Assembly: GCA_036495095.1 (NCBI GenBank)
Contig: DASXNK010000148.1
Coordinates: forward strand, 1-64,000
DNA: 64,000 nucleotides
DNA from: Candidatus Dormiibacterota bacterium
GTDB lineage: Bacteria > Chloroflexota > Dormibacteria > Aeolococcales > Aeolococcaceae
Direction: 5' to 3'
Shown here: positions 1 through 64,000 of the stretch, in pieces
Layout of the letters: every line of letters begins with the position of its first letter
Position numbering within the stretch: the stretch's first letter is position 1
Program-made: the position numbers and the translations under genes
The notes under the pieces: generated by a model
Seen by the model: the letters and a program-made list of their open reading frames with translations, nothing else
What the model was told of the DNA's origin: nothing
Databases searched by the model: none

Positions 1-1050
1 GCGGCCGCGGCCGCGGGGGAGCAAGCGGTGGTGTGGGAGCCCCCGGGAGCCGGGAGGGCGTTCCTGGTGCGTCCCCATGGGTACCGCGGGTACACCATCT
101 GGGCCACCTCGCCGGCGATGGACGTGTGCATCGGTGAAGGGCGCTCGCTCCCGGCCCTGTACCTCTGGCTGCAGGCGTCGCACCTCCACCGGGTTGGCGT
201 CGAGATTGCGGTCGAGGAGCTGGAGGAGACGCGTGCCGCCCTGCTGCGCGAGCCCGAGCGCATGCGCGATCGCGAGAGGGACTGGCCGGGGCCCGACGAG
301 TGGGACCCGGACCCGATCCCTCCGGCCACCCCTCCCCGCCTCGGGGCCTCGCTGACGGCGTCGCGGGTCGACCTTTACGTGGACAGCCAGGGATGGCAGC
401 CGCAACGCGAGGACTTCCCCCGGTTCGTCACTCGGGCCCAGCGCAAGACCGAGTTCGAGACCGCCCGTCAGATGCACACCCGGGGCCGCCGGCTATCGGG
501 GTTCGTCTTTGGCCGGGGCGCGATCGTGGCGCGCATCTACGACAAGACGCTGGAGCTGAAGGTCCGGGGCGAGGACTGGCCCCAGGCCATCTGGGAGGTC
601 GCCGACCCCGACGAGCCGGTGTGGCGAGTGGAGCTCCAGTTCCGCCGACCGGCGCTCAAGACGCTGGGGCTGCGAACCGTCGCCGACGTGCTCGACGCCC
701 GCCAGGCGCTGTGGGAGTACGGCATGACATGGATCTCGCTCCGCGAGCCGACCGCGGACACCAACCGATCTCGGTGGCCGGAGGCGCCGGTATGGACGGT
801 GCTGCGTGAGACCGCGCTCGGCTCGCCGTGCTCGGAGCTGGTCCGCGAGCGCAAGGAGGCTGCGAGCCGGCTGCGGCTGCTGCGCGGTTTTGTCGGCTAC
901 GCGACGTCGCTGGCCGCGTGCGACGACGAGGACGACCTGGAGGAGGTGCTGGACGACGTGGTGCCCGAGGTGCAGGCCTACCTGGCCGGGAAGGGGAAGA
1001 CGTTCGAGGACGTCGTGACCGTCAAGCGGGAGCAGCGGCTGCATGCCTGA
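1..1050 (+). CDS. Rep_trans-type replication initiator of an integrated element (5' partial)
   Basis: The frame is open from the first base, so the true start probably lies left of the window; internal GTGs at 28 and 31 are alternatives. The visible ~350 residues resemble rolling-circle initiators/MobT relaxases of the Rep_trans type. An Asp-Leu-Tyr strand (SRVDLYVDSQ) comes first, and an IYDKTLEL segment carries the Tyr-Asp-Lys typical of the nicking domain. A WRVELQFRR strand follows, then a mostly helical C-terminus rich in Arg and acidic residues. By family, such proteins nick one DNA strand at the element origin for replication or transfer. It overlaps the next gene by 8 nt and is followed by an excisionase and an integrase, the rep-xis-int set of actinomycete integrative elements. 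The family assignment rests on motif resemblance and context only. Confidence 0.7.
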   Translation, partial: AAAAAGEQAVVWEPPGAGRAFLVRPHGYRGYTIWATSPAMDVCIGEGRSLPALYLWLQASHLHRVGVEIAVEELEETRAALLREPERMRDRERDWPGPDEWDPDPIPPATPPRLGASLTASRVDLYVDSQGWQPQREDFPRFVTRAQRKTEFETARQMHTRGRRLSGFVFGRGAIVARIYDKTLELKVRGEDWPQAIWEVADPDEPVWRVELQFRRPALKTLGLRTVADVLDARQALWEYGMTWISLREPTADTNRSRWPEAPVWTVLRETALGSPCSELVRERKEAASRLRLLRGFVGYATSLAACDDEDDLEEVLDDVVPEVQAYLAGKGKTFEDVVTVKREQRLHA

Positions 1051-1267
1051 ACAGGTGGAGGACACCGCCGTTCCAGTCGCCGGCTCGGCACCCGCACCCA
1101 CGATGACGCTGCGCGAGGCCGCGGTCATCATCGGTATTTCGTACTCGCATGTCCGCACGCTGGCTCGCTGCGGCTCGCTGCCGGTTGTTCGGTTGGGGCG
1201 GGTCGTGCGCGTGCGGCCGGAGAGTCTTGACCGATGGCTGGCTGCCCGGGAGCTGCCGGCCGCCTAA
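1043..1267 (+). CDS. xis: Excisionase / MerR-like helix-turn-helix protein
   Basis: A 74-residue protein whose start overlaps the end of the Rep gene by 8 nt, so the two are probably translationally coupled. After a ~20-residue loose N-terminus comes a classic excisionase fold (HTH_17/MerR-like). MTLREAAVIIGIS forms the helix-turn-helix, SHVRTLARCGSLPVVRLGR the recognition helix and wing, and VRPESLDRWLAA the last helix. Family members bend DNA at the attachment site and steer the integrase toward excision. The end overlaps the convergent integrase gene by 4 nt, which ties the two functionally. It could also act as a regulator of the Rep gene. Confidence 0.85.
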   Translation: MPEQVEDTAVPVAGSAPAPTMTLREAAVIIGISYSHVRTLARCGSLPVVRLGRVVRVRPESLDRWLAARELPAA

Positions 1268-2340
1268 CGCAGCAGGGCGTCCAGCTCTGCGGCCGCGCCG
1301 GCCTGCATGGTCGGGGTGACGTGCGAGTAGAGGTCCAGGGTGATCGCGATGGTCGCGTGACCCAGCATCTCCGACACGATCTTCGGGTGCACGCCGCGAC
1401 CCAGCATGAGCGTCGCCGCCGTGTGCCGCAGGTCGTGGAAGCGGATGCGCGGCAGTGCGGCGCGGCCGAGCAGAGGAGCGAAGGAACGACGTATCAGGTT
1501 CGACGCCAGGATCGGGGTGCCAGCCGTCGACGGGAAGACAAGGTCGCCCGGGTTGCCGATGATTCCCGCCTCGACAGCGGCCGCCTCGCGTCGATGACGC
1601 AGTGCCGCGACCGCGAGGTTGGTTAGAGCGACCTGACGCCGGCTCCCCGCGGTCTTGGTCCCCCGGACAGAAACCACGCCGGCGGACAGGTCGACATCCG
1701 CCCAGCGAAGCGCGAGCAGCTCGCCCTCGCGCATCCCGGTCGTGACGGCGAGGACGTACAGGGCTTCGAGGCGGTCGCCCCTCGCGGCCTCGAGGAACGC
1801 GCGCGCCTGGTCGGGGTCGAGAACGTTGCGTCCGGGCTCGGCACGTCGTGGCGGCGTCACGAGCGCGGCGACGTTGCGAGCGACCAGGCCGTCACGTGCG
1901 GCCTGACCCAGCGCGCGCCGAAGGACGCCGTGAACGTGCCGCACGGTGGTGGGCGAGAGGCCGCCATCCACGAGCCGCCGGTACAGGGCGCGGAGGTCGG
2001 TGGGCTCCAGTCTCACCAGGCGCTTGCGGCCGAGGGTGGGGAGGGCGTGGTTTCTGAGATGCCGCTCGTAGGCCCCCCACGCTGACGGCCGCAGCGATGG
2101 CTTGACGTCCATGAGCCAGCCGGTGAGGTAGTCGGCGAGCGTCAGCTCAGCCGGGGCCGCCGCCACGACGCCCCGACCGACCTCGGTGAGCGCGGCGACC
2201 AGCTTGTCGTGCGCGGCGGCACGGGTGCGGCCGTACCAGCGACGTCGGCGCCCGTCGGGCATGGTGACCTGCGCCAGCCAGCGCCCGTCGGCGATCTGGC
2301 AGATGCTCCCCTCCCGGTTTCCCCGCCGCCCTCGTGCCAT
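1264..2340 (-). CDS. int: Tyrosine recombinase (site-specific integrase)
   Basis: A 358-residue phage/ICE-type integrase. An N-terminal basic segment (arm-type DNA binding, about residues 1-60) is followed by a SAM-like core-binding domain (~65-150) and a C-terminal catalytic domain. The visible catalytic set is Arg in TTGMREGELLALRW, His and Arg in FHDLRHTAATL, a second His in EMLGHA and the nucleophile Tyr in LDLYSH. It would catalyse integration and excision of the element. The start lies 55 nt downstream of the 3' end of a tRNA-Met gene read in the same direction, the usual arrangement when the tRNA is the attachment site. It converges on xis with a 4-nt overlap. The gene looks intact. 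Confidence 0.93.
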   Translation of the reverse strand: MARGRRGNREGSICQIADGRWLAQVTMPDGRRRRWYGRTRAAAHDKLVAALTEVGRGVVAAAPAELTLADYLTGWLMDVKPSLRPSAWGAYERHLRNHALPTLGRKRLVRLEPTDLRALYRRLVDGGLSPTTVRHVHGVLRRALGQAARDGLVARNVAALVTPPRRAEPGRNVLDPDQARAFLEAARGDRLEALYVLAVTTGMREGELLALRWADVDLSAGVVSVRGTKTAGSRRQVALTNLAVAALRHRREAAAVEAGIIGNPGDLVFPSTAGTPILASNLIRRSFAPLLGRAALPRIRFHDLRHTAATLMLGRGVHPKIVSEMLGHATIAITLDLYSHVTPTMQAGAAAELDALLR

Positions 2341-2347
2341 CCTCGAA

Positions 2348-2364
2348 TGATACTAAACTGATAC
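2348..2364 (-). promoter_or_regulatory. Paired GTATCA repeats just upstream of the integrase
   Basis: The sequence GTATCA (minus strand) occurs twice, at 2364-2359 and 2353-2348, with an 11-bp period, 8-24 nt before the integrase ATG. The stretch is unusually AT-rich for this genome and includes TAGTAT, a possible -10 box 9 nt before the ATG. One helical turn between copies suits a protein-binding site (excisionase or integrase arm site, or a repressor), but that is inference. Confidence 0.35.
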
Positions 2365-2395
2365 ACAGCCGTCGGCTTGAGGGTGATTTCTGAGA

Positions 2396-2430
2396 TGGGC
2401 GGGGCAGGATTCGAACCTGCGACCCAAGGG
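2396..2430 (-). other. Predicted attachment-site core (3' part of tRNA-Met)
   Basis: Elements that carry a tyrosine integrase beside a tRNA usually recombine within the 3' half of that tRNA, so the crossover is expected in the T-arm/acceptor region here. The tRNA copy at this junction is intact. The partner repeat should lie left of the window and would prove the element's length. No second copy of the T arm is present inside the window. Confidence 0.4.
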
Positions 2431-2469
2431 TTATGAGCCCCTCGCTCTAACCGGCTGAGCTACCCGCCC
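2396..2469 (-). tRNA. tRNA-Met (anticodon CAU), attachment site of the element
   Basis: A 74-nt tRNA on the minus strand folds canonically. The 7-bp acceptor stem is GGGCGGG with CCCGCCC, the 4-bp D stem is GCTC/GAGC, and the 5-bp anticodon stem carries loop CTCATAA (anticodon CAT). The T arm is GCAGG-TTCGAAT-CCTGC, and the discriminator is A. CCA is not encoded. The G1-C72 pair argues for elongator rather than initiator Met; a lysidine-modified tRNA-Ile(CAU) cannot be fully excluded. The integrase gene starts just past the 3' end, so this gene is the likely integration target. Confidence 0.95.
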
Positions 2470-2499
2470 GCGCGGGGCTGCACTCTAGCCGACCCTCGC

Positions 2500-3687
2500 T
2501 CACGGTGGCTCCACCCCCAGCTCTCCGTCCGGTCCGCGGCGCACCCGCCACCCTCCCTCGTGGACGAGGCGATGGTGCACCCGGCAGAGCAGGACGAGGT
2601 TGGGCAGCGTCGACGGGCCGTGCTCCTCACGCGGCACGATGTGATGGGCCTCGGTCCACTCCGGGGGACGGTCGCAGTCGGGGAACCGGCAGCCCCGGTC
2701 CCGCTCCTGCAGCCACTGCCGCAGCCACGGCGACACGGTGGGGGACGGCGGGCTCACCGCCAGCACCTCGCCCTGGGCTCCGACGGTCACGTCGGTGCGC
2801 ACCGCGTCGCAGGCGAGCCGGCGCGCGGTGTCCGCGACCACCGGGCCGGCCCAGCGCAGGTCCCCGCCGGGCCAGCCGGGCTCGCCGCGGAGGGTGGCGA
2901 GCGGCACCGTCACCGAGAGGTGCGGGCGCTGGCCCGCCACCTGGGGACGTTCGTTGTGGGTGAGGTCACGGTGGCAGAGCTCGACGAGGGCGGCGGCACG
3001 GCGCTGGCCTGCGGAGCGCCCGTCGCCGGGCAGCGGTCGCATGTACCGGCCGATCGCGGTCGTCAGGGTGGCGCCGGCCTCGGCGTCGAGGTCGCCGTCG
3101 AGGCGGTACCTGCCGTCCAGGGTCTGGCTGAGGTGCACGCGGTTGCGCTCGTGGTCGCGGTTGGCGTCGCGGAGCGCACCGCCGGCGTCGACGCACTCGC
3201 GGAACCGGCGGGTCAGATAGGCGAACTCCCGGACGTCGAACCGGCGGGCGTGGATCAGGAGGTCGGCCTCCGCCTCGCGCACCGCATCGTCCCCGACATC
3301 AGCCGCGGTGCGAGCCATCAGCGAGGCGTGCTGGTAGCCGAGCTCGCCATCCCGCAGCGCCGCGGAGGTCAGCGGGAGCTCCTCCAGCCGGCGAGCGGTG
3401 CCCACCATCTCCGCCGCAGCACCGGGCGACATCCGGCAGCGCGCGGTCGCCCAGGCGACCATCGAGGCTGCTCCCTGGTCGCGGTGTCCGCGCAGCCGCT
3501 CGAAGCCCGCCACGCAGCGGGCGCGGTCGCCCCTCAGCGCGTCCACAGCCACGGTCAGGGCGACGATCCGATCGCTGAGCGCGGTCGCTGGGAGACCCTC
3601 GACGCACTCTCCCCGCAGCGCCGCCACCGCCTGCGCGAGCAGCTCGAGGGGAGTGGGTGCGGCCAGCTCGGGAGCGGTTCTGAGCAC
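2500..3687 (-). CDS. DUF222 / HNH endonuclease-domain protein
   Basis: A ~395-residue protein of the DUF222-HNH type, common in actinobacteria and often multicopy. The N-terminal ~300 residues are the helical DUF222 region. The last ~60 residues hold the HNH nuclease motif: CRFPDC, then EAHHIVP (catalytic HH), an Asn in STLPNLVLLC and a closing HHRLVHEGGW. Cys pairs suggest a structural zinc. Its substrate is unknown; such genes are often linked to mobile DNA, and this one lies just beyond an element's integration site. The start is taken as GTG 3687 because a TACAAT -10-like box ends 6 nt upstream; ATG 3708 is the alternative and would place that box inside the coding region. Confidence 0.88.
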   Translation of the reverse strand: MLRTAPELAAPTPLELLAQAVAALRGECVEGLPATALSDRIVALTVAVDALRGDRARCVAGFERLRGHRDQGAASMVAWATARCRMSPGAAAEMVGTARRLEELPLTSAALRDGELGYQHASLMARTAADVGDDAVREAEADLLIHARRFDVREFAYLTRRFRECVDAGGALRDANRDHERNRVHLSQTLDGRYRLDGDLDAEAGATLTTAIGRYMRPLPGDGRSAGQRRAAALVELCHRDLTHNERPQVAGQRPHLSVTVPLATLRGEPGWPGGDLRWAGPVVADTARRLACDAVRTDVTVGAQGEVLAVSPPSPTVSPWLRQWLQERDRGCRFPDCDRPPEWTEAHHIVPREEHGPSTLPNLVLLCRVHHRLVHEGGWRVRRGPDGELGVEPP

Positions 3688-3774
3688 CACAGGATTGTAG
3701 CAGAACATGAGTTCGTACACGCGCGATGAGAGGCCCTGGGCACGCCACGCCCCCGGGGCGTAGGATTCGGTCTC

Positions 3775-4854
3775 ATGCACGGGTGCGACGGTCGCGGGCG
3801 GGACGGCGCCCCCCACGCCCAGCCGCCGGCGCGGCGGGTGCGCCGGCTGTGGCTGCTCTGCGGCTGCGCCACCGTCCTCGCGGTCACGGCCGCCGCGCCG
3901 GCGCAGGCGGCGGGAACCGCCACCCCCAACGATCCCTACTTCGTCCAGCACGACCAATGGCCGCTCACCGGGCAGCCGGCGAGCATCGACGCGCCCGGCG
4001 CCTGGACGGCGAGCACCGGCACCGGCGTGCTGATCGCCGACATCGACACCGGCGCCGACTTCGCCCATCCCGACCTGGCCGGCCGTCTCGTCCCCGGCGG
4101 CCGCTTCACGAAGTGCGACGGGAGCCTGCAGGCCTCCGACCAGGCCTCGGTGCAGGACGACGTCGGCCACGGCACCATGACCACCGGGCTGATGGTCGCC
4201 AACACCAACAACGGCACCGGCATCGCCTCGGTCGCACCCGACGCCAGGGCGCTGATCATCAAGGTGATCGACAAGGCGGGCAAGGGCTGCGATGCCGACG
4301 TCGCCGCCGCCATCAGGTACGCGGTGACCCGGGGCGCGAAGGTCATCAACATCAGCCTCGGCTCGGACATCCCGCTGGCGCCGCTGCTCGCCGGCAGCGG
4401 CATCCCCGACGCGGTGCGGGCCGCCGCCCAGAGCGGGGTCGCGGTCGCGCTCGCGGCCGGCAACAGCTCGCTGCCGTTCAGCGACTACGACTCGATCACC
4501 GACGTCGCGCTCATCACCGGTGCTCTCGGCCCCAACGCCTCGGTCGCCCCCTACTCGACCAGCGGCGGCGGGGTGAACATCTACGCCCCGGGCGGCGACA
4601 GCGGGCAGTCGACCAGCGGCCCGCACGCCAAGGGCCAGGTGCTCTCCACCGCGCTCACCAACGGCGGCTACAAGGCCGAGCAGGGAACGTCCTTCGCCGC
4701 ACCGCACGTCGCCGGCGTGCTCGCGCTGCTGATCGCCTGCGGGCTGAACTCCTCCCAGGCGCGGCAGCGCATCCTCTCCACCGCGCGCGGAGGCGGGGGA
4801 GGGGTGCCGCGCCTCGATGCGGCGGCGGCGGTGCACGGCGCCGGTCACTGCTGA
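3775..4854 (+). CDS. Secreted subtilisin-like serine protease (S8)
   Basis: A 359-residue exported protease. A basic N-terminus is followed by a hydrophobic core ending APAQA around residues 24-48, a Sec-type signal. The catalytic triad is complete: Asp in ADIDTGADFAHPDL, His in DVGHGTMTTG and Ser in EQGTSFAAPHVAG, with the oxyanion Asn in ALAAGNSS. There is no long propeptide between signal and catalytic domain, and no C-terminal wall anchor, though the tail is cut short at GHC. TAGGAT at 3761-3766 lies 8 nt before the ATG, so the mRNA may be leaderless. Its stop overlaps the start region of an adenylate cyclase gene by 4 nt, an unusual partner for a secreted protease. Confidence 0.92.
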   Translation: MHGCDGRGRDGAPHAQPPARRVRRLWLLCGCATVLAVTAAAPAQAAGTATPNDPYFVQHDQWPLTGQPASIDAPGAWTASTGTGVLIADIDTGADFAHPDLAGRLVPGGRFTKCDGSLQASDQASVQDDVGHGTMTTGLMVANTNNGTGIASVAPDARALIIKVIDKAGKGCDADVAAAIRYAVTRGAKVINISLGSDIPLAPLLAGSGIPDAVRAAAQSGVAVALAAGNSSLPFSDYDSITDVALITGALGPNASVAPYSTSGGGVNIYAPGGDSGQSTSGPHAKGQVLSTALTNGGYKAEQGTSFAAPHVAGVLALLIACGLNSSQARQRILSTARGGGGGVPRLDAAAAVHGAGHC

Positions 4855-6014
4855 GCGAGGACACCGGGGCCGGCCTCGATCCGGATCCCGGCGACCCGGG
4901 CCGTTGGGAGGACGCGGCGCTGCTCGACGGCCTCTCGGAGTCCGAGCGCCGGATCCGCATCGAGCTGCTCGACGAGCTCACCCGCCAGGGCGCCACCCCG
5001 GAGGAGCTGACCGCCGCCGCCGCCGAGAACCGCCTCGCCCTGCTCCCCGCCGAGCTCGCCCTGGGCGGCCGCGGTGGGTACAGGCTCGACGAGGTCGCCG
5101 AGCGCGCCGGCGTCGACGAGCACCTGCTGCGCGCCTACGCGACCGCGCTCGGCCTCACCCTCCCCTCGGCGGAGCTGCCGGTGGCCGGCGAGGAGGACGT
5201 GGCGGCGGCGCGCGTCCTCGCACGGGTGGTGGAGGCGGGGCTCCCCCCCGACGGGCTGCTCGAGATCGCCCGGATCGCCGGGCAGTGGCTCCCCGCGCTC
5301 GCCCAGACGGTGGTGCGGATGGTGGGGGAGACGTTCCTGCACGCCGGCGACACCGAGCTCGACGTCGCCCGCCGCTACCGCGCCGTCGCCGAGGAGCTGC
5401 GCCCCCTCCTCGGCCAGACCCTCGAGCACCACCTCACCCAGCATCTCCGCCAGGCGATCCGCTCGGAGGTGCTCAGCCGGTCCCGGATCGCCACCGGGGG
5501 CGGGCCGGGGGTCGAACAGGTGGCGGTCGCCTTCGCCGACCTGTCCGGCTTCACCCGGCTGGGGGCGCGGGTCCCAGCCGACGAGGTGGGACGGGTGGCG
5601 GGCCGGCTGGCGGCGCTCACCGCCGCCACGGTGGCCCCGCCGGTGCGACCGGTCAAGTACCTCGGCGACGCCGCGATGCTGGTGTCACCCGACCCCGCCG
5701 CGCTCCTCGACTCCCTGCTCCGGCTCTGCGCGGCGGTCGAGGCCGAGGGCGAGGCGCTGCCCCGCCTGCATGCCGGCGCCGCCTTCGGGCCGGCGGTGCC
5801 GCGTGCGGGCGACTGGTTCGGGCACACCGTCAACCTCGCCAGCCGCATCGCCGACGTCGCCCGGGCCGGCACCATCGTCGGCGACTCGGCGCTCTGCGAC
5901 GCCACCGCCGCCGGGTACCGGTGGACCCGGCTGCCCCGCCACCACCTGCGCGACGTCCCCGGCCGGGTGGACCTCCACCGCCTCCGCGGTCCGCGGGCGG
6001 AGGAGGGTGGCTGA
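4851..6014 (+). CDS. Class III adenylate cyclase with N-terminal regulatory domain (Rv1264-like)
   Basis: About 387 residues converting ATP to cAMP. The N-terminal ~190 residues are helical and match the autoinhibitory, pH-responsive domain of Rv1264-type cyclases. The catalytic domain keeps both metal aspartates (FADLSGFTRLG; KYLGDAAMLV), the adenine-selecting Lys just before that second Asp and an Asp in GDWFG. The Asn/Arg pair in VNLASRI is also present. By family it is cytosolic and dimeric. No ATG, GTG or TTG occurs in frame near the true N-terminus. The best guess is CTG 4851, which overlaps the subtilisin TGA (CTGA); CTG 4848 is equally possible. It is followed by a cyclic-nucleotide-binding protein, its plausible effector. 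Confidence 0.88.
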   Translation: MSEDTGAGLDPDPGDPGRWEDAALLDGLSESERRIRIELLDELTRQGATPEELTAAAAENRLALLPAELALGGRGGYRLDEVAERAGVDEHLLRAYATALGLTLPSAELPVAGEEDVAAARVLARVVEAGLPPDGLLEIARIAGQWLPALAQTVVRMVGETFLHAGDTELDVARRYRAVAEELRPLLGQTLEHHLTQHLRQAIRSEVLSRSRIATGGGPGVEQVAVAFADLSGFTRLGARVPADEVGRVAGRLAALTAATVAPPVRPVKYLGDAAMLVSPDPAALLDSLLRLCAAVEAEGEALPRLHAGAAFGPAVPRAGDWFGHTVNLASRIADVARAGTIVGDSALCDATAAGYRWTRLPRHHLRDVPGRVDLHRLRGPRAEEGG

Positions 6015-6088
6015 GGGCCTCGACTATCATGTCGAGGCCGTCCGGTGACCCGGAGGCTCCAGGAGATGACGGGGGCGGAGACCAGGGA

Positions 6089-6508
6089 ATGAGGGCTCGG
6101 GACGACGTCGTACCCGCGCTGGCGCGCTCGCCGCTCTTCGCGGGGATCTCCAAGCAGGAGCTCCAGGAGATCGCCGGGACCTTCGACGAGACCACCTTCC
6201 TCCCCGAGCACGGCGTGCTCCACGAGCACCGCACCGGGCTGGAGTTCTTCTTCATCCTCGACGGCAGGGCCACGGTGGAGGCCGATGGCATCCTGGTCGC
6301 CGAGCTGGGGCCCGGCGACTTCTTCGGCGAGGTGAGCGCCCTCGACGGCGGGCCGCGCACCGCGACCGTCCGCGCCGGGACCATGCTCCGCTGCCTGGTC
6401 CTGCCCAACGCCACCTTCCGAGACTTCCTCATCGCCCACCCGCGGGTGGCGGTCAACCTCATTCCCGAGATCGTGCGGCGCTTCCGCTCCTACGCCAAGA
6501 GCGAGTAG
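6089..6508 (+). CDS. Small cyclic-nucleotide-binding (CNB) domain protein
   Basis: A 139-residue single-domain protein. After a short helix (LARSPLFAGISKQELQEIA) comes a beta-barrel with the phosphate-binding cassette FFGEVSALDGGPRTATV, where Glu and Arg of the GE...R(T/S)A signature contact cyclic nucleotide. No DNA-binding helix-turn-helix follows, so this is not a Crp-type regulator; it may act on a partner protein. It lies 74 nt after an adenylate cyclase in the same direction. The start at 6089 is preferred because a purine-rich GGCGGAG lies 8 nt upstream; ATG 6029 would add 20 residues without homology-like character. Confidence 0.85.
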   Translation: MRARDDVVPALARSPLFAGISKQELQEIAGTFDETTFLPEHGVLHEHRTGLEFFFILDGRATVEADGILVAELGPGDFFGEVSALDGGPRTATVRAGTMLRCLVLPNATFRDFLIAHPRVAVNLIPEIVRRFRSYAKSE

Positions 6509-6566
6509 GCAGCTCCTCCTCGGGAACCCGCGAAACCCCCAAAAGCCACGAACACGTCCCTGTGTC

Positions 6567-6595
6567 TTGACTGCTTCTGATATCACTGATATAAC
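6567..6595 (+). promoter_or_regulatory. Sigma70-type promoter with an internal direct repeat, before the YggT gene
   Basis: TTGACT (6567-6572) and TATAAC (6590-6595) are separated by exactly 17 nt, a near-consensus housekeeping promoter and the best in the window. Spacer and -10 contain a direct repeat of CTGATAT (6577-6583 and 6586-6592), including the palindrome TGATATCA, which could be a repressor site. The YggT start codon lies 82 nt downstream. Confidence 0.7.
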
Positions 6596-6677
6596 GTCAT
6601 CAGTCAGCCCGAGAGGGCGTTGATCAGAGAGCAGGGGGCTTACGGCGGCCGCGACGGCCGCTCGAGAGGAGATCCAC

Positions 6678-7118
6678 ATGGCTATGACCGAACCGCCGAT
6701 CGTCGCCGAGGAGCGCGACGAGGCCCACATCTCCGGCAGACCGGTGATGGCGCGCCGCCGCACCGTGGTGTCGGGCGACCCGTCCTTCCGGGTGGTGCAG
6801 ACCGTCTGGTTCGTGCTCGGACTCGTCGAGGCGATCGTCGGCCTGCGCGTCGTCTTCCGCGCGGCAGCGGCCAACGACACCGGCTTCGTCTCCTTCATCT
6901 ACGGGCTCAGCGCCCCGCTGGTGGCGCCGTTCCGTGGCATCACCGCCGACTACGTGAGCCGGGCGAACGTGGTCGAGATCGGCTCGCTGATCGGGATGCT
7001 CGTCTACCTCATCGCCGCCTACCTGGTGGTGAAGCTGGTGCGCATCACCACGGCGCCGCGGAGCGACGCCTACGCGGACACGACCGAGCGTCACGTCCGC
7101 ACCACCACCTACGAGTGA
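6678..7118 (+). CDS. YggT-family membrane protein
   Basis: 146 residues. A ~45-residue polar N-terminus is followed by two or three hydrophobic segments (WFVLGLVEAIVGLRVVF, a short FVSFIYGLSAPLVAPF region, and IGSLIGMLVYLIAAYLVVKLV). This is the YggT layout with a short loop between two membrane hairpins. The function of YggT proteins is unsettled; some act in osmotic tolerance or near the division machinery. GAGAGGAGA lies 5 nt before the ATG and a near-consensus promoter 80 nt upstream, so it is probably expressed alone. A strong hairpin follows. Confidence 0.75.
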   Translation: MAMTEPPIVAEERDEAHISGRPVMARRRTVVSGDPSFRVVQTVWFVLGLVEAIVGLRVVFRAAAANDTGFVSFIYGLSAPLVAPFRGITADYVSRANVVEIGSLIGMLVYLIAAYLVVKLVRITTAPRSDAYADTTERHVRTTTYE

Positions 7119-7149
7119 CCTTTTCTTCCCAAGGCTGACCCCTGTTCCC

Positions 7150-7179
7150 GGGCCCGGGGCGCGGATGCGTCCCGGGCCC
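7150..7179. terminator. Hairpin between convergent genes
   Basis: A 13-bp stem (7150-7162 with 7167-7179, one G-U pair) with a 4-nt GGAT loop lies between the convergent YggT and hydrolase genes. There is no clear U tract on either side, so it may act as a bidirectional RNA end or roadblock rather than a textbook intrinsic terminator. Confidence 0.6.
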
Positions 7180-7190
7180 TTCCGCGTCCG

Positions 7191-8114
7191 TCAGGGCTCG
7201 CGATGCGGCTGGGGCAGCGGGCTCGGGGCGCTCTGGACCAGGCACACCGGCACCGGCTTGGGCAGAAGGCATCCGCCCGGAGCCGGCGGCGGCGGCGGTG
7301 GGGCGGTGACCCGGCAGGCGTAGTCGTGGTCGACGCTGTCGCTCCACTGCACCAGCCAGACCGCGCCACCGGTGAAGGCGTAGGCGGGGTCGCAGTAGTG
7401 CGGAGCGCTCGGATATCCGGCGGCGGGATCGGTCTCCGCGTACCAGACCGGCACCCCGGGCCGGTAGTCCCGTCCGGGGATCCGTGCCCACATCTCGTTG
7501 ATCGAGTAGATGCCCGCGCTCATGCCGCGCGACCGGAGCATGTCGAGCGCCGCCTCGATGACCCGGGCGTTGAGGGCGAGGCGGGGCGAATCGGCCCAGT
7601 AGTTGACGGTCTCGACGTCGAGCCACCACATCGCCGGCTCGGCGCCGGCGTCGGCGGCGCGGGCGACCGCGTCGGCAGCCGCGTTCCACCCGTAGTTGTA
7701 GGCGGTGCACGGGTTCTGGGCGGGCTCGCAGGCGCCCGCAGGACCCTGCAGCGCGTGGGCACCGAAGCTCTGGTACTCCGGGCGCGCGTAGTTGACGTTG
7801 AGGTACACCGAGGCGTGGGATCCCGCCCGGCGCGCCCAGGCGAACTCCGACGCGAAGCATGGGTTGCCGGTGAACGCGCGTCCCCCGGTGATGCCGACGA
7901 TGCCGAACGCCGGGTCGTCGGGGTAGCTGTGGCCGCACTGCGGGAAGGAGATGTCGTTGCCGACCGCCTGCGCCGGGTAGTGGGCGGCGGCGGCGGCGCG
8001 CACCGGGGTGTGGACGGCGAACCAGACGCCCAGGGCCGTGCTCAGCGCGAGCAGCACGCCGAGCAGGCGGAGGACGCGGACGGGAGCGGGAGGCGTCGTC
8101 GCCGGGAGGTGCAT
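7191..8114 (-). CDS. Secreted glycoside-hydrolase-like (GH25/DUF1906-type) protein
   Basis: 307 residues. A signal anchor (VLRLLGVLLALSTALGVWF) is followed by a barrel-like domain opening with QAVGNDISFPQCG, the Asp near the first strand that these lysozyme-like proteins share. A later strand, MWWLDVETVNYW, carries an Asp-x-Glu pair suited to acid/base catalysis. Near the end QWSDSVDHDYAC resembles the closing strand. The C-terminus is a short proline-rich tail with cysteines. Six or more Cys suggest disulphides outside the cell. A role in cell-wall glycan cleavage is an inference from fold-level resemblance. No clear Shine-Dalgarno is seen at ATG 8114. Confidence 0.65.
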   Translation of the reverse strand: MHLPATTPPAPVRVLRLLGVLLALSTALGVWFAVHTPVRAAAAAHYPAQAVGNDISFPQCGHSYPDDPAFGIVGITGGRAFTGNPCFASEFAWARRAGSHASVYLNVNYARPEYQSFGAHALQGPAGACEPAQNPCTAYNYGWNAAADAVARAADAGAEPAMWWLDVETVNYWADSPRLALNARVIEAALDMLRSRGMSAGIYSINEMWARIPGRDYRPGVPVWYAETDPAAGYPSAPHYCDPAYAFTGGAVWLVQWSDSVDHDYACRVTAPPPPPPAPGGCLLPKPVPVCLVQSAPSPLPQPHREP

Positions 8115-8203
8115 GGACGTGGAGGGGAAGGGTCGGCGGGCGTCGTCGGGCCCGGCTGCGAACCCTACCCCATCCCCGGCGGGTGCGCCAGCCCCCCGAC
8201 CGG

Positions 8204-9382
8204 TCAGTCGGGCTCCGCCGGGGTCTCCGACGCCGCGACGCCCGGCCGCGCCGCGCGGCGCTCGGCGGTGGCGGTGCGCAGCCTCTCCACCTCCTTGGGC
8301 ACCCGGTGGGCGGGGCGGCCGGGGGCCACGGCGACGCCGCGATGCCGGCGCGGTCCCGACCAGAGCGCCGGCGGGGCGTCGAGATGGGCGGCGAGCGCGC
8401 AGGCGGCCTCCTCGTAGTTCACCCGCCAGCCGCGGAAATGGATCCACGCCTCGTCGGCGCTGCGCTCGGGCACCCACCCCGCCCGCTCGAGGTGGGCGAG
8501 GGCGTCGTCGAAGTCCTCGCGGGTGAGCTGGATGGGGTCCTCGGGACGCGGATCCGGGTCGAAGCCGAGGTGCTGGTCGCGGGCCAGCTCGCGCACCGTC
8601 ACGTAGCCCATCCGGAGCAGCGGGCGGGCGTCCGCGGGGGCGCTGAGCGGGTTGAGGGAGAGGTGCAGCGCGGCGGCGTCGAGCACCGCGAGCAGGCCGA
8701 TGATCCAGGAGCGCATCGGCTGCGGCGAGCGGAAATAGACCAGCGTGCGGTAGGTGGTGTGGCTCTCCGACACGTCGGCGGCCCAGTCGGTCCACTGCTC
8801 GTACAGCCAGCCGAGCTTGCTGATGTTGTCGATCAGCTCGTGGCGGGCCAGCACCTCCGGACCCCATGCGGGCGCGCCGCCGAGGAACTCCAGCATGGTC
8901 ACCAGCCGCTCGCGGCGGTTGAATGCGCCGTACAGGGTGGGCAGATAGGCGATCTCGAGCGCGACCACCACCAGCCCTCCGGCGGCCGCGCAGAACACCA
9001 GCGCGGTCGAGGCTCCGCCCTGCGGGGCCACGAATCCCAGGGTGAACATCGACGAGCCGGCGAGGCGCAGCCCGTCGGGGAGCGAGCCCTGCCCCGGCCA
9101 CATCATCAGGCCGAAGCCGAGCACCAGCAGCAGGATCCACACCGCCAGCAGCGCCATCAGGAGGGCGGGGGCGCGCAGCGCCCAGAGGCGGTCGCGGGCG
9201 GTGTAGTCGTCGAGGCGGCCGCCCGCCAGCAGGAATGCGCGGTGGACGGCTCTGTCCACCACCCCGGTGATGAACGAACTCGTCGACCGCGGGATGACCA
9301 TCGTGATCAGGACGCTGTTGAGGGTCGCCACGATGATGACGACGCCCGCGGCGACGCCGATCCAGGACAGTGCGTTGCTCAT
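8204..9382 (-). CDS. Integral membrane protein with a cytosolic tail, ion-channel-like
   Basis: 392 residues. The N-terminal ~170 residues hold about four hydrophobic segments (WIGVAAGVVIIVATLNSVLI; ALLMALLAVWILLLVLGFGL; STALVFCAAAGGLVVVALEI; then a weaker one). Between the second and third lies SSMFTLGFVAP, which recalls the pore/selectivity segment of two-TM potassium channels (TLGF/YG) but lacks the following Gly-Asp. The ~220-residue C-terminal part is soluble and helical. Homologues I recall are only called membrane or ion-channel-like proteins. It is transcribed divergently from the Ig-repeat gene. Confidence 0.6.
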   Translation of the reverse strand: MSNALSWIGVAAGVVIIVATLNSVLITMVIPRSTSSFITGVVDRAVHRAFLLAGGRLDDYTARDRLWALRAPALLMALLAVWILLLVLGFGLMMWPGQGSLPDGLRLAGSSMFTLGFVAPQGGASTALVFCAAAGGLVVVALEIAYLPTLYGAFNRRERLVTMLEFLGGAPAWGPEVLARHELIDNISKLGWLYEQWTDWAADVSESHTTYRTLVYFRSPQPMRSWIIGLLAVLDAAALHLSLNPLSAPADARPLLRMGYVTVRELARDQHLGFDPDPRPEDPIQLTREDFDDALAHLERAGWVPERSADEAWIHFRGWRVNYEEAACALAAHLDAPPALWSGPRRHRGVAVAPGRPAHRVPKEVERLRTATAERRAARPGVAASETPAEPD

Positions 9383-9493
9383 GCCCTCACCAGGCCGGTT
9401 GCCAGTGGCTGCCACTCCTTGCCAGTCCGCTCGGAGCTTGTGACAATACCGGCTGCAATCCAGCCTACGTCGCAGCACCGGAGGGGCTCCCTC

Positions 9494-10573
9494 ATGTCCA
9501 CGTCCACGTCCACACGCCCCCGCGAGCTCCAACGCCGCGCTCTGGCGCGCCGCCGTCCCCACCTCGTGACCCTCGCGGTCGGGCTCTGCACCGCCGCGGT
9601 CTCGGCGATCTGGGTGACCGCCGTGGCCGCGCCGGCGCTCACCCCCACACAGTCGGCGGTGCGCTCCTCGCTCGATCCCTCGGTGGAGGGCCAGGCGGTC
9701 ACCCTGGTGGCGACCGTCGGCGCCGGCGGCGGCGCCCCGACCGGGACGGTCGACTTCAAGGACGGCGCCACCCTGCTCGCCACCCGCCCCGTGTCCGGCG
9801 GCCGCTCCAGCCTGACGATCAGCACCCTCACCGTCGGCGACCATCCCATCACCGCCGAGTACGGCGGCGACTCGACCTACGCGGCGTCGACCGCGCCGGC
9901 GGTGACCCAGACGGTGGCGACCGCCGGCACCGCCGCGTCGACCACCGCCCTCGCCTCCTCGGTGAACCCGTCCACGGTGGGACAGGCGGTGACCCTGGTG
10001 GCCACCGTGACCGGCGCCGGCAAGGCGCCCACCGGCAGCGTCAGCTTCCGCGACGGCGACAGCACCCTGTCGATCCGTCCCCTGTCGGGTGGCCGGGCCA
10101 GCCTGGTCACCTCGTCGCTCACCGCCGGCCCGCACACCCTGACCGCCGTCTACGGTGGCGATCCCACCTTCGCCACGTCGAGCTCGGCGGCGGTCAGCCA
10201 GACGGTGAGCCCGCCCGGCACCACCGCCACCAGGACCGCGGTCGCCTCCTCGGCGAATCCCTCCCGCAGCGGAGTGCCGGTCACCCTCACCGCCACCGTG
10301 AGCGCCTCCGGCGGCACCCCCACCGGCAGCGTGACCTTCAAGGACGGGGCCACCGTGCTGGCGGTGCGGCCACTGGCGGGCGGCCGGGCCACCCTGACCC
10401 TGCGCACCCTCGCCGCCGGGCCCCACACCATCACCGCGGTCTACAGCGGCAGTCCCAGCTTCGCCACCTCCACCTCCGCGCCGGTCAGCCAGTCGGTCAC
10501 CGCCGGGGCGGCCCCGGCGCCGTCCGGCAGCGCCCACGCCTCCCCGATGGCGCGCGGCACAATGACGCGCTGA
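9494..10573 (+). CDS. Secreted protein with three bacterial Ig-like repeats
   Basis: 359 residues. A Ser/Thr start and basic stretch precede a hydrophobic export signal (LVTLAVGLCTAAVSAIWVTAVAAPA). Three ~90-residue Ig-like (Big_3/5-type) repeats follow. Each contains an APTG(T/S)V-FKDG strand pair, a GGR(S/A)-L turn and an (I/L)TA(E/V)YGG-TFA closing strand, at about residues 50-145, 150-245 and 250-340. The C-terminal ~25 residues are Ala/Ser/Pro-rich without a visible sorting signal. Such repeats occur in surface adhesins and as spacers. A Shine-Dalgarno GGAGGGG lies 7 nt before the ATG. Confidence 0.8.
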   Translation: MSTSTSTRPRELQRRALARRRPHLVTLAVGLCTAAVSAIWVTAVAAPALTPTQSAVRSSLDPSVEGQAVTLVATVGAGGGAPTGTVDFKDGATLLATRPVSGGRSSLTISTLTVGDHPITAEYGGDSTYAASTAPAVTQTVATAGTAASTTALASSVNPSTVGQAVTLVATVTGAGKAPTGSVSFRDGDSTLSIRPLSGGRASLVTSSLTAGPHTLTAVYGGDPTFATSSSAAVSQTVSPPGTTATRTAVASSANPSRSGVPVTLTATVSASGGTPTGSVTFKDGATVLAVRPLAGGRATLTLRTLAAGPHTITAVYSGSPSFATSTSAPVSQSVTAGAAPAPSGSAHASPMARGTMTR

Positions 10574-10598
10574 CCGGTTCACCCGAGGAGGCGGATTG

Positions 10599-10655
10599 AT
10601 GAGCAAGGAGATCCTGCGGGTGCGGGGGGCGCTGCCCGAGGCGGTGAGCCGCTGA
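10599..10655 (+). CDS. Possible 18-residue leader peptide before cydA
   Basis: The reading frame MSKEILRVRGALPEAVSR ends 22 nt before cydA. It has a textbook Shine-Dalgarno (GAGGAGG, 7 nt spacing), far better than that of cydA itself. It is too short and too polar to be a CydX-type subunit. It could be a regulatory leader that couples ribosomes into cydA, or the remnant of a longer gene. Coding is inferred only from the ribosome-binding site and position. Confidence 0.35.
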   Translation: MSKEILRVRGALPEAVSR

Positions 10656-10677
10656 TCCGCGGCCCGCGGCCGGGCGG

Positions 10678-11988
10678 GTGAGCATGCTGGCGGGGGCCGG
10701 CTCCAACCTGCTCGCCGCCCGGTACCAGATGGCCCTCTCGCTCGGCTGGCACATCGTCGTCGCCTGCCTCGGCGTCGGTTTCCCGATCGTCATCCTGATC
10801 GCCGAGGGTCTGGGGCTGCGCCGCGGCGACACCGTGCACCGTGAGCTCGCCCGGCGCTGGTCACAGGCCGCCGCGGTGCTCTTCGCGGTCGGCGCGGTCT
10901 CGGGGACGATCCTCTCCTTCGAGATGGGCATCCTCTGGCCGCAGCTGATGGGCGGCTACGGCGCGGTGTTCGGGCTGCCCTTCGCACTCGAGGGATTCGC
11001 CTTCTTCATCGAGGCGATCTTCATCGGGATCTACCTCTACGGCTGGAACCGCCTGAGCCCGGTGCGCCACCTGCTCACCGGTGTGCCCGTGATCGTGGCC
11101 GGGGTCCTGTCGGCGTTCTTCGTGGTCTGCGCCAACGCCTGGATGAACGACCCCCAGGGCTTCCGGCTGGTGGGCGGGAGGGTGCTCGACCCCGACCCGA
11201 TCGCGGCCATGTTCAACCCGGCGACGCCGGTGCAGTCGGCGCACATGATCCTTGCCGCGATCATGGTCACGGGGTACCTCGTCGCCGGGGTGCACGCGCT
11301 CGGCCTGCTCCGAGGCCGGCGCGGGCCGGTGCAGCGGGCCGCCTTCCTGATCCCGTTCACCCTCGCGGCGCTGTTCACCCCGGCGCAGATCGTCGTCGGC
11401 GACGTCGCGGCGCGCTACGTCGCCGAGCGTCAGCCGGTGAAGCTGGCGGCGATGGAGGCGCAGCCGACGACCGAGATCGGGCCCGACGAGCACGTCGGCG
11501 GGGTGGTCGTCGGCGGGAAGCTGCGGTACGCGATCCCCATCCCCCACGGTCTCTCGCTGCTGCTCACCGGGCGCACCGACACCCGCGTGCCCGGGCTCGA
11601 CGCCGTGCCCGCCGACCAGCGGCCGCCGGTGAACGTGGTCCACCTCGCCTTCGACCTGATGGTCGGGATCGGCACCGGGCTGCTCGTCCTCGGTGGCTGG
11701 CTCGGGCTGAGCTGGGGGCGGCGCCGCGACCTGCCTCGCTCGCGCTGGTTCCTCCGCGCCGCGGTGCTGGCGGGGCCGGCGGCGGTGGCGGCGCTGGAGG
11801 CGGGCTGGGTGACGACCGAGGTGGGACGCCAGCCCTGGATCGTCTACCGGGTGATGCGCACCGCGGATGCGGTGAACACCGCGCCGGGCCTGGCCGTCGG
11901 CCTGTTCGTCCTCATCGCCGTGTACACGGTGCTCACCGTGTCCACCGTCTACGTGCTGCGCCGGCAGGGCCCGGTGGCGAGGTCCTGA
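10678..11988 (+). CDS. cydA: Cytochrome bd-type quinol oxidase subunit I
   Basis: 436 residues, nine hydrophobic segments. Haem ligands expected of the family can be placed: His in SLGWHIVVACLG near the N-terminus (b595), His in QSAHMILAAIM and Met in GRQPWIVYRVM (both b558). The quinol loop between helices 6 and 7 is short, so this is the short-Q-loop class. The enzyme oxidises quinol and reduces oxygen to water at the membrane with high affinity. The start is GTG 10678 or ATG 10684, both with a poor ribosome-binding site. cydB starts 4 nt after the stop. No cydCD or cydX is seen nearby. Confidence 0.95.
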   Translation: MSMLAGAGSNLLAARYQMALSLGWHIVVACLGVGFPIVILIAEGLGLRRGDTVHRELARRWSQAAAVLFAVGAVSGTILSFEMGILWPQLMGGYGAVFGLPFALEGFAFFIEAIFIGIYLYGWNRLSPVRHLLTGVPVIVAGVLSAFFVVCANAWMNDPQGFRLVGGRVLDPDPIAAMFNPATPVQSAHMILAAIMVTGYLVAGVHALGLLRGRRGPVQRAAFLIPFTLAALFTPAQIVVGDVAARYVAERQPVKLAAMEAQPTTEIGPDEHVGGVVVGGKLRYAIPIPHGLSLLLTGRTDTRVPGLDAVPADQRPPVNVVHLAFDLMVGIGTGLLVLGGWLGLSWGRRRDLPRSRWFLRAAVLAGPAAVAALEAGWVTTEVGRQPWIVYRVMRTADAVNTAPGLAVGLFVLIAVYTVLTVSTVYVLRRQGPVARS

Positions 11989-11992
11989 TCGC

Positions 11993-13003
11993 GTGGCGCA
12001 GATCGTGCTCGTGTTCCTCTGGGTCGGGATCACCGCCTACGTGCTCTTCGGCGGCGCCGACTTCGGCGCCGGGCTCTGGGACCTGCTCGCCGGCGGAGCC
12101 GAGCAGGGGAAGCGGGAGCGGGCGCGCATCGAGCACTCCATCGGGCCGGTGTGGGAGGCAAACCACGTCTGGCTGATCTTCGCCCTCGTGGTGGTCTGGA
12201 CCGCCTTCCCCACCGCCTTCGCGGCGGTCATGGCGACGCTGTCGATCCCGCTCACCGCGGTCGCCTTCGGCGTCATCCTCCGCGGCTCCGCCTTCGCGTT
12301 CCGCAAGTCGGTGACCGAGCTGCCGCTGCAGCGGCTGTTCGGCGCCAGCTTCGCGCTCTCCTCGGTGGTCACCCCGTTCTTCCTCGGCACCGCCGCCGGA
12401 GCGATCGCCTCCGGCCGGGTGCCGACGACCATCGGCGAGGGCGACGTCCTGCACAGCTGGTTCACCCCCAGCGGCGTCCTCGGCGGGGCGCTGGCGGTGG
12501 GCGTCTGCAGCTACCTCGCCGCCGTCTACCTCTGCGCCGACGCCCGCCGCTCCGGCGAGGGCGACCTCGCCGCGCGCTTCCGCCAGCGCGCCCTGCTGAT
12601 GGGGGTGCTGGTGGGCCTGATCGCGCTGGGTGGGATCGAGGTGCTCCACCAGGACGCCCCCCGCATGTTCGACCGCCTCACCGGCCCGGCGCTGCCGCTG
12701 ATCTTCGCCAGCGGCGCCCTCGGCCTCGCCTCCCTGGTGCTGCTGCAGATGCGGCGGTACCTGGCGGTGCGGGTGAGCGCCGCCCTGGCGGTGGTGGGGG
12801 TGCTCTGGGGATGGGCGGTGGCGCAGTACCCCATGCTGCTGGGCACCCACCTCAGCATCGACGAGGGGGCGGCGCCGGCGTCGACGCTGCGGCCGCTGGT
12901 GGTGTGCCTGGCCGCCGGGACGGCGCTGCTGGTGCCGTCGCTGCTGCTGCTCTACGGCATGTTCCAGAGCGAGCCCGGCGAGGACGCTCGGATCCAGCCC
13001 TAG
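11993..13003 (+). CDS. cydB: Cytochrome bd-type quinol oxidase subunit II
   Basis: 336 residues, about eight to nine hydrophobic segments, beginning with the conserved [17 protein letters not shown] segment of Cyd[17 protein letters not shown] and the preceding Arg-rich loop are also typical. It forms the heterodimeric oxidase with CydA and lies 4 nt downstream of it with a GTG start, so the two are co-translated. The stop overlaps the stop of the convergent folE by 4 nt. Confidence 0.95.
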
Positions 13004-13665
13004 GGCTGCCGGCGCACGTCGCTGTGCACCAGCGAGAGGAACTCCTCGCGGGTGCGCGGGTCGCCGAGGAAGACGCCCCGCATGCTCGAGGTCACGGTGC
13101 GGCTGTTCTGCTGCTGCACCCCCCGCATCATCATGCAGAGGTGGGCGGCCTCGATGATGACGCCGACCCCGGCGGGCGCGAGCACCTCGTCGACCGCCTC
13201 GGCGATCTCGGTGGTGAGCCGCTCCTGCACCTGCAGCCGTCGCGCGAACACCTCGACGAGGCGGGGCAGCTTGCTCAGCCCGATGATCCGGCCGTCGGGG
13301 ATGTAGGCGACGTGCGCCCTGCCGAAGAAGGGCAGCAGGTGGTGCTCGCAGAGGCTGTACACCTCGATGTCCTTCACCAGCACCATCTCCGAGTAGGGCT
13401 CGGCGAAGACGGCGCCGTTGACCACGCCGTGGACGTCCTGGCGATAGCCGCTGGTGAGGAAGTCGAGGCTGCGCGCCACCCGCTCCGGGGTGTTGCGCAG
13501 GCCCTCGCGGGTGAGGTCCTCGCCCACCCGGCAGAGCAGCGCCGCAACCAGCGCGTCGGTGCCGGCGTCGACGAGCGCCACATCGGGAAGCTCGCAGGAG
13601 CGGTTGCCCCGGAGGGTGCGTGGCGGCCGCGCCGAGGGCCGTGGATGCGCGGTCACGCGCGGCAT
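13000..13665 (-). CDS. folE: GTP cyclohydrolase I
   Basis: 221 residues converting GTP to 7,8-dihydroneopterin triphosphate, the first step of folate (and possibly queuosine) synthesis; a cytosolic decamer in the family. Zinc ligands are visible: Cys and His in [10 protein letters not shown] and Cys in [12 protein letters not shown]. The GTP-contacting QNSRTVTSS follows, and the fold signature [24 protein letters not shown] lies between. The N-terminal ~25 residues are a Pro/Arg-rich extension. No other folate genes are adjacent. Confidence 0.95.
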
Positions 13666-13717
13666 GGTATCGCCAACGCACCGCAGCGCCGCGTGGTCGC
13701 GCGCGGACCCGAGAGAA

Positions 13718-13753
13718 GGGGCCGCCCACCGAGGAGGAGGGGTGGGCGGCCCC
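13718..13753. terminator. 13-bp hairpin after the acyl-CoA synthetase gene
   Basis: A perfect 13-bp G/C stem (13718-13730 with 13741-13753) encloses a 10-nt purine loop. It lies 95 nt past the acyl-CoA synthetase stop and upstream of folE, both on the minus strand. The minus-strand flank is CTTCTCTC rather than a U run, so termination is plausible but not certain; it could instead be a structured folE leader. Confidence 0.5.
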
Positions 13754-13848
13754 CGGACGTGGTGTCAGCCCAGTGCGGGAACCGTCTCGTACAACGCTCG
13801 TTGGCCCTGAAACTTGTGGTGTCTTTGGAGGGTGCGTGGTTCCCGGGC

Positions 13849-15363
13849 TCAGCGGGGCGATCGCAGCAGGAGCAGCTCGCGCAGCTCACCCTTGCGCACC
13901 TTCCCCGAGGCGGTGCGGGGAAGGCTGTCGAGCACGTGCCAGAGCCGCGGCCGCTTGTACTCGGCGAGCTGCTCGCGGCAGAGCCGCTCGAGGTCGGCGA
14001 CCGGGTCGCCCGCGCTCCGTGGACGCAGCACCAGCGCCGCCGCCACCTCCTCGCCGAGGTCGGGGTCGGGTATCCCCAGCACCGCCGCCTCGGCCACCGC
14101 GGGATGCGACTCGAGCAGCCGCTCGACCTCGCGCGCGGCGACGTTGTTGCCCCCGCGCACGATCACCTCCTTGAGCCGGCCGGTGACCGTCACCCGGCCG
14201 CCGGCGCCGACCCGTCCGAGGTCGCCGGTGCGGAGGAGGCCGCCGCGGAGAACCTCGGCGGTGGCGCGGCGGTCGCGGTCGTAGCCGAGGAACATCGAGG
14301 GCGCCGCCGCCTCGAGCTCGCCCTCGGCGCCGCCCCCGGCGACCCGCACCACGACCCCGCGGAGGGGGAGGCCGACGTCCCCCGGCTCGCCGCCGTCCGC
14401 GGGCACCTCGCGCACCGTCAGCGGCGAGACCTCGGTCATGCCGTAGCGCTCGAGCAGCCGGCCGTCGAGGCAGCGGTGGAGCCGCGCCGGCAGCCCCTCG
14501 GGGAGCGGCGCGCCGCTGACCACGCAGAGGCGCACCCCGGTCCAGGGCGTGGTCGAGGCCTCGGCGAGGCGGGCGAGCAGGGTGGGCACCGCCTGGACGA
14601 CGGTCACCTCGCCGCCGGCGAGCAGCCGCTGCACCTCGGCGACGGCCGGACGGCGGAGCAGCCGCACCGCGGCGCCGGCCAGCAGCGACGCGTTGAGGAC
14701 CGCGCTCATCCCGAAGCTGTGGGCCAGCGGCAGGGCGCCGAGCTGGACGTCGGCGGGGGAGAGGCCGAGCATCTCGGCGGCCACCGCGCCGGCATTGAGC
14801 AGCAGGCCGGCGTGGGAGTGGAGTACGCGGCGCGGGGTGCCGGTGGTACCGGAGGTGGCGAGGATCACCGCCGGGGTGCCCGCCGGCAGCGGCGGCGGGT
14901 CGGCGGGCGGGTGCTCGACGAGGGTGGCGAGGTCGAGGCTGTCCCGGCCCGGCGGCGCGCCCCCGGGGGTCTCGACGACCACCAGCCGGCGGGCGCCGGT
15001 GCCCGCCAGCTCGAGGGCGGCGGCGGCGGCCCCGGCGTTGTCCGGGTCGCAGGCGACCACCCGGGCGCGCATCGCGCGCAGCGCCCGGGCGACCTCGGCG
15101 GGCGGCGAGCTGGTGGACACGGGTGCGACCACGCAGCCACGGCGCAGGGCGCCGTAGTAGAGCGGAGGGAAGGCGAGGCCGTTGCCACAGAGCACCGCGA
15201 CCCGGTGGCCGGCGCCGGCCCCCTCGCGCTCCAGCCAGGCGGCGACCCCGGCGGCGGCGCGGTCGAGGGCGGACGCGGTGAGGACGGCCCCCTCGAGGCG
15301 GAGCAGCGCCGCCTCGGGGTCGCGGTGGGCGGCCACCCACGGGAGGGCCGCCAGGGTCAGCAC
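13849..15363 (-). CDS. AMP-forming acyl-CoA synthetase / ligase
   Basis: 504 residues of the ANL superfamily: activates a carboxylic acid to an acyl-adenylate and then an acyl-CoA. Visible motifs are the phosphate loop ILATSGTTGTPRR, ERYGMTEVSPL (A5), LRTGDLGRV (A7), the hinge GRLKEVIVRGG (A8) and the catalytic Lys in PRTASGKVRK (A10). The N-terminal domain is Ala-rich. The acyl substrate cannot be read from sequence; medium/long-chain fatty or aromatic acids are common. It starts 12 nt after the stop of the proline-rich wHTH protein, so the two are co-transcribed. Confidence 0.9.
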   Translation of the reverse strand: MLTLAALPWVAAHRDPEAALLRLEGAVLTASALDRAAAGVAAWLEREGAGAGHRVAVLCGNGLAFPPLYYGALRRGCVVAPVSTSSPPAEVARALRAMRARVVACDPDNAGAAAAALELAGTGARRLVVVETPGGAPPGRDSLDLATLVEHPPADPPPLPAGTPAVILATSGTTGTPRRVLHSHAGLLLNAGAVAAEMLGLSPADVQLGALPLAHSFGMSAVLNASLLAGAAVRLLRRPAVAEVQRLLAGGEVTVVQAVPTLLARLAEASTTPWTGVRLCVVSGAPLPEGLPARLHRCLDGRLLERYGMTEVSPLTVREVPADGGEPGDVGLPLRGVVVRVAGGGAEGELEAAAPSMFLGYDRDRRATAEVLRGGLLRTGDLGRVGAGGRVTVTGRLKEVIVRGGNNVAAREVERLLESHPAVAEAAVLGIPDPDLGEEVAAALVLRPRSAGDPVADLERLCREQLAEYKRPRLWHVLDSLPRTASGKVRKGELRELLLLRSPR

Positions 15364-15375
15364 GCGCCCCGCGGG

Positions 15376-16068
15376 CTAGCGGAGCCGGTACTCGGCCGGC
15401 CTGCCGCCGGTGTTGACCACCCTCTCCGACGCCCGCTCCAGGACCCGGCGCACCTGCTGGCCGCTCACCGGGTCGGCGAGGCGCTGGCGGATCTCGGCGA
15501 TGCTCACCGGCCGTCCGCTCTTGCGCATGATGCCGAGCACCTGGCGGGTGAGCGCGTCCACGGGGCCGTGGCCGTTGGTGGCCGGCTCGGGGGTCTCGAC
15601 CTCGACCGGCGGCTCCACCACGCCCGGCGCGTCGGCGCCGTGCTCGACCGCCTCGGGTGTGGCCGGCGCCGCCACCACCGCGGGCAGGGTGGGCGGGGGA
15701 GGCATGGAGATGGAGGCGGGGCGGGACGGCGCGGGCTCGGCGCGCAGCCGGCCCAGGAGCGCGGGCAGGTCGTCGAGCAGCTGCCGGACGAATCCGGCCG
15801 AGCCGCTCACCTCGACCTCGCGCTCGCCGTCGCGCAGCCGCACGGTGTGCAGCTGCTCGGCCGCCGGGCGCGGTGCAGAGGGGGGCGGCGCGCCTCCCGG
15901 GCGTGGTGTGAAGGGCGCGCCCCCGGGGCGGGGGGTGAAGGGTGCGCCACCGGGACGGGGGGCGAAGGGCGGGCCGCCGGGGCCGCGCGGCGCGAACGGA
16001 GGTGCGCCGGCGGGACGGGGACGCTGCGGGGCGAAGGGGGGGCGGCCGCGGGGGCGATCATCGGGCAT
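15376..16068 (-). CDS. Proline-rich repeat protein with C-terminal winged-helix-like domain
   Basis: 230 residues, not recognised as a named family. Residues 1-70 are an Arg/Pro/Gly low-complexity region with near-perfect copies of PFTPRPGGA/PFAPRGPGG repeats. Residues ~72-105 form a small mixed segment (TVRLRDGEREVEVSG, then a helix). A Pro/Ala linker follows, and the last ~65 residues (DALTRQVLGIMRKSGRPVSIAEIRQRL, wing ending NTGGRPAEYRLR) look like a winged helix that could bind DNA. TACACT lies 9 nt before the ATG. It is the first gene of an apparent two-gene unit with the acyl-CoA synthetase. Confidence 0.7.
   Translation of the reverse strand: MPDDRPRGRPPFAPQRPRPAGAPPFAPRGPGGPPFAPRPGGAPFTPRPGGAPFTPRPGGAPPPSAPRPAAEQLHTVRLRDGEREVEVSGSAGFVRQLLDDLPALLGRLRAEPAPSRPASISMPPPPTLPAVVAAPATPEAVEHGADAPGVVEPPVEVETPEPATNGHGPVDALTRQVLGIMRKSGRPVSIAEIRQRLADPVSGQQVRRVLERASERVVNTGGRPAEYRLR
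15885..16050 (-). repeat. Tandem repeat encoding the Pro/Gly-rich segment
   Basis: Imperfect direct repeats of about 27-30 bp encode the (A/P)PF(A/T)PRPGG units within the proline-rich protein gene. Copy number may vary between strains through slippage. Confidence 0.6.
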
Positions 16069-16212
16069 GGGACGGCGAGTGTACCCGACCCATCCTTCCT
16101 CGCCGATGATCGCCGCAATTGTTCACGTCACGTCGTCGTTACACCCTCAGACCACCGATGCAGCCCGGCACCGCCGCCGGCGGTACCGAGCCCCGATCAG
16201 GAGGAGCGCGAG

Positions 16213-16584
16213 ATGGCCGTCCAGGAGACAACCGCGCAGCCGCTGCGCGTGGCTGTCGCCGCCTCCCACCTGGGCTCGCTCGCCGACCCGGTGGTGCGCA
16301 TCATCGCGGTGGCCTTCATGGTCGGCCAGCTGCTCGACGCGGTGACCACCCACGTGGCCCTGAGCAGCGGCCGCTTCGCCGAGGCCAACCCGATCTTCGC
16401 CGGCCCGTTGACCGCGCACCCCGGCCTGGCCTTCGCGGTCAAGCTGCTGCTCGGCATCGCGGTTCTCACCGCCGCGCTGACCCTGATCGGCCCCCGGCGC
16501 CGCCGCATGATCCTCGGCGTCCTGGCGATCATCAGCCTGCACGCGCCGCTGATGAACGCGCTGCGGATGGCGGGCGTCCTCTAG
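16213..16584 (+). CDS. Small DUF5658-like membrane protein
   Basis: 123 residues with three hydrophobic segments. The segment IIAVAFMVGQLLDAVTTHVAL followed by RFAEANPIFAG matches the pattern of DUF5658-type proteins, where an Asp in the first helix and a Glu-Ala-Asn-Pro turn are conserved. Two more helices follow (LAFAVKLLLGIAVLTAALTLI; ILGVLAIISLHAPLMNAL). Function unknown. A Shine-Dalgarno GGAGGAG lies 6 nt before the ATG. Confidence 0.75.
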   Translation: MAVQETTAQPLRVAVAASHLGSLADPVVRIIAVAFMVGQLLDAVTTHVALSSGRFAEANPIFAGPLTAHPGLAFAVKLLLGIAVLTAALTLIGPRRRRMILGVLAIISLHAPLMNALRMAGVL

Positions 16585-16613
16585 CCGGGACACCCGCCAC
16601 CCACGCGCGGCGG

Positions 16614-17324
16614 TTACTCGCTCTTCGCGGTCGTCCGGGCGGTGCGGCCGGCGCTGAGCACGCGGTCGCCGTTGGCGCCCGGCTCACCGGTCTCGATCGA
16701 CTCGCCGGCATTCTCGGGGGTGGGCGCGGGGTCGCCCGGCAGCACGATGCCCGCGGTCATCGGGGTGGGCTCGGGAGCCGCGCCGCCGAGGCCGACAAGG
16801 CTGCGCAGGCGGGCGCCGAGCGGGGAGATCATCACCCCGGCGGCGACGCCCACGATGCCGGTGCCGATGAGCACCGCGCGAAGCCGGCGGCGGCGGCGCG
16901 GCCGGATGCTCCTCGCCAGCTGCTCGCTGGCGTCGGCGAGCCGCTCACGGGCGCTGAGCTGCAGTTCCTCCGCGGGCTGGGCCAGGCGTCCGGCGGTCTC
17001 GGAGAGCACCTCGGCGGCGTGCTCGGCGGCGTCGCTCAGCGCCTCGGCGGCCGTCGCGGCGGCGCTGCGCACCACCGGGGTGGCGGTCTTCTGCGCGGAG
17101 CGGGCCCGGCCGGCCGCGGTCACCATGGCGCTGCGGATCACCGGGGTGGCCGCCTTCTGGGCCTCCCGGGCCAGCCCGGTGGCCTTCTCGGCCAGGTCAC
17201 TCACGGTCTCAGCGGCCTTGCTGCCGACCTCGCCGGCAGCCGAGCCGAAACCCTCGGCGATGTCGGATCCGCGCTCGCGCGCGCCGTCGGCGAGAGCGCT
17301 TGCCGACTTACGGCCCCTGAGCAT
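16614..17324 (-). CDS. Membrane-anchored alanine-rich helical repeat protein
   Basis: 236 residues, unrecognised. Residues ~10-140 are almost entirely Ala/Glu/Arg/Ser amphipathic helix, reminiscent of LEA/apolipoprotein-like proteins, with an internal duplication around (A/S)QK(A/T)ATPV(I/V)RSA. A basic RPRRRRRLR cluster leads into one membrane segment (AVLIGTGIVGVAAGVMI). The C-terminal ~70 residues are Pro/Gly-rich and probably extracytoplasmic. GGAGG lies 8 nt before ATG 17324. The role could be membrane or envelope stress, by composition only. Confidence 0.65.
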   Translation of the reverse strand: MLRGRKSASALADGARERGSDIAEGFGSAAGEVGSKAAETVSDLAEKATGLAREAQKAATPVIRSAMVTAAGRARSAQKTATPVVRSAAATAAEALSDAAEHAAEVLSETAGRLAQPAEELQLSARERLADASEQLARSIRPRRRRRLRAVLIGTGIVGVAAGVMISPLGARLRSLVGLGGAAPEPTPMTAGIVLPGDPAPTPENAGESIETGEPGANGDRVLSAGRTARTTAKSE

Positions 17325-17407
17325 GACGACAACCTCCAATGCCTCCGACCGCGTGCGAGCTCGCTCGCCCCGATGATCGGAGAAAAAGTGCGGCCCCCCT
17401 GTGCGCG

Positions 17408-17413
17408 ATCATA
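17408..17413 (-). promoter_or_regulatory. Probable -10 box for the helical repeat protein
   Basis: TATGAT on the minus strand, 83 nt before the ATG at 17324, in a locally AT-richer patch; no consensus -35 is visible. Confidence 0.35.
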
Positions 17414-17453
17414 CCCGCGCAGTACCCCTGTTTCGTGAGGGCCGAGGTGCCGG

Positions 17454-17753
17454 TCAGGCCGCCGAGCGCCAGCGCGGTCGCCGGGTGCGGCCGGTGGGGA
17501 GGCTCAGGGGAGCGTCGAGGAACCAGCGGATGCGGGCCGCGGCGACGCTGCCCACCACCTCGCGCAGGCGCTCCTCGGAGGCGGCGTAGACCGAACCGAG
17601 GGTGGGAAAGGCGCCGACCAGGCGGGCGGCGGTGGGCTCGTCGATCCCGGGCAGCTCCATCAGGTGGGTGCGCCGGCGGGCGCGCACCTCGTCGTCCACC
17701 GGCGCGGGACCGGAGTCGAAGGGGAGGTCCATCTCGATCGGGGGCAGCGGCAT
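17454..17753 (-). CDS. Helix-hairpin-helix DNA-binding protein
   Basis: 99 residues. After a ~30-residue acidic N-terminus come two helix-hairpin-helix units: LMELPGIDEPTAARLVGAFPTL and VYAASEERLREVVGSVAAARI, as in the C-terminal (HhH)2 domain of UvrC/XPF-type nucleases. A basic tail ends the protein. No nuclease domain is present, so this is a stand-alone DNA- or junction-binding module whose partner is unknown. It has the clearest leaderless promoter in the window. Confidence 0.7.
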   Translation of the reverse strand: MPLPPIEMDLPFDSGPAPVDDEVRARRRTHLMELPGIDEPTAARLVGAFPTLGSVYAASEERLREVVGSVAAARIRWFLDAPLSLPTGRTRRPRWRSAA

Positions 17754-17759
17754 GCACCG

Positions 17760-17788
17760 ATGGTAGCGAACATCCGTTCGCCCGTCAA
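17760..17788 (-). promoter_or_regulatory. Consensus promoter giving a leaderless mRNA for the HhH protein
   Basis: On the minus strand TTGACG (17788-17783) and TACCAT (17765-17760) are 17 nt apart, and the ATG follows the -10 box by 6 nt. Transcription would therefore start at or next to the A of the start codon. Confidence 0.65.
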
Positions 17789-17821
17789 GCCCGATCGGAG
17801 GAGATCGGGACCCTCCTGAGC

Positions 17822-18889
17822 TCAGCTCCCGCCGTCGCCCGCCGTGGCCACCCGCTCGGGACGGAAGTCGCGGAGCACCCGCCCCGCCTCCCACAGCTCC
17901 TGGGAGGCCATCGTGCTCAGCTCCGCGTTGAGCCGGTCGCGGTAGCCCTCGTCGCTGTTCGCCCCGATGACGATGCGCGCCTCGTCGCCCCGCACCACGC
18001 TCTGGTAGCACTCCTCGATGAGCGGCTTCACCGCCGCCTCGAAGCGCGGCGCCCAGTCGAGCGCGCCCCGCTGCGCTGTGGTCGAGCAGTTGGCGTACAT
18101 CCAGTCCATGCCCTTCTCGCCGATCAGCGGGTAGAGGCTCTGGAGCGCCTCCTCCACGGTCTCGTTGTAGGCCTCGCTGGGGGAGTGGCCGTGGGAGCGC
18201 AGCACGTCGTACTGGGCCTTGAAGGCGCCCTGGATCAGGCCCATCAGCACCGAGCGCTCGCCGGTGAGGTCGCTGTAGACCTCGTGCTCGAAGGTGGTCT
18301 CGAAGGCGTGGCCGCTGCCGATCCCGAATGCGGTGGCGAGGGCGCGCTCGCGGGCGCGCCCGGTGGCGTCGCGCCACACCGCGAAGGAGGCGTTGATGCC
18401 CCGCCCCTCGAGGAAGTGGTTGCGCACCGTCAGACCGCTGCCCTTGGGGGCCACCATCACCACGTCGACGCTCTCCGAGGGCACGATGCCGGTGTCCTCG
18501 TGGAAGACGATGCCGAAGCCGTGGGAGAAGTAGAGGCAGTCGCCCGGCTTCAGCCGCCTGCTGATCTCCGGCCACATCGCGATCTGCGCGGCGTCGCTGA
18601 GCAGGTACTGGACGATCGAGCCCTGCTCGGCGGCGTCCTCGATGCTGAGCAGGTTCTCGCCCTCCTCCCAGCCGTCCTCGAGGGCGCGGTCCATGCTGCG
18701 GCCGGGGCGCACCCCGATCAGGACGTTGAAGCCCTGGTCGCGGAGGTTGAGGCTCTGCCCCCGGCCCTGCGGCCCGTATCCGAGCACCGCGGTGACCTCG
18801 TCACCGAGGATGGCGCGCTGCCGCTCGACGGGGTAGTCGCTGCGCTCGATGATCTGCTCGGTGACGCCGTTGATCTCGATGGTCTTCAT
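17822..18889 (-). CDS. ilvC: Ketol-acid reductoisomerase
   Basis: 355 residues, class I type. It isomerises and reduces acetolactate or acetohydroxybutyrate with NADPH, the second step of valine/isoleucine (and leucine) synthesis. The Rossmann motif GYGPQGRGQSLNLRD, the VAPKGSG segment and the helical domain with YPLIGEKGMDWMYANCSTTAQRG (Mg and substrate ligands) are visible. It is slightly longer than the usual 330-340 residues because of a C-terminal tail. The start at ATG 18889 begins MKTIEINGVTEQII. No ilvBN genes lie nearby. Confidence 0.95.
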   Translation of the reverse strand: MKTIEINGVTEQIIERSDYPVERQRAILGDEVTAVLGYGPQGRGQSLNLRDQGFNVLIGVRPGRSMDRALEDGWEEGENLLSIEDAAEQGSIVQYLLSDAAQIAMWPEISRRLKPGDCLYFSHGFGIVFHEDTGIVPSESVDVVMVAPKGSGLTVRNHFLEGRGINASFAVWRDATGRARERALATAFGIGSGHAFETTFEHEVYSDLTGERSVLMGLIQGAFKAQYDVLRSHGHSPSEAYNETVEEALQSLYPLIGEKGMDWMYANCSTTAQRGALDWAPRFEAAVKPLIEECYQSVVRGDEARIVIGANSDEGYRDRLNAELSTMASQELWEAGRVLRDFRPERVATAGDGGS

Positions 18890-19034
18890 GACGGGTGTTC
18901 CCAGGTGGAGGCAGGGGCGGCACGGCCGCGGCGGTCCGCAGGCTGAGGGGAGGATAGGGGTTGGTGCGCCGCCGCCGCCGCCGGCGCCGGGCACTACACT
19001 GAGCCTGCCCACCGTCCCCACCGAGGATCGCCCC

Positions 19035-19265
19035 GTGCCGCTCTACGAATACCGCTGCCAGTCCTGCCTCTCGACCTTCGAGCTGCTGCGTCCGATGGCC
19101 GACCGCCAGCTGGCCGCGGTGTGCCCGAGCTGCGAGGGCCGCACCACCATGCCGCTGATCAGCCAGGTGGCGCTGCACGCCGGCGCGGCGGCGTCGGTCC
19201 CGGGACCGCGACCGGCCCCACGGCCGAGCGGGGGCGGCTGCGGCACGTCCTGCGGATGCCACTGA
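19035..19265 (+). CDS. FmdB-family zinc-ribbon protein
   Basis: 76 residues starting with GTG. The N-terminus PLYEYRCQSCLSTFELL is the FmdB signature, and a second CPSCEG pair completes the zinc ribbon. The C-terminal 30 residues are Pro/Gly/Ser-rich and end in a Cys/His cluster (GGCGTSCGCH) that could bind another metal. Proteins of this family are annotated as putative regulators, with no proven general role. Confidence 0.85.
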   Translation: MPLYEYRCQSCLSTFELLRPMADRQLAAVCPSCEGRTTMPLISQVALHAGAAASVPGPRPAPRPSGGGCGTSCGCH

Positions 19266-19281
19266 CCCCCTCCTGATCGCC

Positions 19282-19312
19282 GGCCCTCTCCCCCCCGGGG
19301 GTTGAGGGGCCC
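19282..19312 (+). terminator. Hairpin after the FmdB gene
   Basis: GGCCCTC pairs with GAGGGGCC (one bulge), with an inner CCCCC/GGGGG stem, 16 nt past the fmdB-like stop. The flanking sequence is not U-rich. Confidence 0.4.
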
Positions 19313-19347
19313 GCAAGGAAGGGGGTCGGCCGCACGTATGCAAGGAC

Positions 19348-20247
19348 GTGCGAGCCGGGAGGACAACGGAAGGACGTCTCGGGTGGGGGGGACTTCGCCT
19401 CGCGGCCGAGCTCGGGGTGGCAGCCGGGGTCGTATCGGCGATCGCCCTGGCGGCCGCGGGCCCCGCTTCCCGGCTCGCCACCTGGGAGCCCGACCGCTCC
19501 CCCCTGCAGCTGAGCGGGGCCACCACCGTCGGCGACCAGCGCCTCGCCGCCGCCCTGGTGCTCGCCCAGCTGCCGCCCCCCTTCGGCGCCGACGCGGTGC
19601 CGCTGCCGACCGGCGTCGCGATCCCCACGTGGGTCCCGCAGCCGGTCGCGCCGTCCCCGGCGCCGCCCACCGCGCCGCCGGTGGCGTCCCCGCCGGCCGG
19701 GCCGCCGCCCACGGTCGCGCCGTCACCCGCCGCCCCCGCCCCGGCGCCGCGCCGGCAGCCCCCGGCGGCGCTCGGGCCCGGCAGCGCGACCCGGTCGCCG
19801 CAGCCTCCGCCGCGGGCCCCGGTACCGGTGCCGATCCCGACCGCCCCGCCGCCGCCGCCGGTGACCGCCCGGCTGGACGGGCCCTCGGCGCAGACCCTGT
19901 CCGCGCTCAACCAGGCGCGCAGCACCAGCGGGCTCAGCGACCTGCGTCCCGACGCGGCCCTGACCCGCGCCGCGCTCGAGCACGCCGCCCAGATCGCCGC
20001 CCAGGGGCAGATGACCCACACCGGCTACGTCGACGACGTCAACTCCCAGGGGGTGAGCTGGCAGGGGCTCGGCGAGGTGCTCGGCGCCTACGCCCAGGCC
20101 CCCGACCCCGCGGTGATCAACCAGCTCTGGCTGCAGAGCGCCGAGCACCGGCCCATCCTCCTGGACCCCCAGTACCGCGCCGTCGGGGTCGGCTGGGTGC
20201 AGAGCAGCTCCGGCTGGTGGTACGTCGCCGCGATCTTCATGTACTGA
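19348..20247 (+). CDS. Secreted CAP-domain (SCP/PR1-like) protein
   Basis: 299 residues. An N-terminal membrane segment (AAELGVAAGVVSAIALAAAG) directs export, and residues ~90-175 are a Pro/Ala/Val-rich linker. The C-terminal ~120 residues form a CAP domain: LNQARSTSGL, ALEHAAQIAAQGQMTHTG (the His/Glu cavity), GLGEVLG and a final HRPILLDPQYRAVGVGW. Bacterial CAP proteins are extracellular, and their activity is mostly unknown. The GTG start at 19348 has AAGGA 4 nt upstream. Confidence 0.8.
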   Translation: MRAGRTTEGRLGWGGLRLAAELGVAAGVVSAIALAAAGPASRLATWEPDRSPLQLSGATTVGDQRLAAALVLAQLPPPFGADAVPLPTGVAIPTWVPQPVAPSPAPPTAPPVASPPAGPPPTVAPSPAAPAPAPRRQPPAALGPGSATRSPQPPPRAPVPVPIPTAPPPPPVTARLDGPSAQTLSALNQARSTSGLSDLRPDAALTRAALEHAAQIAAQGQMTHTGYVDDVNSQGVSWQGLGEVLGAYAQAPDPAVINQLWLQSAEHRPILLDPQYRAVGVGWVQSSSGWWYVAAIFMY

Positions 20248-20322
20248 CCGCCGGGACAGCCTCCGGCGCGGGCTGCGTCGCCCGTCCCCTCGTCCCCTCG
20301 TCCCCTCGCCACAATGGCGCGC

Positions 20323-22134
20323 GTGAAGGCGAAGCGGCCGTGCCCGGGCTGCGGGCGGGTGCTCAGTGGCGAGGCCCGGTTCTGCGTCGGCTGCGGCGCG
20401 GAGCTTCCCCCGGTGGCCGACGAGCCCGAGCCCGACGACGAGCCCGAGCCCGAGCCCGAGCTCGAGCCGATCCCGGTCCCCGCCGCGACCGTGCCCGCCG
20501 CCGCCGTGTCCCCGCCGCCCCCTCCTCCACCGGACCCCGTCCCGCAGCCGTCCCCGCCGCCCCCCGGGGCCGGGCTGGTGGCCTCGGCGGGCGAGGTGGC
20601 GACCCAGCACTTCGACCGCTACGCCGGCACCGGCGGGGAGCTCCCTCCGGCCGCCGATCCGCCCCCGCCGGCGGCGCCCACCGGCCCGGCCCGGCCCGAC
20701 ATCAGCCTGGTCGGCGCCTTCCGCCGGCTCGCCCGGCGCAGCCCGGTGAGCGCCGGGGTCGTGTCCGGCCTCGGCGGGGTGGCGGGGGTGGCGCTGTTCG
20801 GGCTCGCCGTCGGGGGGCTGGTCCGGGCCGCCCACGGCAGCCAGGGATGCTCGACCGGGGCGCTCTCCGGCAGCCTCCAGGGCGGCTGCCTCCAGGCGGG
20901 CTCGACCAACGGGGTGCTCACCGACTGGAACGCGATGCTGTGGTCGGTCCAGGGCGTCGGGGTGTCGTTCACCGCCGGCGAGGGCGGGCTGGTGGTGCGG
21001 CTCCCGCTCGGCCTCGGGATGCTGCTCAGCGCGGTGGTGCTGGCGGTCGCGGGCGCCGTCAGCGTGCGCCTGGTGCCGCCCCGGCGGATGCGCGACGTGG
21101 TGCTCCGCGCCGCGGTGATCGCGGTCACCTACACCGCGGGGATGCTCGTCCTCGCCCTCTTCATCGCCGCCCGCGGCGATCGCCTGACCGTCGGCGCCGA
21201 CAACGGCCTGCTGCTGCTCTGGGGGCTCCTCCTCGGCTTCACCGGCTCGATCGCGGGGATGTTCCGGCGGCTCTTCGGCAGCGCCGTCCCGCGGGGGCCG
21301 CTGGCCCTCGCCGCCGGGCGCCTGGGGGGATGGGCGGGGATCCTCGAGGCCGGGATGGTGGGCACCGCGGCGGCGCTCGCGCTCGGGGCGCTGCTCGGGG
21401 TGGTGGCCGCCGCCACCCACCTCGGCGAGGCCGGCACCGTGCTCCGCACCGCCGTCCTCGATGTCACCACCCGGCCGCTGCCCTCGTCACCGACCGGCAC
21501 CGTCGCCGCGGTCGGGTACCTGGTGCTCGCGCTGCCCACCCTCGCCGCCTGGGTGCTCGCCTACTCGCTGATCATCCCCACCGTCACCGTGGGCACGCCG
21601 CTGAGCACCACCGACTACGGGCTGCTCGCCGGCGACCACGACGCCTGGCTCTGGGCGGTGGTGGCGCTGCCGATCGCCGTCACCCTGCTCACAGGCTACG
21701 TCGCCGCCCGCCGCCGCGGCTCGGCGTCGGTCGAGATGGCGCTGCTCGACGGCGCCCTCGGCGGCCTGGCGCTCGCGGTGATCGGCTTCCTGGTGGTCGT
21801 GCTCCTCGACGGCGGCGGCACCCTCTCGCTCAGCGGGCTCGGAGGCATCCCCGGCGGCGTGGCCGGCGGCAACTTCCTCTTCGGCCCGGGGATGCAGTAC
21901 ACCCTCGGCGCCCTGCTGCTCTGGGGGGTGGTCGGCGGGGCGGCGGGGGGCTACCTCTCGCTGCTCCTCCTCGCCCGCGGCATCCGCCCGCCTTTGCTGC
22001 GCCGCTACGAGACCGCGCCGCCCCCGTCCGTCCCGCTCCAGGCCGCCTGTCCCGGCTGCGGCGTCCCGGCCGCGCCCGGGGCGCGCTTCTGCAGCGCCTG
22101 CGGCGCCACCATGCAGCCGTCCGAGGCCGGGTAG
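20323..22134 (+). CDS. Polytopic membrane protein with zinc ribbons at both ends
   Basis: About 603 residues. A four-Cys ribbon (CPGCGRVLSGEARFCVGCG) opens the protein and a second (CPGCGVPAAPGARFCSACG) closes it ~570 residues later. After the first ribbon comes an acidic/Pro-rich linker to about residue 130, then roughly ten hydrophobic segments with many Gly. Both ribbons should lie in the cytosol. I do not know a named family with this layout. CACAAT (20310-20315) lies 7 nt before the in-frame GTG at 20323, so a leaderless start there is preferred; ATG 20314 is the alternative and overlaps the box. It is convergent with rnhB at a 1-nt distance. Confidence 0.75.
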   Translation: MKAKRPCPGCGRVLSGEARFCVGCGAELPPVADEPEPDDEPEPEPELEPIPVPAATVPAAAVSPPPPPPPDPVPQPSPPPPGAGLVASAGEVATQHFDRYAGTGGELPPAADPPPPAAPTGPARPDISLVGAFRRLARRSPVSAGVVSGLGGVAGVALFGLAVGGLVRAAHGSQGCSTGALSGSLQGGCLQAGSTNGVLTDWNAMLWSVQGVGVSFTAGEGGLVVRLPLGLGMLLSAVVLAVAGAVSVRLVPPRRMRDVVLRAAVIAVTYTAGMLVLALFIAARGDRLTVGADNGLLLLWGLLLGFTGSIAGMFRRLFGSAVPRGPLALAAGRLGGWAGILEAGMVGTAAALALGALLGVVAAATHLGEAGTVLRTAVLDVTTRPLPSSPTGTVAAVGYLVLALPTLAAWVLAYSLIIPTVTVGTPLSTTDYGLLAGDHDAWLWAVVALPIAVTLLTGYVAARRRGSASVEMALLDGALGGLALAVIGFLVVVLLDGGGTLSLSGLGGIPGGVAGGNFLFGPGMQYTLGALLLWGVVGGAAGGYLSLLLLARGIRPPLLRRYETAPPPSVPLQAACPGCGVPAAPGARFCSACGATMQPSEAG

Positions 22135-22135
22135 G

Positions 22136-22822
22136 TCAGGCTCCGCCGGCGAGCGCCGGCAGCCTGCTCACCGCGATCCCGTCGAGGTCGAGCACGCCCT
22201 GCTCGGCGCCGCCGGAGCGGGACGGCGCGAAGCTGCGGCGATGGTGGGGGGTGACCCCCAGGGTGCGCAGCGCCTCGAGGTGCTCGCGGGTGCTGTAGCC
22301 GGCGTTGCGCTCCCACCCGTAGCCGGGGTGGCGCACCGCCAGGCGGGCGAGCAGGCGGTCGCGGGTGACCTTGGCGACCACCGACGCGCACGCGATCGCG
22401 TAGGAGAGGGCGTCGCCGTCCACCACCGCGGTGTGCGGTCCGACGTCGTCGAAGCCGGCGATGCGGCGCCCGTCGACGAGCACGTGGTCGTAGGCGCCGA
22501 TGCGCCGCAGCGCCCGGCGCATCGCCAGATGGCTGGCGTGGTAGATGTTGATGCGGTCGATCTCCGCCACCGACGCCGCGCCCACCGCGACCACGGTGCG
22601 CCGCCTGATCTCCGCCGCCAGCCGCTCGCGCTGCCGCGCCGACAGCGTCTTGGAGTCGCGCACCCCGGCGATGCGCCGGCAGTTGGGGGGCAGCAGGCAG
22701 GCGGCGGCGACCACCGCCGAGCAGAGGCTGCCCATGCCGCACTCGTCGACGCCGACCACCCGCCGGGCCCCCGACTGCCACAGCGTCCGCTCCATGCGCA
22801 GCGTGGGGATGCTCGGCGCCAC
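22136..22822 (-). CDS. rnhB: Ribonuclease HII with altered GRG motif
   Basis: About 228 residues. Cleaves the RNA strand of RNA-DNA hybrids and removes misincorporated ribonucleotides. Catalytic carboxylates are present: Asp-Glu in VVGVDECG, Asp in VLVDGRR and Asp in VVAKVTRDR. The usual GRG substrate motif after the DE pair reads GMGSLC here, replacing the near-invariant Arg. The C-terminal ~30 residues after HHRRSFAPS are an extension. TACAAT (22835-22830) lies 7 nt before GTG 22822, favouring that leaderless start; ATG 22831 would add three residues. Confidence 0.85.
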   Translation of the reverse strand: MAPSIPTLRMERTLWQSGARRVVGVDECGMGSLCSAVVAAACLLPPNCRRIAGVRDSKTLSARQRERLAAEIRRRTVVAVGAASVAEIDRINIYHASHLAMRRALRRIGAYDHVLVDGRRIAGFDDVGPHTAVVDGDALSYAIACASVVAKVTRDRLLARLAVRHPGYGWERNAGYSTREHLEALRTLGVTPHHRRSFAPSRSGGAEQGVLDLDGIAVSRLPALAGGA

Positions 22823-22928
22823 GGGCGTCATTGTAGGAAGGGAGAGGGGGCGGAGTTTGGCGACGGCGGCCAAGCCGACCCCGGCGGCCGCTCTGGTACG
22901 GTGATCGCGCCCCGATGCGGGCTCAGCC

Positions 22929-23891
22929 GTGCCCACCCTCCCGATGACGAACGAGATGAACCGCTCCATCCTCTGGACCGACGTGGGGCCGCGCGACGGC
23001 CTCCAGAACCTGTCCGGCACGGTCCCCACCGAGGTGAAGGTGCGCCTGGTGCGCGGCCTGCTCGAGGCCGGGGCGTCGCGGGTCGAGGCCACCTCGTTCG
23101 TGAGCCCGCGCTGGGTGCCGCAGCTCGCCGACGCCGCCGCCGTGCTCGCCGCCCTCGGCGACGAGGCGCCCGGACGGATCCGGGTGCTGATCCCCAACCT
23201 CCGGGGATTCGAGATGGCCGCCGACGCCGGCGCGAGAAACGTGCTGGTCACGATCGGGGCCACCGACTCCTTCAACCGGCGCAACATCAACCGCAGCGTC
23301 GCCGAGTCGCTGGACGACATCGCCGCGATCACCGCGGCGGCGGCGGCGTCCGGCTGCGTCGTCGACGTCGCCCTGTCGGTGTGCTGGGGCTGTCCGTTCG
23401 AGGGTGAGGTCGAGCCCCGGCGGGTGGTCGAGCTCTGCGCCGAGATCGCCGCCCGCGGCGCCGCCGAGGTGGGCATCGCCGACACCATCGGCGTCGCCGA
23501 GCCGGCGCGGGTGAGCGCGCTCTGCGCCGCGGTGGCCGCGGTGGTGCCGCCGGAGCGGCTCTCACTCCACGTCCACGACACCCGGGGCCAGGGGGTCGCC
23601 AACGTCCTCGCCGCGTACGCGGCGGGGGTGCGGCGGTTCGAGGGCTCGGTGGGCGGTCTGGGCGGCTGCCCCTTCGCGCCCCGGGCCACCGGCAACGTCT
23701 GCAGCGAGGACGCGCTGCTCGCGCTGCACGCGGCCGGGGCCGAGAGCGGTGTCGATCTCGACGCCTACTGCGCCGTGGCCGAGCGTCTCGGTGAGGACCT
23801 GGGCGTGACCCTGCCGGGGAAGCTGCACCGCGCCGGCGTCTGGCATCCCGAGCGGGTGGCGGCCGCCGCCGGTGGGGTCGCCGATGGCTGA
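22929..23891 (+). CDS. Hydroxymethylglutaryl-CoA lyase
   Basis: 320 residues, TIM-barrel HMGL family: splits HMG-CoA to acetyl-CoA and acetoacetate at the end of leucine breakdown. Visible are DVGPRDGLQN (metal Asp and catalytic Arg), EATSFVSP, the HVHDTRGQG metal-binding pair and the GGLGGCPFAPRATGN loop with the catalytic Cys. The start could be GTG 22929, ATG 22944 or ATG 22956; the conserved domain begins right after the last. Its stop overlaps the carboxyltransferase start by 8 nt, indicating an operon. Confidence 0.92.
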   Translation: MPTLPMTNEMNRSILWTDVGPRDGLQNLSGTVPTEVKVRLVRGLLEAGASRVEATSFVSPRWVPQLADAAAVLAALGDEAPGRIRVLIPNLRGFEMAADAGARNVLVTIGATDSFNRRNINRSVAESLDDIAAITAAAAASGCVVDVALSVCWGCPFEGEVEPRRVVELCAEIAARGAAEVGIADTIGVAEPARVSALCAAVAAVVPPERLSLHVHDTRGQGVANVLAAYAAGVRRFEGSVGGLGGCPFAPRATGNVCSEDALLALHAAGAESGVDLDAYCAVAERLGEDLGVTLPGKLHRAGVWHPERVAAAAGGVADG

Positions 23892-25485
23892 GGCGCCTGC
23901 GCACCCCGTGCCCCCCGCCGCCGGCGATCCCCCCGTGCGCGTGCCCCACGGCGCCCACACCGCCGCCGACGTGGAGCGGCGCCTCGCCCGGGCCCGCGCC
24001 GGTGGCTCAGAGCGCGCCCGCCAGAAGCTCGCCGAGCAGGGCAAGCTCCCGGTGCGCGAGCGCATCGCCCGTCTCTTCGACCCCGAGACCGCCCTCGTCG
24101 AGGACGGGCTGCTCGCCAACTGCGAGGCCCCCGACCTCCCCGCCGACGGCGTCGTCACCGGCATCGGCGTCCTCCACGGCCGCCACTGCGCGGTGATGGC
24201 CAACGACTCCTCGGTGAAGGCGGGCTCGTGGGGGGCGCGCACCGTTGAGAAGATCGTGCGCATCCAGGAGACCGCCGAGCGGCTGCAGATCCCGCTCGTG
24301 TACCTGGTCGACAGCGCCGGGGCGCGGATCACCGACCAGGTGGCGATGTTCCCCGGGCGGCGGCACGCCGGGCGGATCTTCCAGAACGAGGTGCGGCTCA
24401 GCGGACAGGTGCCCCAGCTCTGCGTGCTCTTCGGCCCCAGCGCGGCCGGTGGCGCCTACATCCCCGCCTTCTGCGACGCGGTGATCATGGTCGAGGGCAA
24501 CGCCTCGATGTACCTCGGGTCGCCGCGCATGGCCGAGGTCGTGGTGGGGGAGAGGGTCACCCTCGAGGAGATGGGCGGCGCCCGGATGCACTGCTCGGTG
24601 AGCGGCTGCGGCGACATCCTCGTCAAGGACGAGGACGCGGCCCTGCGGATCGCGCGCGAGTACCTCGCGTACATGCCGGCCAACTGGCGCGAGACCCCGT
24701 CGCCGGCGCCGCCACGCCCGCCGCTGGCGACCGCGAGGCCGATCGAGGAGGTGATCCCGCTGGAGGCGGCGCGCGGCTACGACGCCCTGGAGGTGATCCG
24801 CGCGCTGGTCGACGAGGGCTCGCTCCTCGAGGTGAAGCGGCTCTTCGCCCGCGAGCTGATCACCGGTTTCGCGCGCATCGACGGCCGCACGGTGGGCGTC
24901 GTCGCCTCGCAGCCGCGCTTCAAGGGCGGGGTGCTGTTCGTCGACTCCGCGGACAAGGGGGCGCGCTTCGTCACCCTCTGCGACGCGTTCAACATCCCCC
25001 TGGTCTGGCTCGCCGACGTGCCCGGGTTCATGATCGGCTCGTCGGTCGAGCGCCAGGGCATCATCCGCCACGGCGCCAAGATGATCGCCGCCCTCGCCGT
25101 CGCCAGCGTGCCCAAGGTGTGCGTGGTGTTGCGCAAGTCCTACGGGGCGGGGCTCTACGCGATGTGCGGCCCCGCCTTCGAGCCCGACTGCACCATCGCC
25201 CTGCCCTCCGCGCAGATCGCGGTGATGGGGCCGGAGGCGGCGGTCAACGCCGTCTACTACAACAAGATCCAGGAGCTCCCGGAGGAGGACCGGGCCGCCT
25301 ACGTGCAGCGGCTCCAGGACGAGTACCGCGACGACATCGACATCTTCAAGCTCGCCGGCGAGCTGGTGGTCGACGCGGTGGTGCCGGCGCCGCTGCTGCG
25401 CGAGGAGCTGGCCGCGCGCCTCGCCGCCTACGCGTCGCGCCGGCGCACCCAGGTGCCCCGCCACCACGGCGTCTTCCCGGTGTGA
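23884..25485 (+). CDS. Acyl-CoA carboxylase carboxyltransferase (beta) subunit, methylcrotonyl-type
   Basis: 533 residues with two crotonase-like carboxyltransferase domains. The first contains LVDSAGARITDQ and GPSAAGGAYIPAF, the second KGGVLFVDSADKGARF, LADVPGFMIGSSVE and KSYGAGLYAMCG. The second half resembles methylcrotonyl-CoA carboxylase more than propionyl-CoA carboxylase. It transfers carboxyl from biotin to the acyl-CoA. Neighbouring HMG-CoA lyase fits leucine/isovalerate catabolism, where its product becomes HMG-CoA. The biotin carboxylase alpha subunit, enoyl hydratase and acyl-CoA dehydrogenase are not in the window and must be elsewhere. Confidence 0.9.
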   Translation: MAEAPAHPVPPAAGDPPVRVPHGAHTAADVERRLARARAGGSERARQKLAEQGKLPVRERIARLFDPETALVEDGLLANCEAPDLPADGVVTGIGVLHGRHCAVMANDSSVKAGSWGARTVEKIVRIQETAERLQIPLVYLVDSAGARITDQVAMFPGRRHAGRIFQNEVRLSGQVPQLCVLFGPSAAGGAYIPAFCDAVIMVEGNASMYLGSPRMAEVVVGERVTLEEMGGARMHCSVSGCGDILVKDEDAALRIAREYLAYMPANWRETPSPAPPRPPLATARPIEEVIPLEAARGYDALEVIRALVDEGSLLEVKRLFARELITGFARIDGRTVGVVASQPRFKGGVLFVDSADKGARFVTLCDAFNIPLVWLADVPGFMIGSSVERQGIIRHGAKMIAALAVASVPKVCVVLRKSYGAGLYAMCGPAFEPDCTIALPSAQIAVMGPEAAVNAVYYNKIQELPEEDRAAYVQRLQDEYRDDIDIFKLAGELVVDAVVPAPLLREELAARLAAYASRRRTQVPRHHGVFPV

Positions 25486-26528
25486 TCGAGGTCACCGGAG
25501 CGGCGCAGCTGCAGGCCTGGCGCGACGGGGTGATGCCGCCGGTCGAGGAGGTGCGTCCCCGCCTGTGGTCGATCCCGGTGCCACTGCCGAAGAACCCGCT
25601 GCGCTACGTCCTCGTCTACGCGCTGGAGTGCGACGACGGGATCGCCCTGGTCGACGCCGGCTGGAACACCGAGGAGGCGTGGGCCACGCTCGGCGCCGGC
25701 CTCCAGACCCTCGGCGCCACCATCGAGCAGGTGAAGGCGGTGCTGGTCACCCACATCCACCCCGACCACTACGGGCTCGCCGGGCGGATCCGCGAGGCGT
25801 CCGGCGCCTGGGTGGCGCTGCACCCCGCCGACGCCGCGGTGCTGCCGGAGCGCTACGAGGAGGTCGACGCGCTGCTCGACCGGATGGCGGAGCTCATGCG
25901 CTCGTGCGGCGTGCCCCAGCTCGAGCTCGACGAGCTGAGCTCCGCCTCGATGTCGATCCGGCAGTTCGTGGAGGTGACCCAGCCCGACCGTCTCCTCGAC
26001 GACGGCGACGTGGTGCAGCTGGGCGGGCGCGAGCTGCGCGCGGTGTGGACCCCCGGGCACTCGCCCGGGCACCTCTGCTTCTACGACGCCGCTCAGCGGC
26101 TGCTGCTCGCCGGCGACCACGTGCTGCCCCGGATCAGCCCCAACATCTCGGTGCACGCCCAGCAGCGTCCCAACCCGCTCGCCGAGTTCCTCGACGCGCT
26201 GCAGAAGGTGCGCGGCCTCGACGTCGACGAGGTGCTGCCCGCGCACGAGTACCGCTTCCGGAACCTCGCCTCGCGTGTCGACGACCTGCTCGCCCACCAC
26301 GCCGAGCGGCTGAGCGCCATCGAGGCGATGGTGGCCGCCACCCCGGGGATCACCTGCTGGAACCTCACCGTCGCGCTTCCGTGGTCGCGGCCGTGGTCGG
26401 ACATCCCGCCGTTCATGCGCCGCGCCGCCAACGGTGAGACCCTGGCCCACCTGATGCTGCTGCTGGCCGCGGGACGGCTGGCGCGGCACGGCGGTGAGCC
26501 CTGGCGCTGGGAGCCGCCCCCCGCCTAG
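25482..26528 (+). CDS. MBL-fold metallo-hydrolase
   Basis: 348 residues. The GTG start overlaps the previous TGA by 4 nt, so translation is coupled. The metallo-beta-lactamase signature THIHPDHYGLAG binds zinc; further ligands are His in TPGHSPGHLCF, Asp in LLAGDHVL and His in LPAHEYRF. A helical C-terminus carries a winged-helix-like tail, as in glyoxalase-II/LACTB2-type enzymes. Within this operon a thioesterase-like action on a CoA intermediate is plausible, but the substrate is not indicated by the sequence. Confidence 0.88.
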   Translation: MIEVTGAAQLQAWRDGVMPPVEEVRPRLWSIPVPLPKNPLRYVLVYALECDDGIALVDAGWNTEEAWATLGAGLQTLGATIEQVKAVLVTHIHPDHYGLAGRIREASGAWVALHPADAAVLPERYEEVDALLDRMAELMRSCGVPQLELDELSSASMSIRQFVEVTQPDRLLDDGDVVQLGGRELRAVWTPGHSPGHLCFYDAAQRLLLAGDHVLPRISPNISVHAQQRPNPLAEFLDALQKVRGLDVDEVLPAHEYRFRNLASRVDDLLAHHAERLSAIEAMVAATPGITCWNLTVALPWSRPWSDIPPFMRRAANGETLAHLMLLLAAGRLARHGGEPWRWEPPPA

Positions 26529-26553
26529 CACCGGGGACGCGGGTCGTGACGTC

Positions 26554-26590
26554 TGTGACCGGATCGCGACACCTGTGACCACATGTCACA
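26554..26590. promoter_or_regulatory. TGTGAC direct repeats and palindrome before the repeat-rich secreted protein
   Basis: TGTGAC occurs at 26554-26559 and 26574-26579, exactly 20 bp (two helical turns) apart. The second copy pairs with GTCACA (26585-26590) as a perfect 6-bp inverted repeat around CACAT. The 5-nt spacer gives a 17-bp site, one base longer than a Crp/GlxR box. The site ends 108 nt before the start codon. Confidence 0.5.
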
Positions 26591-26698
26591 AACGCACCGC
26601 GCACCACAAGGGAACCACACCTGCCGTCGTCTCCCTGTTCGGCCGGAGCCTCTCTCCGGACAACAGCGTGGGGTGCAGCCCACGTGGGGAACAGATCC

Positions 26699-27961
26699 AT
26701 GAAGAGACGGATCAGCCTTGTGGTCGGGTCGGCGGCCCTTGCCGGCGCCACCGCGGCGTTTGCCATCGGCGGGACGCACGCATTCGCCGAGACGGCGATG
26801 TCGGCCTCGGCCTCGGGCCCGGTGTCGATGCAGCTCGACGTCGCCAGCCTGCCGGCGATCTCCGCCCCCGCTGTCGACACCGCGTCGCTCTTCGGCTCCG
26901 CGCAGTCGCTCGCACAGTCCCTCGGCCTGCCGCTGCCGCCGCTGCCCGTGGCGATTCCCGGCCTGCCGGATCCCAGCAGCGTTCTCAACGATCCCACCGG
27001 CTTCGTGACCGGCATGGTCAGCAACCCGATGGGCCTGCTGAACCTGGTCAGCGTCAGCTCGATCCTGGCTCCCGTCCAGGGCCTGACCGGCGGCGCCGGC
27101 AGCCTCGGCGGCGTGCTGTCGATGCTTCCCGATCCCAACGCGCTGCTCGGCACCATCCCCGGCGCTTCGGTGCTCCAGGGCCTGATCGGCAACACCGCGC
27201 TCTCCGGCGTGATGGGCACCGTGACCGGCGCCATCAGCGATCCGATGAGCCTGATGAGCCTCATCTCCGGCGGCCCGCTGGGCAGCGTGACCGGCATCCT
27301 CGGCGCGCCGACCAGCATCCTCTCCCTCGTGGGCAGCAACCCGACCGGCGTCATCAGCAGCACGCTCGGCACCGTCACGGGCCTCGACCCGACCGGCCTC
27401 CTCGGTGGCGTCACCGGTGGTGGCGGCTCGCTGGGGATCGCCAGCGGCCTCCTCGGCACCGTCGCCGGCCTCGATCCCACCGGCCTGGTGGGCGGCCTTC
27501 TCAACGGCCTCGGCGGCAACCCGCTGAACGCCGTGACCGGCCTCGCCGGCAACCCGACCGGCGCTGTGACCGGCGTGCTCGGCACCGTCGCCGGCCTCGA
27601 TCCCACCGGCACCCTCCCCGGCGTGGTCGGCACCGTGACCTCGACCCTGGGCGGCGTCACCGGCGGCTCGGCCTCCGCGCAGACCAGCGCCGGCGGCTCC
27701 CAGGCCTCGATCAACCTCAACGTCCCGGCGGTGCCGCAGGTGACCCTGCCGGCGCTTCCCATGATCCCCTCGGTGGGCGGCCTGACCAGCACGGTCACGG
27801 GCACCCTCAACACCGTGACCGGCACCGTCAACGGCCTGCTGGGCTCGGTCACCCACGCGCTTCCCGTGTCGGTCCCGTCGGTCTCCGGCCTGACCGGCAA
27901 CCTGACCAAGTCGCTTCCCGTCTCGGCGAACGTCTGCCTTCCGGTGGTCGGCTGCCTGTAG
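26699..27961 (+). CDS. Secreted Gly/Leu/Thr-rich repeat protein
   Basis: 420 residues, no named family recognised. A clean Sec signal (LVVGSAALAGATAAFAIGG, cleavage near AFA-ET) is followed by a low-charge sequence built of loose ~30-40-residue units. These include three near-identical copies of LGT(V)xGLDPTG at about residues 223, 252 and 294, and many VTG(L/V)LG and NPTG turns. There are almost no Lys, Arg or Asp/Glu outside these. Two Cys occur at the very end (VCLPVVGCL). Such composition suggests a self-associating or surface-layer/biofilm-type protein, which is inference. A strong hairpin with a U tract follows the gene. Confidence 0.75.
   Translation: MKRRISLVVGSAALAGATAAFAIGGTHAFAETAMSASASGPVSMQLDVASLPAISAPAVDTASLFGSAQSLAQSLGLPLPPLPVAIPGLPDPSSVLNDPTGFVTGMVSNPMGLLNLVSVSSILAPVQGLTGGAGSLGGVLSMLPDPNALLGTIPGASVLQGLIGNTALSGVMGTVTGAISDPMSLMSLISGGPLGSVTGILGAPTSILSLVGSNPTGVISSTLGTVTGLDPTGLLGGVTGGGGSLGIASGLLGTVAGLDPTGLVGGLLNGLGGNPLNAVTGLAGNPTGAVTGVLGTVAGLDPTGTLPGVVGTVTSTLGGVTGGSASAQTSAGGSQASINLNVPAVPQVTLPALPMIPSVGGLTSTVTGTLNTVTGTVNGLLGSVTHALPVSVPSVSGLTGNLTKSLPVSANVCLPVVGCL
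27364..27615 (+). repeat. Three LGTVxGLDPTG-encoding repeats
   Basis: Nucleotide repeats beginning at 27365, 27452 and 27578 share CTCGGCACCGTC and then encode the GLDPTG turn. The second and third are nearly identical over about 35 bp. Confidence 0.6.
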
Positions 27962-28001
27962 ACGGGTGAAAGGGGGCCTCGAGAGAGGGGGACCCCGGAG
28001 C

Positions 28002-28042
28002 GAGGGGGGTGGGGCAATGCGCCCCGCCCCTCTCTTTCATTT
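28002..28042 (+). terminator. Intrinsic terminator after the secreted repeat protein
   Basis: A G-rich arm (28002-28015) pairs with a C-rich arm (28020-28032) around a 4-nt loop and is followed by TCTCTTTCATTT. This is the best textbook terminator in the window, 40 nt past the stop codon. Confidence 0.75.
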
Positions 28043-28147
28043 AAAGCGCTGGCTTTTGCGGGGTTTGACGTTTTTGGAAGAGGCGCCCCACGTTGCGGCT
28101 GCCCCAGCCCCGCCACCGGGTCGGGAGTGAAGCTTGGAGGGATACGG

Positions 28148-29338
28148 GTGACGAGACGGGGGGTCCGCCGCATTGCCGGCGTGATGGTGTCGATGGGAGT
28201 GGCCCTGATGGGGATGCAGGGCGTGGCGCCGGCGATCGAGCCGGTGGCGGCGCGAGCGGCGTCCCCGGCCTGCGGCCCGGCCCCGGCGGGCACGGCCCGC
28301 TGCCTGGGGCTGTTCCTGCACTCGCCGGCGCGGCGCGCCGCGGCGCCCGGCGCCGGTCCCGCCGGGGGGCTGAGCCCGGCCGAGCTGCGCTCCGCGTACA
28401 ACCTGCCCGGCGCGTCCGGGGCCCGGGGCCGCTTCGTGGCCATCGTCGACGCCTTCGACGATCCCAGCGCCGAGGCCGACATGAACGTCTACCGGGCCGC
28501 CTTCGGGATCCCGGCCTGCACCATCGCCAGCGGCTGCTTCCGCAAGGTCGACCAGCGCGGCGGCCAGCACCTCCCCGCCCCGGACGCGGGCTGGGCGCAG
28601 GAGATCAGCCTCGACCTCGAGATGGTGTCGGCGGCCTGCCCCGACTGCCGCATCCTCCTCGTCGAGGCCGACAGCGCCGACATGACCGCGCTGGGCGCCG
28701 CCGAGAACATCGCCGCCGGCTCCGGCGCGGGGGCGGTGAGCAACAGCTTCGGCTCCTCGGAGACCTCGGACCAGGTCGGCTGGGACCTCCAGTACTTCAC
28801 CCACCCCGGCGTCGCCCTGGTGGCGGCCTCGGGCGACAACGGCTACGGCGCGATGTACCCGGCGTCCTCGCCGCTGGTCACCGCGGTGGGGGGCACCAGC
28901 CTGACCCAGGGCGGCGGCGCCCGGGGCTGGACCGAGAGCGCCTGGAGCGGCAGCGGCAGCGGCTGCAGCGCCTACGAGCCCAAGCCGGCCTGGCAGCACG
29001 ACTCGACCTGCTCGCGGCGCAGCGTCGCCGACGTCGCCGCGGTCGCCGACCCGCACACCGGCGTCGCCGTCTACAACAGCTACCGGTCGGCGGGCTGGTC
29101 GGTCGCCGGCGGCACCAGCGCCGCGGCGCCGATCATCGCCGCGATCTACGCGGTGGCCGGCAACGTCCGGTCACTGGTCGGCGCCGGCCACGCCTATGCC
29201 AACGCCGGGGCGCTCAACGACATCACCCAGGGCAGCAGCAACACCCTGCTGTGCCTGTTCGGCGCCGCCTGCGGCCCCGCCGCCGGCTACGACGGCCCCA
29301 CCGGGCTCGGCAGCCCCGCGGGGACCGCGGCCTTCTGA
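28148..29338 (+). CDS. Secreted sedolisin-type serine-carboxyl peptidase (S53)
   Basis: 396 residues. A basic N-terminus and hydrophobic stretch (AGVMVSMGVALMGMQGVAPA) form the signal. The mature domain has the sedolisin catalytic Glu and Asp four apart (WAQEISLDLEMV), the oxyanion Asp in AASGDNGYG and the nucleophile Ser in VAGGTSAAAPI. VSNSFGSSE is also typical. Unlike most sedolisins there is no long N-terminal prodomain, only ~80 residues before the catalytic core. By family it cleaves proteins at acidic pH. The start is GTG 28148, with GGAGGG 6 nt upstream; a second GTG at 28127 is less well placed. Confidence 0.9.
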   Translation: MTRRGVRRIAGVMVSMGVALMGMQGVAPAIEPVAARAASPACGPAPAGTARCLGLFLHSPARRAAAPGAGPAGGLSPAELRSAYNLPGASGARGRFVAIVDAFDDPSAEADMNVYRAAFGIPACTIASGCFRKVDQRGGQHLPAPDAGWAQEISLDLEMVSAACPDCRILLVEADSADMTALGAAENIAAGSGAGAVSNSFGSSETSDQVGWDLQYFTHPGVALVAASGDNGYGAMYPASSPLVTAVGGTSLTQGGGARGWTESAWSGSGSGCSAYEPKPAWQHDSTCSRRSVADVAAVADPHTGVAVYNSYRSAGWSVAGGTSAAAPIIAAIYAVAGNVRSLVGAGHAYANAGALNDITQGSSNTLLCLFGAACGPAAGYDGPTGLGSPAGTAAF

Positions 29339-29368
29339 CCCACACCAGCGACGGACGGATGGATCGAC

Positions 29369-29397
29369 GGCGGGGGGAGCACGCGGCTCCCCCCGCC
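29369..29397. terminator. 12-bp perfect hairpin between convergent genes
   Basis: GGCGGGGGGAGC (29369-29380) and its exact complement (29386-29397) enclose a 5-nt loop, 30 nt past the sedolisin stop and 2 nt from the stop of the convergent hydrolase. It is likely a shared transcription end, though without a U tract. Confidence 0.6.
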
Positions 29398-29398
29398 C

Positions 29399-30226
29399 TC
29401 AGCCGGCTCCGAGGGGGTGGGCGCCGAGGAAGCCGAGCATCCGGCCGAAGGCCTCCAGCGGGCGCTCCATCGCAAAGGCGTGGCCGGCGCCCTCGAGCTC
29501 CTGGTACTCGGCGCCGGGGATGCCCGCGGCCACCAGCCGGCCCTCCTCCACGGGGATGAGGCGGTCGGCGGTGCCGTGCTGCACCAGGGTGGGCATGGCG
29601 ATCTCGCCGAGGCGGGCGGAGACGTCGAAGGCGCGACCGGTGGCGAGGTCGCCGATCGCCCGCATCGTCGCCAGCGCCTCCTCGGGTCGCGCTCCCGAGG
29701 CGGTGAGCAGCTGGCCGAGATCGCGCACCGAGGGGTTCTCGGCGAGGAAGCCATCGCTGAAGAGCAGCGGCAGCAGGCGGTCGAGGGCGGCCCCGGGGTC
29801 GGAGCTCATCTGCGCGGTGGCCTGGGCGAGCTCGACAACCTGGCCGCCGGCGGCGAGGTGCAGTGGCGAGGCGCTGGTGCAACCGAGCAGCAGTGAGCCC
29901 ACCCGGTCGGGATGGTCGAGGGCGAGGCTGAGCGCGATCATCCCGCCCATCGAGACCCCGTGGACGTGGGCCCGCTCGACCCCGGCGGCGTCGAGCACCG
30001 CGGCGGCGTCGGCGGCCATGGTCTCGACGGTGTAGCCCTCTCCGCTCGGCCCGGAGCCGCCGGTGCCGCGGTTGTCGAAGCGGAGCACCCGGAAGCCGCC
30101 GAGCAGGGGCAGCATCGGCACCCAGGCGTCGCTGCTGAGGCCGAAGCCCATCACCAGCAGCAGCGGCTCACCCTCGCCCTGCTCCTCCCAGTGGATGCTC
30201 GCGCCGCTCGCCTCGGTTGTGGGCAC
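29399..30226 (-). CDS. Alpha/beta hydrolase
   Basis: About 275 residues. The oxyanion segment VMGFGLSSDAW, DNRGTGGS and the nucleophile elbow HGVSMGGMIAL (catalytic Ser) are clear, with Asp in HGTADRLIP and His in GAGHAFAME completing the triad. It is closest to the 3-oxoadipate enol-lactonase/esterase-like group; the substrate is unknown. Start GTG 30226 is chosen because GGGAGGA sits 8 nt upstream; GTG 30232 overlaps that site. Confidence 0.88.
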   Translation of the reverse strand: MPTTEASGASIHWEEQGEGEPLLLVMGFGLSSDAWVPMLPLLGGFRVLRFDNRGTGGSGPSGEGYTVETMAADAAAVLDAAGVERAHVHGVSMGGMIALSLALDHPDRVGSLLLGCTSASPLHLAAGGQVVELAQATAQMSSDPGAALDRLLPLLFSDGFLAENPSVRDLGQLLTASGARPEEALATMRAIGDLATGRAFDVSARLGEIAMPTLVQHGTADRLIPVEEGRLVAAGIPGAEYQELEGAGHAFAMERPLEAFGRMLGFLGAHPLGAG

Positions 30227-30393
30227 CGCCACTCCTCCCTGAACCCGGGTCTCGCCGCCGGCGCACAGCGTAGGCCGGGGCGATGCCGGGCCGCGTCAGC
30301 GGGGCGGTGCGGACAGCACCCTCCCGGCCGGGAGGTGGTGATGGCCCGGTGACCGGTCGGCCACGACGTCCGTGTCTGCGAGAATCGGCGCTC

Positions 30394-31533
30394 ATGACCG
30401 AGCCGCTGCTGATGATCCCCGGCCCCGTCCCGGTGCGGGCGGACGTCCTCGAGGCGCTGGCCGAGCCGGTGCGCAGTCACACCTCCGCCGAGAACGCCGC
30501 CGCGGTGCGGCGGGCCCAGCGGGGGATCCGCGGGCTGGTGGGCTCGGAGGCGGCGCTGGTCCACGTCTTCGCCGGCTCCGGGACGCTGGCGATGGAGGTG
30601 GCGCTGGTCAACCACGCCCGCTCCGGCGACCGGGTGGTGGTGTGCAGCGAGGGCTACTTCGGCGACCGCTTCGTCGAGATCGGCACCGCCCTCGGCCAGG
30701 AGGTGGTGCCGCTGCGCTCCGAGTGGGGGCGGCGGCTCGACCCCGAGGAGCTGCGCCGCGCCTGCGCCGCCGGCCCCGCGCCCGCCGTGGTCACGGTGAC
30801 CCACGTCGACACCAGCACCGGGGTGCTCACCGACGTCGCCGGGCTGGTCGCCGCCGCCCGGGAGTGCGGCGCCCTGGTGGTGCTCGACGGGGTGTGCGCC
30901 ACCGGAGCGGTGGAGGAGTCCATGGACGCCTGGGGCGTCGACGTGGTCATCACCGGGGCGCAGAAGGGCCTGGGCCTTCCCCCCGGCCTCACCGTCGCCG
31001 CCGTCTCCGACCGCGCCCGCGAGCGCCGCGCCGAGGTCGGCTCGATCGCCGCCTACTACGCCGACCTCCGCCGCTGGGAGCCGGTGATGGAGGAGCCCAC
31101 CCGCTACTTCTCCACCCACGCCACCAGCCTCATCCGCGCCCTCGGGGTCTCGCTCGACGCCATCGAGGCCGAGGGGCTGGGGCCGCGCTTCGAGCGCCAC
31201 CGCCGGGTGGCCGCGGGGCTGCGCGCCGGGATGGGGGCGCTGGGGTTGACCTCGCTCACCGAGGCGGCGGCGCTGGCCCCGACGCTCAGCGTGCTCGCCG
31301 TCCCCGACGGGGTGGGGGAGGCCGATCTCCGCGCCGGCATGGCCGCCCGGGGGGTGGTGGTGGCCGGCTGCCTGGGGGCCTTCGCCGGCCGCGGCATCCG
31401 CGTCGGGCACCTCGGCAGCGTCGGCGCCGCCGAGGTCGAGCGGACCCTGAGGGCGGCGGCGGACAGCCTCGGTGCCGACCCGGCGGCCGCGCTCGAGGCG
31501 GCCGGCGAGCACCTCGGCGCCCTCACAACCTGA
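30394..31533 (+). CDS. Class V aminotransferase (alanine/serine-glyoxylate type)
   Basis: 379 residues, fold-type I PLP enzyme. The start MIPGPVPVRADVLEAL with an SHTSAENAA loop is characteristic of alanine-glyoxylate/serine-glyoxylate aminotransferases and related phosphonate enzymes. HVDTSTGVL and VLDGVCATGAV (PLP Asp) precede the Schiff-base Lys in ITGAQKGLGLPPGL. It would transfer an amino group to glyoxylate or a similar 2-oxo acid. GAGAAT lies 8 nt before the ATG, a weak candidate for another leaderless start. Confidence 0.88.
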   Translation: MTEPLLMIPGPVPVRADVLEALAEPVRSHTSAENAAAVRRAQRGIRGLVGSEAALVHVFAGSGTLAMEVALVNHARSGDRVVVCSEGYFGDRFVEIGTALGQEVVPLRSEWGRRLDPEELRRACAAGPAPAVVTVTHVDTSTGVLTDVAGLVAAARECGALVVLDGVCATGAVEESMDAWGVDVVITGAQKGLGLPPGLTVAAVSDRARERRAEVGSIAAYYADLRRWEPVMEEPTRYFSTHATSLIRALGVSLDAIEAEGLGPRFERHRRVAAGLRAGMGALGLTSLTEAAALAPTLSVLAVPDGVGEADLRAGMAARGVVVAGCLGAFAGRGIRVGHLGSVGAAEVERTLRAAADSLGADPAAALEAAGEHLGALTT

Positions 31534-31652
31534 CCTCCGGCCCGCCGGTTTATCTGGAGGTCATCCTGCAGGGGTAATCTGCGGCGTGACGGGGTAGTCT
31601 CACGCCCGGATCCCTCTCATGTCCGGGTACCCCTCAGGAGCCCATCCGCACC

Positions 31653-32516
31653 ATGTGGCAGAACGTCAAGACCGCCTTCCTCCTCGCCCTCCTCGACGGG
31701 CTCTTCCTGCTCGTGGGCGGTGCCATCGGGCATCGCAGCGGGCTGATCATCGCCGCCATCTTCGCCCTGGGGATGAACGGCATCGCCTACTGGAACAGCG
31801 ACAAGCTGGCGATCGCCGCGGTCCGCGGCCAGGAGGTGACCCCCCAGCAGTTCCCGGCGCTGCACCGCATCGTCGACGAGCTCTGCGCCGCGGCGAAGAT
31901 GCCGAAGCCGCGGGTGTACATCTGCGACGACCCCTCGCCCAACGCCTTCGCGACCGGTCGCAATCCCCAGCACGCGGCGGTCTGCTGCACCCAGGGCATC
32001 CTCAACCTGGTCACCGAGCGTGAGCTCCGCGGCGTGCTCGGCCACGAGCTCTGCCACGTCCGCAACCGCGACATCCTCACCGCCTCGCTGGCGGCGACGA
32101 TCGCGATGGGGATCTCGTTCATCGCCCAGATGGGCCAGTTCGCGCTGATCTTCGGCGGCTTCGGCGGCAACCGCGACGGCGAGGGCGGGGAGTCCTGGGT
32201 GACGGTGCTGCTGCTGATCATCGTGGCGCCGATCGCCGCGACCATCATCCAGCTGGGGATCAGCCGTGCCCGCGAGTACCAGGCCGACACCTGCGGCGCC
32301 CAGCTCTGCCACGACCCGCTGGCCCTGGCCAACGCCCTGCAGAAGCTGGAGGCGGCGACCCGCCGCATCCCCATGCAGGTGGCGCCGGCGGTGGCGCCGC
32401 TCTTCATCGTCAACCCCTTCGGCGGCCGGCGGCCCTCCTTCGCCAACCTCTTCTCCACCCACCCGCCGCTCGAGGAGCGGATCGCCCGCCTCCAGCGGAT
32501 GGCGCAGGGCAGCTAG
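31653..32516 (+). CDS. htpX: HtpX-like membrane zinc metalloprotease (M48)
   Basis: 287 residues. Two N-terminal membrane helices precede the cytosolic catalytic domain with LGHELCHVRNRD (HExxH-type; the Glu and both His are present). A second pair of helices (LAATIAMGISFIAQ; LLLIIVAPIAATII) follows, and the third zinc ligand Glu lies in SRAREYQADTCG. It degrades misfolded membrane proteins by family. The length matches HtpX. The C-terminal STHPPLEERIARLQRM is the usual ending. Confidence 0.93.
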   Translation: MWQNVKTAFLLALLDGLFLLVGGAIGHRSGLIIAAIFALGMNGIAYWNSDKLAIAAVRGQEVTPQQFPALHRIVDELCAAAKMPKPRVYICDDPSPNAFATGRNPQHAAVCCTQGILNLVTERELRGVLGHELCHVRNRDILTASLAATIAMGISFIAQMGQFALIFGGFGGNRDGEGGESWVTVLLLIIVAPIAATIIQLGISRAREYQADTCGAQLCHDPLALANALQKLEAATRRIPMQVAPAVAPLFIVNPFGGRRPSFANLFSTHPPLEERIARLQRMAQGS

Positions 32517-32543
32517 CCGGTCGGGCCGGCGCGGCGCAGCCCC

Positions 32544-33203
32544 GTGGGCCAGGCCCTCACCTCCCTCGTCGACCACGTCGGCGTCCTCGCCTACGTGATC
32601 GTCCTGCTCGGCGTCGGCATCGAGTCGATGGGGGTGCCGGTGCCCGGGGAGACGGTGCTGATCGCCGGCGCCCTGCTGGCGGCGCGGGGCAACCTCGACC
32701 CGGCGCTGGTGGCCGCCTGCGCCTGCTTCGGAGCGGTGGCCGGCGACAACATCGGCTACCTCGTGGGCCGGCGCTGGGGGCAGCGCCTCGCCCGCGTGCC
32801 CGGGGTGCGGCGCATCTACGACGAGCGGCGGATCGCCGTGGCCCAGGCCTTCTTCCAGCGCTGGGGGGTGCTCGCCGTCTTCCTCGGCCGCTTCGTCGCC
32901 CTGTTGCGGATCTTCGCGGGCCCGCTGGCGGGCATGAACGGGATGCCCTGGCCGCGCTTCTTCGTCGCCAACCTGCTCGGCGGCGCCCTCTGGGTGGGCG
33001 CGGTGATGGCCGCGGTGCTGCTGGTCGGCGATCGCGCCGTCACCCTGGTCACCCGCTCCGGCTACATCGGCCTCGGCGTGGTGGTGGTCCTCGGCGCCGG
33101 CGCCTGGTGGTGGCACCGGCGCCGGAGGCGCCACGATCGGGAGGAGGGCGAGCGCCTGCTGCTCGAGCAGGCCCGCCGGGCCTCGGGCCCGGGCGGGAGC
33201 TGA
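32544..33203 (+). CDS. DedA-family membrane protein
   Basis: 219 residues. GIESMGVPVPGETVLIAGALLA and the GDNIGYLVGRRWG segment are the DedA/SNARE-associated signature, and FLGRFVALLRIFAGPLAGMNGM carries the conserved Arg pair. About five hydrophobic segments are followed by an Arg-rich cytosolic tail. DedA proteins are linked to lipid-carrier recycling and proton-motive-force maintenance. The GTG start lies 27 nt after the htpX-like gene, so the two may be co-transcribed. Confidence 0.9.
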   Translation: MGQALTSLVDHVGVLAYVIVLLGVGIESMGVPVPGETVLIAGALLAARGNLDPALVAACACFGAVAGDNIGYLVGRRWGQRLARVPGVRRIYDERRIAVAQAFFQRWGVLAVFLGRFVALLRIFAGPLAGMNGMPWPRFFVANLLGGALWVGAVMAAVLLVGDRAVTLVTRSGYIGLGVVVVLGAGAWWWHRRRRRHDREEGERLLLEQARRASGPGGS

Positions 33204-33216
33204 GCCCGACGAGGGG

Positions 33217-33504
33217 CTAGCGGCGGCGGCGGGGGCGTGCGCCCCCGCCACGGCGGCGCTGCGGAGGGCCGCCCTCGGTGTCGTTGACCAGCGGACCCTC
33301 GCCCGCGGGGGCGATGCCGTCACCCTGGACGAAGACCTTCCGCGCGCCCACGTCGACGAGGTAGGCGAGCGTGGTGGCCCCGCTGCCGCCCGGGTCGGGC
33401 ATCAGCGACACGTCCGAGATCACCCCCGTTCGGCGGCTGCCGCCGTACGGGAAGCTGACCCTGGTTCCGATGGAAAGAGAGGACGCGGGGAGATCCCCGC
33501 TCAT
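33217..33504 (-). CDS. Small basic protein coupled to a zinc-ribbon gene
   Basis: 95 residues, unrecognised. The first ~70 residues look like a small beta-barrel (IGTRVSFPYGGSRRTGVISDV, then AYLVDVGARKVFVQGDGI). The tail is a run of Arg and Gly (QRRRGGGARPRRRR) likely to bind nucleic acid. Its ATG overlaps the TGA of the upstream zinc-ribbon gene (ATGA), so the two are co-translated and probably work together. Confidence 0.6.
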   Translation of the reverse strand: MSGDLPASSLSIGTRVSFPYGGSRRTGVISDVSLMPDPGGSGATTLAYLVDVGARKVFVQGDGIAPAGEGPLVNDTEGGPPQRRRGGGARPRRRR

Positions 33505-33827
33505 CGAACTCCGGCCCGGAAGCATTCACTGCAGTACACGGGGCGGTCGCCGCGCGGGACGAAGGGCACCCGGGCGACGCCGCCACAGGACGCGCAGGTC
33601 ACCTCGTGCATCTCGCGGGGGGCGCGGTCGCCGCGGGGGCCGTCGCCGAAGCCATTGCCGGCGCCACCACCACCGTTCATTCCCGCGGCCTTGCGGGCGG
33701 CGCGGCACGAGGAGCACCGCGAGGGGGCGTTGACCAACCCGCGAGAGGCGAAGAACTCCTGCTCACCGGCGGTCCAGATGAAATCCATGCCGCACTCGCG
33801 GCAGCGAAGGGTTTGGTCGACCGACAC
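33501..33827 (-). CDS. Zinc-ribbon domain protein (zf-trcl-like)
   Basis: 108 residues from GTG 33827. LRCRECGMDFIWTAGEQEFFASRGL with CSSCRAARK is the probable zinc-binding domain found in many small bacterial proteins, sometimes called zf-trcl. A Gly/Arg-rich linker leads to a second ribbon (VTCASCGGVARVPFVPRGDRPVYCSECF) related to CxxC-type ribbons. GGAGG lies about 10 nt upstream. Function is unknown; with its Arg-rich partner, an RNA-related role is possible. Confidence 0.75.
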   Translation of the reverse strand: MSVDQTLRCRECGMDFIWTAGEQEFFASRGLVNAPSRCSSCRAARKAAGMNGGGGAGNGFGDGPRGDRAPREMHEVTCASCGGVARVPFVPRGDRPVYCSECFRAGVR

Positions 33828-33997
33828 GCGCCTAGATCCTCCATCGGCGCGTAGCGGCGCCAGGGCTTTGAGACACAAAGACAATACACCCTGCCGGGGA
33901 CGACTGCTAGCATCGTCACACAACCCTGGACAGGAGCGGGCCGAACGGCGCACAGGGCGTCGCGGTGGCCGCCGGTGGGGGATGGGAGACACCTGCC

Positions 33998-35185
33998 ATG
34001 CGCACTCCGCGACGCAACCTCTTCACCTCGGAGTCGGTCACCGAGGGACACCCGGACAAGATCGCCGACCAGATCTCCGACGCCGTCCTCGACGCCGTCC
34101 TCTCCAAGGATCCGCTCGGACGTGTCGCCTGCGAGACGGCCCTGACCACCGGCACCGCCCTGGTCTTCGGCGAGATCACCACCGACTGCTACGTCGACAT
34201 CGCCCGGGTGGTGCGCCAGACCATCCGGGAGGTCGGCTACACCCGCGCCAAGTACGGCTTCGACTACGAGACCTGCGGGGTGCTGGTCTGCATCGACGAG
34301 CAGTCGCCGGACATCGCTCAGGGGGTGAATGTCGGCGGCGCCGGCGACCAGGGGATGATGTTCGGGTTCGCCTGCGACGAGACCCCCGAGCTGATGCCCG
34401 CCCCGATCCAGCTCGCCCACCAGCTGGCCCGCCGGCTCAGCGAGGTGCGCCGGTCGGGGACCCTGCGCTGGGCACGGCCCGACGGCAAGACCCAGGTGAC
34501 CGTCCAGTACGACGACGCCGGCCGGCCGCGCCGGGTCGACACCGTGCTGGTGAGCGTGCAGCACTCCGAGGACGTCAGCAACGAGCAGATCTTCGCCGAC
34601 GTCCAGGAGCATGTGGTCACGCCGGTGATCCCCGCGGCCTGGCTGGACGGCGACACCAAGCGCTACGTCAACCCCACCGGGCGCTTCGTCGTCGGCGGCC
34701 CGCAGGGCGACGCCGGGCTGACCGGCCGCAAGATCATCGTCGACACCTACGGGGGCTACGCTCGCCACGGCGGCGGCGCCTTCAGCGGCAAGGATCCGAC
34801 AAAGGTCGACCGCAGCGCCGCCTATGGCGCCCGCCACGTCGCCAAGAACGTGGTCGCCGCCGGGCTCGCCGCGAGGTGCGAGATCCAGCTCGCCTACGCG
34901 ATCGGCGTGGTGAAGCCGGTCTCCGTGCGGATCGAGACCTTCGGCACCGAGCGGGTGCCGGTCGACCAGATCGCCGCCCTCGTCGAGGAGCACTTCGACC
35001 TCTCGCCGATCGGGATCATCAGCGAGCTCCAGCTCCGCCGTCCCATCTACCGGCAGGTCGCCGCGTTCGGCCACTTCGGTCGCAGCGACCTCGACCTCCC
35101 CTGGGAGCGGACGGATCACGCCGCCGACCTCGCCGAGGCGGCGGGCACCGAGCCCCTGGTGACCGGCGTGCTGGCGGCGGTCTGA
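33998..35185 (+). CDS. metK: S-adenosylmethionine synthetase
   Basis: 395 residues making SAM from ATP and methionine. All three domains are recognisable: [20 protein letters not shown] (ATP and Mg), [15 protein letters not shown] (signature 1) and [22 protein letters not shown] (signature 2, active-site Lys and Arg). The last region is [20 protein letters not shown]. The length is typical. ATG 33998 is used. I looked for a SAM riboswitch in the 170-nt leader and did not find one. manC starts 4 nt downstream of the stop, an unexpected operon partner. Confidence 0.97.
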
Positions 35186-35189
35186 CCTG

Positions 35190-36323
35190 GTGCTCCACGT
35201 CCTCGTCCTCGCCGGGGGGAGCGGGTCCCGGCTGTGGCCGCTGAGCCGTGGGGCGCTCCCCAAGCACCTGCTGCCCCTCGGCCCGGGGGGCACCTCGCTG
35301 CTGCGCGCCACCGTCGAGCGGCTGCTGCCGCTCGGCGCCGAGGTGCGCGTCGTCACCGTCGCCGACCAGGCCGACGCCTGCCTGAGGGACCTGGAGGGAA
35401 CCGGGCTCGACCGCCGCTCGCTGGTGGCCGAGCCCGCCCCCCGGGGCACCGGGCCCGCCCTCGGCCTCGCCGTGCGCGAGGTCGCCGCGGCCGACCCCGA
35501 GGCGGTGATCTGCTCGGTCCATGCCGACCACCACGTCGGCGACGACGCCGCCTACCGAGAGGCGGTGTGGGAGGCGGCGGGCTGGGCGGCGGCCACCGAC
35601 GGCCTCGCCACCGTCGGCCTGGTGCCCCAGTTCGCCGCCACCGGCTTCGGCTACGTCGAGGTCGGCGAGATCCACCCCGCGTCGAGCTGGCGGCCGCCGG
35701 TGTCGCCGCCGCCCGGCCTCGGCGCCGCGCCCACCCTGCCCGCGAGCGTCGCGGTGGGCTTCGCCGAGAAGCCGTCGCTCGCCGCCGCCGAGGCCTTCAT
35801 CGCGGGCGGCCGGCACCTCTGGAACCTGGGGCTCTTCGCCTGGTCGGCGGCCGCCTTCCAGCGCGAGCTCCGCGCCGCCGCCCCCGAGGTCGACGCCGCC
35901 CTCGCCGAGGTGGCGGCGCTGCGCGCGGCGGGGAGGGATGCGGCGGCGGCGGAGCGCTACCGCGCCATCCCGGCGGCCGCGGTCGAGCCCCTGGTGCTCG
36001 AGCGCGGCGCCCGGCTCAGCGTCGTCGCCGCCGCGTTCCCGTGGTCCGACCTCGGCTCCTGGCGCGACCTGCTCGACGCCCGCCGGCTGGCGGGGGAGGG
36101 GGATGCGGCGGGGAACGTGCTCGCCGGCGACGCTCTGGTGGTGGGCTCCCGTGGGTGCCTGGTCGAGGCCCGGGGCGGCCGCACCGTGGCCCTGGTCGGG
36201 GTCGACGACCTGGTCGTGGTCGACACCGGCGACGCCGTGCTGGTGGTGCCGGCGCAGCAGGCCCAGGCGGTGCGGGAGATCGTCGACCTGCTCCGCGGCG
36301 AGGGGCGGACCGAGCTCCTCTAG
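35190..36323 (+). CDS. manC: Mannose-1-phosphate guanylyltransferase (no cupin domain)
   Basis: 377 residues that join GTP and mannose-1-phosphate to GDP-mannose. The nucleotide-binding start VLAGGSGSRLWPLSRGALPKHLLPL, the middle VHADHHVGDD metal/sugar loop, GFGYVEVG, FAEKP and WNLGLFAW are all present, followed by the left-handed helix region. The C-terminal mannose-6-phosphate isomerase cupin that many bacterial ManC proteins carry is absent; a stand-alone cupin gene of that type lies 3 kb away. The start overlaps nothing but is only 4 nt after metK. Confidence 0.92.
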   Translation: MLHVLVLAGGSGSRLWPLSRGALPKHLLPLGPGGTSLLRATVERLLPLGAEVRVVTVADQADACLRDLEGTGLDRRSLVAEPAPRGTGPALGLAVREVAAADPEAVICSVHADHHVGDDAAYREAVWEAAGWAAATDGLATVGLVPQFAATGFGYVEVGEIHPASSWRPPVSPPPGLGAAPTLPASVAVGFAEKPSLAAAEAFIAGGRHLWNLGLFAWSAAAFQRELRAAAPEVDAALAEVAALRAAGRDAAAAERYRAIPAAAVEPLVLERGARLSVVAAAFPWSDLGSWRDLLDARRLAGEGDAAGNVLAGDALVVGSRGCLVEARGGRTVALVGVDDLVVVDTGDAVLVVPAQQAQAVREIVDLLRGEGRTELL

Positions 36324-37288
36324 CTCTCGCCGAGCAGGCTGCCCGCGGCGACGGCCGCACCGAGGGCGCCGGCGAGGTCTCCGAGCCCCGCGGCGCGGAC
36401 GCTCACCGCCCCGGTGACGAAGAGGTGGGGCTGCATCGCCGCGGCGACGCGGGAGACGAAGGGCTCGCCGAGCCGGCTGCCCAGGCCGCCGCCGATCACC
36501 ACCGCCTCGACGTCGATCGCGTTCACGACCGACGCGATCCCCGCTCCGGCGGCGGCGACGGCGTCGTCGATGAGGTCCTGGGCGAGGTCGTCGCCGGCGG
36601 CGAGCGCCCGGGCGAACACCCCGGAGGTGAGGTGGTCGATGCCGCGCCCCTCCATGATCCGGAAGAGCTCGGTGCTCCGGCCCTCGGCCACCAGCTTGCG
36701 GGCGCGGCGCTCCATCGAGGCCCGCCCCGCGTAGGCCTCGAGGCAGCCGCGCCGGCCGCAGCCGCAGCGCCGCCCGCCGGGGTGGACGCAGACGTGGCCG
36801 ACCTCGCCGCTGGCGCCGTGGGGGCCGCTGCGCAGCTCGCCGCCGAGCACCAGCGCCCCGCCCACCCCGGTGCCGAACCACACCCCGAGCACGTCGGTGA
36901 GCCCCCGGGCGGCGCCGAGCCGGAGCTCGCCCAGCATCCCCGCGTGGACGTCGTTGTCGACGCTCACCCGGGCGCCGGTGCGCCGCTCCAGCTCGGCGCC
37001 GAGCGGGTAGGGGTCGATCCAGCCGGCCAGGTTGGGGCTGCGCGCCACCACCCCGGTGTCCTTGTCGATGGTTCCCGGCGCCCCCACTCCGAGGGCGGCG
37101 AGGCCGTCCACGCCGGCGTCCTTCCGGGCCTGGTCGAGCAGGGTGCAGAGGGTCTCGACCACGGCCGGCGGTCCGCCGGTGGGCGGGGTGGGGCCGCGGC
37201 TCTGCCCCAGCACCTCGAGGTCGAGGGAGGTGACCACCACCTGGATCTTGGTGCCGCCGACGTCGACCCCCGCGAGCACCCGGGTCAT
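36320..37288 (-). CDS. ROK-family sugar kinase (glucokinase-like)
   Basis: 322 residues. The ATP motif GVDVGGTKIQVVV opens the protein. LGVGAPGTIDKDTGVV and the catalytic Asp in VSVDNDVHAG follow, with GTGVGGALVL and the ROK zinc site GHVCVHPGGRRCGCGRRGC (His plus three Cys). It is a kinase rather than a repressor because no HTH precedes it. Glucose is the commonest substrate, but mannose or N-acetylmannosamine cannot be excluded in this sugar-nucleotide neighbourhood. Its ATG overlaps the stop of the upstream lipoprotein gene; its stop overlaps that of convergent manC. Confidence 0.92.
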   Translation of the reverse strand: MTRVLAGVDVGGTKIQVVVTSLDLEVLGQSRGPTPPTGGPPAVVETLCTLLDQARKDAGVDGLAALGVGAPGTIDKDTGVVARSPNLAGWIDPYPLGAELERRTGARVSVDNDVHAGMLGELRLGAARGLTDVLGVWFGTGVGGALVLGGELRSGPHGASGEVGHVCVHPGGRRCGCGRRGCLEAYAGRASMERRARKLVAEGRSTELFRIMEGRGIDHLTSGVFARALAAGDDLAQDLIDDAVAAAGAGIASVVNAIDVEAVVIGGGLGSRLGEPFVSRVAAAMQPHLFVTGAVSVRAAGLGDLAGALGAAVAAGSLLGES

Positions 37289-37743
37289 GGGCCCGGGCTC
37301 GCCGTGGCGGAGGGCGCGGCGACGGTGTGGACCTCCAGGGTGACCGCGGCGATGGTCCCGGTGGGGGTGGGGCCGGTCAGCTGGACGGTGGTGTCGGCGC
37401 CCGGCGGGACGTCGACGGCGGAGCCGCTGGCATCGCCGAGCAGCCGGCCCCCGGAGTCGAAGAGGCTGGCCCGCACCACCACCAGCCGCGGGGTGGCCGC
37501 GCTGGAGCGCAGCCGGACGTCGACCACGAGCAGCCGGGCGGCGTCGAGGCGGAAGCTCACCCCGCCGGGAGGGATGCCGATGTCCGGGTCGCCGGTCTGG
37601 GTCACCACCACCCCGGGCGCGGCCAGGGGGGGCCGGGTGGTGGCCTGGTCGACCACCGCCGGGTCGCCGCAGGCGGCGAGCAGCAGGCCGCCGGCGAGCG
37701 GGGCGAGCAGGTGACGCCAGGTTCGCACCCGGCGAGTATGCAC
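37285..37743 (-). CDS. Putative lipoprotein
   Basis: About 152 residues from GTG 37743 (GTG 37728 is possible). The lipobox LLAACGDP follows a basic start and hydrophobic stretch, so the Cys should be lipidated and the protein anchored outside the membrane. The rest is a single beta-rich domain (VSFRLDAARLLVVDVRLRSS, then VVVRASLFDSGGRLLGD) resembling small FxLYD/DUF-type domains. Function unknown. Its stop overlaps the start of the ROK kinase (ATGA). Confidence 0.7.
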   Translation of the reverse strand: MHTRRVRTWRHLLAPLAGGLLLAACGDPAVVDQATTRPPLAAPGVVVTQTGDPDIGIPPGGVSFRLDAARLLVVDVRLRSSAATPRLVVVRASLFDSGGRLLGDASGSAVDVPPGADTTVQLTGPTPTGTIAAVTLEVHTVAAPSATASPGP

Positions 37744-37812
37744 ACCCAGGGGGCCCTGCCCTGATGGTGCCCCGGCACCGTCGCAGCCGGGTGGCGTGAC
37801 GGAGGCCACGGG

Positions 37813-37818
37813 TACAAT
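37813..37818 (+). promoter_or_regulatory. -10 box for a leaderless phosphohexomutase mRNA
   Basis: TACAAT ends 7 nt before GTG 37826. No consensus -35 is seen at 16-18 nt. The same spacing recurs at several other genes in the window. Confidence 0.5.
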
Positions 37819-37825
37819 GCCGCCC

Positions 37826-39280
37826 GTGACCGCGACGCCCATCCGTTTCGGTACCGACGGCTGGCGCGCCGTGGTCGCGGACGACTTCACCTACGAGAAC
37901 GTCCGGTCGGTCGCGCAGGCGGTCGCCTGGTACCTGGCCGGCGACCCCCGCCCGGTGGTGGTGGGGCACGACACCCGCTACTGCGCCGAGCTCTTCGCCC
38001 AGGAGGTGGCGCGCGTCCTCGCCGCCAACGGCCGGTCGGTGCTGCTCCTCGACGGCCCCGCCCCCACCCAGGTCTCGTCCTGGACGGTGGTCGGCCGCGG
38101 CGCCGCCGGCGGCGTGGTGGTCACCGCGAGCCACAACCCCCCGGAGTTCAACGGCCTCAAGTACAAGCCCGACTACGGCGGCTCGGCCTCGCCCGAGGTG
38201 GTCGTCGAGCTCGAGCGGCTCAGCGCCCGCGCCCAGGCCGAGGGGGTGACCGCGATGCCCTTCGCCGAGGCGCTGGCCGCGGGCACGGTGCGGTACCTCG
38301 ACCCGCTTCCGGAGTACACCGCGCAGATCGGCCGCATGATCGACCTGGCGCGGCTGCGCGACGCCGGCCTGACCATCCTCCACGAGGCGATGTACGGCGC
38401 CGGCGCCGGCTACGTCGCCCGGCTGCTCGCCGGGGGCCGCACCCGTGTCGACGAGCTCCACGCCGAGCGCAACCCGGGCTTCGGGGGCATGCACCCCGAG
38501 CCGATCGAGCAGTGGATGCCGGAGGCGATGGCCCGGATGCGCGGCGGCGGCTACGACCTGGGCATCGCCAACGACGGCGACGCCGACCGGGTCGGCATCA
38601 TCGACGAGCGCGGGGTCTTCGTGAACCAGCTCCAGGTGATGGGGCTGCTGACCATGTACCTGCTGGAGAAGCGGGGAATGCGCGGCGACCTGGTGCGCTC
38701 GCTGACCACCACCGGCATGGTCGACCGGCTCGGCGAGCTCTTCGGGGTGCCGGTCCACGAGCTGCAGGTCGGCTTCAAGTACATCGGCCCGAGGATGACC
38801 GAGACCGACGCGCTGATCGGCGGCGAGGAGTCCGGGGGCTTCGGCTTCCGCGGGCACCTGCCCGAGCGCGACGGCATCCTCGCCGGGCTGACGGTGGCGA
38901 TGGCGGTGGTCGACTACGGCATGCCGCTCTCCAGGATCCTGGCCCACCTCGAGGAGCTGGTGGGTCCCCACGCCTACGCCCGCCACGACATCGCGATGGC
39001 GCGCGACGGCTACCAGGAGCGCAAGCAGGAGATGTACGAGCGGGTGGCCGGGAACCCCCCGACCGAGCTGGCCGGCGAGGCGGTGGTGCGCAGCCGCTCC
39101 GACGACGGCTTCAAGTTCTACCTCGCCGACGGCTCCTGGACGCTGGTGCGCTTCAGCGGTACCGAGCCGCTGATCCGCGTCTACAGCGAGGCGCCCACCG
39201 CCGAGCGCGTGCAGCAGCTGCTGGCGGCCCTCGAACGCTTCCTCGGCATCCCGGTGCCGGCCGAGGCGGTGGCACAGTGA
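37826..39280 (+). CDS. Phosphoglucomutase / phosphomannomutase
   Basis: About 484 residues of the alpha-D-phosphohexomutase family. FGTDGWRAVVADDF begins domain 1. The phosphoserine loop is VVTASHNPPEFNGLK, the Mg loop is ANDGDADRVGI, the sugar loop is GGEESGGFGF, and the phosphate-binding loop is RFSGTEPLIRVY. With manC and the cupin gene, interconversion of mannose-6-P and mannose-1-P is the likely task; glucose phosphates are equally possible. Start GTG 37826 follows a TACAAT box by 7 nt; ATG 37817 overlaps that box. It heads a three-gene run with GTGA overlaps. Confidence 0.92.
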   Translation: MTATPIRFGTDGWRAVVADDFTYENVRSVAQAVAWYLAGDPRPVVVGHDTRYCAELFAQEVARVLAANGRSVLLLDGPAPTQVSSWTVVGRGAAGGVVVTASHNPPEFNGLKYKPDYGGSASPEVVVELERLSARAQAEGVTAMPFAEALAAGTVRYLDPLPEYTAQIGRMIDLARLRDAGLTILHEAMYGAGAGYVARLLAGGRTRVDELHAERNPGFGGMHPEPIEQWMPEAMARMRGGGYDLGIANDGDADRVGIIDERGVFVNQLQVMGLLTMYLLEKRGMRGDLVRSLTTTGMVDRLGELFGVPVHELQVGFKYIGPRMTETDALIGGEESGGFGFRGHLPERDGILAGLTVAMAVVDYGMPLSRILAHLEELVGPHAYARHDIAMARDGYQERKQEMYERVAGNPPTELAGEAVVRSRSDDGFKFYLADGSWTLVRFSGTEPLIRVYSEAPTAERVQQLLAALERFLGIPVPAEAVAQ

Positions 39281-39672
39281 GCGGGCTCGGGGCGAGCCCG
39301 GTGAGCGCGTCCGGCGCCGGCCGGGTCGACAAGCCCTGGGGATACGAGCTCCGCTGGGCGATCACCGACCGCTACCTCGGCAAGGTGATCCACGTCGACG
39401 CCGGGCAGAAGCTGAGCCTGCAGTACCACGTGCAGAAGGACGAGGCCATCCTCGTGCTTCGCGGCGACCTCGATCTCGTCCTCGAGGACGACGAGGGCGA
39501 GCTCGTCACCCATCGCATGGGCGAGGGCATGAGCGCGCGGGTCCGTCCCGGGCGCCGCCACCGCTTCGTGGCCGTCACCGACGTCGACCTCGTCGAGGTC
39601 TCCTCGCCCGAGATCGACGACGTGGTCCGGCTCTCCGACGACTACGGCCGGGCGGGCACCCGCGAGGCGTGA
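39277..39672 (+). CDS. Stand-alone mannose-6-phosphate isomerase-type cupin
   Basis: 131 residues. The segment KPWGYELRWAITDRYLGKVIHVDAGQKLSLQYH, an RPGRRHRF loop and the closing VEVSSPEIDDVVRLSDDYGR match the C-terminal isomerase domain of bifunctional ManC/AlgA proteins. Metal ligands can be placed at the His in SLQYH, the Glu six residues on and the His in RRHRF. It may interconvert fructose-6-P and mannose-6-P. Translation is coupled to the mutase gene through a GTGA overlap. Confidence 0.85.
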   Translation: MSGLGASPVSASGAGRVDKPWGYELRWAITDRYLGKVIHVDAGQKLSLQYHVQKDEAILVLRGDLDLVLEDDEGELVTHRMGEGMSARVRPGRRHRFVAVTDVDLVEVSSPEIDDVVRLSDDYGRAGTREA

Positions 39673-40652
39673 GCCCGCTGCCGCGTCCGGGCGCTTTCGC
39701 ACGGGCCTCCGTGGAGCTCAGGGGACCGGCGCCGGGCGTCCCCGTGGAGGTGCCCGAGCCGGGCGCCGCGACCGTCGAGGCCGAGCCCGCCGCCGCCGAG
39801 CCGCCGGCGTCGCCCGCCCGCACCGGCCACGCCTTCTACGCCGACGAGGCGCGGAGGGCGCTGGGGATCGTCCGGGAGATCCGTGCGGTCACCGTCGCCC
39901 GGGTGCCGGCGCCCCTCTTCCACGGCGTGGTGGGAGCGGCGGTGGCGCTCACCGCGGTGCTGGTCCGGCCCCAGGCCACCGGCTGGGTGGTCAGCCTCGG
40001 CCTCGACGCCGCGCTGGTGGTGCTCACCGCCCTGGCGATCATCCACTACGACCTCGTGCTCTGCCCCGAGGAGACCCGCCCCGGGCCGGACACCTTCATC
40101 CTCCCGGTGGCCGCGGTGATCTCGCTCGGGGTCTCTCTGGCGGGGAGCGGAGACCTCCGCATCAACGCGCTCGCGGTGCTCATCGGCACCGCGGTGATCG
40201 CCGGCGCGCCCCACCTCGCCGCGATGCGGGCCGCCGGCCTGGTGACCCCGGCGGCCCGCCAGCTGCGCGAGGTCGCGGCGGTGCTGGTGTGCGTGCCCGC
40301 CGTGCTCGCCGGCGCGAGCCCCGGGCTCTCCTGGTGGGTGCGCGGCGCCGTCGTCCTGCTCGGCACCACGGCCACCGCCTACGACGCGGTGCGCGCCGAC
40401 GGCGTGCCCTGGCGGCGCACCGCCCTGGCGGCGCTGGCGGTGGGGGTGATCACCGCCGTCACCGCCGCGATCGCCGGTGGCCTCTTCGGCCAGGCGGCCA
40501 CCGCCGTCTCCCTGCTGCTGCTCTGGTACGGGCTGCGCGGCCTGCTCGGCGGCGCCTCCGCGGGACGGCTGGGGCGCGCGCCCCTGCTCGAGTACGGCTT
40601 CTTCATCGTGCTCGCCGGCCTGGTCTTCGGAGTGGCCGCCGCCGGCCGGTAG
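39669..40652 (+). CDS. Polytopic membrane protein of unknown function
   Basis: 327 residues, GTG start overlapping the cupin stop (GTGA). An Ala/Pro-rich cytosolic N-terminus of ~65 residues contains HAFYADEARRALGIVREIRAV. Eight or so hydrophobic segments follow, resembling DUF5656-type proteins, with a Pro-Glu-Glu-Thr-Arg-Pro loop near residue 140. No catalytic motif is seen. Its place after GDP-mannose genes suggests cell-envelope glycan work, but this is context only. Confidence 0.7.
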   Translation: MSPLPRPGAFARASVELRGPAPGVPVEVPEPGAATVEAEPAAAEPPASPARTGHAFYADEARRALGIVREIRAVTVARVPAPLFHGVVGAAVALTAVLVRPQATGWVVSLGLDAALVVLTALAIIHYDLVLCPEETRPGPDTFILPVAAVISLGVSLAGSGDLRINALAVLIGTAVIAGAPHLAAMRAAGLVTPAARQLREVAAVLVCVPAVLAGASPGLSWWVRGAVVLLGTTATAYDAVRADGVPWRRTALAALAVGVITAVTAAIAGGLFGQAATAVSLLLLWYGLRGLLGGASAGRLGRAPLLEYGFFIVLAGLVFGVAAAGR

Positions 40653-40707
40653 CGCGGCCGGGCGAGTGTGGGGTTCGTGGCGTCGGGGACGTCCTGCGAC
40701 GCGTCGC

Positions 40708-40732
40708 GAACAAATCTTTACCGAGAGGCGTC
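40708..40732 (+). promoter_or_regulatory. Possible ECF-type promoter of the sigma gene
   Basis: GAAC (40708-40711) and CGTC (40729-40732) are 17 nt apart, the arrangement of many ECF sigma promoters, 54 nt before the sigma start. An autoregulated promoter is suggested, but both motifs are short and GC-rich sequence makes CGTC common. Confidence 0.3.
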
Positions 40733-40785
40733 GGGGCCTTCATGGGGTGGGACGCACGATTTCTTGCGGCCCCCCCAAGAGAAGG

Positions 40786-41376
40786 ATGCGTCAAAAAGTG
40801 GTCTCCGACACCCTCACCGAACTCGACGATCAGGCCCTGGTCGATGCCTTCCGAGGTGGTGTCGTCTGGGCCTTCGAGGAGCTCTATCGCCGTCACCGCC
40901 CGCTGGTGGTGCGCCGGCTGACCCGCCTGTGTGGGAACGAGGCGGTCGCGGAGGAGCTCGCTCAGGAGACGTTCCTTCGCGCCGCCCAGCGCATCGGCAC
41001 CGAGGGTGACCTGAAGTTCCGAGCCTGGGTGCTGCGGATCGGCACCAACCTCGCCATCGACCACATCCGCGCCCTCCGCCGCCAGCCGGCGCAGTCGATC
41101 GACGACATGCTCCACGTGAAGCCCGCCGCCGGCACCGTCTCGGTGATCGACACCGAGCAGCACGTCGAGCAGCGCGAGGACGCCCGCTTCGTCGTCTCGG
41201 TTCTCGACCGGCTCAATCCGCGCCACCGGCAGGTGCTGGTGCTGCGCGAGATCGAGGGTCTCGACTACCGCTCGATCGCCGACCGCCTCGGGGTGTCCTG
41301 CTCGGCGATCGAGACCCTGCTGTTCCGCGCCCGCGGACGCTTCCGCGAGGAGTACGCGAAGGCGATGGTCGCCTGA
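40786..41376 (+). CDS. ECF-type RNA polymerase sigma factor
   Basis: 196 residues. Region 2 covers about residues 15-85 (AFEELYRRHRPLVVRRLTRLCGN; ELAQETFLRAAQRI; FRAWVLRIGTNLAIDHIRAL). Region 4 covers about residues 130-190 (LDRLNPRHRQVLVLREIEGLDYRSIADRLGVSCSAIETLLFRAR). No anti-sigma factor gene follows; only a 34-residue membrane peptide lies downstream in the same direction. AGAGAAGG abuts ATG 40786; GTG 40798 would have better spacing from it. Confidence 0.92.
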   Translation: MRQKVVSDTLTELDDQALVDAFRGGVVWAFEELYRRHRPLVVRRLTRLCGNEAVAEELAQETFLRAAQRIGTEGDLKFRAWVLRIGTNLAIDHIRALRRQPAQSIDDMLHVKPAAGTVSVIDTEQHVEQREDARFVVSVLDRLNPRHRQVLVLREIEGLDYRSIADRLGVSCSAIETLLFRARGRFREEYAKAMVA

Positions 41377-41454
41377 CCGGAGACGGTCCCTGCGGCGAGG
41401 CTGACAGCCAAGCTGTAGACTTTCGACCCCGCGGGGATTCATGGAGGAACGTAC

Positions 41455-41559
41455 ATGCTCGTCAAGCTGCTCGTGACCGTCGGCCTGGTGACGGCGGGGC
41501 TCGGCGCCGCCGTGGTTCTGCCGGACGTCAAGCGCTACCTGGCCCTGCGGACGATGTAG
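41455..41559 (+). CDS. 34-residue membrane peptide (DUF6893-like)
   Basis: The peptide has one hydrophobic helix (LLVTVGLVTAGLGAAVVL) followed by PDVKRYLALRTM. The ending Pro-Asp-x-x-Arg-Tyr-Leu-x-x-Arg-x-Met resembles that of small actinobacterial DUF6893 peptides as I remember them. The Shine-Dalgarno GGAGG sits 7 nt before the ATG. It lies 78 nt after the sigma gene and ends 1 nt from the convergent Kelch gene. Its role is unknown; a single-pass accessory peptide is the simplest reading. Confidence 0.7.
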   Translation: MLVKLLVTVGLVTAGLGAAVVLPDVKRYLALRTM

Positions 41560-41560
41560 C

Positions 41561-43152
41561 TCAGCTCCGCCGCCAGGCGGAGCCGTCCCAACCCCAGGCC
41601 TCCCGGTACGCGCCCCGTCCCAGCGATCCCCCCACCAGCACCAGCCGTCCCTCCAGGGCGGCGAGCGGGGTGGTGACGCCGAAGGCGGCCACCACCGGCG
41701 GCGCAGAGTGGTGCTCGGTCCAGGACCGGCCGTCCCACGTCCACGTCCCCCCCGCGGGCCGGCCCTCGACGTCGAGGAACTCGCTCTCGACGAGCAGGGT
41801 GCGGTTGGTCCCGGGGTCGTAGGCCATCACCGCGCTGAGCGGCTCCACCCTCACCCCGGCGGGTGGGGTGAGGCGCTGCCAGGTGGCGCCGTCCCACCGC
41901 CAGGTGGTGCCCCGGTTCCCGGGGTCGGGCTCGCCGACGGCGAGCACCCCCGCGTCGGGCGCGCTCGCCATCCAGCGCAGCGGCGGGGTGGCGGCGCCGG
42001 GGTGCGGGGCCCACGAGGAGCCGTCCCACGTCCAGGTCTCGAAGCCGGTCCCCGCCGGGGAGTCGCGCTCGATCACCAGCACCAGGGTCGCGGTGTGGAC
42101 GTCGAACTCCAGGCCGCGCGGGAGCGCGCCGGGCGGTGGGGAGGCGGCCGGGTCCTGCCGGGTCCAGGTGACCCCGTTCCAGGTCCAGGTGTCGTCGAGG
42201 CCCTGGCTCGCCGGGCCGCGGCGCTGGCCGCCGTAGAGCACCACCGTCCGCCGCGCCGGGTCGCCGGCCATCACCGCGCCGAAGCGCGGCGAGGGTGATG
42301 CCGCCGGTCGCAGCTGCCGCCAGCGCGCCGGCGTCAGCGCCCAGGTGTCGCCGAGGTCGAGGCCGGGGGTGCTCTCGGCGCTGCCGCCGAAGAGGACGAG
42401 CTCACCCCGGGTGATGTCGAAGGCGGCCGCGGCCCGCTGCCGGGCCTCGGGCGCCGGTCCGCTCATCAGCGGGCTGGGCGGCGGCGGTGGCGAGGAGCCC
42501 GGATGGCGCCAGGCCACGGCCACCACGGCGACGAGGGTCACGAGCGCGGCGGCGGCGGCGGCGGCGGCGACGGCCCGGCGACGCACCGGTGCGGAGGCGC
42601 CGGGGACGGGAAGCGGATCGTGCCCGACGGCGGCCCCCACCGCGGCGGCGGCGGCCAGCGCCGGCTCGAGGCCGGCGGCGGCGGCGGCCAGCCCCCAGCG
42701 CCCCCCGCAGCCTCCGACCACCGCCGCGGCGGGGCCGCCCCCGGCCTGTCCGGGGCGCTCGACGAGAAGCCCCACCAGGCAGCGGCCGGCGCTGCGCTCG
42801 CCGAGAAGGACGGCTGCCAGGGGATGGCCCGGAGGCAGGCGCAGGCCGGCGCGGCGGGGATGGCCGCCTGCGGTCACGGCCACCCCCTCGGCCGCGGCCA
42901 GCTCGAGGAGGTAGCGCACCTGGTCGGCGGGGCCGTCGAGCCACGCCACCCAGGCCGTCGCCGCCGGCGCCAGGTGCTCGAGAAGGCGGGGCAGCAGCGC
43001 CGCCAGGGGGGCCCCGGGCTCGGCGCCGTCCGCCTCCAGCAGCACCCAGGCGGGCGCCGGGGGCAGCCCCCGCAGACCGGGATGGCCGTCGATCCCGGTC
43101 GCCCGCGCCGCCCGGACCCGGGGCTGTGGCCGGCCGGCCGGCCCGCCCCCGG

Positions 43153-43156
<4 letters not shown>
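41561..43156 (-). CDS. Membrane-anchored Kelch-like repeat protein at the end of the liv operon
   Basis: 531 residues. The N-terminal ~190 residues are an Ala-rich soluble region with no clear family. One membrane segment (AVAAAAAAAALVTLVAVVAVAW) follows. The outer ~300 residues contain at least six Kelch-type blades, each with a W-x-W-(D/N)G-x-(S/T)W core (TWTWNGVTWTRQ, TWTWDGSSWAP, TWRWDGATWQR, TWTWDGRSWTE, AWGWDGSAWRR) and LVLFGG or VVLYGG strands. It probably folds as a beta-propeller that binds a ligand or glycan. The GTG start overlaps the livF stop, so it is made together with the transporter ATPase. Confidence 0.75.
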
Positions 43157-43913
<757 letters not shown>

Positions 43914-43917
<4 letters not shown>

Positions 43918-44708
43918 GCGGTGGTGCGCATCCGCTCGGCGGCGCCGCTGCCCAGGTAGGCCTCGACCACCCGGGGGTCGGAGCGCACCTCGGCCGGGGC
44001 TCCCTCGGCGATCCGCTCGCCGTGGTCGAGGACGACGATGCGGTCGCTGACCTCCATCACCACCCGCATGTCGTGCTCGATGAGGAAGATGGTCAGGCCG
44101 TCGTCGCGGAGCTGCGAGATCACCCCCATCAGCTCCACCTTCTCCTGCGGGTTGAGCCCGGCGGCGGGCTCGTCGAGGAGGAGCAGGCTGGGCCCGCTGG
44201 CGAGGGCCCGGGCGATCTCCAGGCGGCGCTGCAGGCCGTAGGGGAGGTTGCGCGCGTAGACGTCGGCGTACTGGTCGAGCCCGAGCCGGCGGAGCGTGGC
44301 CAGCGCCCGCTGCTCGACGGCGCGCTCCTCGCGGCGAGCCCGCGGGGTGCGCAGCATCGCGTCCCACACCCCGGCGCGCATTCGGCAGTGCTCGCCGACC
44401 ATGACGTTGTCGACCGCGGTCATGTACGCGAAGAGGCGGATGTTCTGGAAGGTGCGGGTGATGCCCAGCCGGGCGATCCGGTGCGGGGGCAGCCCGACGA
44501 TGCTCGCCCCGTTGAACCGGATGTCACCGCCGTCGACCGGGTACAGCCCGGTGATGCAGTTGAAGGCGGTGGTCTTGCCCGCCCCGTTGGGGCCGATCAT
44601 CGAGACGATCGCCTGGCGCTCCACCTCGAACGAGACCCCGTTCACCGCGAAGAGGCCGCCGAAGCGCTTGACCACCTGGTCGACCTCGAGCAGCACCGGC
44701 TCGGTCAT
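43914..44708 (-). CDS. livG: Branched-chain amino acid ABC transporter ATPase LivG
   Basis: 264 residues. Walker A is GPNGAGKTTAFNCITG, the signature region is NLPYGLQRRLEIARAL (the LivG variant of the ABC signature) and Walker B is LLLLDEPAAGLNP. The H-loop is FLIEHDMRVV. The LivG-specific insertion ITRTFQNIRLFAYMTAVDNVMVG is present. It overlaps livM and livF by 4 nt each, a tightly coupled operon. Confidence 0.95.
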
Positions 44709-46312
44709 GCCCGCCCCCGCACCGCCGCCAGCGGCTCGGACTCGACGCCCGCCTGCAGCTCCACCTTGCGCGCCCGGCTGGGGATGAGCCCGGCGGGGCG
44801 CAGCAGCATGATGCTGACCAGGATCACCCCGTAGGCGACGTAGACGTACTTGCTGTAGTCGACGCTCGAGAGGGCGGTGAAGCCGGTGGTGGTGCCGAAT
44901 GTCATCGACCACTCCTGGGCGTGGGGGAGGATCCAGAAGATGATGAAGCTGATCAGCAGGCCGCCCACGGCGGCGCCGGTGATGCTGCCGATCCCGCCCA
45001 GAACCACGGTGCTCAGCGCCGTCACCGACACCGCGAACTGGAAGTCGTCGGGCGAGACGATGCCCAGCTCGGCGCCGTAGAAGGCGCCCGCGAACCCGCT
45101 CACCGCGGCGCCGATGGCGAAGGCGAGCAGCTTGGTGCTGACGGTGTTGATTCCGGTGGCGCTGGCCGCCACCTCGTCCTCGCGGATCGCCACCCAGGCC
45201 CGGCCGATGCGTGATCGCTCCAGGTTGCGCAGCACCACGATGATCACGGCGATGAGCACCAGCAGCGCGTAGTAGTAGGGACGCGGATCGATGCCGAAGT
45301 CGTGGCCGAACAGGCTGGGATGGTGGATCCCGGTGATGCCGTTGGGGCCGCCGGTCTGGCCCAGGAAGTTGTTGTTGACGGCGTCGGGGATGATCTCGCC
45401 GAAGCCGAGAGTGACGATGGCCAGGTAGTCGCCGCGCAGTCGCAGCGTGGGCGCGCCCAGCAGGGCGCCGGCGAGCGCCGCCACCGCCGCGCCGATGAAG
45501 AGGATCACCCAGAAGGGGTAGGGCCAGAACGGGAGGTGGAGCACGTCGCCGTGGCGCGAGGAGTTGAGCGAGGCGCAGGTGTAGGCGCCGATGGCGAAGA
45601 AGGCGGCGTAGCCGAGGTCGAGCAGCCCGGCGAACCCGACCACCACGTTGAGGCCGAGGGCGAGCAGGGTGTAGATCGCCGCCGCCCCCGCCGCCCAGCT
45701 GATGAACTCGGTCGACTGCCTGAAGATCAGCGGCACCAGCGCCCCGATCACCAGGGTGACGGCGGCGAGGGTCAGGCCGCTGCGGGCGAAGATCGGCCGG
45801 CGGAAGCCGTAGGCGAGGCAGCAGAGCGCGAACCCGGTCAGGGTCAGCCACACCGCGTTGTCGGTGAGGGCGAGGGGGCTGAGCTCGCCGAAGAGCGCCT
45901 CCTCGCGGCGCCGGGCGATCAGGTACCAGATCGCGACGGTGCAGACCATCCCCGCCGCGGCGAGGATGGCGCGCTGCCGGGCCCAGCGGTAGGCGCGGCC
46001 CCGTCCCAGCCGCAGGCACACGGCGTCGTGGACGGCGCCGGCGAGCAGCCCCAGCAGCGACAGCCCCATCAGGTAGACGAGCAGGCTGCCGATCCCCCGA
46101 GGCGGTGAGGCGACCGCGTCCATGGGGCTGGCGCCGATGCCGTTGGCGGTGGGCTCGACGAACCAGGGGAGCAGCCAGCCGGCGACGAGCATGACCAGGC
46201 CGCTGATCACCAGCAGCCAGTACACCGAGGAGGACTCCTGCTCGCGGGTCTCGGCGGCGGTGGTGGGGAGGTCGACGTCGACGGCGGCGCGGCCGGCCAC
46301 CTGCTCAGGCAC
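44705..46312 (-). CDS. livM: Branched-chain amino acid ABC transporter permease LivM, extended
   Basis: 535 residues, clearly longer than the usual ~300-400. The permease core begins near residue 200 (LGLNVVVGFAGLLDLGYAAFFAIGAY) and includes the coupling loop IGRAWVAIREDEVAASATGI that contacts the ATPase. GSITGAAVGGLLI comes near the end. The extra N-terminal ~190 residues contain about four additional hydrophobic segments. The GTG start overlaps the livH stop by 8 nt. Family membership is secure; the extension's role is not known to me. Confidence 0.93.
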   Translation of the reverse strand: MPEQVAGRAAVDVDLPTTAAETREQESSSVYWLLVISGLVMLVAGWLLPWFVEPTANGIGASPMDAVASPPRGIGSLLVYLMGLSLLGLLAGAVHDAVCLRLGRGRAYRWARQRAILAAAGMVCTVAIWYLIARRREEALFGELSPLALTDNAVWLTLTGFALCCLAYGFRRPIFARSGLTLAAVTLVIGALVPLIFRQSTEFISWAAGAAAIYTLLALGLNVVVGFAGLLDLGYAAFFAIGAYTCASLNSSRHGDVLHLPFWPYPFWVILFIGAAVAALAGALLGAPTLRLRGDYLAIVTLGFGEIIPDAVNNNFLGQTGGPNGITGIHHPSLFGHDFGIDPRPYYYALLVLIAVIIVVLRNLERSRIGRAWVAIREDEVAASATGINTVSTKLLAFAIGAAVSGFAGAFYGAELGIVSPDDFQFAVSVTALSTVVLGGIGSITGAAVGGLLISFIIFWILPHAQEWSMTFGTTTGFTALSSVDYSKYVYVAYGVILVSIMLLRPAGLIPSRARKVELQAGVESEPLAAVRGRA

Positions 46313-47423
46313 GGTCGGGCACCCGCATGCCGAGCAGCCCCACGGGGCGGAAGGTGAGCACCACGATGAGCATCGTGAAGACGATCGAGTTGCTCCACTG
46401 GCCGGAGGTGATCTGTCCGCCGAAGACGTAGATCAGGCCGATGAGGAAGCCGCCCAGGCCGGCGCCGACGATGTTGCCGATGCCGCCGAGAACCGCGGCG
46501 GTGAAGGCGATGATGCCGAAGCCGAAGCCGAGGTTCCAGACCACCGAGTCGAAGAAGATGCTGTAGATCAGCCCGCCCGCGGCGGCCAGCGCCGAGCCGA
46601 TGAAGAAGGTGGCGGCGATGGTGCGGTTGATGTTGACGCCGCTGAGCAGGGCGGCGTCGCGGTCCTGGGCGGTGGCGCGCATCGCCTTGCCCAGGCGGGT
46701 GGCGCGGATGAACGCCTGCAGGACGAACATCATCAGCAGCGCCATCCCCACCACGAAGAGGTCGGCCCAGTGCACGTCGACGCCGCCGGCGGTGAAGGCG
46801 ATGCCGTGGATCCAGCCGTCCTTGTCGGTGCGCACGTTGCTGCTTCCCTGGGTGACCAGCATCGACCCCTCGAGGATGAACGAGACCCCGACCGCGGTGA
46901 TCAGCGGTGCCAGGCGGGGCGCGTCGCGGAGCCGCCGGTAGGCGACCCGCTCGATCAGCACCCCGGTGATGCCGGTTGCGGCCATGGTGAGGGGGAAGAG
47001 GATCAGCAGGACCACGGCCAGCCCCAGCGGGCCGCGGGTCGCCAGCGAGCCGAGGCTGACGCCCCACAGGCTCATGCCGATCCAGCTGAGCCCGCGCCCG
47101 ATCTCCTTGCCGTACACCGCGCTGAGGGTGAAGACGTCGCCGTGGGCGAAGTTGATCAGCTCGATGATCCCGTAGACCATGGTGTAGCCGACCGCGATCA
47201 GGGCGAAGATCGCGCCCTTGGTGATCCCGTTCACCAGCTGCGAGCCCGCCACCGAGACGCCGCTGCGCACCGCGACGTCGATGATCATCAGCACCAGGGC
47301 GCCGATCAGCACGATCGGGAACGCCTGGCTGCTCATCTCGGCGAGGCGGCCGCCGCGGATCAGAGACCGCCGGCGGGCGAGCGGCAACGCCCCCCGCACC
47401 TCTCCCGGACTGTCCACCGTCAT
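46305..47423 (-). CDS. livH: Branched-chain amino acid ABC transporter permease LivH
   Basis: 372 residues from ATG 47423. About eight membrane helices; GITKGAIFALIAVGYTMVYGIIELINFAHGD is the LivH hallmark, and LGKAMRATAQDRDAALLSGVNI is the ATPase-coupling loop. The first ~60 residues add one more hydrophobic segment (FPIVLIGALVLMIIDVAV). It pairs with LivM as the membrane channel. It sits 96 nt after livJ, with a hairpin in between. Confidence 0.95.
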   Translation of the reverse strand: MTVDSPGEVRGALPLARRRSLIRGGRLAEMSSQAFPIVLIGALVLMIIDVAVRSGVSVAGSQLVNGITKGAIFALIAVGYTMVYGIIELINFAHGDVFTLSAVYGKEIGRGLSWIGMSLWGVSLGSLATRGPLGLAVVLLILFPLTMAATGITGVLIERVAYRRLRDAPRLAPLITAVGVSFILEGSMLVTQGSSNVRTDKDGWIHGIAFTAGGVDVHWADLFVVGMALLMMFVLQAFIRATRLGKAMRATAQDRDAALLSGVNINRTIAATFFIGSALAAAGGLIYSIFFDSVVWNLGFGFGIIAFTAAVLGGIGNIVGAGLGGFLIGLIYVFGGQITSGQWSNSIVFTMLIVVLTFRPVGLLGMRVPDRA

Positions 47424-47464
47424 CCTCCCGGCGCGCCCCCCTCGCCCGGGCTGCCACAAAGCCG

Positions 47465-47499
47465 GGCGGGGAGAGCGGGGCCAATCCCGCTCTCCCGCC
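47465..47499 (-). terminator. Hairpin between livJ and livH
   Basis: A 14-bp stem with one bulged G (47465-47479 with 47486-47499) and a 6-nt loop separates the binding-protein gene from the permease genes; CTTTGT follows on the minus strand. Such hairpins often let the abundant binding protein be made in excess by partial termination or mRNA protection. Confidence 0.55.
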
Positions 47500-47519
47500 G
47501 GTGCATCAGCGTACCGCCC

Positions 47520-48809
47520 TCAGCTCGCAGAGGGGGAGACGGTCTCCCGGCCCACCCACTTGCCGCCGGTGGCCTTGTACACGCTGAACTGGTGATTGAG
47601 GGTGTCCCCGTTGGCGTCGAACCTGGTCTCCCCGATGGTGCCCTTGTAGTCGATGCCCTGGATCTTCGCGATCACGCTGGTGCGGAAGGCGGCGGGATCG
47701 GCGGGGATCTTTGCGCCGTTGCCGACGAGGACGTCGTGAATCGCCTGGAGCAGGATGTTCATGCAGTCGTACCCGTAGGTCGAGTAGGCGACGACGTCCT
47801 GTCCGTAGCGCTGCTTGTACTGGGTGATGAACTGCTGAGCGCTGGCCAGCTTGGTGGTGTCGGGCGCGCTCGACGCCTGGGCGCCGTCACCCTGGGCGCC
47901 GGAGTCCACGAAGAACTGCGGATCGACGGTGCCGTCACCGCTCAGGAACTGGGCGGTGAGGCCGGCGTCGGCCATCTGCTTCTTGAGGATGCCCGAGCCG
48001 TTGGAGGCGACCCCGCCGAAGAAGACGGAGTCCGCGCCCAGGCCCTGCGCCTCGGTGATCTGGGCCCGGAAGTCCTTGGTGTCACCGGGCAGCGACACCC
48101 GCTTGACCACGGTGCCGCCGAGCTTGGTGAAGTCCTGGTCGAAGTAGTTGGAGAGGTCCTTGCCGTAGGTCTCCTGGTCGTCGATGTCATAGACCTTCTT
48201 GAGGTTCAGCTCCTTGGAGGCGACCTGCGCCATCACCTGGGCCTGGACCACGTCGTTCGAGATCACCCGGAAGTAGGTGGTCTTCCCGGTCGGCTTCAGC
48301 GACGCGGTGTCGATGTCCGGGTCGGTGCCGGCGATGGTCAGCCCGGGGTCGGTGTTCGACGGGCTGATCTGGGCCACGCCGGCCTTGTTGGTGATCGGCA
48401 GCTCGGCGACGGCGACGCTCGAGTTGAAGGGCCCGACGATGCCCACCACCGCCTGGTTGGCGACCAGCGCGGTCACGTTCTGGGCGCCCTGCTGGGGGTC
48501 GTGCTTGCCCTTCGCCACCGAGGAGTCGTCCTTGGCGATGTAGTTGATGGTGCAGCCGCCGAGCAGCTTGGCGGCGTTGGCCTGGTCGACGGCGAGCTTG
48601 GCGCCCTTCTCGGTGCCACCGCCGATCGAGGCGTCGCCGCCGCTGGTGGGCAGGTCGCTGGCGACCGTCACCTGACCCACGCACGCGCTGAGCGGCCCGC
48701 TGCCGCCGTTGCCGCCACCGCCGCCGGTGGTGGAGGTCCCGCAGGCGGCGAGCGCGGCGAGGGAGACGATGCCGAGTGCCGGCAGGACTCGGGCCGTGAT
48801 GCGTTCCAT
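47520..48809 (-). CDS. livJ: Amino-acid ABC transporter substrate-binding lipoprotein LivJ
   Basis: 429 residues. The lipobox LAALAACGTS marks a lipid-anchored extracytoplasmic protein, followed by a Gly/Ser linker. The periplasmic-binding fold (Leu/Ile/Val type I) has ASDLPTSGGDASIGGG, NQAVVGIVGPFNSSVA and ISPSNTDPGL near the binding cleft, then KKVYDIDDQETYGKDL and SVFFGGVASN in the second lobe. The ligand could be branched-chain or other amino acids. GGAGAT precedes the ATG by 2-3 nt. It heads the minus-strand liv operon. Confidence 0.95.
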   Translation of the reverse strand: MERITARVLPALGIVSLAALAACGTSTTGGGGGNGGSGPLSACVGQVTVASDLPTSGGDASIGGGTEKGAKLAVDQANAAKLLGGCTINYIAKDDSSVAKGKHDPQQGAQNVTALVANQAVVGIVGPFNSSVAVAELPITNKAGVAQISPSNTDPGLTIAGTDPDIDTASLKPTGKTTYFRVISNDVVQAQVMAQVASKELNLKKVYDIDDQETYGKDLSNYFDQDFTKLGGTVVKRVSLPGDTKDFRAQITEAQGLGADSVFFGGVASNGSGILKKQMADAGLTAQFLSGDGTVDPQFFVDSGAQGDGAQASSAPDTTKLASAQQFITQYKQRYGQDVVAYSTYGYDCMNILLQAIHDVLVGNGAKIPADPAAFRTSVIAKIQGIDYKGTIGETRFDANGDTLNHQFSVYKATGGKWVGRETVSPSAS

Positions 48810-48902
48810 CGGATCTCCTCTGACCGGCCGGCGGCCCGCGTCTGGTCGCGCCGGCAACTCTGCTGATGCGTGACGTTTCCGTAAGCCTGGCACGCCAACC
48901 CT

Positions 48903-48932
48903 GGGATACGCGCCGGGAAGGGGGAATGTCAA
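48903..48932 (-). promoter_or_regulatory. Promoter of the liv operon
   Basis: A perfect -35 TTGACA (48932-48927, minus strand) is followed after 18 nt by TATCCC, in an AT-rich patch between the divergent liv operon and aminotransferase run. Transcription would give a leader of about 90 nt for livJ. Confidence 0.5.
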
Positions 48933-49050
48933 TCAACTGATGGGTGATATTTCAGCATCGGCCGATCTGGTCCCCGGTTCGGGCGGTACTCTCAGGGCGG
49001 GGCCGGGCCGTGCCCCTGCCCCACCGGCCGCGGCCCTTCGGAGATCACCT

Positions 49051-50358
49051 GTGACCCAGATCGAGCAGCCCGGGCCGGGCCTGGCGGCGCGGTGGCGCGA
49101 GCGCGACGCCGCCCATGTCGCCACCTGCTACAGCCGCTACAGCGACCTGGTGGTCGAGCGCGCCCAGGGCGCCCACCTCCACACCGTCGACGGCCGCGAC
49201 GTCCTCGACTTCGGGTGCGGCATCGGGGTCACCAACCTGGGGCACGGCCATCCCGCGGTCCAGGCCGCGGTCCACGCCCAGGTCGACCGCGTCCTCCACA
49301 CCTCGGTCACCGCACACACACTCCCGATGATCGAGGCGGCGGAGGAGATCGCCGCGGTGGCCCCGGGCGGCCTCGAGTCGGTCTTCCTCTGCAACAGCGG
49401 CGCCGAGGCGGTGGAGGCGGCGATCAAGCTGGCCCGCAAGGCGACCCGCCGCAGCGACGTGATCGCGTTCCTCGGGGCCTTCCACGGCCGCACCTACGGG
49501 GCGCTCAGCCTCACCGCCTCGAAGGCCAAGTACCACGCCGGGATGGGCCCGCTGCTCCCCGGCGTCCACCACGTCCCCTATCCCGGCGAGGGTGAGGGCG
49601 AGAGCGCGGTGGCCGAGATCGAGCGCCTCCTCGCCACCACCGTCGACCCTGGCGACGTCGCCGCCGTGGTGGTCGAGCCGGTGCTCGGCGAGGGCGGCTA
49701 CGTGGTGCCCCCGGACGGCTTCCTGCCCGGCCTGCGGCGGCTCTGCGATCGCCACGGCATCCTGCTCGTCGCCGACGAGGTGCAGACCGGCTTCGCTCGG
49801 ACCGGCCGGTTCTTCGCGGTCGAGCACACCGGCACCCAGCCGGACATCATGTGCCTGGCCAAGGGGCTGGGCAACGGCATGCCGGTGGCGGCCATGGTGG
49901 CCACCCGCGAGGTGATGAGCGCCTGGCACCCCGGCGACCACGGAACCACCTACGGTGGCAACCCGGTGGCCTGCTCCGCCGCGGTGGCGGTGATCCGGAC
50001 GATCCGCTCGGAGGGCCTGGTGGAGCGCTCGGCGCGGCTCGGCGACGCCGTGCTGGAGCGGGCCCGGGGGTGGCCGGCGATCGCCCCGCGCCTCTCCGAC
50101 GTCCGCGGCCTGGGGCTGATGATCGGCCTGGAGTTCACCACCGCGGAGGGCGCCCCCGATCCGGAGCTGGTCGCCCGGATCCGCGAGGAGTCGCTGCGCC
50201 ATGGCCTGCTGCTGCTCAGCTGCGGCAGCGACGACAACGTCATCCGGCTGATCCCGCCGCTCACCATCCCGGAGGCGGAGCTCGACCAGGGCCTGGAGAT
50301 CCTCGAGCTGGCGCTCGGGTCCTGCGCAGGGGGGAACGGGGGAGTCCCCGGACGATGA
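49051..50358 (+). CDS. Class III aminotransferase (4-aminobutyrate type)
   Basis: 435 residues, PLP fold type I. FGCGIGVTNLGHGHPAV, NSGAEAVEAAIKLARKAT, AFHGRTYGALSLTAS, ADEVQTGFARTG and the Schiff-base Lys in CLAKGLGNGMPVAA identify the omega-amino-acid:pyruvate/GABA aminotransferase group. It would convert GABA or a related omega-amine to a semialdehyde. Start GTG 49051 has GGAGAT 8 nt upstream; an ATG at 48940 would add an unconserved 37 residues. Followed by an aldehyde dehydrogenase with an ATGA overlap. Confidence 0.92.
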   Translation: MTQIEQPGPGLAARWRERDAAHVATCYSRYSDLVVERAQGAHLHTVDGRDVLDFGCGIGVTNLGHGHPAVQAAVHAQVDRVLHTSVTAHTLPMIEAAEEIAAVAPGGLESVFLCNSGAEAVEAAIKLARKATRRSDVIAFLGAFHGRTYGALSLTASKAKYHAGMGPLLPGVHHVPYPGEGEGESAVAEIERLLATTVDPGDVAAVVVEPVLGEGGYVVPPDGFLPGLRRLCDRHGILLVADEVQTGFARTGRFFAVEHTGTQPDIMCLAKGLGNGMPVAAMVATREVMSAWHPGDHGTTYGGNPVACSAAVAVIRTIRSEGLVERSARLGDAVLERARGWPAIAPRLSDVRGLGLMIGLEFTTAEGAPDPELVARIREESLRHGLLLLSCGSDDNVIRLIPPLTIPEAELDQGLEILELALGSCAGGNGGVPGR

Positions 50359-51848
50359 CCCCCGCCGCGGAGCGGTTCGGCAACCACATCGGCGGCGGCT
50401 CCGTCGAGGCCGCCGGCGACGAGGTGTTCGAGTCGCTGAACCCCGCCCGCCGCGACGAGGTGATCGGCGTCTTCCCCCGCAGCGGCGCCGCCGAGGTCGA
50501 CGCCGCGGTGGCGGCGGCGGCGGCGGCGCAGGCCGCCTGGAGGGCGACGCCCTGGCCCGCCCGCGGCGAGATCATCCTGCGCGCCGGGCTGCTCCTCGAG
50601 GCGCGGAAGGAGGAGATGGCGCGGCTGATGACCCGCGAGATGGGCAAGGTGCTGGTCGAGGCCCGCGGCGACGTCCAGGAGGGCGTCGACATGGCCAAGT
50701 TCATCGCCGGCGAGGCCCGGCGTCCCTTCGGCCAGACCGTGCCCAGCGAGCTGCGCGACAAGTGGGCGATGACGATGCGCCAGCCGCTCGGCGTGGTCGC
50801 GATCATCACTCCCTGGAACTTCCCCGTGGCCATCCCCACCTGGAAGCTCTTCCCCGCGCTGCTGGCGGGGAACACGGCGGTGTTCAAGCCCGCCGAGGAC
50901 ACCCCGCTCTGCGCCCTGCGGCTGGTCGAGATCCTCGAGGAGGCCGGAGTTCCTGCCGGAGTCGTCAACATCGTGTTCGGCCTGGGCCCCGAGGCCGGCG
51001 AGGCGCTGGTGCGCCACCCCGGGATCGCCGCGGTCTCGTTCACCGGCAGCGTCCCCACCGGCCGCCACATCGCCGAGGTCTGCGGCGGGATGCTGAAGCG
51101 CTGCTCGCTCGAGCTCGGCGGCAAGAACGCCATCGTGGTCATGGACGACGCCGACGTCGAGCTCGCCGTCGACGGCGCCCTCTGGGGCGCATTCGGCACC
51201 AGCGGCCAGCGCTGCACCGCCTCCTCGCGGCTGATCGTCCACCGCCGCCGCCTCGCCGACTTCACCGACGCGCTGGTCGGCCGCGCCTCCCGCCTGCGCC
51301 TCGGCGACGGCCTGGTCGAGGGCGTCGACGTCGGCCCGGTCATCAACCCGAGCCAGCTCGCGCGCATCCACGGCTACACCGAGGTCGGGCTCAGCGAGGG
51401 CGCGCAGCTGCTGCTCGGCGGCGAGGTGGCCCGCGAGGACGAGCTCGCCCGCGGCTGCTTCTACCGCCCCACGGTGTTCGCCGGCGTCGCCCCCGGGATG
51501 CGCATCGCCCAGGAGGAGATCTTCGGCCCCACCACCGCGGTGATCCCGGTGGACTCGCTCGACCAGGCCCTGGAGGTCGCCAACGGCACCGGCTACGGGC
51601 TCAGCCTCTCGCTCTACACCACCGACCTCCGGACCGGCTTCCGGGCGATCAACGAGCTCGAGGCCGGCATCGTGTACGTCAACGCACCGACCATCGGCGC
51701 CGAGATCCAGCTCCCCTTCGGGGGGATCAAGAACACCGGCAACGGCCACCGCGAGGCCGGCACGGTGGCGCTCGATCAGTTCAGCGAGTGGAAGAGCATC
51801 TACGTCGACTACAGCGGCAGGCTGCAGCGGGCGCAGATCGACACGTAG
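50355..51848 (+). CDS. NAD(P)-dependent aldehyde dehydrogenase
   Basis: 497 residues. TPWNFPVAIPTWKLFPALLAGNT (cofactor and oxyanion Asn), the catalytic Glu in LELGGKNA and the nucleophile Cys in TSGQRCTASS are present, and EEIFGPTTAVIPV follows. It oxidises an aldehyde to an acid; following the aminotransferase, a semialdehyde product is the natural substrate. It resembles the aminoadipate/succinate semialdehyde branch (ALDH7-like), but specificity is not readable. Coupled to the upstream gene by a 4-nt overlap. Confidence 0.93.
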   Translation: MTPAAERFGNHIGGGSVEAAGDEVFESLNPARRDEVIGVFPRSGAAEVDAAVAAAAAAQAAWRATPWPARGEIILRAGLLLEARKEEMARLMTREMGKVLVEARGDVQEGVDMAKFIAGEARRPFGQTVPSELRDKWAMTMRQPLGVVAIITPWNFPVAIPTWKLFPALLAGNTAVFKPAEDTPLCALRLVEILEEAGVPAGVVNIVFGLGPEAGEALVRHPGIAAVSFTGSVPTGRHIAEVCGGMLKRCSLELGGKNAIVVMDDADVELAVDGALWGAFGTSGQRCTASSRLIVHRRRLADFTDALVGRASRLRLGDGLVEGVDVGPVINPSQLARIHGYTEVGLSEGAQLLLGGEVAREDELARGCFYRPTVFAGVAPGMRIAQEEIFGPTTAVIPVDSLDQALEVANGTGYGLSLSLYTTDLRTGFRAINELEAGIVYVNAPTIGAEIQLPFGGIKNTGNGHREAGTVALDQFSEWKSIYVDYSGRLQRAQIDT

Positions 51849-51877
51849 GGGTTCGCCTGGCCCCACAATGCCGCGCT

Positions 51878-52780
51878 ATGCAGGAACGGTTCCTCGACAC
51901 CGGCGGGCGCCGGCTGCGCTACCTCATCGGGGGGACGGGGCCTGCGCTGGTCCTGATGCACGGGTTCCTCGGGTCGGCCGAGAACTTCGAGACCTGGTTC
52001 GACGAGCTCTCCACCCGGCGCACCCTGGTGGTGCCCGACCTGCCCGGGTGCGGGGCGTCGTCGCCGCTGCCGGGGCGGCACACCTCGGCGGCGATCGCCG
52101 CCGCGGTCGAGCCGCTGATCGACCACCTCGAGCTGGGGCGCTTCGAGCTCGGCGGGCTCTGCCTGGGGTCGCCGGTGGCCTGCGCGATGGCGCGGCGGCG
52201 GCCGGGACAGGTGGGGCGGATGCTGCTCCACACCCCGCTGCTCGCCCCCGAGCTGGTGCGCCGCCGCTTCCACGTCCAGGTGGCGGCGATGACCGCGCCC
52301 GGGCTCTTCGACGGCGTCATCTGGCTGAGCCGGCGGCGGGTGGTCAGCGACCTCTACAAGCGGCTGATGGTCGAGGGCGCGGACGTCGACCGGCGCTCCG
52401 CCGAGGTGAACTTCGCCAACCAGTGCCGCGCCCACCCGCGGGCGTCGCGGGAGTGGCTGCGCGACGGGCTGCGGGTCCACGACGCCGGGCTGGTGGCGGC
52501 GCATCCCGAGCCGGTGCTGCTCATCGCCGCCGCCGGCGACAGGATCGTCGACAGCGAGGGGCTGCGGCTGCTGACCCGGGGCTGGGAGCGCTGCCGGCTG
52601 GCCCTGGTCGAGGACGCCGGCCACGGCTGGAACGAGGCCTACGTGCGCCGTCAGCTGGAGCTGCTCGGCGCCTTCCTCGACGGCCGTCCCCCGGCCGAGG
52701 ACGGTGGCCACCCGGGGACCCGGGCCGCCGGCCAGGAGGCGCTGCCCGCGGGCGGCCCGGGGGGAGCCCCCCCGACGTGA
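51878..52780 (+). CDS. Alpha/beta hydrolase with a cysteine at the nucleophile position
   Basis: 300 residues. The oxyanion segment LVLMHGFLGSAENFETWFDEL and DLPGCGAS are typical. At the nucleophile elbow the sequence is LGGLCLGSPVAC, so Cys replaces Ser, as in dienelactone hydrolase. Asp in AAAGDRIVD and His in DAGHGWNEAY complete a triad. The C-terminal ~40 residues are Pro/Gly-rich and probably disordered. CACAAT (51864-51869) lies 8 nt before the ATG, so an internal leaderless promoter may serve this gene and the oxidoreductase. Confidence 0.87.
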   Translation: MQERFLDTGGRRLRYLIGGTGPALVLMHGFLGSAENFETWFDELSTRRTLVVPDLPGCGASSPLPGRHTSAAIAAAVEPLIDHLELGRFELGGLCLGSPVACAMARRRPGQVGRMLLHTPLLAPELVRRRFHVQVAAMTAPGLFDGVIWLSRRRVVSDLYKRLMVEGADVDRRSAEVNFANQCRAHPRASREWLRDGLRVHDAGLVAAHPEPVLLIAAAGDRIVDSEGLRLLTRGWERCRLALVEDAGHGWNEAYVRRQLELLGAFLDGRPPAEDGGHPGTRAAGQEALPAGGPGGAPPT

Positions 52781-53934
52781 GCTCCGGCGAGCTTCCCGCC
52801 ACCGCCGGCTGCGTGATCATCGGTGGGGGGGTGGTGGGGTGCTCGCTCGCCTACCACCTCGCCCGCGGCGGGATGCGGCCGCTGCTGCTGGAGCGGGGCG
52901 AGCTCGGCGGCGGCTCCACCGGGCGCTGCGCCGGCGGGGTGCGCCAGCAGTTCTCCACCGCGGTGAACGTGCGCGTCAGCCGGCTGAGCCGGGCGATGCT
53001 GGAGCGCTTCCCCGAGGAGATCGGCGTCTCCGCCGAGCTGCGCCAGATCGGCTACCTCCTGCTCGCCAGCACCGAGGCCGAGGCCGCGCAGTTCGCCCGC
53101 AACGTCGAGGTCCAGCGCGCCGCCGGGCTGGGCGAGGTCGAGCTGCTCGACGTCGCCGGCGCCCTCGAGCTGGTGCCCGAGCTGCGCGCCGGCGACCTGG
53201 TCGCCGCCACCTGGTGCCCCACCGACGGGCTCGCCGGGCCCAACGAGGTGACCCTTGGCTACGCCGCCGCCGCCCGCCGCCACGGCGCCACGGTGCTCGA
53301 GGACATCGCGGTCACCGGGATCGACCTCGAGGGCGACGCGGTGGCGGCGGTGCGCACCACCCGCGGCCGGGTGGCCACCCCGCTGGTGGTCGACTGCGCC
53401 GGCCCCCATGCCGCGGAGGTGGCCCGCCTCGCCGGGTCGGCGGTGCCGGTGACCCCCTTCCGCCGCCACATCTTCCTCACCGAGACCTTCGCGCTCAGCC
53501 GGCCGGTGCCGATGACCGTCGACTTCCACACCTCGTTCTACCTCCATCCCGAGGGCGACGGCCTGCTGCTGGGGATGAGCGACCCCGACGAGCCCGCCTC
53601 CTTCGACACCAGCGTCGCCTGGGACTTCCTCGAGCACCTCATCGAGCACGCCACCTGGCGGCTGCCCGCGCTCGAGCGCACCGCCATCCGCACCGGCTGG
53701 GCCGGCCTCTACGAGATGTCGCCCGACCACCAGGGCATCGTCGGCGAGGCGCCGGGGCGGCCGGGGCTGTGGCTCTGCTGCGGATTCAGCGGCCACGGCT
53801 TCATGCACGGCCCGGCGATCGGCCACCTGCTCGCCGAGCGGCTGCTCGGCGGCAGCCCGGAGATCGACCTCACCCCCTACTCTCCGGAGCGCTTCACCGC
53901 CGGCGACGGCGAGCCGGAGGTTTCCGTGATTTAG
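52777..53934 (+). CDS. FAD-dependent amine/amino-acid oxidoreductase (DAO family)
   Basis: 385 residues; the GTG start overlaps the hydrolase stop (GTGA). The FAD Rossmann motif GCVIIGGGVVGCSLAYHLARGG is followed by LLERGELGGGSTGRCAGGVR. The C-terminal GWAGLYEMSPDHQGIVGEAP and CCGFSGHGFMHGPAIG are typical of sarcosine oxidase beta/glycine oxidase-like enzymes. It would oxidise a secondary or primary amine to an imine. Within the operon it may act before the aminotransferase on a larger amine. Confidence 0.9.
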   Translation: MSSGELPATAGCVIIGGGVVGCSLAYHLARGGMRPLLLERGELGGGSTGRCAGGVRQQFSTAVNVRVSRLSRAMLERFPEEIGVSAELRQIGYLLLASTEAEAAQFARNVEVQRAAGLGEVELLDVAGALELVPELRAGDLVAATWCPTDGLAGPNEVTLGYAAAARRHGATVLEDIAVTGIDLEGDAVAAVRTTRGRVATPLVVDCAGPHAAEVARLAGSAVPVTPFRRHIFLTETFALSRPVPMTVDFHTSFYLHPEGDGLLLGMSDPDEPASFDTSVAWDFLEHLIEHATWRLPALERTAIRTGWAGLYEMSPDHQGIVGEAPGRPGLWLCCGFSGHGFMHGPAIGHLLAERLLGGSPEIDLTPYSPERFTAGDGEPEVSVI

Positions 53935-53991
53935 AGCGTCTGCGACGACGGCGATTCTCGACGTCTTCGGACGATCTGGGATCATCGGTGC

Positions 53992-55239
53992 ATGGACGCC
54001 TGCCAGCCGCCCGCGCCCACGTCGCGGCGGGGCGTGCTGCCCCCGGTGCTGCGGGTCCGTCCCTTCCGCTGGTACTGGCTGGCGCAGTGGCCGGTGCTGA
54101 TCGGCACCTGGATGCAGATCGTCGCCCTCGGCTACTTCGTGTACCAGCTCACCCACAGCCAGACCGCGGTGGGCATCGTCGCCGCCGCCGACGGGGTTCC
54201 CGCGGTGGCGCTCTCCCTGGTCGGAGGCGCGGTCGCCGACCGCATCAGCCGCCGCCGGATCCTGCTCGTCACCCAGACGGTGCTCGGCGTCAGCAGCGGC
54301 GCGCTGGCGGTGCTGGCGCTGACCGGGCGTGCCTCGCTCGGCTCGGTGATCGCGGTGGCGCTGATCTTCGGCGCCGCCGACGCGGTCGACCTCCCCAGCC
54401 GCCAGGCGCTGGTCGCCGACCTCGTCGAGCGCGACCTGGTGGTGAGCGCCGTGGCCCTCGGCTCGGTGGCGATGAGCACCTGCCGGATCATCGGCCCCGC
54501 CCTCGCCGGCCAGCTCCTGGTGAGCGTGGGACCGGGGTACTGCTTCCTGGTGCTGGCACTCGCCTACCTGGTGCCGATCGCGGTGCTGCTCACCCTCGTG
54601 CCCGACATCCCGCCCCGGGTCCACTCCGAGACCGGGGTGGGTCGCGGCCTCCGCGCCGGCATGGCCGCGGCCGCCCGGGACCCGCTGGTGCGCTGTGTGG
54701 TGATCTGCGCCGCGGCGCTCTCCTTCTTCGGGGTGTCGTACATGCCGTACCTGCCGGTGTTCGCCAGCACCTCGCTGCACGGCGGCGGCGCCGAGCTCGG
54801 TCTCCTCTACAGCACCGGGGGGGTGGGCGGCCTCGCCGCCGGCCTGCTCATCGCCCGCCGCGGGCGGCCCGCCGCGCGGGTGTGGATGCTCGGCGCCGGA
54901 GGGGTGGTCTACGCCGCCGGGCTGGTGACCCTCACCCGGTCACACAGCCTGGCGCTGGCGCTGCCCGCGCTGGTGGCGATCAGCTTCGGCTTCCTGGCGA
55001 TGAACACGTCGATGAGCACCCTGCTGCAGACCGACACCGACCCGGCCCTCCGGGGGCGGCTGCTGGGGCTCTACACCACCACCTTCGCCGGGTTGCAGCC
55101 GCTGGGGACCCTGGTCTACGGGCTGGTGTCCCACCTGGTGCCGCTCTTCGACGCCATCGCCGCCGGCGCCGTGCTCGTCGGCCTGGCGGCGGTCTGGACG
55201 GCCACGCGTCCGGCGGTTCGCCACACCGCCCGCCGGTAG
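53992..55239 (+). CDS. MFS transporter (EntS/MFS_3-like)
   Basis: 415 residues, about 11-12 membrane helices. FRWYWLAQWPVLIGTWMQIVALGYFVYQLT opens the protein, and the MFS loop GGAVADRISRRRILL between helices 2 and 3 is clear. LRGRLLGLYTTTFAGLQPLG in the second half fits the MFS_3 group that exports siderophores or drugs. GATCAT ends 6 nt before the ATG, with TCGACG 16 nt further up, another possible leaderless promoter. Confidence 0.88.
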   Translation: MDACQPPAPTSRRGVLPPVLRVRPFRWYWLAQWPVLIGTWMQIVALGYFVYQLTHSQTAVGIVAAADGVPAVALSLVGGAVADRISRRRILLVTQTVLGVSSGALAVLALTGRASLGSVIAVALIFGAADAVDLPSRQALVADLVERDLVVSAVALGSVAMSTCRIIGPALAGQLLVSVGPGYCFLVLALAYLVPIAVLLTLVPDIPPRVHSETGVGRGLRAGMAAAARDPLVRCVVICAAALSFFGVSYMPYLPVFASTSLHGGGAELGLLYSTGGVGGLAAGLLIARRGRPAARVWMLGAGGVVYAAGLVTLTRSHSLALALPALVAISFGFLAMNTSMSTLLQTDTDPALRGRLLGLYTTTFAGLQPLGTLVYGLVSHLVPLFDAIAAGAVLVGLAAVWTATRPAVRHTARR

Positions 55240-55272
55240 CCGCGGCGGCGCGGGCCGCTACCATGCCGCCCG

Positions 55273-56283
55273 ATGGCCTCTCCACCCCGGCGGCGCCGCC
55301 GCCTCATGGTGCTCGTCCCGGTGGTGCTCGCCGCCGTCGCCGCCGGTGTGGTCGCCACCACCCAGCTGCTGGGCCGGGGCAGCACCACCCCTCCGCGCGG
55401 CCCGGTGGCCGAGGTCGCCGGGACCGGCATCCCCGCCGCCCTGTTCGACATCCGCCTGAACAGCGCGCTCACCGCCATCCGCCAGGCCGGCGGAGCCCCG
55501 CAGCCGGGCGACGCACCCTACCCGGCGTTCCTCGCGGGGGTGAAGCGGCGGGTGATGGAGAGCCTGATCGTCGACCGGGTCATCGCCGAGGAGGCGGGCT
55601 ACCGCCACAGGGCCGCCACCGACGCCGACGTCGCCGCCGAGCTGGCGGCGGACGCCCGTGCCGCCGGGGGGGACGCGCAGCTGGGGCGCCAGCTCGCCGA
55701 GGCCGGCGGCAGCCTCGACCAGCTCCGCGACGCCGTCCGCTCCCGCCTGAACGAGGAGCGGCTCCAGGACCTGTTCGCCTCCCAGCGCGCCGCCGACATC
55801 GAGGCCCGGCTGGCGGCGGGCGCCCAGTTCGAGACCCTTGCGCAGCAGCTCTCCGACGACGAGCGCTCGCGGCCGAGGGGCGGCGACCTCGGCGCCCTCA
55901 ACCTCGCCCAGCTGAGCGCCTCCGACGCCGGGTTCGTGGCCGCGGTGAAGGCGGCGCCGGGCGGGCGGGTGTCGGACCCGATCCGCGACGACGCCGGCTA
56001 CGAGATCCTCCGCCTCGACGGCCAGACCGCGACCTCCCGCAGCCTCCACCGCATCCTGGTGGCCGCGCCCCGTCCCTACACGGTGCGGGAGCGCCCGCCC
56101 TGGTTCGCCGCCGCCATCTTCCAGGCGATCCAGGAGGACTGCCAGGCGAGCCGGCTGCGGGTGCTGCTCGACGTCGGACTCCAGCCGTGCGCCCCGTCGA
56201 AGCCGGCGCCGGGCGCGGCGACGGCCAGCCCGGCGGCGCCGGCCCCCTCGGGGGCGGGGACGGGCTTCACCCCGCGACCCTAG
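55273..56283 (+). CDS. Membrane-anchored peptidyl-prolyl isomerase (parvulin/SurA-like)
   Basis: 336 residues. One N-terminal membrane anchor (VLVPVVLAAVAAGVVATTQLL) is followed by a SurA-type helical chaperone region (KRRVMESLIVDRVIAEEAGY). A parvulin domain follows (AGAQFETLAQQLSDDERSRPRGGDLGAL; GYEILRLDGQ). It acts outside the membrane on secreted proteins. The C-terminal ~70 residues are a separate Cys-containing segment with a Pro/Ala tail. TACCAT lies 8 nt before the ATG (leaderless candidate). thpR starts 11 nt after the stop. Confidence 0.85.
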   Translation: MASPPRRRRRLMVLVPVVLAAVAAGVVATTQLLGRGSTTPPRGPVAEVAGTGIPAALFDIRLNSALTAIRQAGGAPQPGDAPYPAFLAGVKRRVMESLIVDRVIAEEAGYRHRAATDADVAAELAADARAAGGDAQLGRQLAEAGGSLDQLRDAVRSRLNEERLQDLFASQRAADIEARLAAGAQFETLAQQLSDDERSRPRGGDLGALNLAQLSASDAGFVAAVKAAPGGRVSDPIRDDAGYEILRLDGQTATSRSLHRILVAAPRPYTVRERPPWFAAAIFQAIQEDCQASRLRVLLDVGLQPCAPSKPAPGAATASPAAPAPSGAGTGFTPRP

Positions 56284-56294
56284 CCGGAGCGCGG

Positions 56295-56873
56295 GTGCGC
56301 AGCTTCCTCGCCGTCGCCGTGCGCGAGCCCGCGCTGAGCTCGGCCGGCGAGCTGCTCCACGACCTCGCCGCCGCCGTCCCCGGGCGCGACTGCCGGTGGG
56401 TGCGCGGCGACGGCCTCCACCTCACCCTCCACTTCTTCGGCGAGCTCGACGAGGCTCGGGTGGGTGAGGTGGTCGCCGCGGTGGCCCCGGCGGCGGCCGG
56501 GTCCGCGCCCTTCCCACTGACCCTGGGCGGGCTGGGCAGCTTCCCGCGACGGGGCGAGCCACGGGTGCTCTGGCTCGGGGTGACCGGGGGCCTGGAGCCG
56601 CTGACGGCCCTCGCCGTCGACGCTCAGGCGCGGCTCCGGGCCGCCGGCTTCGAGATCGAGGACCGTCCGTTCTCCGCCCACTGCACCCTGGGGCGACCGC
56701 GCCCGGGATGGCCGCCGGGGGCGCGGGCGGCGTGGGCCGCGGCGGTCGCGGGCGAGCCGGGGCTGCCGCCGTTCGCGGTGGACCGGCTCGCCCTCTTCCG
56801 GTCGCGTCCCACGCCCTGGGGGGCCGAGTACGCGGTGGTCGAGGAGCTGGCGCTGGGCCCCGGAGGGGGCTGA
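56295..56873 (+). CDS. thpR: RNA 2',3'-cyclic phosphodiesterase
   Basis: 192 residues of the 2H phosphoesterase/LigT family. The two catalytic motifs are HLTLHFFGEL and HCTLGRPR (each His-x-Thr). RSFLAVAVREP at the start is the usual first strand. Hydrolyses 2',3'-cyclic phosphate ends of RNA in vitro; the cellular role is uncertain. The GTG start is at 56295. Confidence 0.92.
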   Translation: MRSFLAVAVREPALSSAGELLHDLAAAVPGRDCRWVRGDGLHLTLHFFGELDEARVGEVVAAVAPAAAGSAPFPLTLGGLGSFPRRGEPRVLWLGVTGGLEPLTALAVDAQARLRAAGFEIEDRPFSAHCTLGRPRPGWPPGARAAWAAAVAGEPGLPPFAVDRLALFRSRPTPWGAEYAVVEELALGPGGG

Positions 56874-56949
56874 TCACCCGCGATGCCGGGGCTGTGCCTG
56901 TGGCAAAGCCTGTGGATTGTGTGCACGAACCGGTGGGAGAGGGGCGATC

Positions 56950-57261
56950 TCAGTGATGGGTGTCGGGATTCGCCGGTGGTGCGTCGGGATCCTCCCGGCG
57001 CTCGTACTCGCCGGAGATGTCGCGGTCGAGCTCCTGCAGCACCCGCTTCGCCTTGTCGATCGGGCCGCGCCCCTCGGAGGCCTCCTCCCTGATCTTGTGC
57101 CCCAGCTCGCCCGGGCTCTGCGGGTTGAGCTCCGGGTGCTCCTCCTCCTCGAGCGAGGACTCGGAGGCGGTGGTGCCGTGGCGGGCGGCGAACTCCTCGT
57201 CGACGCGCTCCAGCGGGCCGCCGGTCGCGGTGCCCGTCCGGCGGTCGGGTGCCGTGCTCAT
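56950..57261 (-). CDS. Small acidic hydrophilic protein of unknown function
   Basis: 103 residues, no hydrophobic segment, no Cys. Rich in Glu, Arg, Pro and Asp, with one likely helix (GELGHKIREEASEGRGPIDKAKRVLQELDRDI) between disordered ends. Nothing in it indicates an activity. It stands alone between thpR and marR. Confidence 0.55.
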   Translation of the reverse strand: MSTAPDRRTGTATGGPLERVDEEFAARHGTTASESSLEEEEHPELNPQSPGELGHKIREEASEGRGPIDKAKRVLQELDRDISGEYERREDPDAPPANPDTHH

Positions 57262-57334
57262 GGCCGCACCTCCGTAGTGAGTGGCTCCTGCCTTTCATTA
57301 TAGCGAGGCTGTCATGTCAGGCCGGATGGGCCGG

Positions 57335-57796
57335 TCACTCGGTCCGCCCCCTGCGCTCCGCGCTGACCACCCGGTCGAGGGCGGTGCGGAGGACCCCGAC
57401 CTCGGCGCCGGAGAGGTGGCGGGCGAAGTGGGCCTCGATGCCGCGGAGGTGGACGGGGGCGGCGCGGCGGAGCGCCGCCCGGCCCGCCGGGGTGAGCACC
57501 GCGTTGGCGCCGCGTCCGTCGGAGGGGTGGGCCTCGCGGCAGACCAGCCCGGCCGCCACCATGCGGTCGACCAGCCGGGTCAGCCCGCTGCGGCTGAGCA
57601 GCACCGCGTCGGCGAGGTCGCGCATCCGCAGCCGCCCCTGGGGGGCGCCAGAGAGCTGGAGGAGGACGTCGTACCAGGCCAGCGGGAGGCCGCACTCGGC
57701 CTCGAGCTCGGCCCCGAGCCGGTCGACGACGGCGGCGTGGGTCTCGAGCAGCAGGCGCCAGGCGGCGAGGCGCTCGGGGTCGGGACGGCGGGCCAC
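57335..57796 (-). CDS. MarR-family transcriptional regulator
   Basis: About 153 residues. The winged helix is clear: YDVLLQLSGAPQGRLRMRDLADAVLLSRSGLTRLVDRMVAAGLVCREAHPSDGRGA. The wing has the Asp-Gly-Arg of the family, with dimerisation helices on both sides. By family it binds a palindromic operator as a dimer and is released by small phenolic or oxidising ligands. An 18-bp inverted repeat lies just upstream. Start GTG 57796 is preferred because TAGGAT ends 7 nt before it; ATG 57805 overlaps the box. The regulated target is unclear; the DUF4214 protein is divergent. Confidence 0.9.
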   Translation of the reverse strand: MARRPDPERLAAWRLLLETHAAVVDRLGAELEAECGLPLAWYDVLLQLSGAPQGRLRMRDLADAVLLSRSGLTRLVDRMVAAGLVCREAHPSDGRGANAVLTPAGRAALRRAAPVHLRGIEAHFARHLSGAEVGVLRTALDRVVSAERRGRTE

Positions 57797-57815
57797 CCCG
57801 CCCATCCTAGCATCG

Positions 57816-57833
57816 TCGTTGCAGGCACAACGA
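57816..57833. promoter_or_regulatory. Probable MarR operator
   Basis: TCGTTG-N6-CAACGA, a perfect inverted repeat of the size used by MarR dimers, lies 7 nt upstream of the putative -10 box (TAGGAT, 57809-57804) of the marR gene, where binding would block its own transcription. Confidence 0.6.
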
Positions 57834-57876
57834 TCGTGGCCGCGGGACGGAGGTCCCGACCGGCCGCCGCTGTCAC

Positions 57877-57904
57877 GGATCTGCGACGGCGCGGTCGCAG
57901 ATCC
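57877..57904. promoter_or_regulatory. 28-bp perfect palindrome
   Basis: GGATCTGCGAC and its exact complement are separated by 6 nt (GGCGCG). It lies 123 nt before the DUF4214 gene and could be an operator or a leader hairpin. No U tract follows on either strand. Confidence 0.55.
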
Positions 57905-58027
57905 TCCGACGGCGGATCGCGGAGCAAGAACTTGCGGCGTTTCGACGTTCCCACGAGGACGGAACCGGATTTCCGGGGCGAGACCCGTCTCCTCTGGACT
58001 CCCTCTCTTGCTTCAGCTGAGGACGTG

Positions 58028-59731
58028 ATGACCAAGCGCCTGACCCCCGCAACGACAACGGCGATCGGTGTGATCACCGTGTCGCTCCTTGCCGCCGGGG
58101 GATCCCGGCTGTTCGTGCCCTGGCACGTGGCGGCGGCCACCGCCGGCACGATCGCCATCGACAAGGCAGCGCTGCCGCCCGACGGCGTGTCGACGGCGGT
58201 GGTGACCGTCAGCAACGGCGCCTGCGGTGCCCTGCTCGGCATCGGAGCCGGCTCCGCGGTGGTGCAGGCCGACAACGGCGCGACCTTCTCGGCCTCGCAG
58301 ACCGGACCCTTCACCGCCACCGTCACCGTGCCCCTCGGCAGCAGCGGGCAGGCCCAGGTCCTGGTCCGGGCGACCAGCACCCCGGGCCTCCAGAACGTCT
58401 GGGCGACCTTCAGCCCCGGCACCCTCGCCGCCAACTGCACCGGCCAGACCGCGAACGCGCAGTTCACGGAGCTCGGTACCGCCGCCTCGGTCACCCTCGA
58501 CGCCCCGGCGCCGGCCCGCCTCCAGGTGTCGACCCCGACCACCAAGGCGCACGTCATCGCGCACGTGGCCGACGCCAGCTCCGGCCCCGTCCCCGGCGAC
58601 AAGGTCTTCCTGGTCCGCAACGGCGACCCCGCCAGCGCGGTCGCGATGACCGACGCCGGCAGCGGAACCTACACCGCGGACGTCGCGCCGGCCACCGCCC
58701 CGAAGAGCGAGTCACTGATCGCGGTCGACACCAGCACGAACCCGAACCTGCTGTCCCCGGCGCAGACGCTGAGCAGCGTCTCCAGCAACGCGGACTGCAC
58801 CCACCTCGGGCTGAAGTTCGCCCCGGCCGGCCTCACCGCGGACGGGACCAGCACCTCGACGGCGTCGGCCACCTTCGTCAACGGCACCGCGCCGGCGGCC
58901 GGCGAGCCGGTGACCTTCACCGCGGATCCCGGACTCAACATCACCGGGGCCTCGGCGGCCACCGACGCGGCCGGCGTCGCCACGGCGACGATCCATGCCG
59001 GCTACGCGGTCGGCACCAAGAAGGTGACCGTCACCTCGCCCAACTCGCTGATCTCCTGCAGCCAGACCGTGGCGATCAGCAACGGCACCGCCGGCACCAA
59101 GGACTCGGGCCAGCTCAGCCGCTTCATCTACCGCGCCTACAACGACGTGCTCCACCGCGTCGGCGAGGACCCCGGGGTCGAGTACTTCGGCAACTTCCTC
59201 ACCTTCGGCGGCTCGCGCGGCCAGGTCGCGCTCACCTTCACCACCACCACCGAGTACCTCACCAACGTGGTGAACGCCACCTACCAGACCTACCTCGGCC
59301 GCGGCGGCGATCCCGGCGGGGTCAGCTACTGGGTGGGCCAGCTCGAGAACGGCGGCACCACCGACGAGCAGCTCGCCGCCCTGTTCATCTCCTCGGACGA
59401 GTTCTACGCCACCCACGGCGGCACCGACGGCGGCTGGGTCGACGGCCTCTACCACGTCGTCCTCGGCCGCGCCCCCGACGCCCCGGGCAGGCAGAACTGG
59501 CTCGACGCCCTCCAGAACGGCTGGAGCCGCACCCAGGTCGCCTACTTCTTCACCGGCTCCACCGAGCAGCTGAACAACAAGGTGATCGGCTACTTCTCCA
59601 CCTTCCTCCACCGCGGCCCCGGCTCCATCGATGACGTGAACTACTGGGTCCACGCGATGCAGAACGGGGTCCACGACGAGAACGTGATGGCGGCCTTCAT
59701 CGGCTCGCAGGAGTACTACGACAGGTCCTAG
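58028..59731 (+). CDS. Secreted Ig-like and DUF4214-repeat surface protein
   Basis: 567 residues. A signal sequence (AIGVITVSLLAAGGS...) is followed by three Ig-like regions (about residues 40-125, 155-245, 265-345; Big_1-like, with FTATVTVPLG and GVATATIHAGYAVG). From ~360 to the end come four DUF4214-type units of ~50 residues, each with a Y-x-x-x-L-x-R turn followed by G-x-x-(Y/N)W and a helix ending in S-x-E. DUF4214 often occurs in S-layer-like or secreted enzymes as a binding module. Start ATG 58028; GTG 58025 directly precedes it. A large hairpin follows the stop. Confidence 0.82.
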   Translation: MTKRLTPATTTAIGVITVSLLAAGGSRLFVPWHVAAATAGTIAIDKAALPPDGVSTAVVTVSNGACGALLGIGAGSAVVQADNGATFSASQTGPFTATVTVPLGSSGQAQVLVRATSTPGLQNVWATFSPGTLAANCTGQTANAQFTELGTAASVTLDAPAPARLQVSTPTTKAHVIAHVADASSGPVPGDKVFLVRNGDPASAVAMTDAGSGTYTADVAPATAPKSESLIAVDTSTNPNLLSPAQTLSSVSSNADCTHLGLKFAPAGLTADGTSTSTASATFVNGTAPAAGEPVTFTADPGLNITGASAATDAAGVATATIHAGYAVGTKKVTVTSPNSLISCSQTVAISNGTAGTKDSGQLSRFIYRAYNDVLHRVGEDPGVEYFGNFLTFGGSRGQVALTFTTTTEYLTNVVNATYQTYLGRGGDPGGVSYWVGQLENGGTTDEQLAALFISSDEFYATHGGTDGGWVDGLYHVVLGRAPDAPGRQNWLDALQNGWSRTQVAYFFTGSTEQLNNKVIGYFSTFLHRGPGSIDDVNYWVHAMQNGVHDENVMAAFIGSQEYYDRS

Positions 59732-59760
59732 GCCACAGGCCGACGGGCGGCGGGCGGCGG

Positions 59761-59805
59761 GTGCCGCCTCCCCGGCGAGCTCGGGCTCGCACGGGGAGGC
59801 GGCAT
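59761..59805 (+). terminator. Large hairpin after the DUF4214 gene
   Basis: A 14-bp outer stem (59761-59774 with 59792-59805, one G-U) continues into an inner GCGAGC/GCTCGC stem with one bulge. It lies 30 nt past the stop. No U tract follows. The rest of 59732-60028 shows no coding or motif signal that I can support. Confidence 0.5.
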
Positions 59806-60028
59806 CGCCGTGTCCGGGGACCGGAGGGCCGGGCGGGGGACGCGCGGCGCTGACGACGGCTCGTCCCTCCGACCCAGCGGAGGGGGCTTCCGAGGCGTCT
59901 CGACCTTTGCAGCCCGGTCGGGCGCCGTCGAGGAAGTGCCGTCTCAGGGGGGTGGCGGCCGCGCGTCCCTACATGAGAAGACAGCGGACACGGCCCGGTG
60001 TTGCAGCCGGGCGGCGCCGTGACCGCCG

Positions 60029-60457
60029 TCAGCCGGCGGCGTCACCCGGGGGCAGCTGCCGGCGCAGCGCCCGGGCGTGGCCGCCCTCCGCCGCGGCGAG
60101 CAGGTCGAACCATGCGGCCACCCCGGTGAGGCCCTCCTCGCGGGCGACCTGGGCATAGCGGGGGAACATCTCGGCGTGCTCGTAGGTCTCGGTGCCGAGG
60201 GCGTTGCGGAGGTTCTCGTCGGTGCTGCCCATCGGGGCGCCGCTGACCGGGTCGCCGGTCTCCTCGAGGATCTCGAGCAGGCCCAGGGCGTGCCCGGTCG
60301 AGCCCTCGGCGAGCCCGCGGAGCACCGCCGCGGCCTCCGACCAGCCCTCGATGTCGGCGCGACGGGCGAAGTGCAGCAGGCGCCGGTTGGCGGCCGCCTC
60401 GCGGGCGAAGGCGGTGCGGAGCCCCGCCTCGGTGCGGCTGTCGCGCAGTCCTGCCAT
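60029..60457 (-). CDS. Rubrerythrin-like ferritin-fold protein with an incomplete metal site
   Basis: 142 residues. Helices follow the rubrerythrin pattern: AFAREAAANRRLLHFARRADIEG, ETYEHAEMFPRYAQVAREEG and a closing EGGHARAL (an intact E-x-x-H). In the first half the matching E-x-x-H reads STGH, so one bridging Glu is missing. There is no rubredoxin tail. A role in peroxide or iron handling is likely by family, though the diiron site may be altered. TACTGT ends 7 nt before the ATG. It follows the Rieske gene by 22 nt. Confidence 0.72.
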   Translation of the reverse strand: MAGLRDSRTEAGLRTAFAREAAANRRLLHFARRADIEGWSEAAAVLRGLAEGSTGHALGLLEILEETGDPVSGAPMGSTDENLRNALGTETYEHAEMFPRYAQVAREEGLTGVAAWFDLLAAAEGGHARALRRQLPPGDAAG

Positions 60458-60479
60458 GGCCCACACAGTAGCTCCCGGG

Positions 60480-60866
60480 TCACCCCTCGGCGGTCGGCTC
60501 CCCGGGCGCGGGGGCGCGGCGTCGGGGGCCCACCCACACGTGGCCGTCGTGCTCCTCCACCTCGTAGAGGACCAGGTCGCGCAGGCAGGCCCGCCTCTCG
60601 GCGGGGAAGACCCGCGCCGGGTAGCCGTTGCGGCCGGTGCGGAGGTCGTAGGTGTAGTGGTGGTATGGGCAGTCGACCTCGTCCGACCAGATCCGTGCCT
60701 CGTCGAGGGGGTTGCCCTCGTGGGGACAGGTGGTGCCGAAGGCCACCGGCTGTCCGTCGCTGAGGCGGGCGAGCAGCACCGGGATGCCCTCGACCACGGC
60801 GCGGTGGACCCGCTGGTCGACCTCGGCGGAGGGGAGGGCCCGGGCAAAAGCGGTGCGCGGCATCAT
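60480..60866 (-). CDS. Rieske [2Fe-2S] ferredoxin-like protein
   Basis: 128 residues. The cluster motifs are CPHEGNPLD and CPYHHYTYD, each giving one Cys and one His ligand. A small beta domain surrounds them (PVLLARLSDGQPVAFGTT; LVLYEVEEHDGHVWVG). No membrane anchor, so it is a soluble electron carrier. It lies between two ferritin-fold genes on the same strand and may pass electrons to them. Start ATG 60866 or 60863; GTG 60893 is further out. Confidence 0.88.
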   Translation of the reverse strand: MMPRTAFARALPSAEVDQRVHRAVVEGIPVLLARLSDGQPVAFGTTCPHEGNPLDEARIWSDEVDCPYHHYTYDLRTGRNGYPARVFPAERRACLRDLVLYEVEEHDGHVWVGPRRRAPAPGEPTAEG

Positions 60867-60944
60867 CCGCCCATCCGGTGGGGAGCGCACCACGGCCGGC
60901 GCACCCCGGGGAGTGCCGGCCGTGGCCGCAGCGGAGGACCCGTC

Positions 60945-61622
60945 CTAGCGGCCGAGGTCCGAGCTCATGAAGCCGCGCACGAAGGGGGAGTCGCCGGGCT
61001 TGGCGCGGCGGAAGTGGCCGCTCGGCCCCTCGCCGAGGAACTCGCTGAACCACGACTCGTGCTCGATCTCCTCGTGGAGGATGGCGAGCGAGAGCGCGTA
61101 GGTGCGGTGGTCCTTGCCGAAGGTGTAGTCGCAGATGTCCGTGTAGGTGCGGATCGCGCAGCGCTCCGCCTCGACCAGCACCCGGAGCAGGTCGTGGATC
61201 TGGTTCGGCGAGCCGGTCGGCTTGCCGCCGTTGCCGCCCGGGGAGAGGCTCGGATACTCACCCATCTCCGTCTTCAGGCTGCCGGGGAGGCTGGAGACGG
61301 ACTCGTTTCCGGCCATGCTGTCCGGGAGGTAGGCGTCCGGGCAGCCGGCGACGTCGGCGAAGGCGCGGATGTCCCGGGGGATCTGGCCGCCGAGCTCGTA
61401 GATGCGCGGCACCAGCGCCTCGAAGTGGTTGCGGTCCTCGATGCGGGCGTCCTCGATGATCTCCTTGAGACCCTCTCCCTCCATGCCGATCGAGTTCACC
61501 CGGAGCACCGTGTAGTAGTAGAAGGTCGTGAACTCGGCGGCGGCGGCACGGACCAGCTTGTCGACGAGCACCTCGCGATCGAGACCGGCCCTGGTCACCA
61601 TCTCCTGAGCAACGCTTCCCAC
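60945..61622 (-). CDS. Dps/ferritin-like protein
   Basis: 225 residues. Four-helix ferritin fold: [72 protein letters not shown] and [19 protein letters not shown]. The second pair has the canonical E and E-x-x-H; the first pair has Glu and D-x-x-H. A ~45-residue loop separates the halves. It resembles archaeal-type DpsA proteins that oxidise and store iron and protect DNA. Start GTG 61622 has GGAGG 7 nt upstream. A TACCAT box at 61679-61674 may be its -10. Confidence 0.8.
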
Positions 61623-61754
61623 GTCTGATCCTCCACGTCGTGCGGATGGTCGGCAGAGAATGAGGATACGCCGATGGTACAAAGCATTAGAAAGTGACTA
61701 TCGCTTCAGACCGGCCGTTCCGGCCCCGGCTGCGCCGGCACGGCGGAGGGCGCC

Positions 61755-61955
61755 TCAGTCCCGGCCCAGCTGGCGGAGCGCCGCGGCCAGGCAGGCGGGG
61801 CAGGCGGGGGCCCCTCCACCCTGCAGCGAGCATTCGGCGCTGAGGTGCCCGTCCCACAGCCGTTCCGCGCGGGGGCGGGTGGGCAGCCGCGGCGGCAGCG
61901 CGTCGCCCCCGTTGGACGCCGCCTCCGGCGCCAGCGGCTGCATCGCCGCGCTCAC
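61755..61955 (-). CDS. Small CPxC protein coupled to pgl
   Basis: 66 residues from a GTG that overlaps the pgl stop (GTGA). The first half is Pro/Ala/Arg-rich. The second half contains AECSLQGGGAPACPACLAAAL, with three or four Cys suited to metal binding or a disulphide. Not recognised as a family. The overlap with pgl and good continuity with the zwf-opcA-pgl run support coding. Confidence 0.5.
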   Translation of the reverse strand: MSAAMQPLAPEAASNGGDALPPRLPTRPRAERLWDGHLSAECSLQGGGAPACPACLAAALRQLGRD

Positions 61956-62689
61956 CCGCCGGGGCCGGCCGCGGCCCGGTCGAGGAACCAGCGCAGCTCG
62001 CCGTGGGTCGGGCGCACCCGGGCGGCGGGCACGGTGCCGGCGACCACCCCGGCGAGCGCGGCCCGCTTCGACTCGCCGCTGACCAGGAAGGCCACGGCGG
62101 CGCCGCCGTTGATCAGCGGGAAGGTCACGGTGATGCGGTCGTAGGGCTCGTAGGTGGCCAGCCCCCGGGTCGCCCAGGCGTCGACCACCTCGAGGGCCGG
62201 GGTGCCGGGGAAGAGTGAGGCGGTGTGCCCGTCGGTGCCGATGCCGAGGAGGATCACGTCGAGCCGCGGCGCACCCGCGGGGCCGGCGGGCAGGGCGCCC
62301 TCGAGCAGCGCCGAGTACTCGGCGGCGGCGGCATCGAGGTCGGGGCGCTCCGCCTCCATGCGGTGCACCTGGCCCGGGGGGATGGGCACGTGGTCGAGCA
62401 GGGTCGTGCGCGCGAGCCGGTAGTTGCTCTCGGGGTGGTCGGGTGGGGCGGCGCGCTCGTCGCCGAAGTAGACGTGCCAGCGCGACCAGTCGAGGGTGTC
62501 ACGGTGCGGAGGGCTCGCCAGCCGCTGGTACAGCGCCTTTGGCGTGCTCCCGCCGGCGAGGGCGATGCTGAACGCGCCCGCGCTCGCGATCGCCGCCGCC
62601 TGGGTCGCCACCACCCACTCGGTGGCGCGCTCGGCGAGAGCCTCGGCGTCGGCGCTGACCTCGACGGTCCCGGGCAGCGCCGGGGTCAC
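61952..62689 (-). CDS. pgl: 6-phosphogluconolactonase
   Basis: 245 residues hydrolysing 6-phosphogluconolactone in the oxidative pentose phosphate pathway. FSIALAGGSTPKALYQRL, the YFGDERAAPPDHPESNY substrate loop, LLGIGTDGHTASLFPG and a late SGESKRAAL are diagnostic. The GTG start overlaps the opcA stop, forming zwf-opcA-pgl. Confidence 0.95.
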   Translation of the reverse strand: MTPALPGTVEVSADAEALAERATEWVVATQAAAIASAGAFSIALAGGSTPKALYQRLASPPHRDTLDWSRWHVYFGDERAAPPDHPESNYRLARTTLLDHVPIPPGQVHRMEAERPDLDAAAAEYSALLEGALPAGPAGAPRLDVILLGIGTDGHTASLFPGTPALEVVDAWATRGLATYEPYDRITVTFPLINGGAAVAFLVSGESKRAALAGVVAGTVPAARVRPTHGELRWFLDRAAAGPGG

Positions 62690-63741
62690 ATCCTGTGGCC
62701 GGCGGCGGCGAGCAGGGCGGCGAGGTAGACCGGGTCGGCACCCTGCTCCTCGAGCTGGGTGCCCACCAGCTCGACCAGGCCGGGGCGCTCGGCGCCGCTG
62801 GTCCAGGTGGAGGAGAGGCTCCGCATCGCGCCCTCGACGGTGATCGAGGTCGTGCGCCGGTCGCCCTCTCCGGAGATCTCCACCCGGGCCACCCGGTCGC
62901 GCTGCCGGGCGCGGATCGCCACCCCCAGGACCTCGCCGGCGCTGCCGTAGCCGGGGACGTGCAGCACCGCGGGCACGGGTGACCCCGCCCGCTCGAGGCG
63001 TGAGGTCAGCCAGCCGGCGAGCAGCCGCGCCTCGGCGCTCGGTGGGGTGCTGGCGCAGCGCACCTCCACCTCCTCGATCCCCCGGGCGAAGCCGCGCAGC
63101 TCGCGGGTGTCGAAGGCACGGCCGAGCAGCTCCCGCCAGGGGCGGAGCCGGCTCCAGGCGAGGTCGCCGATCGGAGGGACGGAGGGGAGGCGCTCCACCG
63201 TCCGCGCCAGCGTCGCCAGGGTGGCGGCGGGGTCGGGATAGGCGTCGCTGTCGAGCACCAGCCGCTCGCAGAGCTCGAGGGCGTCGGGGCTCAGCGCCTG
63301 GGTGAGCGGGGGTGCCCCGGCCAGCCAGAGGTAAACGGGGACGTCCGGCAGCAGCAGCGGGCTCACCACGCTGCGGAGGTGGAGGGCGGTCTCGCCGCCG
63401 ACCTCGAGCCGGACCAGCTCGACGCAGATCTGCTCGCCCCGGGTGGCCGAGCAGCTCAGGCTGAGGTCGGCCTCGATCCGGGGCGCGGCCGCCGGGTCGG
63501 CGACGAGCACGATCGCCCGGGTGGGATGGCTCGCCGCGGTCCGCTCGACCACCTGGGCGGCCTGCTCGGCGCTCTCCCGGTCGGCGCAGGCGACCACCAG
63601 GGTGAGCACCGAGAGCCGGACGCTGCGGGTCTCGTCGCCGGCACGCAGCAGCGAGGCGCGCATCTCGGCGAGCTCGCGGGTGACCGCGTGGAGCCCGCTG
63701 ACATGCTGGGCGCGGAGCAGGCCCGCGCCGGTGGCCGCCAC
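62686..63741 (-). CDS. opcA: Glucose-6-phosphate dehydrogenase assembly protein OpcA
   Basis: 351 residues. OpcA proteins from cyanobacteria and actinobacteria bind G6PDH and activate it; here the gene sits 2 nt after zwf as usual. ATRGEQICVELVRLEVGG, VVSPLLLPDVPVYLWLAGAPP and DLAWSRLRPWRELLGRAFDT match the family. The GTG start is at 63741. Confidence 0.93.
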   Translation of the reverse strand: MAATGAGLLRAQHVSGLHAVTRELAEMRASLLRAGDETRSVRLSVLTLVVACADRESAEQAAQVVERTAASHPTRAIVLVADPAAAPRIEADLSLSCSATRGEQICVELVRLEVGGETALHLRSVVSPLLLPDVPVYLWLAGAPPLTQALSPDALELCERLVLDSDAYPDPAATLATLARTVERLPSVPPIGDLAWSRLRPWRELLGRAFDTRELRGFARGIEEVEVRCASTPPSAEARLLAGWLTSRLERAGSPVPAVLHVPGYGSAGEVLGVAIRARQRDRVARVEISGEGDRRTTSITVEGAMRSLSSTWTSGAERPGLVELVGTQLEEQGADPVYLAALLAAAGHRM

Positions 63742-63743
63742 GG

Positions 63744-64000
63744 CTAGGGCCGCCGCCAGGCGCGGCCGTCGCGGGCGAGCAGGTCGTGCGCCGCCTGCGG
63801 GCCCCAGGTCCCGGCCTCGTGGTTGGGGAAGTCATCGACCTTCGGCGGATGGGCGCGCCAGCCGTCGAGGATGGCGGTGCACAGCCGCCAGGCCTCCTCG
63901 ACCTCGTCCTCGCGGGCGAAGAGGGTGGCGTCGCCGAGCATGCAGTCGAGCAGCAGCCGCTCGTACGCCTCGGGCGACTGGGTGAGGAACGAGCTCCCGT
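63744..64000 (-). CDS. zwf: Glucose-6-phosphate 1-dehydrogenase, C-terminal part (cut by window edge)
   Basis: Only the last ~85 residues are in the window: SPEAYERLLLDCMLGDATLFAREDEVEEAW, then ILDGWRAHPP and NHEAGTWGPQAAHDLLARDGRAW, the standard C-terminus of NADP-dependent G6PDH. It is the first enzyme of the pathway and the head of the zwf-opcA-pgl run. Confidence 0.95.
   Translation of the reverse strand, partial: GSSFLTQSPEAYERLLLDCMLGDATLFAREDEVEEAWRLCTAILDGWRAHPPKVDDFPNHEAGTWGPQAAHDLLARDGRAWRRP

Follow-up and report, generated by a model that had tools for sequence, protein, structure and literature searches.

Does a Rieske protein encoded between two ferritin-fold proteins act as their electron carrier and, if so, for which of them? 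The locus behind this question lies in the window, a 64,000-nucleotide stretch of a Candidatus Dormiibacterota contig, for which an earlier note had described a soluble Rieske protein between two ferritin-fold proteins and suggested an electron-transfer unit that uses Rieske instead of rubredoxin. Open reading frames and family matches bear out the three genes, all on the minus strand, and the gene order dpsL, Rieske, rubrerythrin confirms the intermediate place of the Rieske gene; the gaps are 81 and 22 nt. The first gene, dpsL (60945..61622), begins with GTG and encodes a DPSL ("thioferritin") mini-ferritin of 225 aa; the second (60480..60863) encodes a Rieske-type [2Fe-2S] ferredoxin of 127 aa, of the dioxygenase-ferredoxin type; and the third, rbrA (60029..60457), encodes a rubrerythrin of 142 aa.

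Upstream on the same strand stand a small ORF with a CPAC motif (61755..61955), which has no Pfam match at E 0.01, and the genes pgl (6-phosphogluconolactonase; 61952..62695; PF01182, 241 bits), opcA (G6PDH assembly protein; 62686..63741; PF10128 and PF20171) and zwf (glucose-6-phosphate dehydrogenase; 63744..63998; PF02781), the last represented by its 3' part where it leaves the window edge. The zwf-opcA-pgl operon (61755-63998) corresponds to the NADPH-making oxidative branch of the pentose phosphate pathway. A sigma-70 scan of the locus found no promoter-like site, and a single, weak terminator-like site (0.3 expected) lies 3' of rbrA. Beyond it, a large convergent protein with DUF4214 and invasin-D3-like domains is encoded at 57281-59731, and a similar frame occupies the same place in a congener.

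The window DpsL belongs to the DPSL, or thioferritin, family, scoring 295.7 bits against NCBIfam PRK13456 (cut-off 158) and 289 bits against Arch_DPS (cut-off 250). The closest solved cage by sequence is the Pyrococcus furiosus DPSL (7stw; E 2.9e-77), which has the same ligand and paired-Cys motif by alignment, and 2clb is also matched. The two proteins differ in that the window DpsL is about 38 residues longer, owing to an extra loop between residues ~103 and 141. Among relatives, L020-L025 have a shorter version of this loop and L026, L027, L028, L032, L037 and L039 a yet smaller one; it is absent from the remaining relatives compared. DPSL proteins are described as having a bacterioferritin-like di-iron centre and a channel to the outside lined by two cysteines (PMC12532284). 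As read off the alignment, the window protein would carry both features, namely bacterioferritin-like di-iron ligands and two conserved cysteines near the centre.

The second gene product scores 49.1 bits against PF00355 (cut-off 20.3) and has both Cys-His pairs (CPH...CPYH). Its AlphaFold model (pLDDT 92.9) leads in Foldseek to dioxygenase-type Rieske ferredoxins, with structures of the toluene 4-monooxygenase ferredoxin T4moC (4p1b, 1vm9 and 4p1c) at ranks 22, 40 and 47. With two Cys-His boxes and a predicted Rieske fold, it is a Rieske-type ferredoxin. It is not a respiratory high-potential (bc1-type) Rieske protein: that type is described as having two additional cysteines that form a disulfide between the boxes (PMC2946596), and these are absent from the window sequence. 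Sulredoxin, NirD and MocE were also rejected, with scores below their curated cut-offs (21.9 against 170, 21.3 against 74.65 and 20.2 against 136.15 bits, respectively).

Conservation of the neighbourhood separates the pair from the third gene. GTDB species genomes were scanned with DpsL alone, which gave 465 relatives; the best 80 of the 465 were kept, a sample that leans to the window's branch. The window Rieske protein has tblastn matches at 24 of these 80 DpsL loci, all on the same strand and downstream of dpsL. The distance from the dpsL stop to the Rieske gene is -8 to 340 nt at 23 of the 24 (start codons assigned by rule) and 1,726 nt at L045. No Rieske gene was found at 56 of the 80 loci, four of which end close to dpsL. 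In a quick tree of 119 DpsL rows (114 different), the window falls within a clade of 30 rows, itself included, that comprises 26 linked rows, one with a Rieske gene near, two cut by a contig end and one unlinked (L021). The sister clade of 62 rows contains 59 without Rieske, two cut and one near. Support for the window clade is moderate (SH-aLRT 82), and the window DpsL sits on a long end branch (0.41). With the window and two duplicate rows left out, 24 of the 25 evaluable window-clade loci from the best 80 are Rieske-linked. Overall, the pairing of DpsL and Rieske is strongly conserved in the window's DpsL clade, and linkage across loci fetched by DpsL, together with the DpsL tree, rules out chance adjacency of these two genes. 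The exception, L021, is a near relative without an adjacent Rieske gene in the ~2 kb downstream of its dpsL; its genome encodes a 66-bit Rieske homologue on a separate contig.

The linked loci carry the labels of eight phyla (Chloroflexota, Actinomycetota, Acidobacteriota, Planctomycetota, Methylomirabilota, Cyanobacteriota, Bacillota and Pseudomonadota), mostly from metagenome bins and for certain phyla from one bin; L024 belongs to a named isolate, Pseudonocardia acidicola K10HN5. The Bacillota label is doubtful, because its DpsL is nearly identical to one labelled Acidobacteriota (L043, L045). Across 25 pairs, DpsL and Rieske distances correlate with r 0.74, a value reached in none of 5000 permutations, although relatedness can inflate such a correlation. 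The Cys2His2 ligands are invariant in the window protein and the 24 linked Rieske copies, which have ten invariant columns and, following the second box, a common signature, GxNx[YFH]Pxx[VIL][YF]P. A stricter form without H holds in 24 of the 25, the exception being L027, which has His for Tyr/Phe.

A reverse test covered 297 Acidobacteriota genomes (the phylum of L030), with part of the first-look Rieske candidates scored. DpsL is matched in 30 genomes at 1e-3; six reach at least 300 bits on the DpsL profile, two of them Rieske-linked, and four more reach about 150. Some Rieske match at 1e-8 occurs in 167 of the 297 genomes; on the Rieske profile, the two linked-DpsL genomes score 166 and 131 bits, and no other candidate scored exceeds 81. 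Because both top genomes (the source of L030 and one with a DpsL identical to L023) were already represented among the 24 linked loci and in the profile, the test speaks for the rarity of this Rieske type elsewhere and adds no independent pair.

The same combination is visible in Archaea. In Sulfolobus solfataricus, DPSL (SSO2079) and the Rieske ferredoxin ARF (SSO2080) are reported to lie side by side on one strand and to respond to H2O2 with 41- and 37-fold induction (PMC2739297). DPSL, the Rieske gene and Nramp are listed in a Sulfolobus UV-response table, in which the Rieske gene climbs clearly, to 5.5, in one column set and weakly (1.7) in the other (PMC2246294). The window shares with Sulfolobus a DPSL gene with an adjacent same-strand Rieske gene; it differs in that the archaeal DPSL proteins lie on other branches of the DpsL tree, and SSO2080 is likened by description. 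Among 300 Thermoproteota genomes (the phylum of L083), 103 match DpsL. The best 30 of these loci include nine with a Rieske-profile match within ~1.5 kb and 21 without; six of the nine matches are downstream on the same strand (one very weak) and three on the opposite strand, and the proteins score 34-58 bits against the bacterial Rieske profile. The window pair is thus a bacterial variant of a pairing already known in Sulfolobus and is not wholly new. Since no Rieske gene was found at 56 of the 80 DpsL loci or at 21 of the 30 Thermoproteota loci, DPSL in general does not need a Rieske carrier.

Which features of DpsL might accompany its partner? The positions E30, E62, D63, H66, C94, E153, C155, E184, E185 and H188 are invariant or nearly so in 28 rows of the window clade and 57 of the sister clade, and the window protein keeps all of them. 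Around the first channel cysteine, the two clades differ: Asp96 is present in 28/28 Rieske-linked-clade rows versus 0/57 in the sister clade, and position 89 is Ala in 26/28 versus His in 57/57. Asp96 is not confined to the Rieske-linked clade, as P. furiosus DPSL has it too.

We lean, by a little more than even chances, towards a joint reading in which DpsL has been inherited together with the Rieske ferredoxin as a two-gene unit, the Rieske protein is a dedicated electron carrier, and the pair was inserted ahead of a resident rubrerythrin gene. DpsL would build a mini-ferritin cage whose bacterioferritin-like di-iron centre uses peroxide to oxidise Fe(II). The Rieske ferredoxin would dock on DpsL, at a putative site around the first channel cysteine and Asp96, and hand over electrons one at a time, either to this centre or to the ferric core. 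These electrons could release stored iron or re-arm the centre for peroxide reduction, as Bfd does for bacterioferritin, and their purpose may be iron release, completed peroxide reduction or both. For this organism we infer the electron transfer and its direction, the joint transcript, and the catalysis and assembly of DpsL. The resident rubrerythrin may share the pair's transcript without belonging to the DpsL-Rieske unit.

Bacterioferritin is a 24-mer with haem, and the cluster of Bfd-type carriers is held by cysteines throughout; the window pair differs in combining a 12-mer family with a Rieske His2Cys2 cluster. Bfd is nevertheless described as a [2Fe-2S] carrier dedicated to one ferritin cage, bacterioferritin, from which it mobilises the iron store (PMC7760384). 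A second precedent is T4moC, a Rieske ferredoxin reported to serve a di-iron enzyme (PMC4200526). It has the dioxygenase-type Rieske fold that is predicted for the window protein; it differs in its partner, an oxygenase and not a ferritin cage, and shares 17-18% identity with the window Rieske. By this analogy, we consider it plausible that a Rieske ferredoxin could serve the DpsL di-iron centre. Within the open-licence literature, the available parts of three sources (PMC2739297, PMC2946596 and PMC2246294) hold no report of Rieske-to-DPSL electron transfer, and the main text of the 2025 P. furiosus DPSL structure paper has no occurrence of Rieske, ferredoxin or reductase (PMC12532284). A Rieske gene that goes with a single DpsL clade across eight phylum labels would name a candidate reductant or iron-release carrier for DPSL cages. 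If the reading is true, mini-ferritins too would have a ferredoxin of their own, as bacterioferritin has in Bfd, though with another type of cluster.

The foremost competing explanation, which we consider a real though clearly lesser possibility, is that the two genes share regulation alone: the Rieske protein would be a general stress ferredoxin, for example for an oxygenase or repair enzyme, under peroxide or iron control together with dpsL and without contact between the proteins. It draws on the Fur-family frames that 13 of 27 window-clade loci have in the 900 nt ahead of dpsL, a count from a blastp cluster (two of the 13 Pfam-checked) that covers window-clade loci alone, some with little upstream sequence. 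We also count these frames, like the joint H2O2 induction in Sulfolobus, towards the carrier reading. At L028, a divergent Redoxin/AhpC-family gene is present, and both kinds of neighbour fit peroxide or iron control. In Sulfolobus, the authors propose no more than a redox-balance role in the text available (PMC2739297), and 3 of the 30 Thermoproteota loci have a different Rieske gene on the opposite strand. Against this reading stands the single signature across the window and 24 linked Rieske proteins, whose divergence tracks that of DpsL; loose co-regulation would permit any Rieske gene. A PerR-type box upstream of the window dpsL was considered and dropped. Its best site scores 9 of 14 and was equalled in 1 of 200 shuffles, and the relatives do not repeat this score: none of the 27 reaches the window's level, the best being L031 (7/200 shuffles), and 24 of the 27 are equalled by more than 22 of 200.

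Further neighbours were observed at single loci or small groups of them. L025 has two overlapping Fur-family-like frames (3350-4554, one Pfam-confirmed) on the strand opposite dpsL. In the Acidobacteriota locus L034, a Pterin-4a-carbinolamine dehydratase gene follows the Rieske gene (3940-4356; Pfam, L034 only), and genes of the same blastp cluster follow the Rieske gene in L031, L033 and L036. In the other DpsL clade, a rubrerythrin gene adjoins DpsL without Rieske in L059, L060 and L067; a fourth rubrerythrin match, at L097, lies ~2.6 kb off. In L104 (3-769), a rubrerythrin whose C-terminus looks rubredoxin-like by eye precedes a Rieske gene, some 0.7 kb ahead of a DpsL of the unlinked type.

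The reading closest to the earlier note, a three-gene unit in which electrons for peroxide reduction reach the rubrerythrin (and DpsL) from the Rieske protein rather than from rubredoxin, appears unlikely to us. In its favour, rbrA follows the Rieske gene by 22 nt on the same strand and its product has no rubredoxin of its own, and a rubredoxin-less rubrerythrin, ferriperoxin with FNR, is described as using a separate donor (PMC3317640). The linkage that the note expected of the trio is nevertheless conserved for DpsL and Rieske and not for the rubrerythrin: tblastn found rubrerythrin in the stretch around dpsL at 4 of the 80 DpsL loci and at none of the 24 Rieske-linked ones; in a congener (G008), the rubrerythrin occupies this position with the pair absent; and the di-iron site of RbrA lacks one bridging glutamate. 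Because the rubrerythrin is outside the conserved unit, the idea of Rieske instead of rubredoxin suits the DpsL-Rieske pair better than the trio. An adjacency of the rubrerythrin to the pair by chance is an explanation that we retain.

The congener also indicates how the present arrangement arose. Here zwf, opcA, pgl, the small CPAC ORF (76% identity) and the rubrerythrin (~85% identical) are contiguous, without DpsL and Rieske. By blastn, the window and the G008 sequence match at ~80% identity up to window position 61757 and from 60447 on, flanks that are 17 bp apart in G008. Between them, the window has a block of 1,309 bp (60448..61756), missing at the same site in G008, that holds dpsL and the Rieske gene directly after the CPAC ORF as the last gene ahead of it. 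The G008 genome is 67% complete, and the insertion place itself is intact. DpsL turns up in a single genome among 50 of the window's order, 13 of which reach 90% completeness with no more than 5% contamination. In its phylum, 9 of 400 genomes give a match at a threshold of E 1e-3, several of these matches being weak. For the window Rieske, the score is 292 bits in its own genome and does not exceed 46 in the other genomes of the order; some Rieske match occurs in 40 of the 50, the window's included. Most likely, then, the rubrerythrin is resident and the DpsL-Rieske pair was inserted ahead of it, insertion being the simplest account of the 1.3-kb difference. An ancient trio is ruled out by the congener's rubrerythrin at the same place without DpsL-Rieske. 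The converse history, in which an ancestor carried the pair in the operon and the congener deleted it, would leave an equally clean 1.3-kb difference, but we judge it very improbable given the single occurrence of DpsL among these 50 genomes and the placement of several of its nearest DpsL relatives in other phyla.

Finally, the resident rubrerythrin has features of its own. RbrA (PF02915, 56.5 bits) has 9onm/4di0 and sulerythrin as its nearest solved relatives. It falls short of the two-domain NCBIfam RuberyRbr (71.7 versus 200 bits), with a match that stops at profile position 137 of 194, and neither profile nor PDB matches reveal a rubredoxin domain. Sulerythrin (1j30) and the Burkholderia pseudomallei rubrerythrin (4di0) are rubredoxin-less like RbrA, over 132-133 aligned residues. 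They differ from it in retaining both bridging glutamates (for sulerythrin, as described in PMC8805299). The loss of a bridging glutamate that had been suspected from STGH in place of ExxH holds up in the alignment, in which Ser53 of RbrA corresponds to the bridging Glu53 of sulerythrin; RbrA retains the remaining six of the ligand positions compared. RbrA therefore departs from the full di-iron ligand set of sulerythrin-like proteins by its Ser at Glu53. A sequencing error is unlikely, because the congener's orthologue has the same Ser. The loop that joins helices B and C of RbrA is two residues shorter than its sulerythrin counterpart, and short loops are said to accompany domain swapping (PMC3317640). 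The sulerythrin site is reported to combine Glu20, Glu53 and His56 of one chain with Glu92 and Glu126 of the other (PMC8805299).

A second rubrerythrin copy, RbrB, is encoded at G000:C22:19654-20055 (L176) and G008:C240:5534-5935 (L175). It keeps Glu53 and His56 and has Asp at Glu20, His at Glu126 and Arg at His129, identically in both species. RbrA has Ser53 in both genus genomes that hold it, with the helix C/D ligands kept; in the third genome of the genus (1.4 Mb, 68% complete), neither RbrA nor RbrB was found. Between species, dN/dS is 0.22 and 0.14 for the two paralogues, and both look to be under purifying selection. We tentatively raise the idea, more doubtful than probable, that opposite losses of bridging glutamates turned RbrA and RbrB into partners in an obligate split-site rubrerythrin, whose electrons might come from the recently gained Rieske ferredoxin. 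Of the two sites in a domain-swapped A-B heterodimer, one would be complete, provided that Asp can replace Glu20, and the other dead; homodimers would have no complete site. Drawn from the sequences of two species of one lineage, this is a testable idea; a plainer account would be that the paralogues decayed independently and serve a non-catalytic role. Eight other homologues from 110 genomes of the class (1e-8, one per genome) all keep Glu53, Glu126 and His129. Glu95 is altered in all eight (to Asp in one); two have also changed at His56 and Glu92, and one of these two carries an in-frame stop. The heterodimer reading is weakened because other rubrerythrins of the class also lose ligands.

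"Aerobic-type" rubrerythrin clusters are described as having adjacent DUF3501 and Fe-S oxidoreductase genes (PMC5114695). The named neighbours of the window rbrA include neither, and the one named neighbour of RbrB is RadC. A partial third rubrerythrin-family match of 26 bits occurs at G000:C99:4429-4569, within a 450-aa frame.
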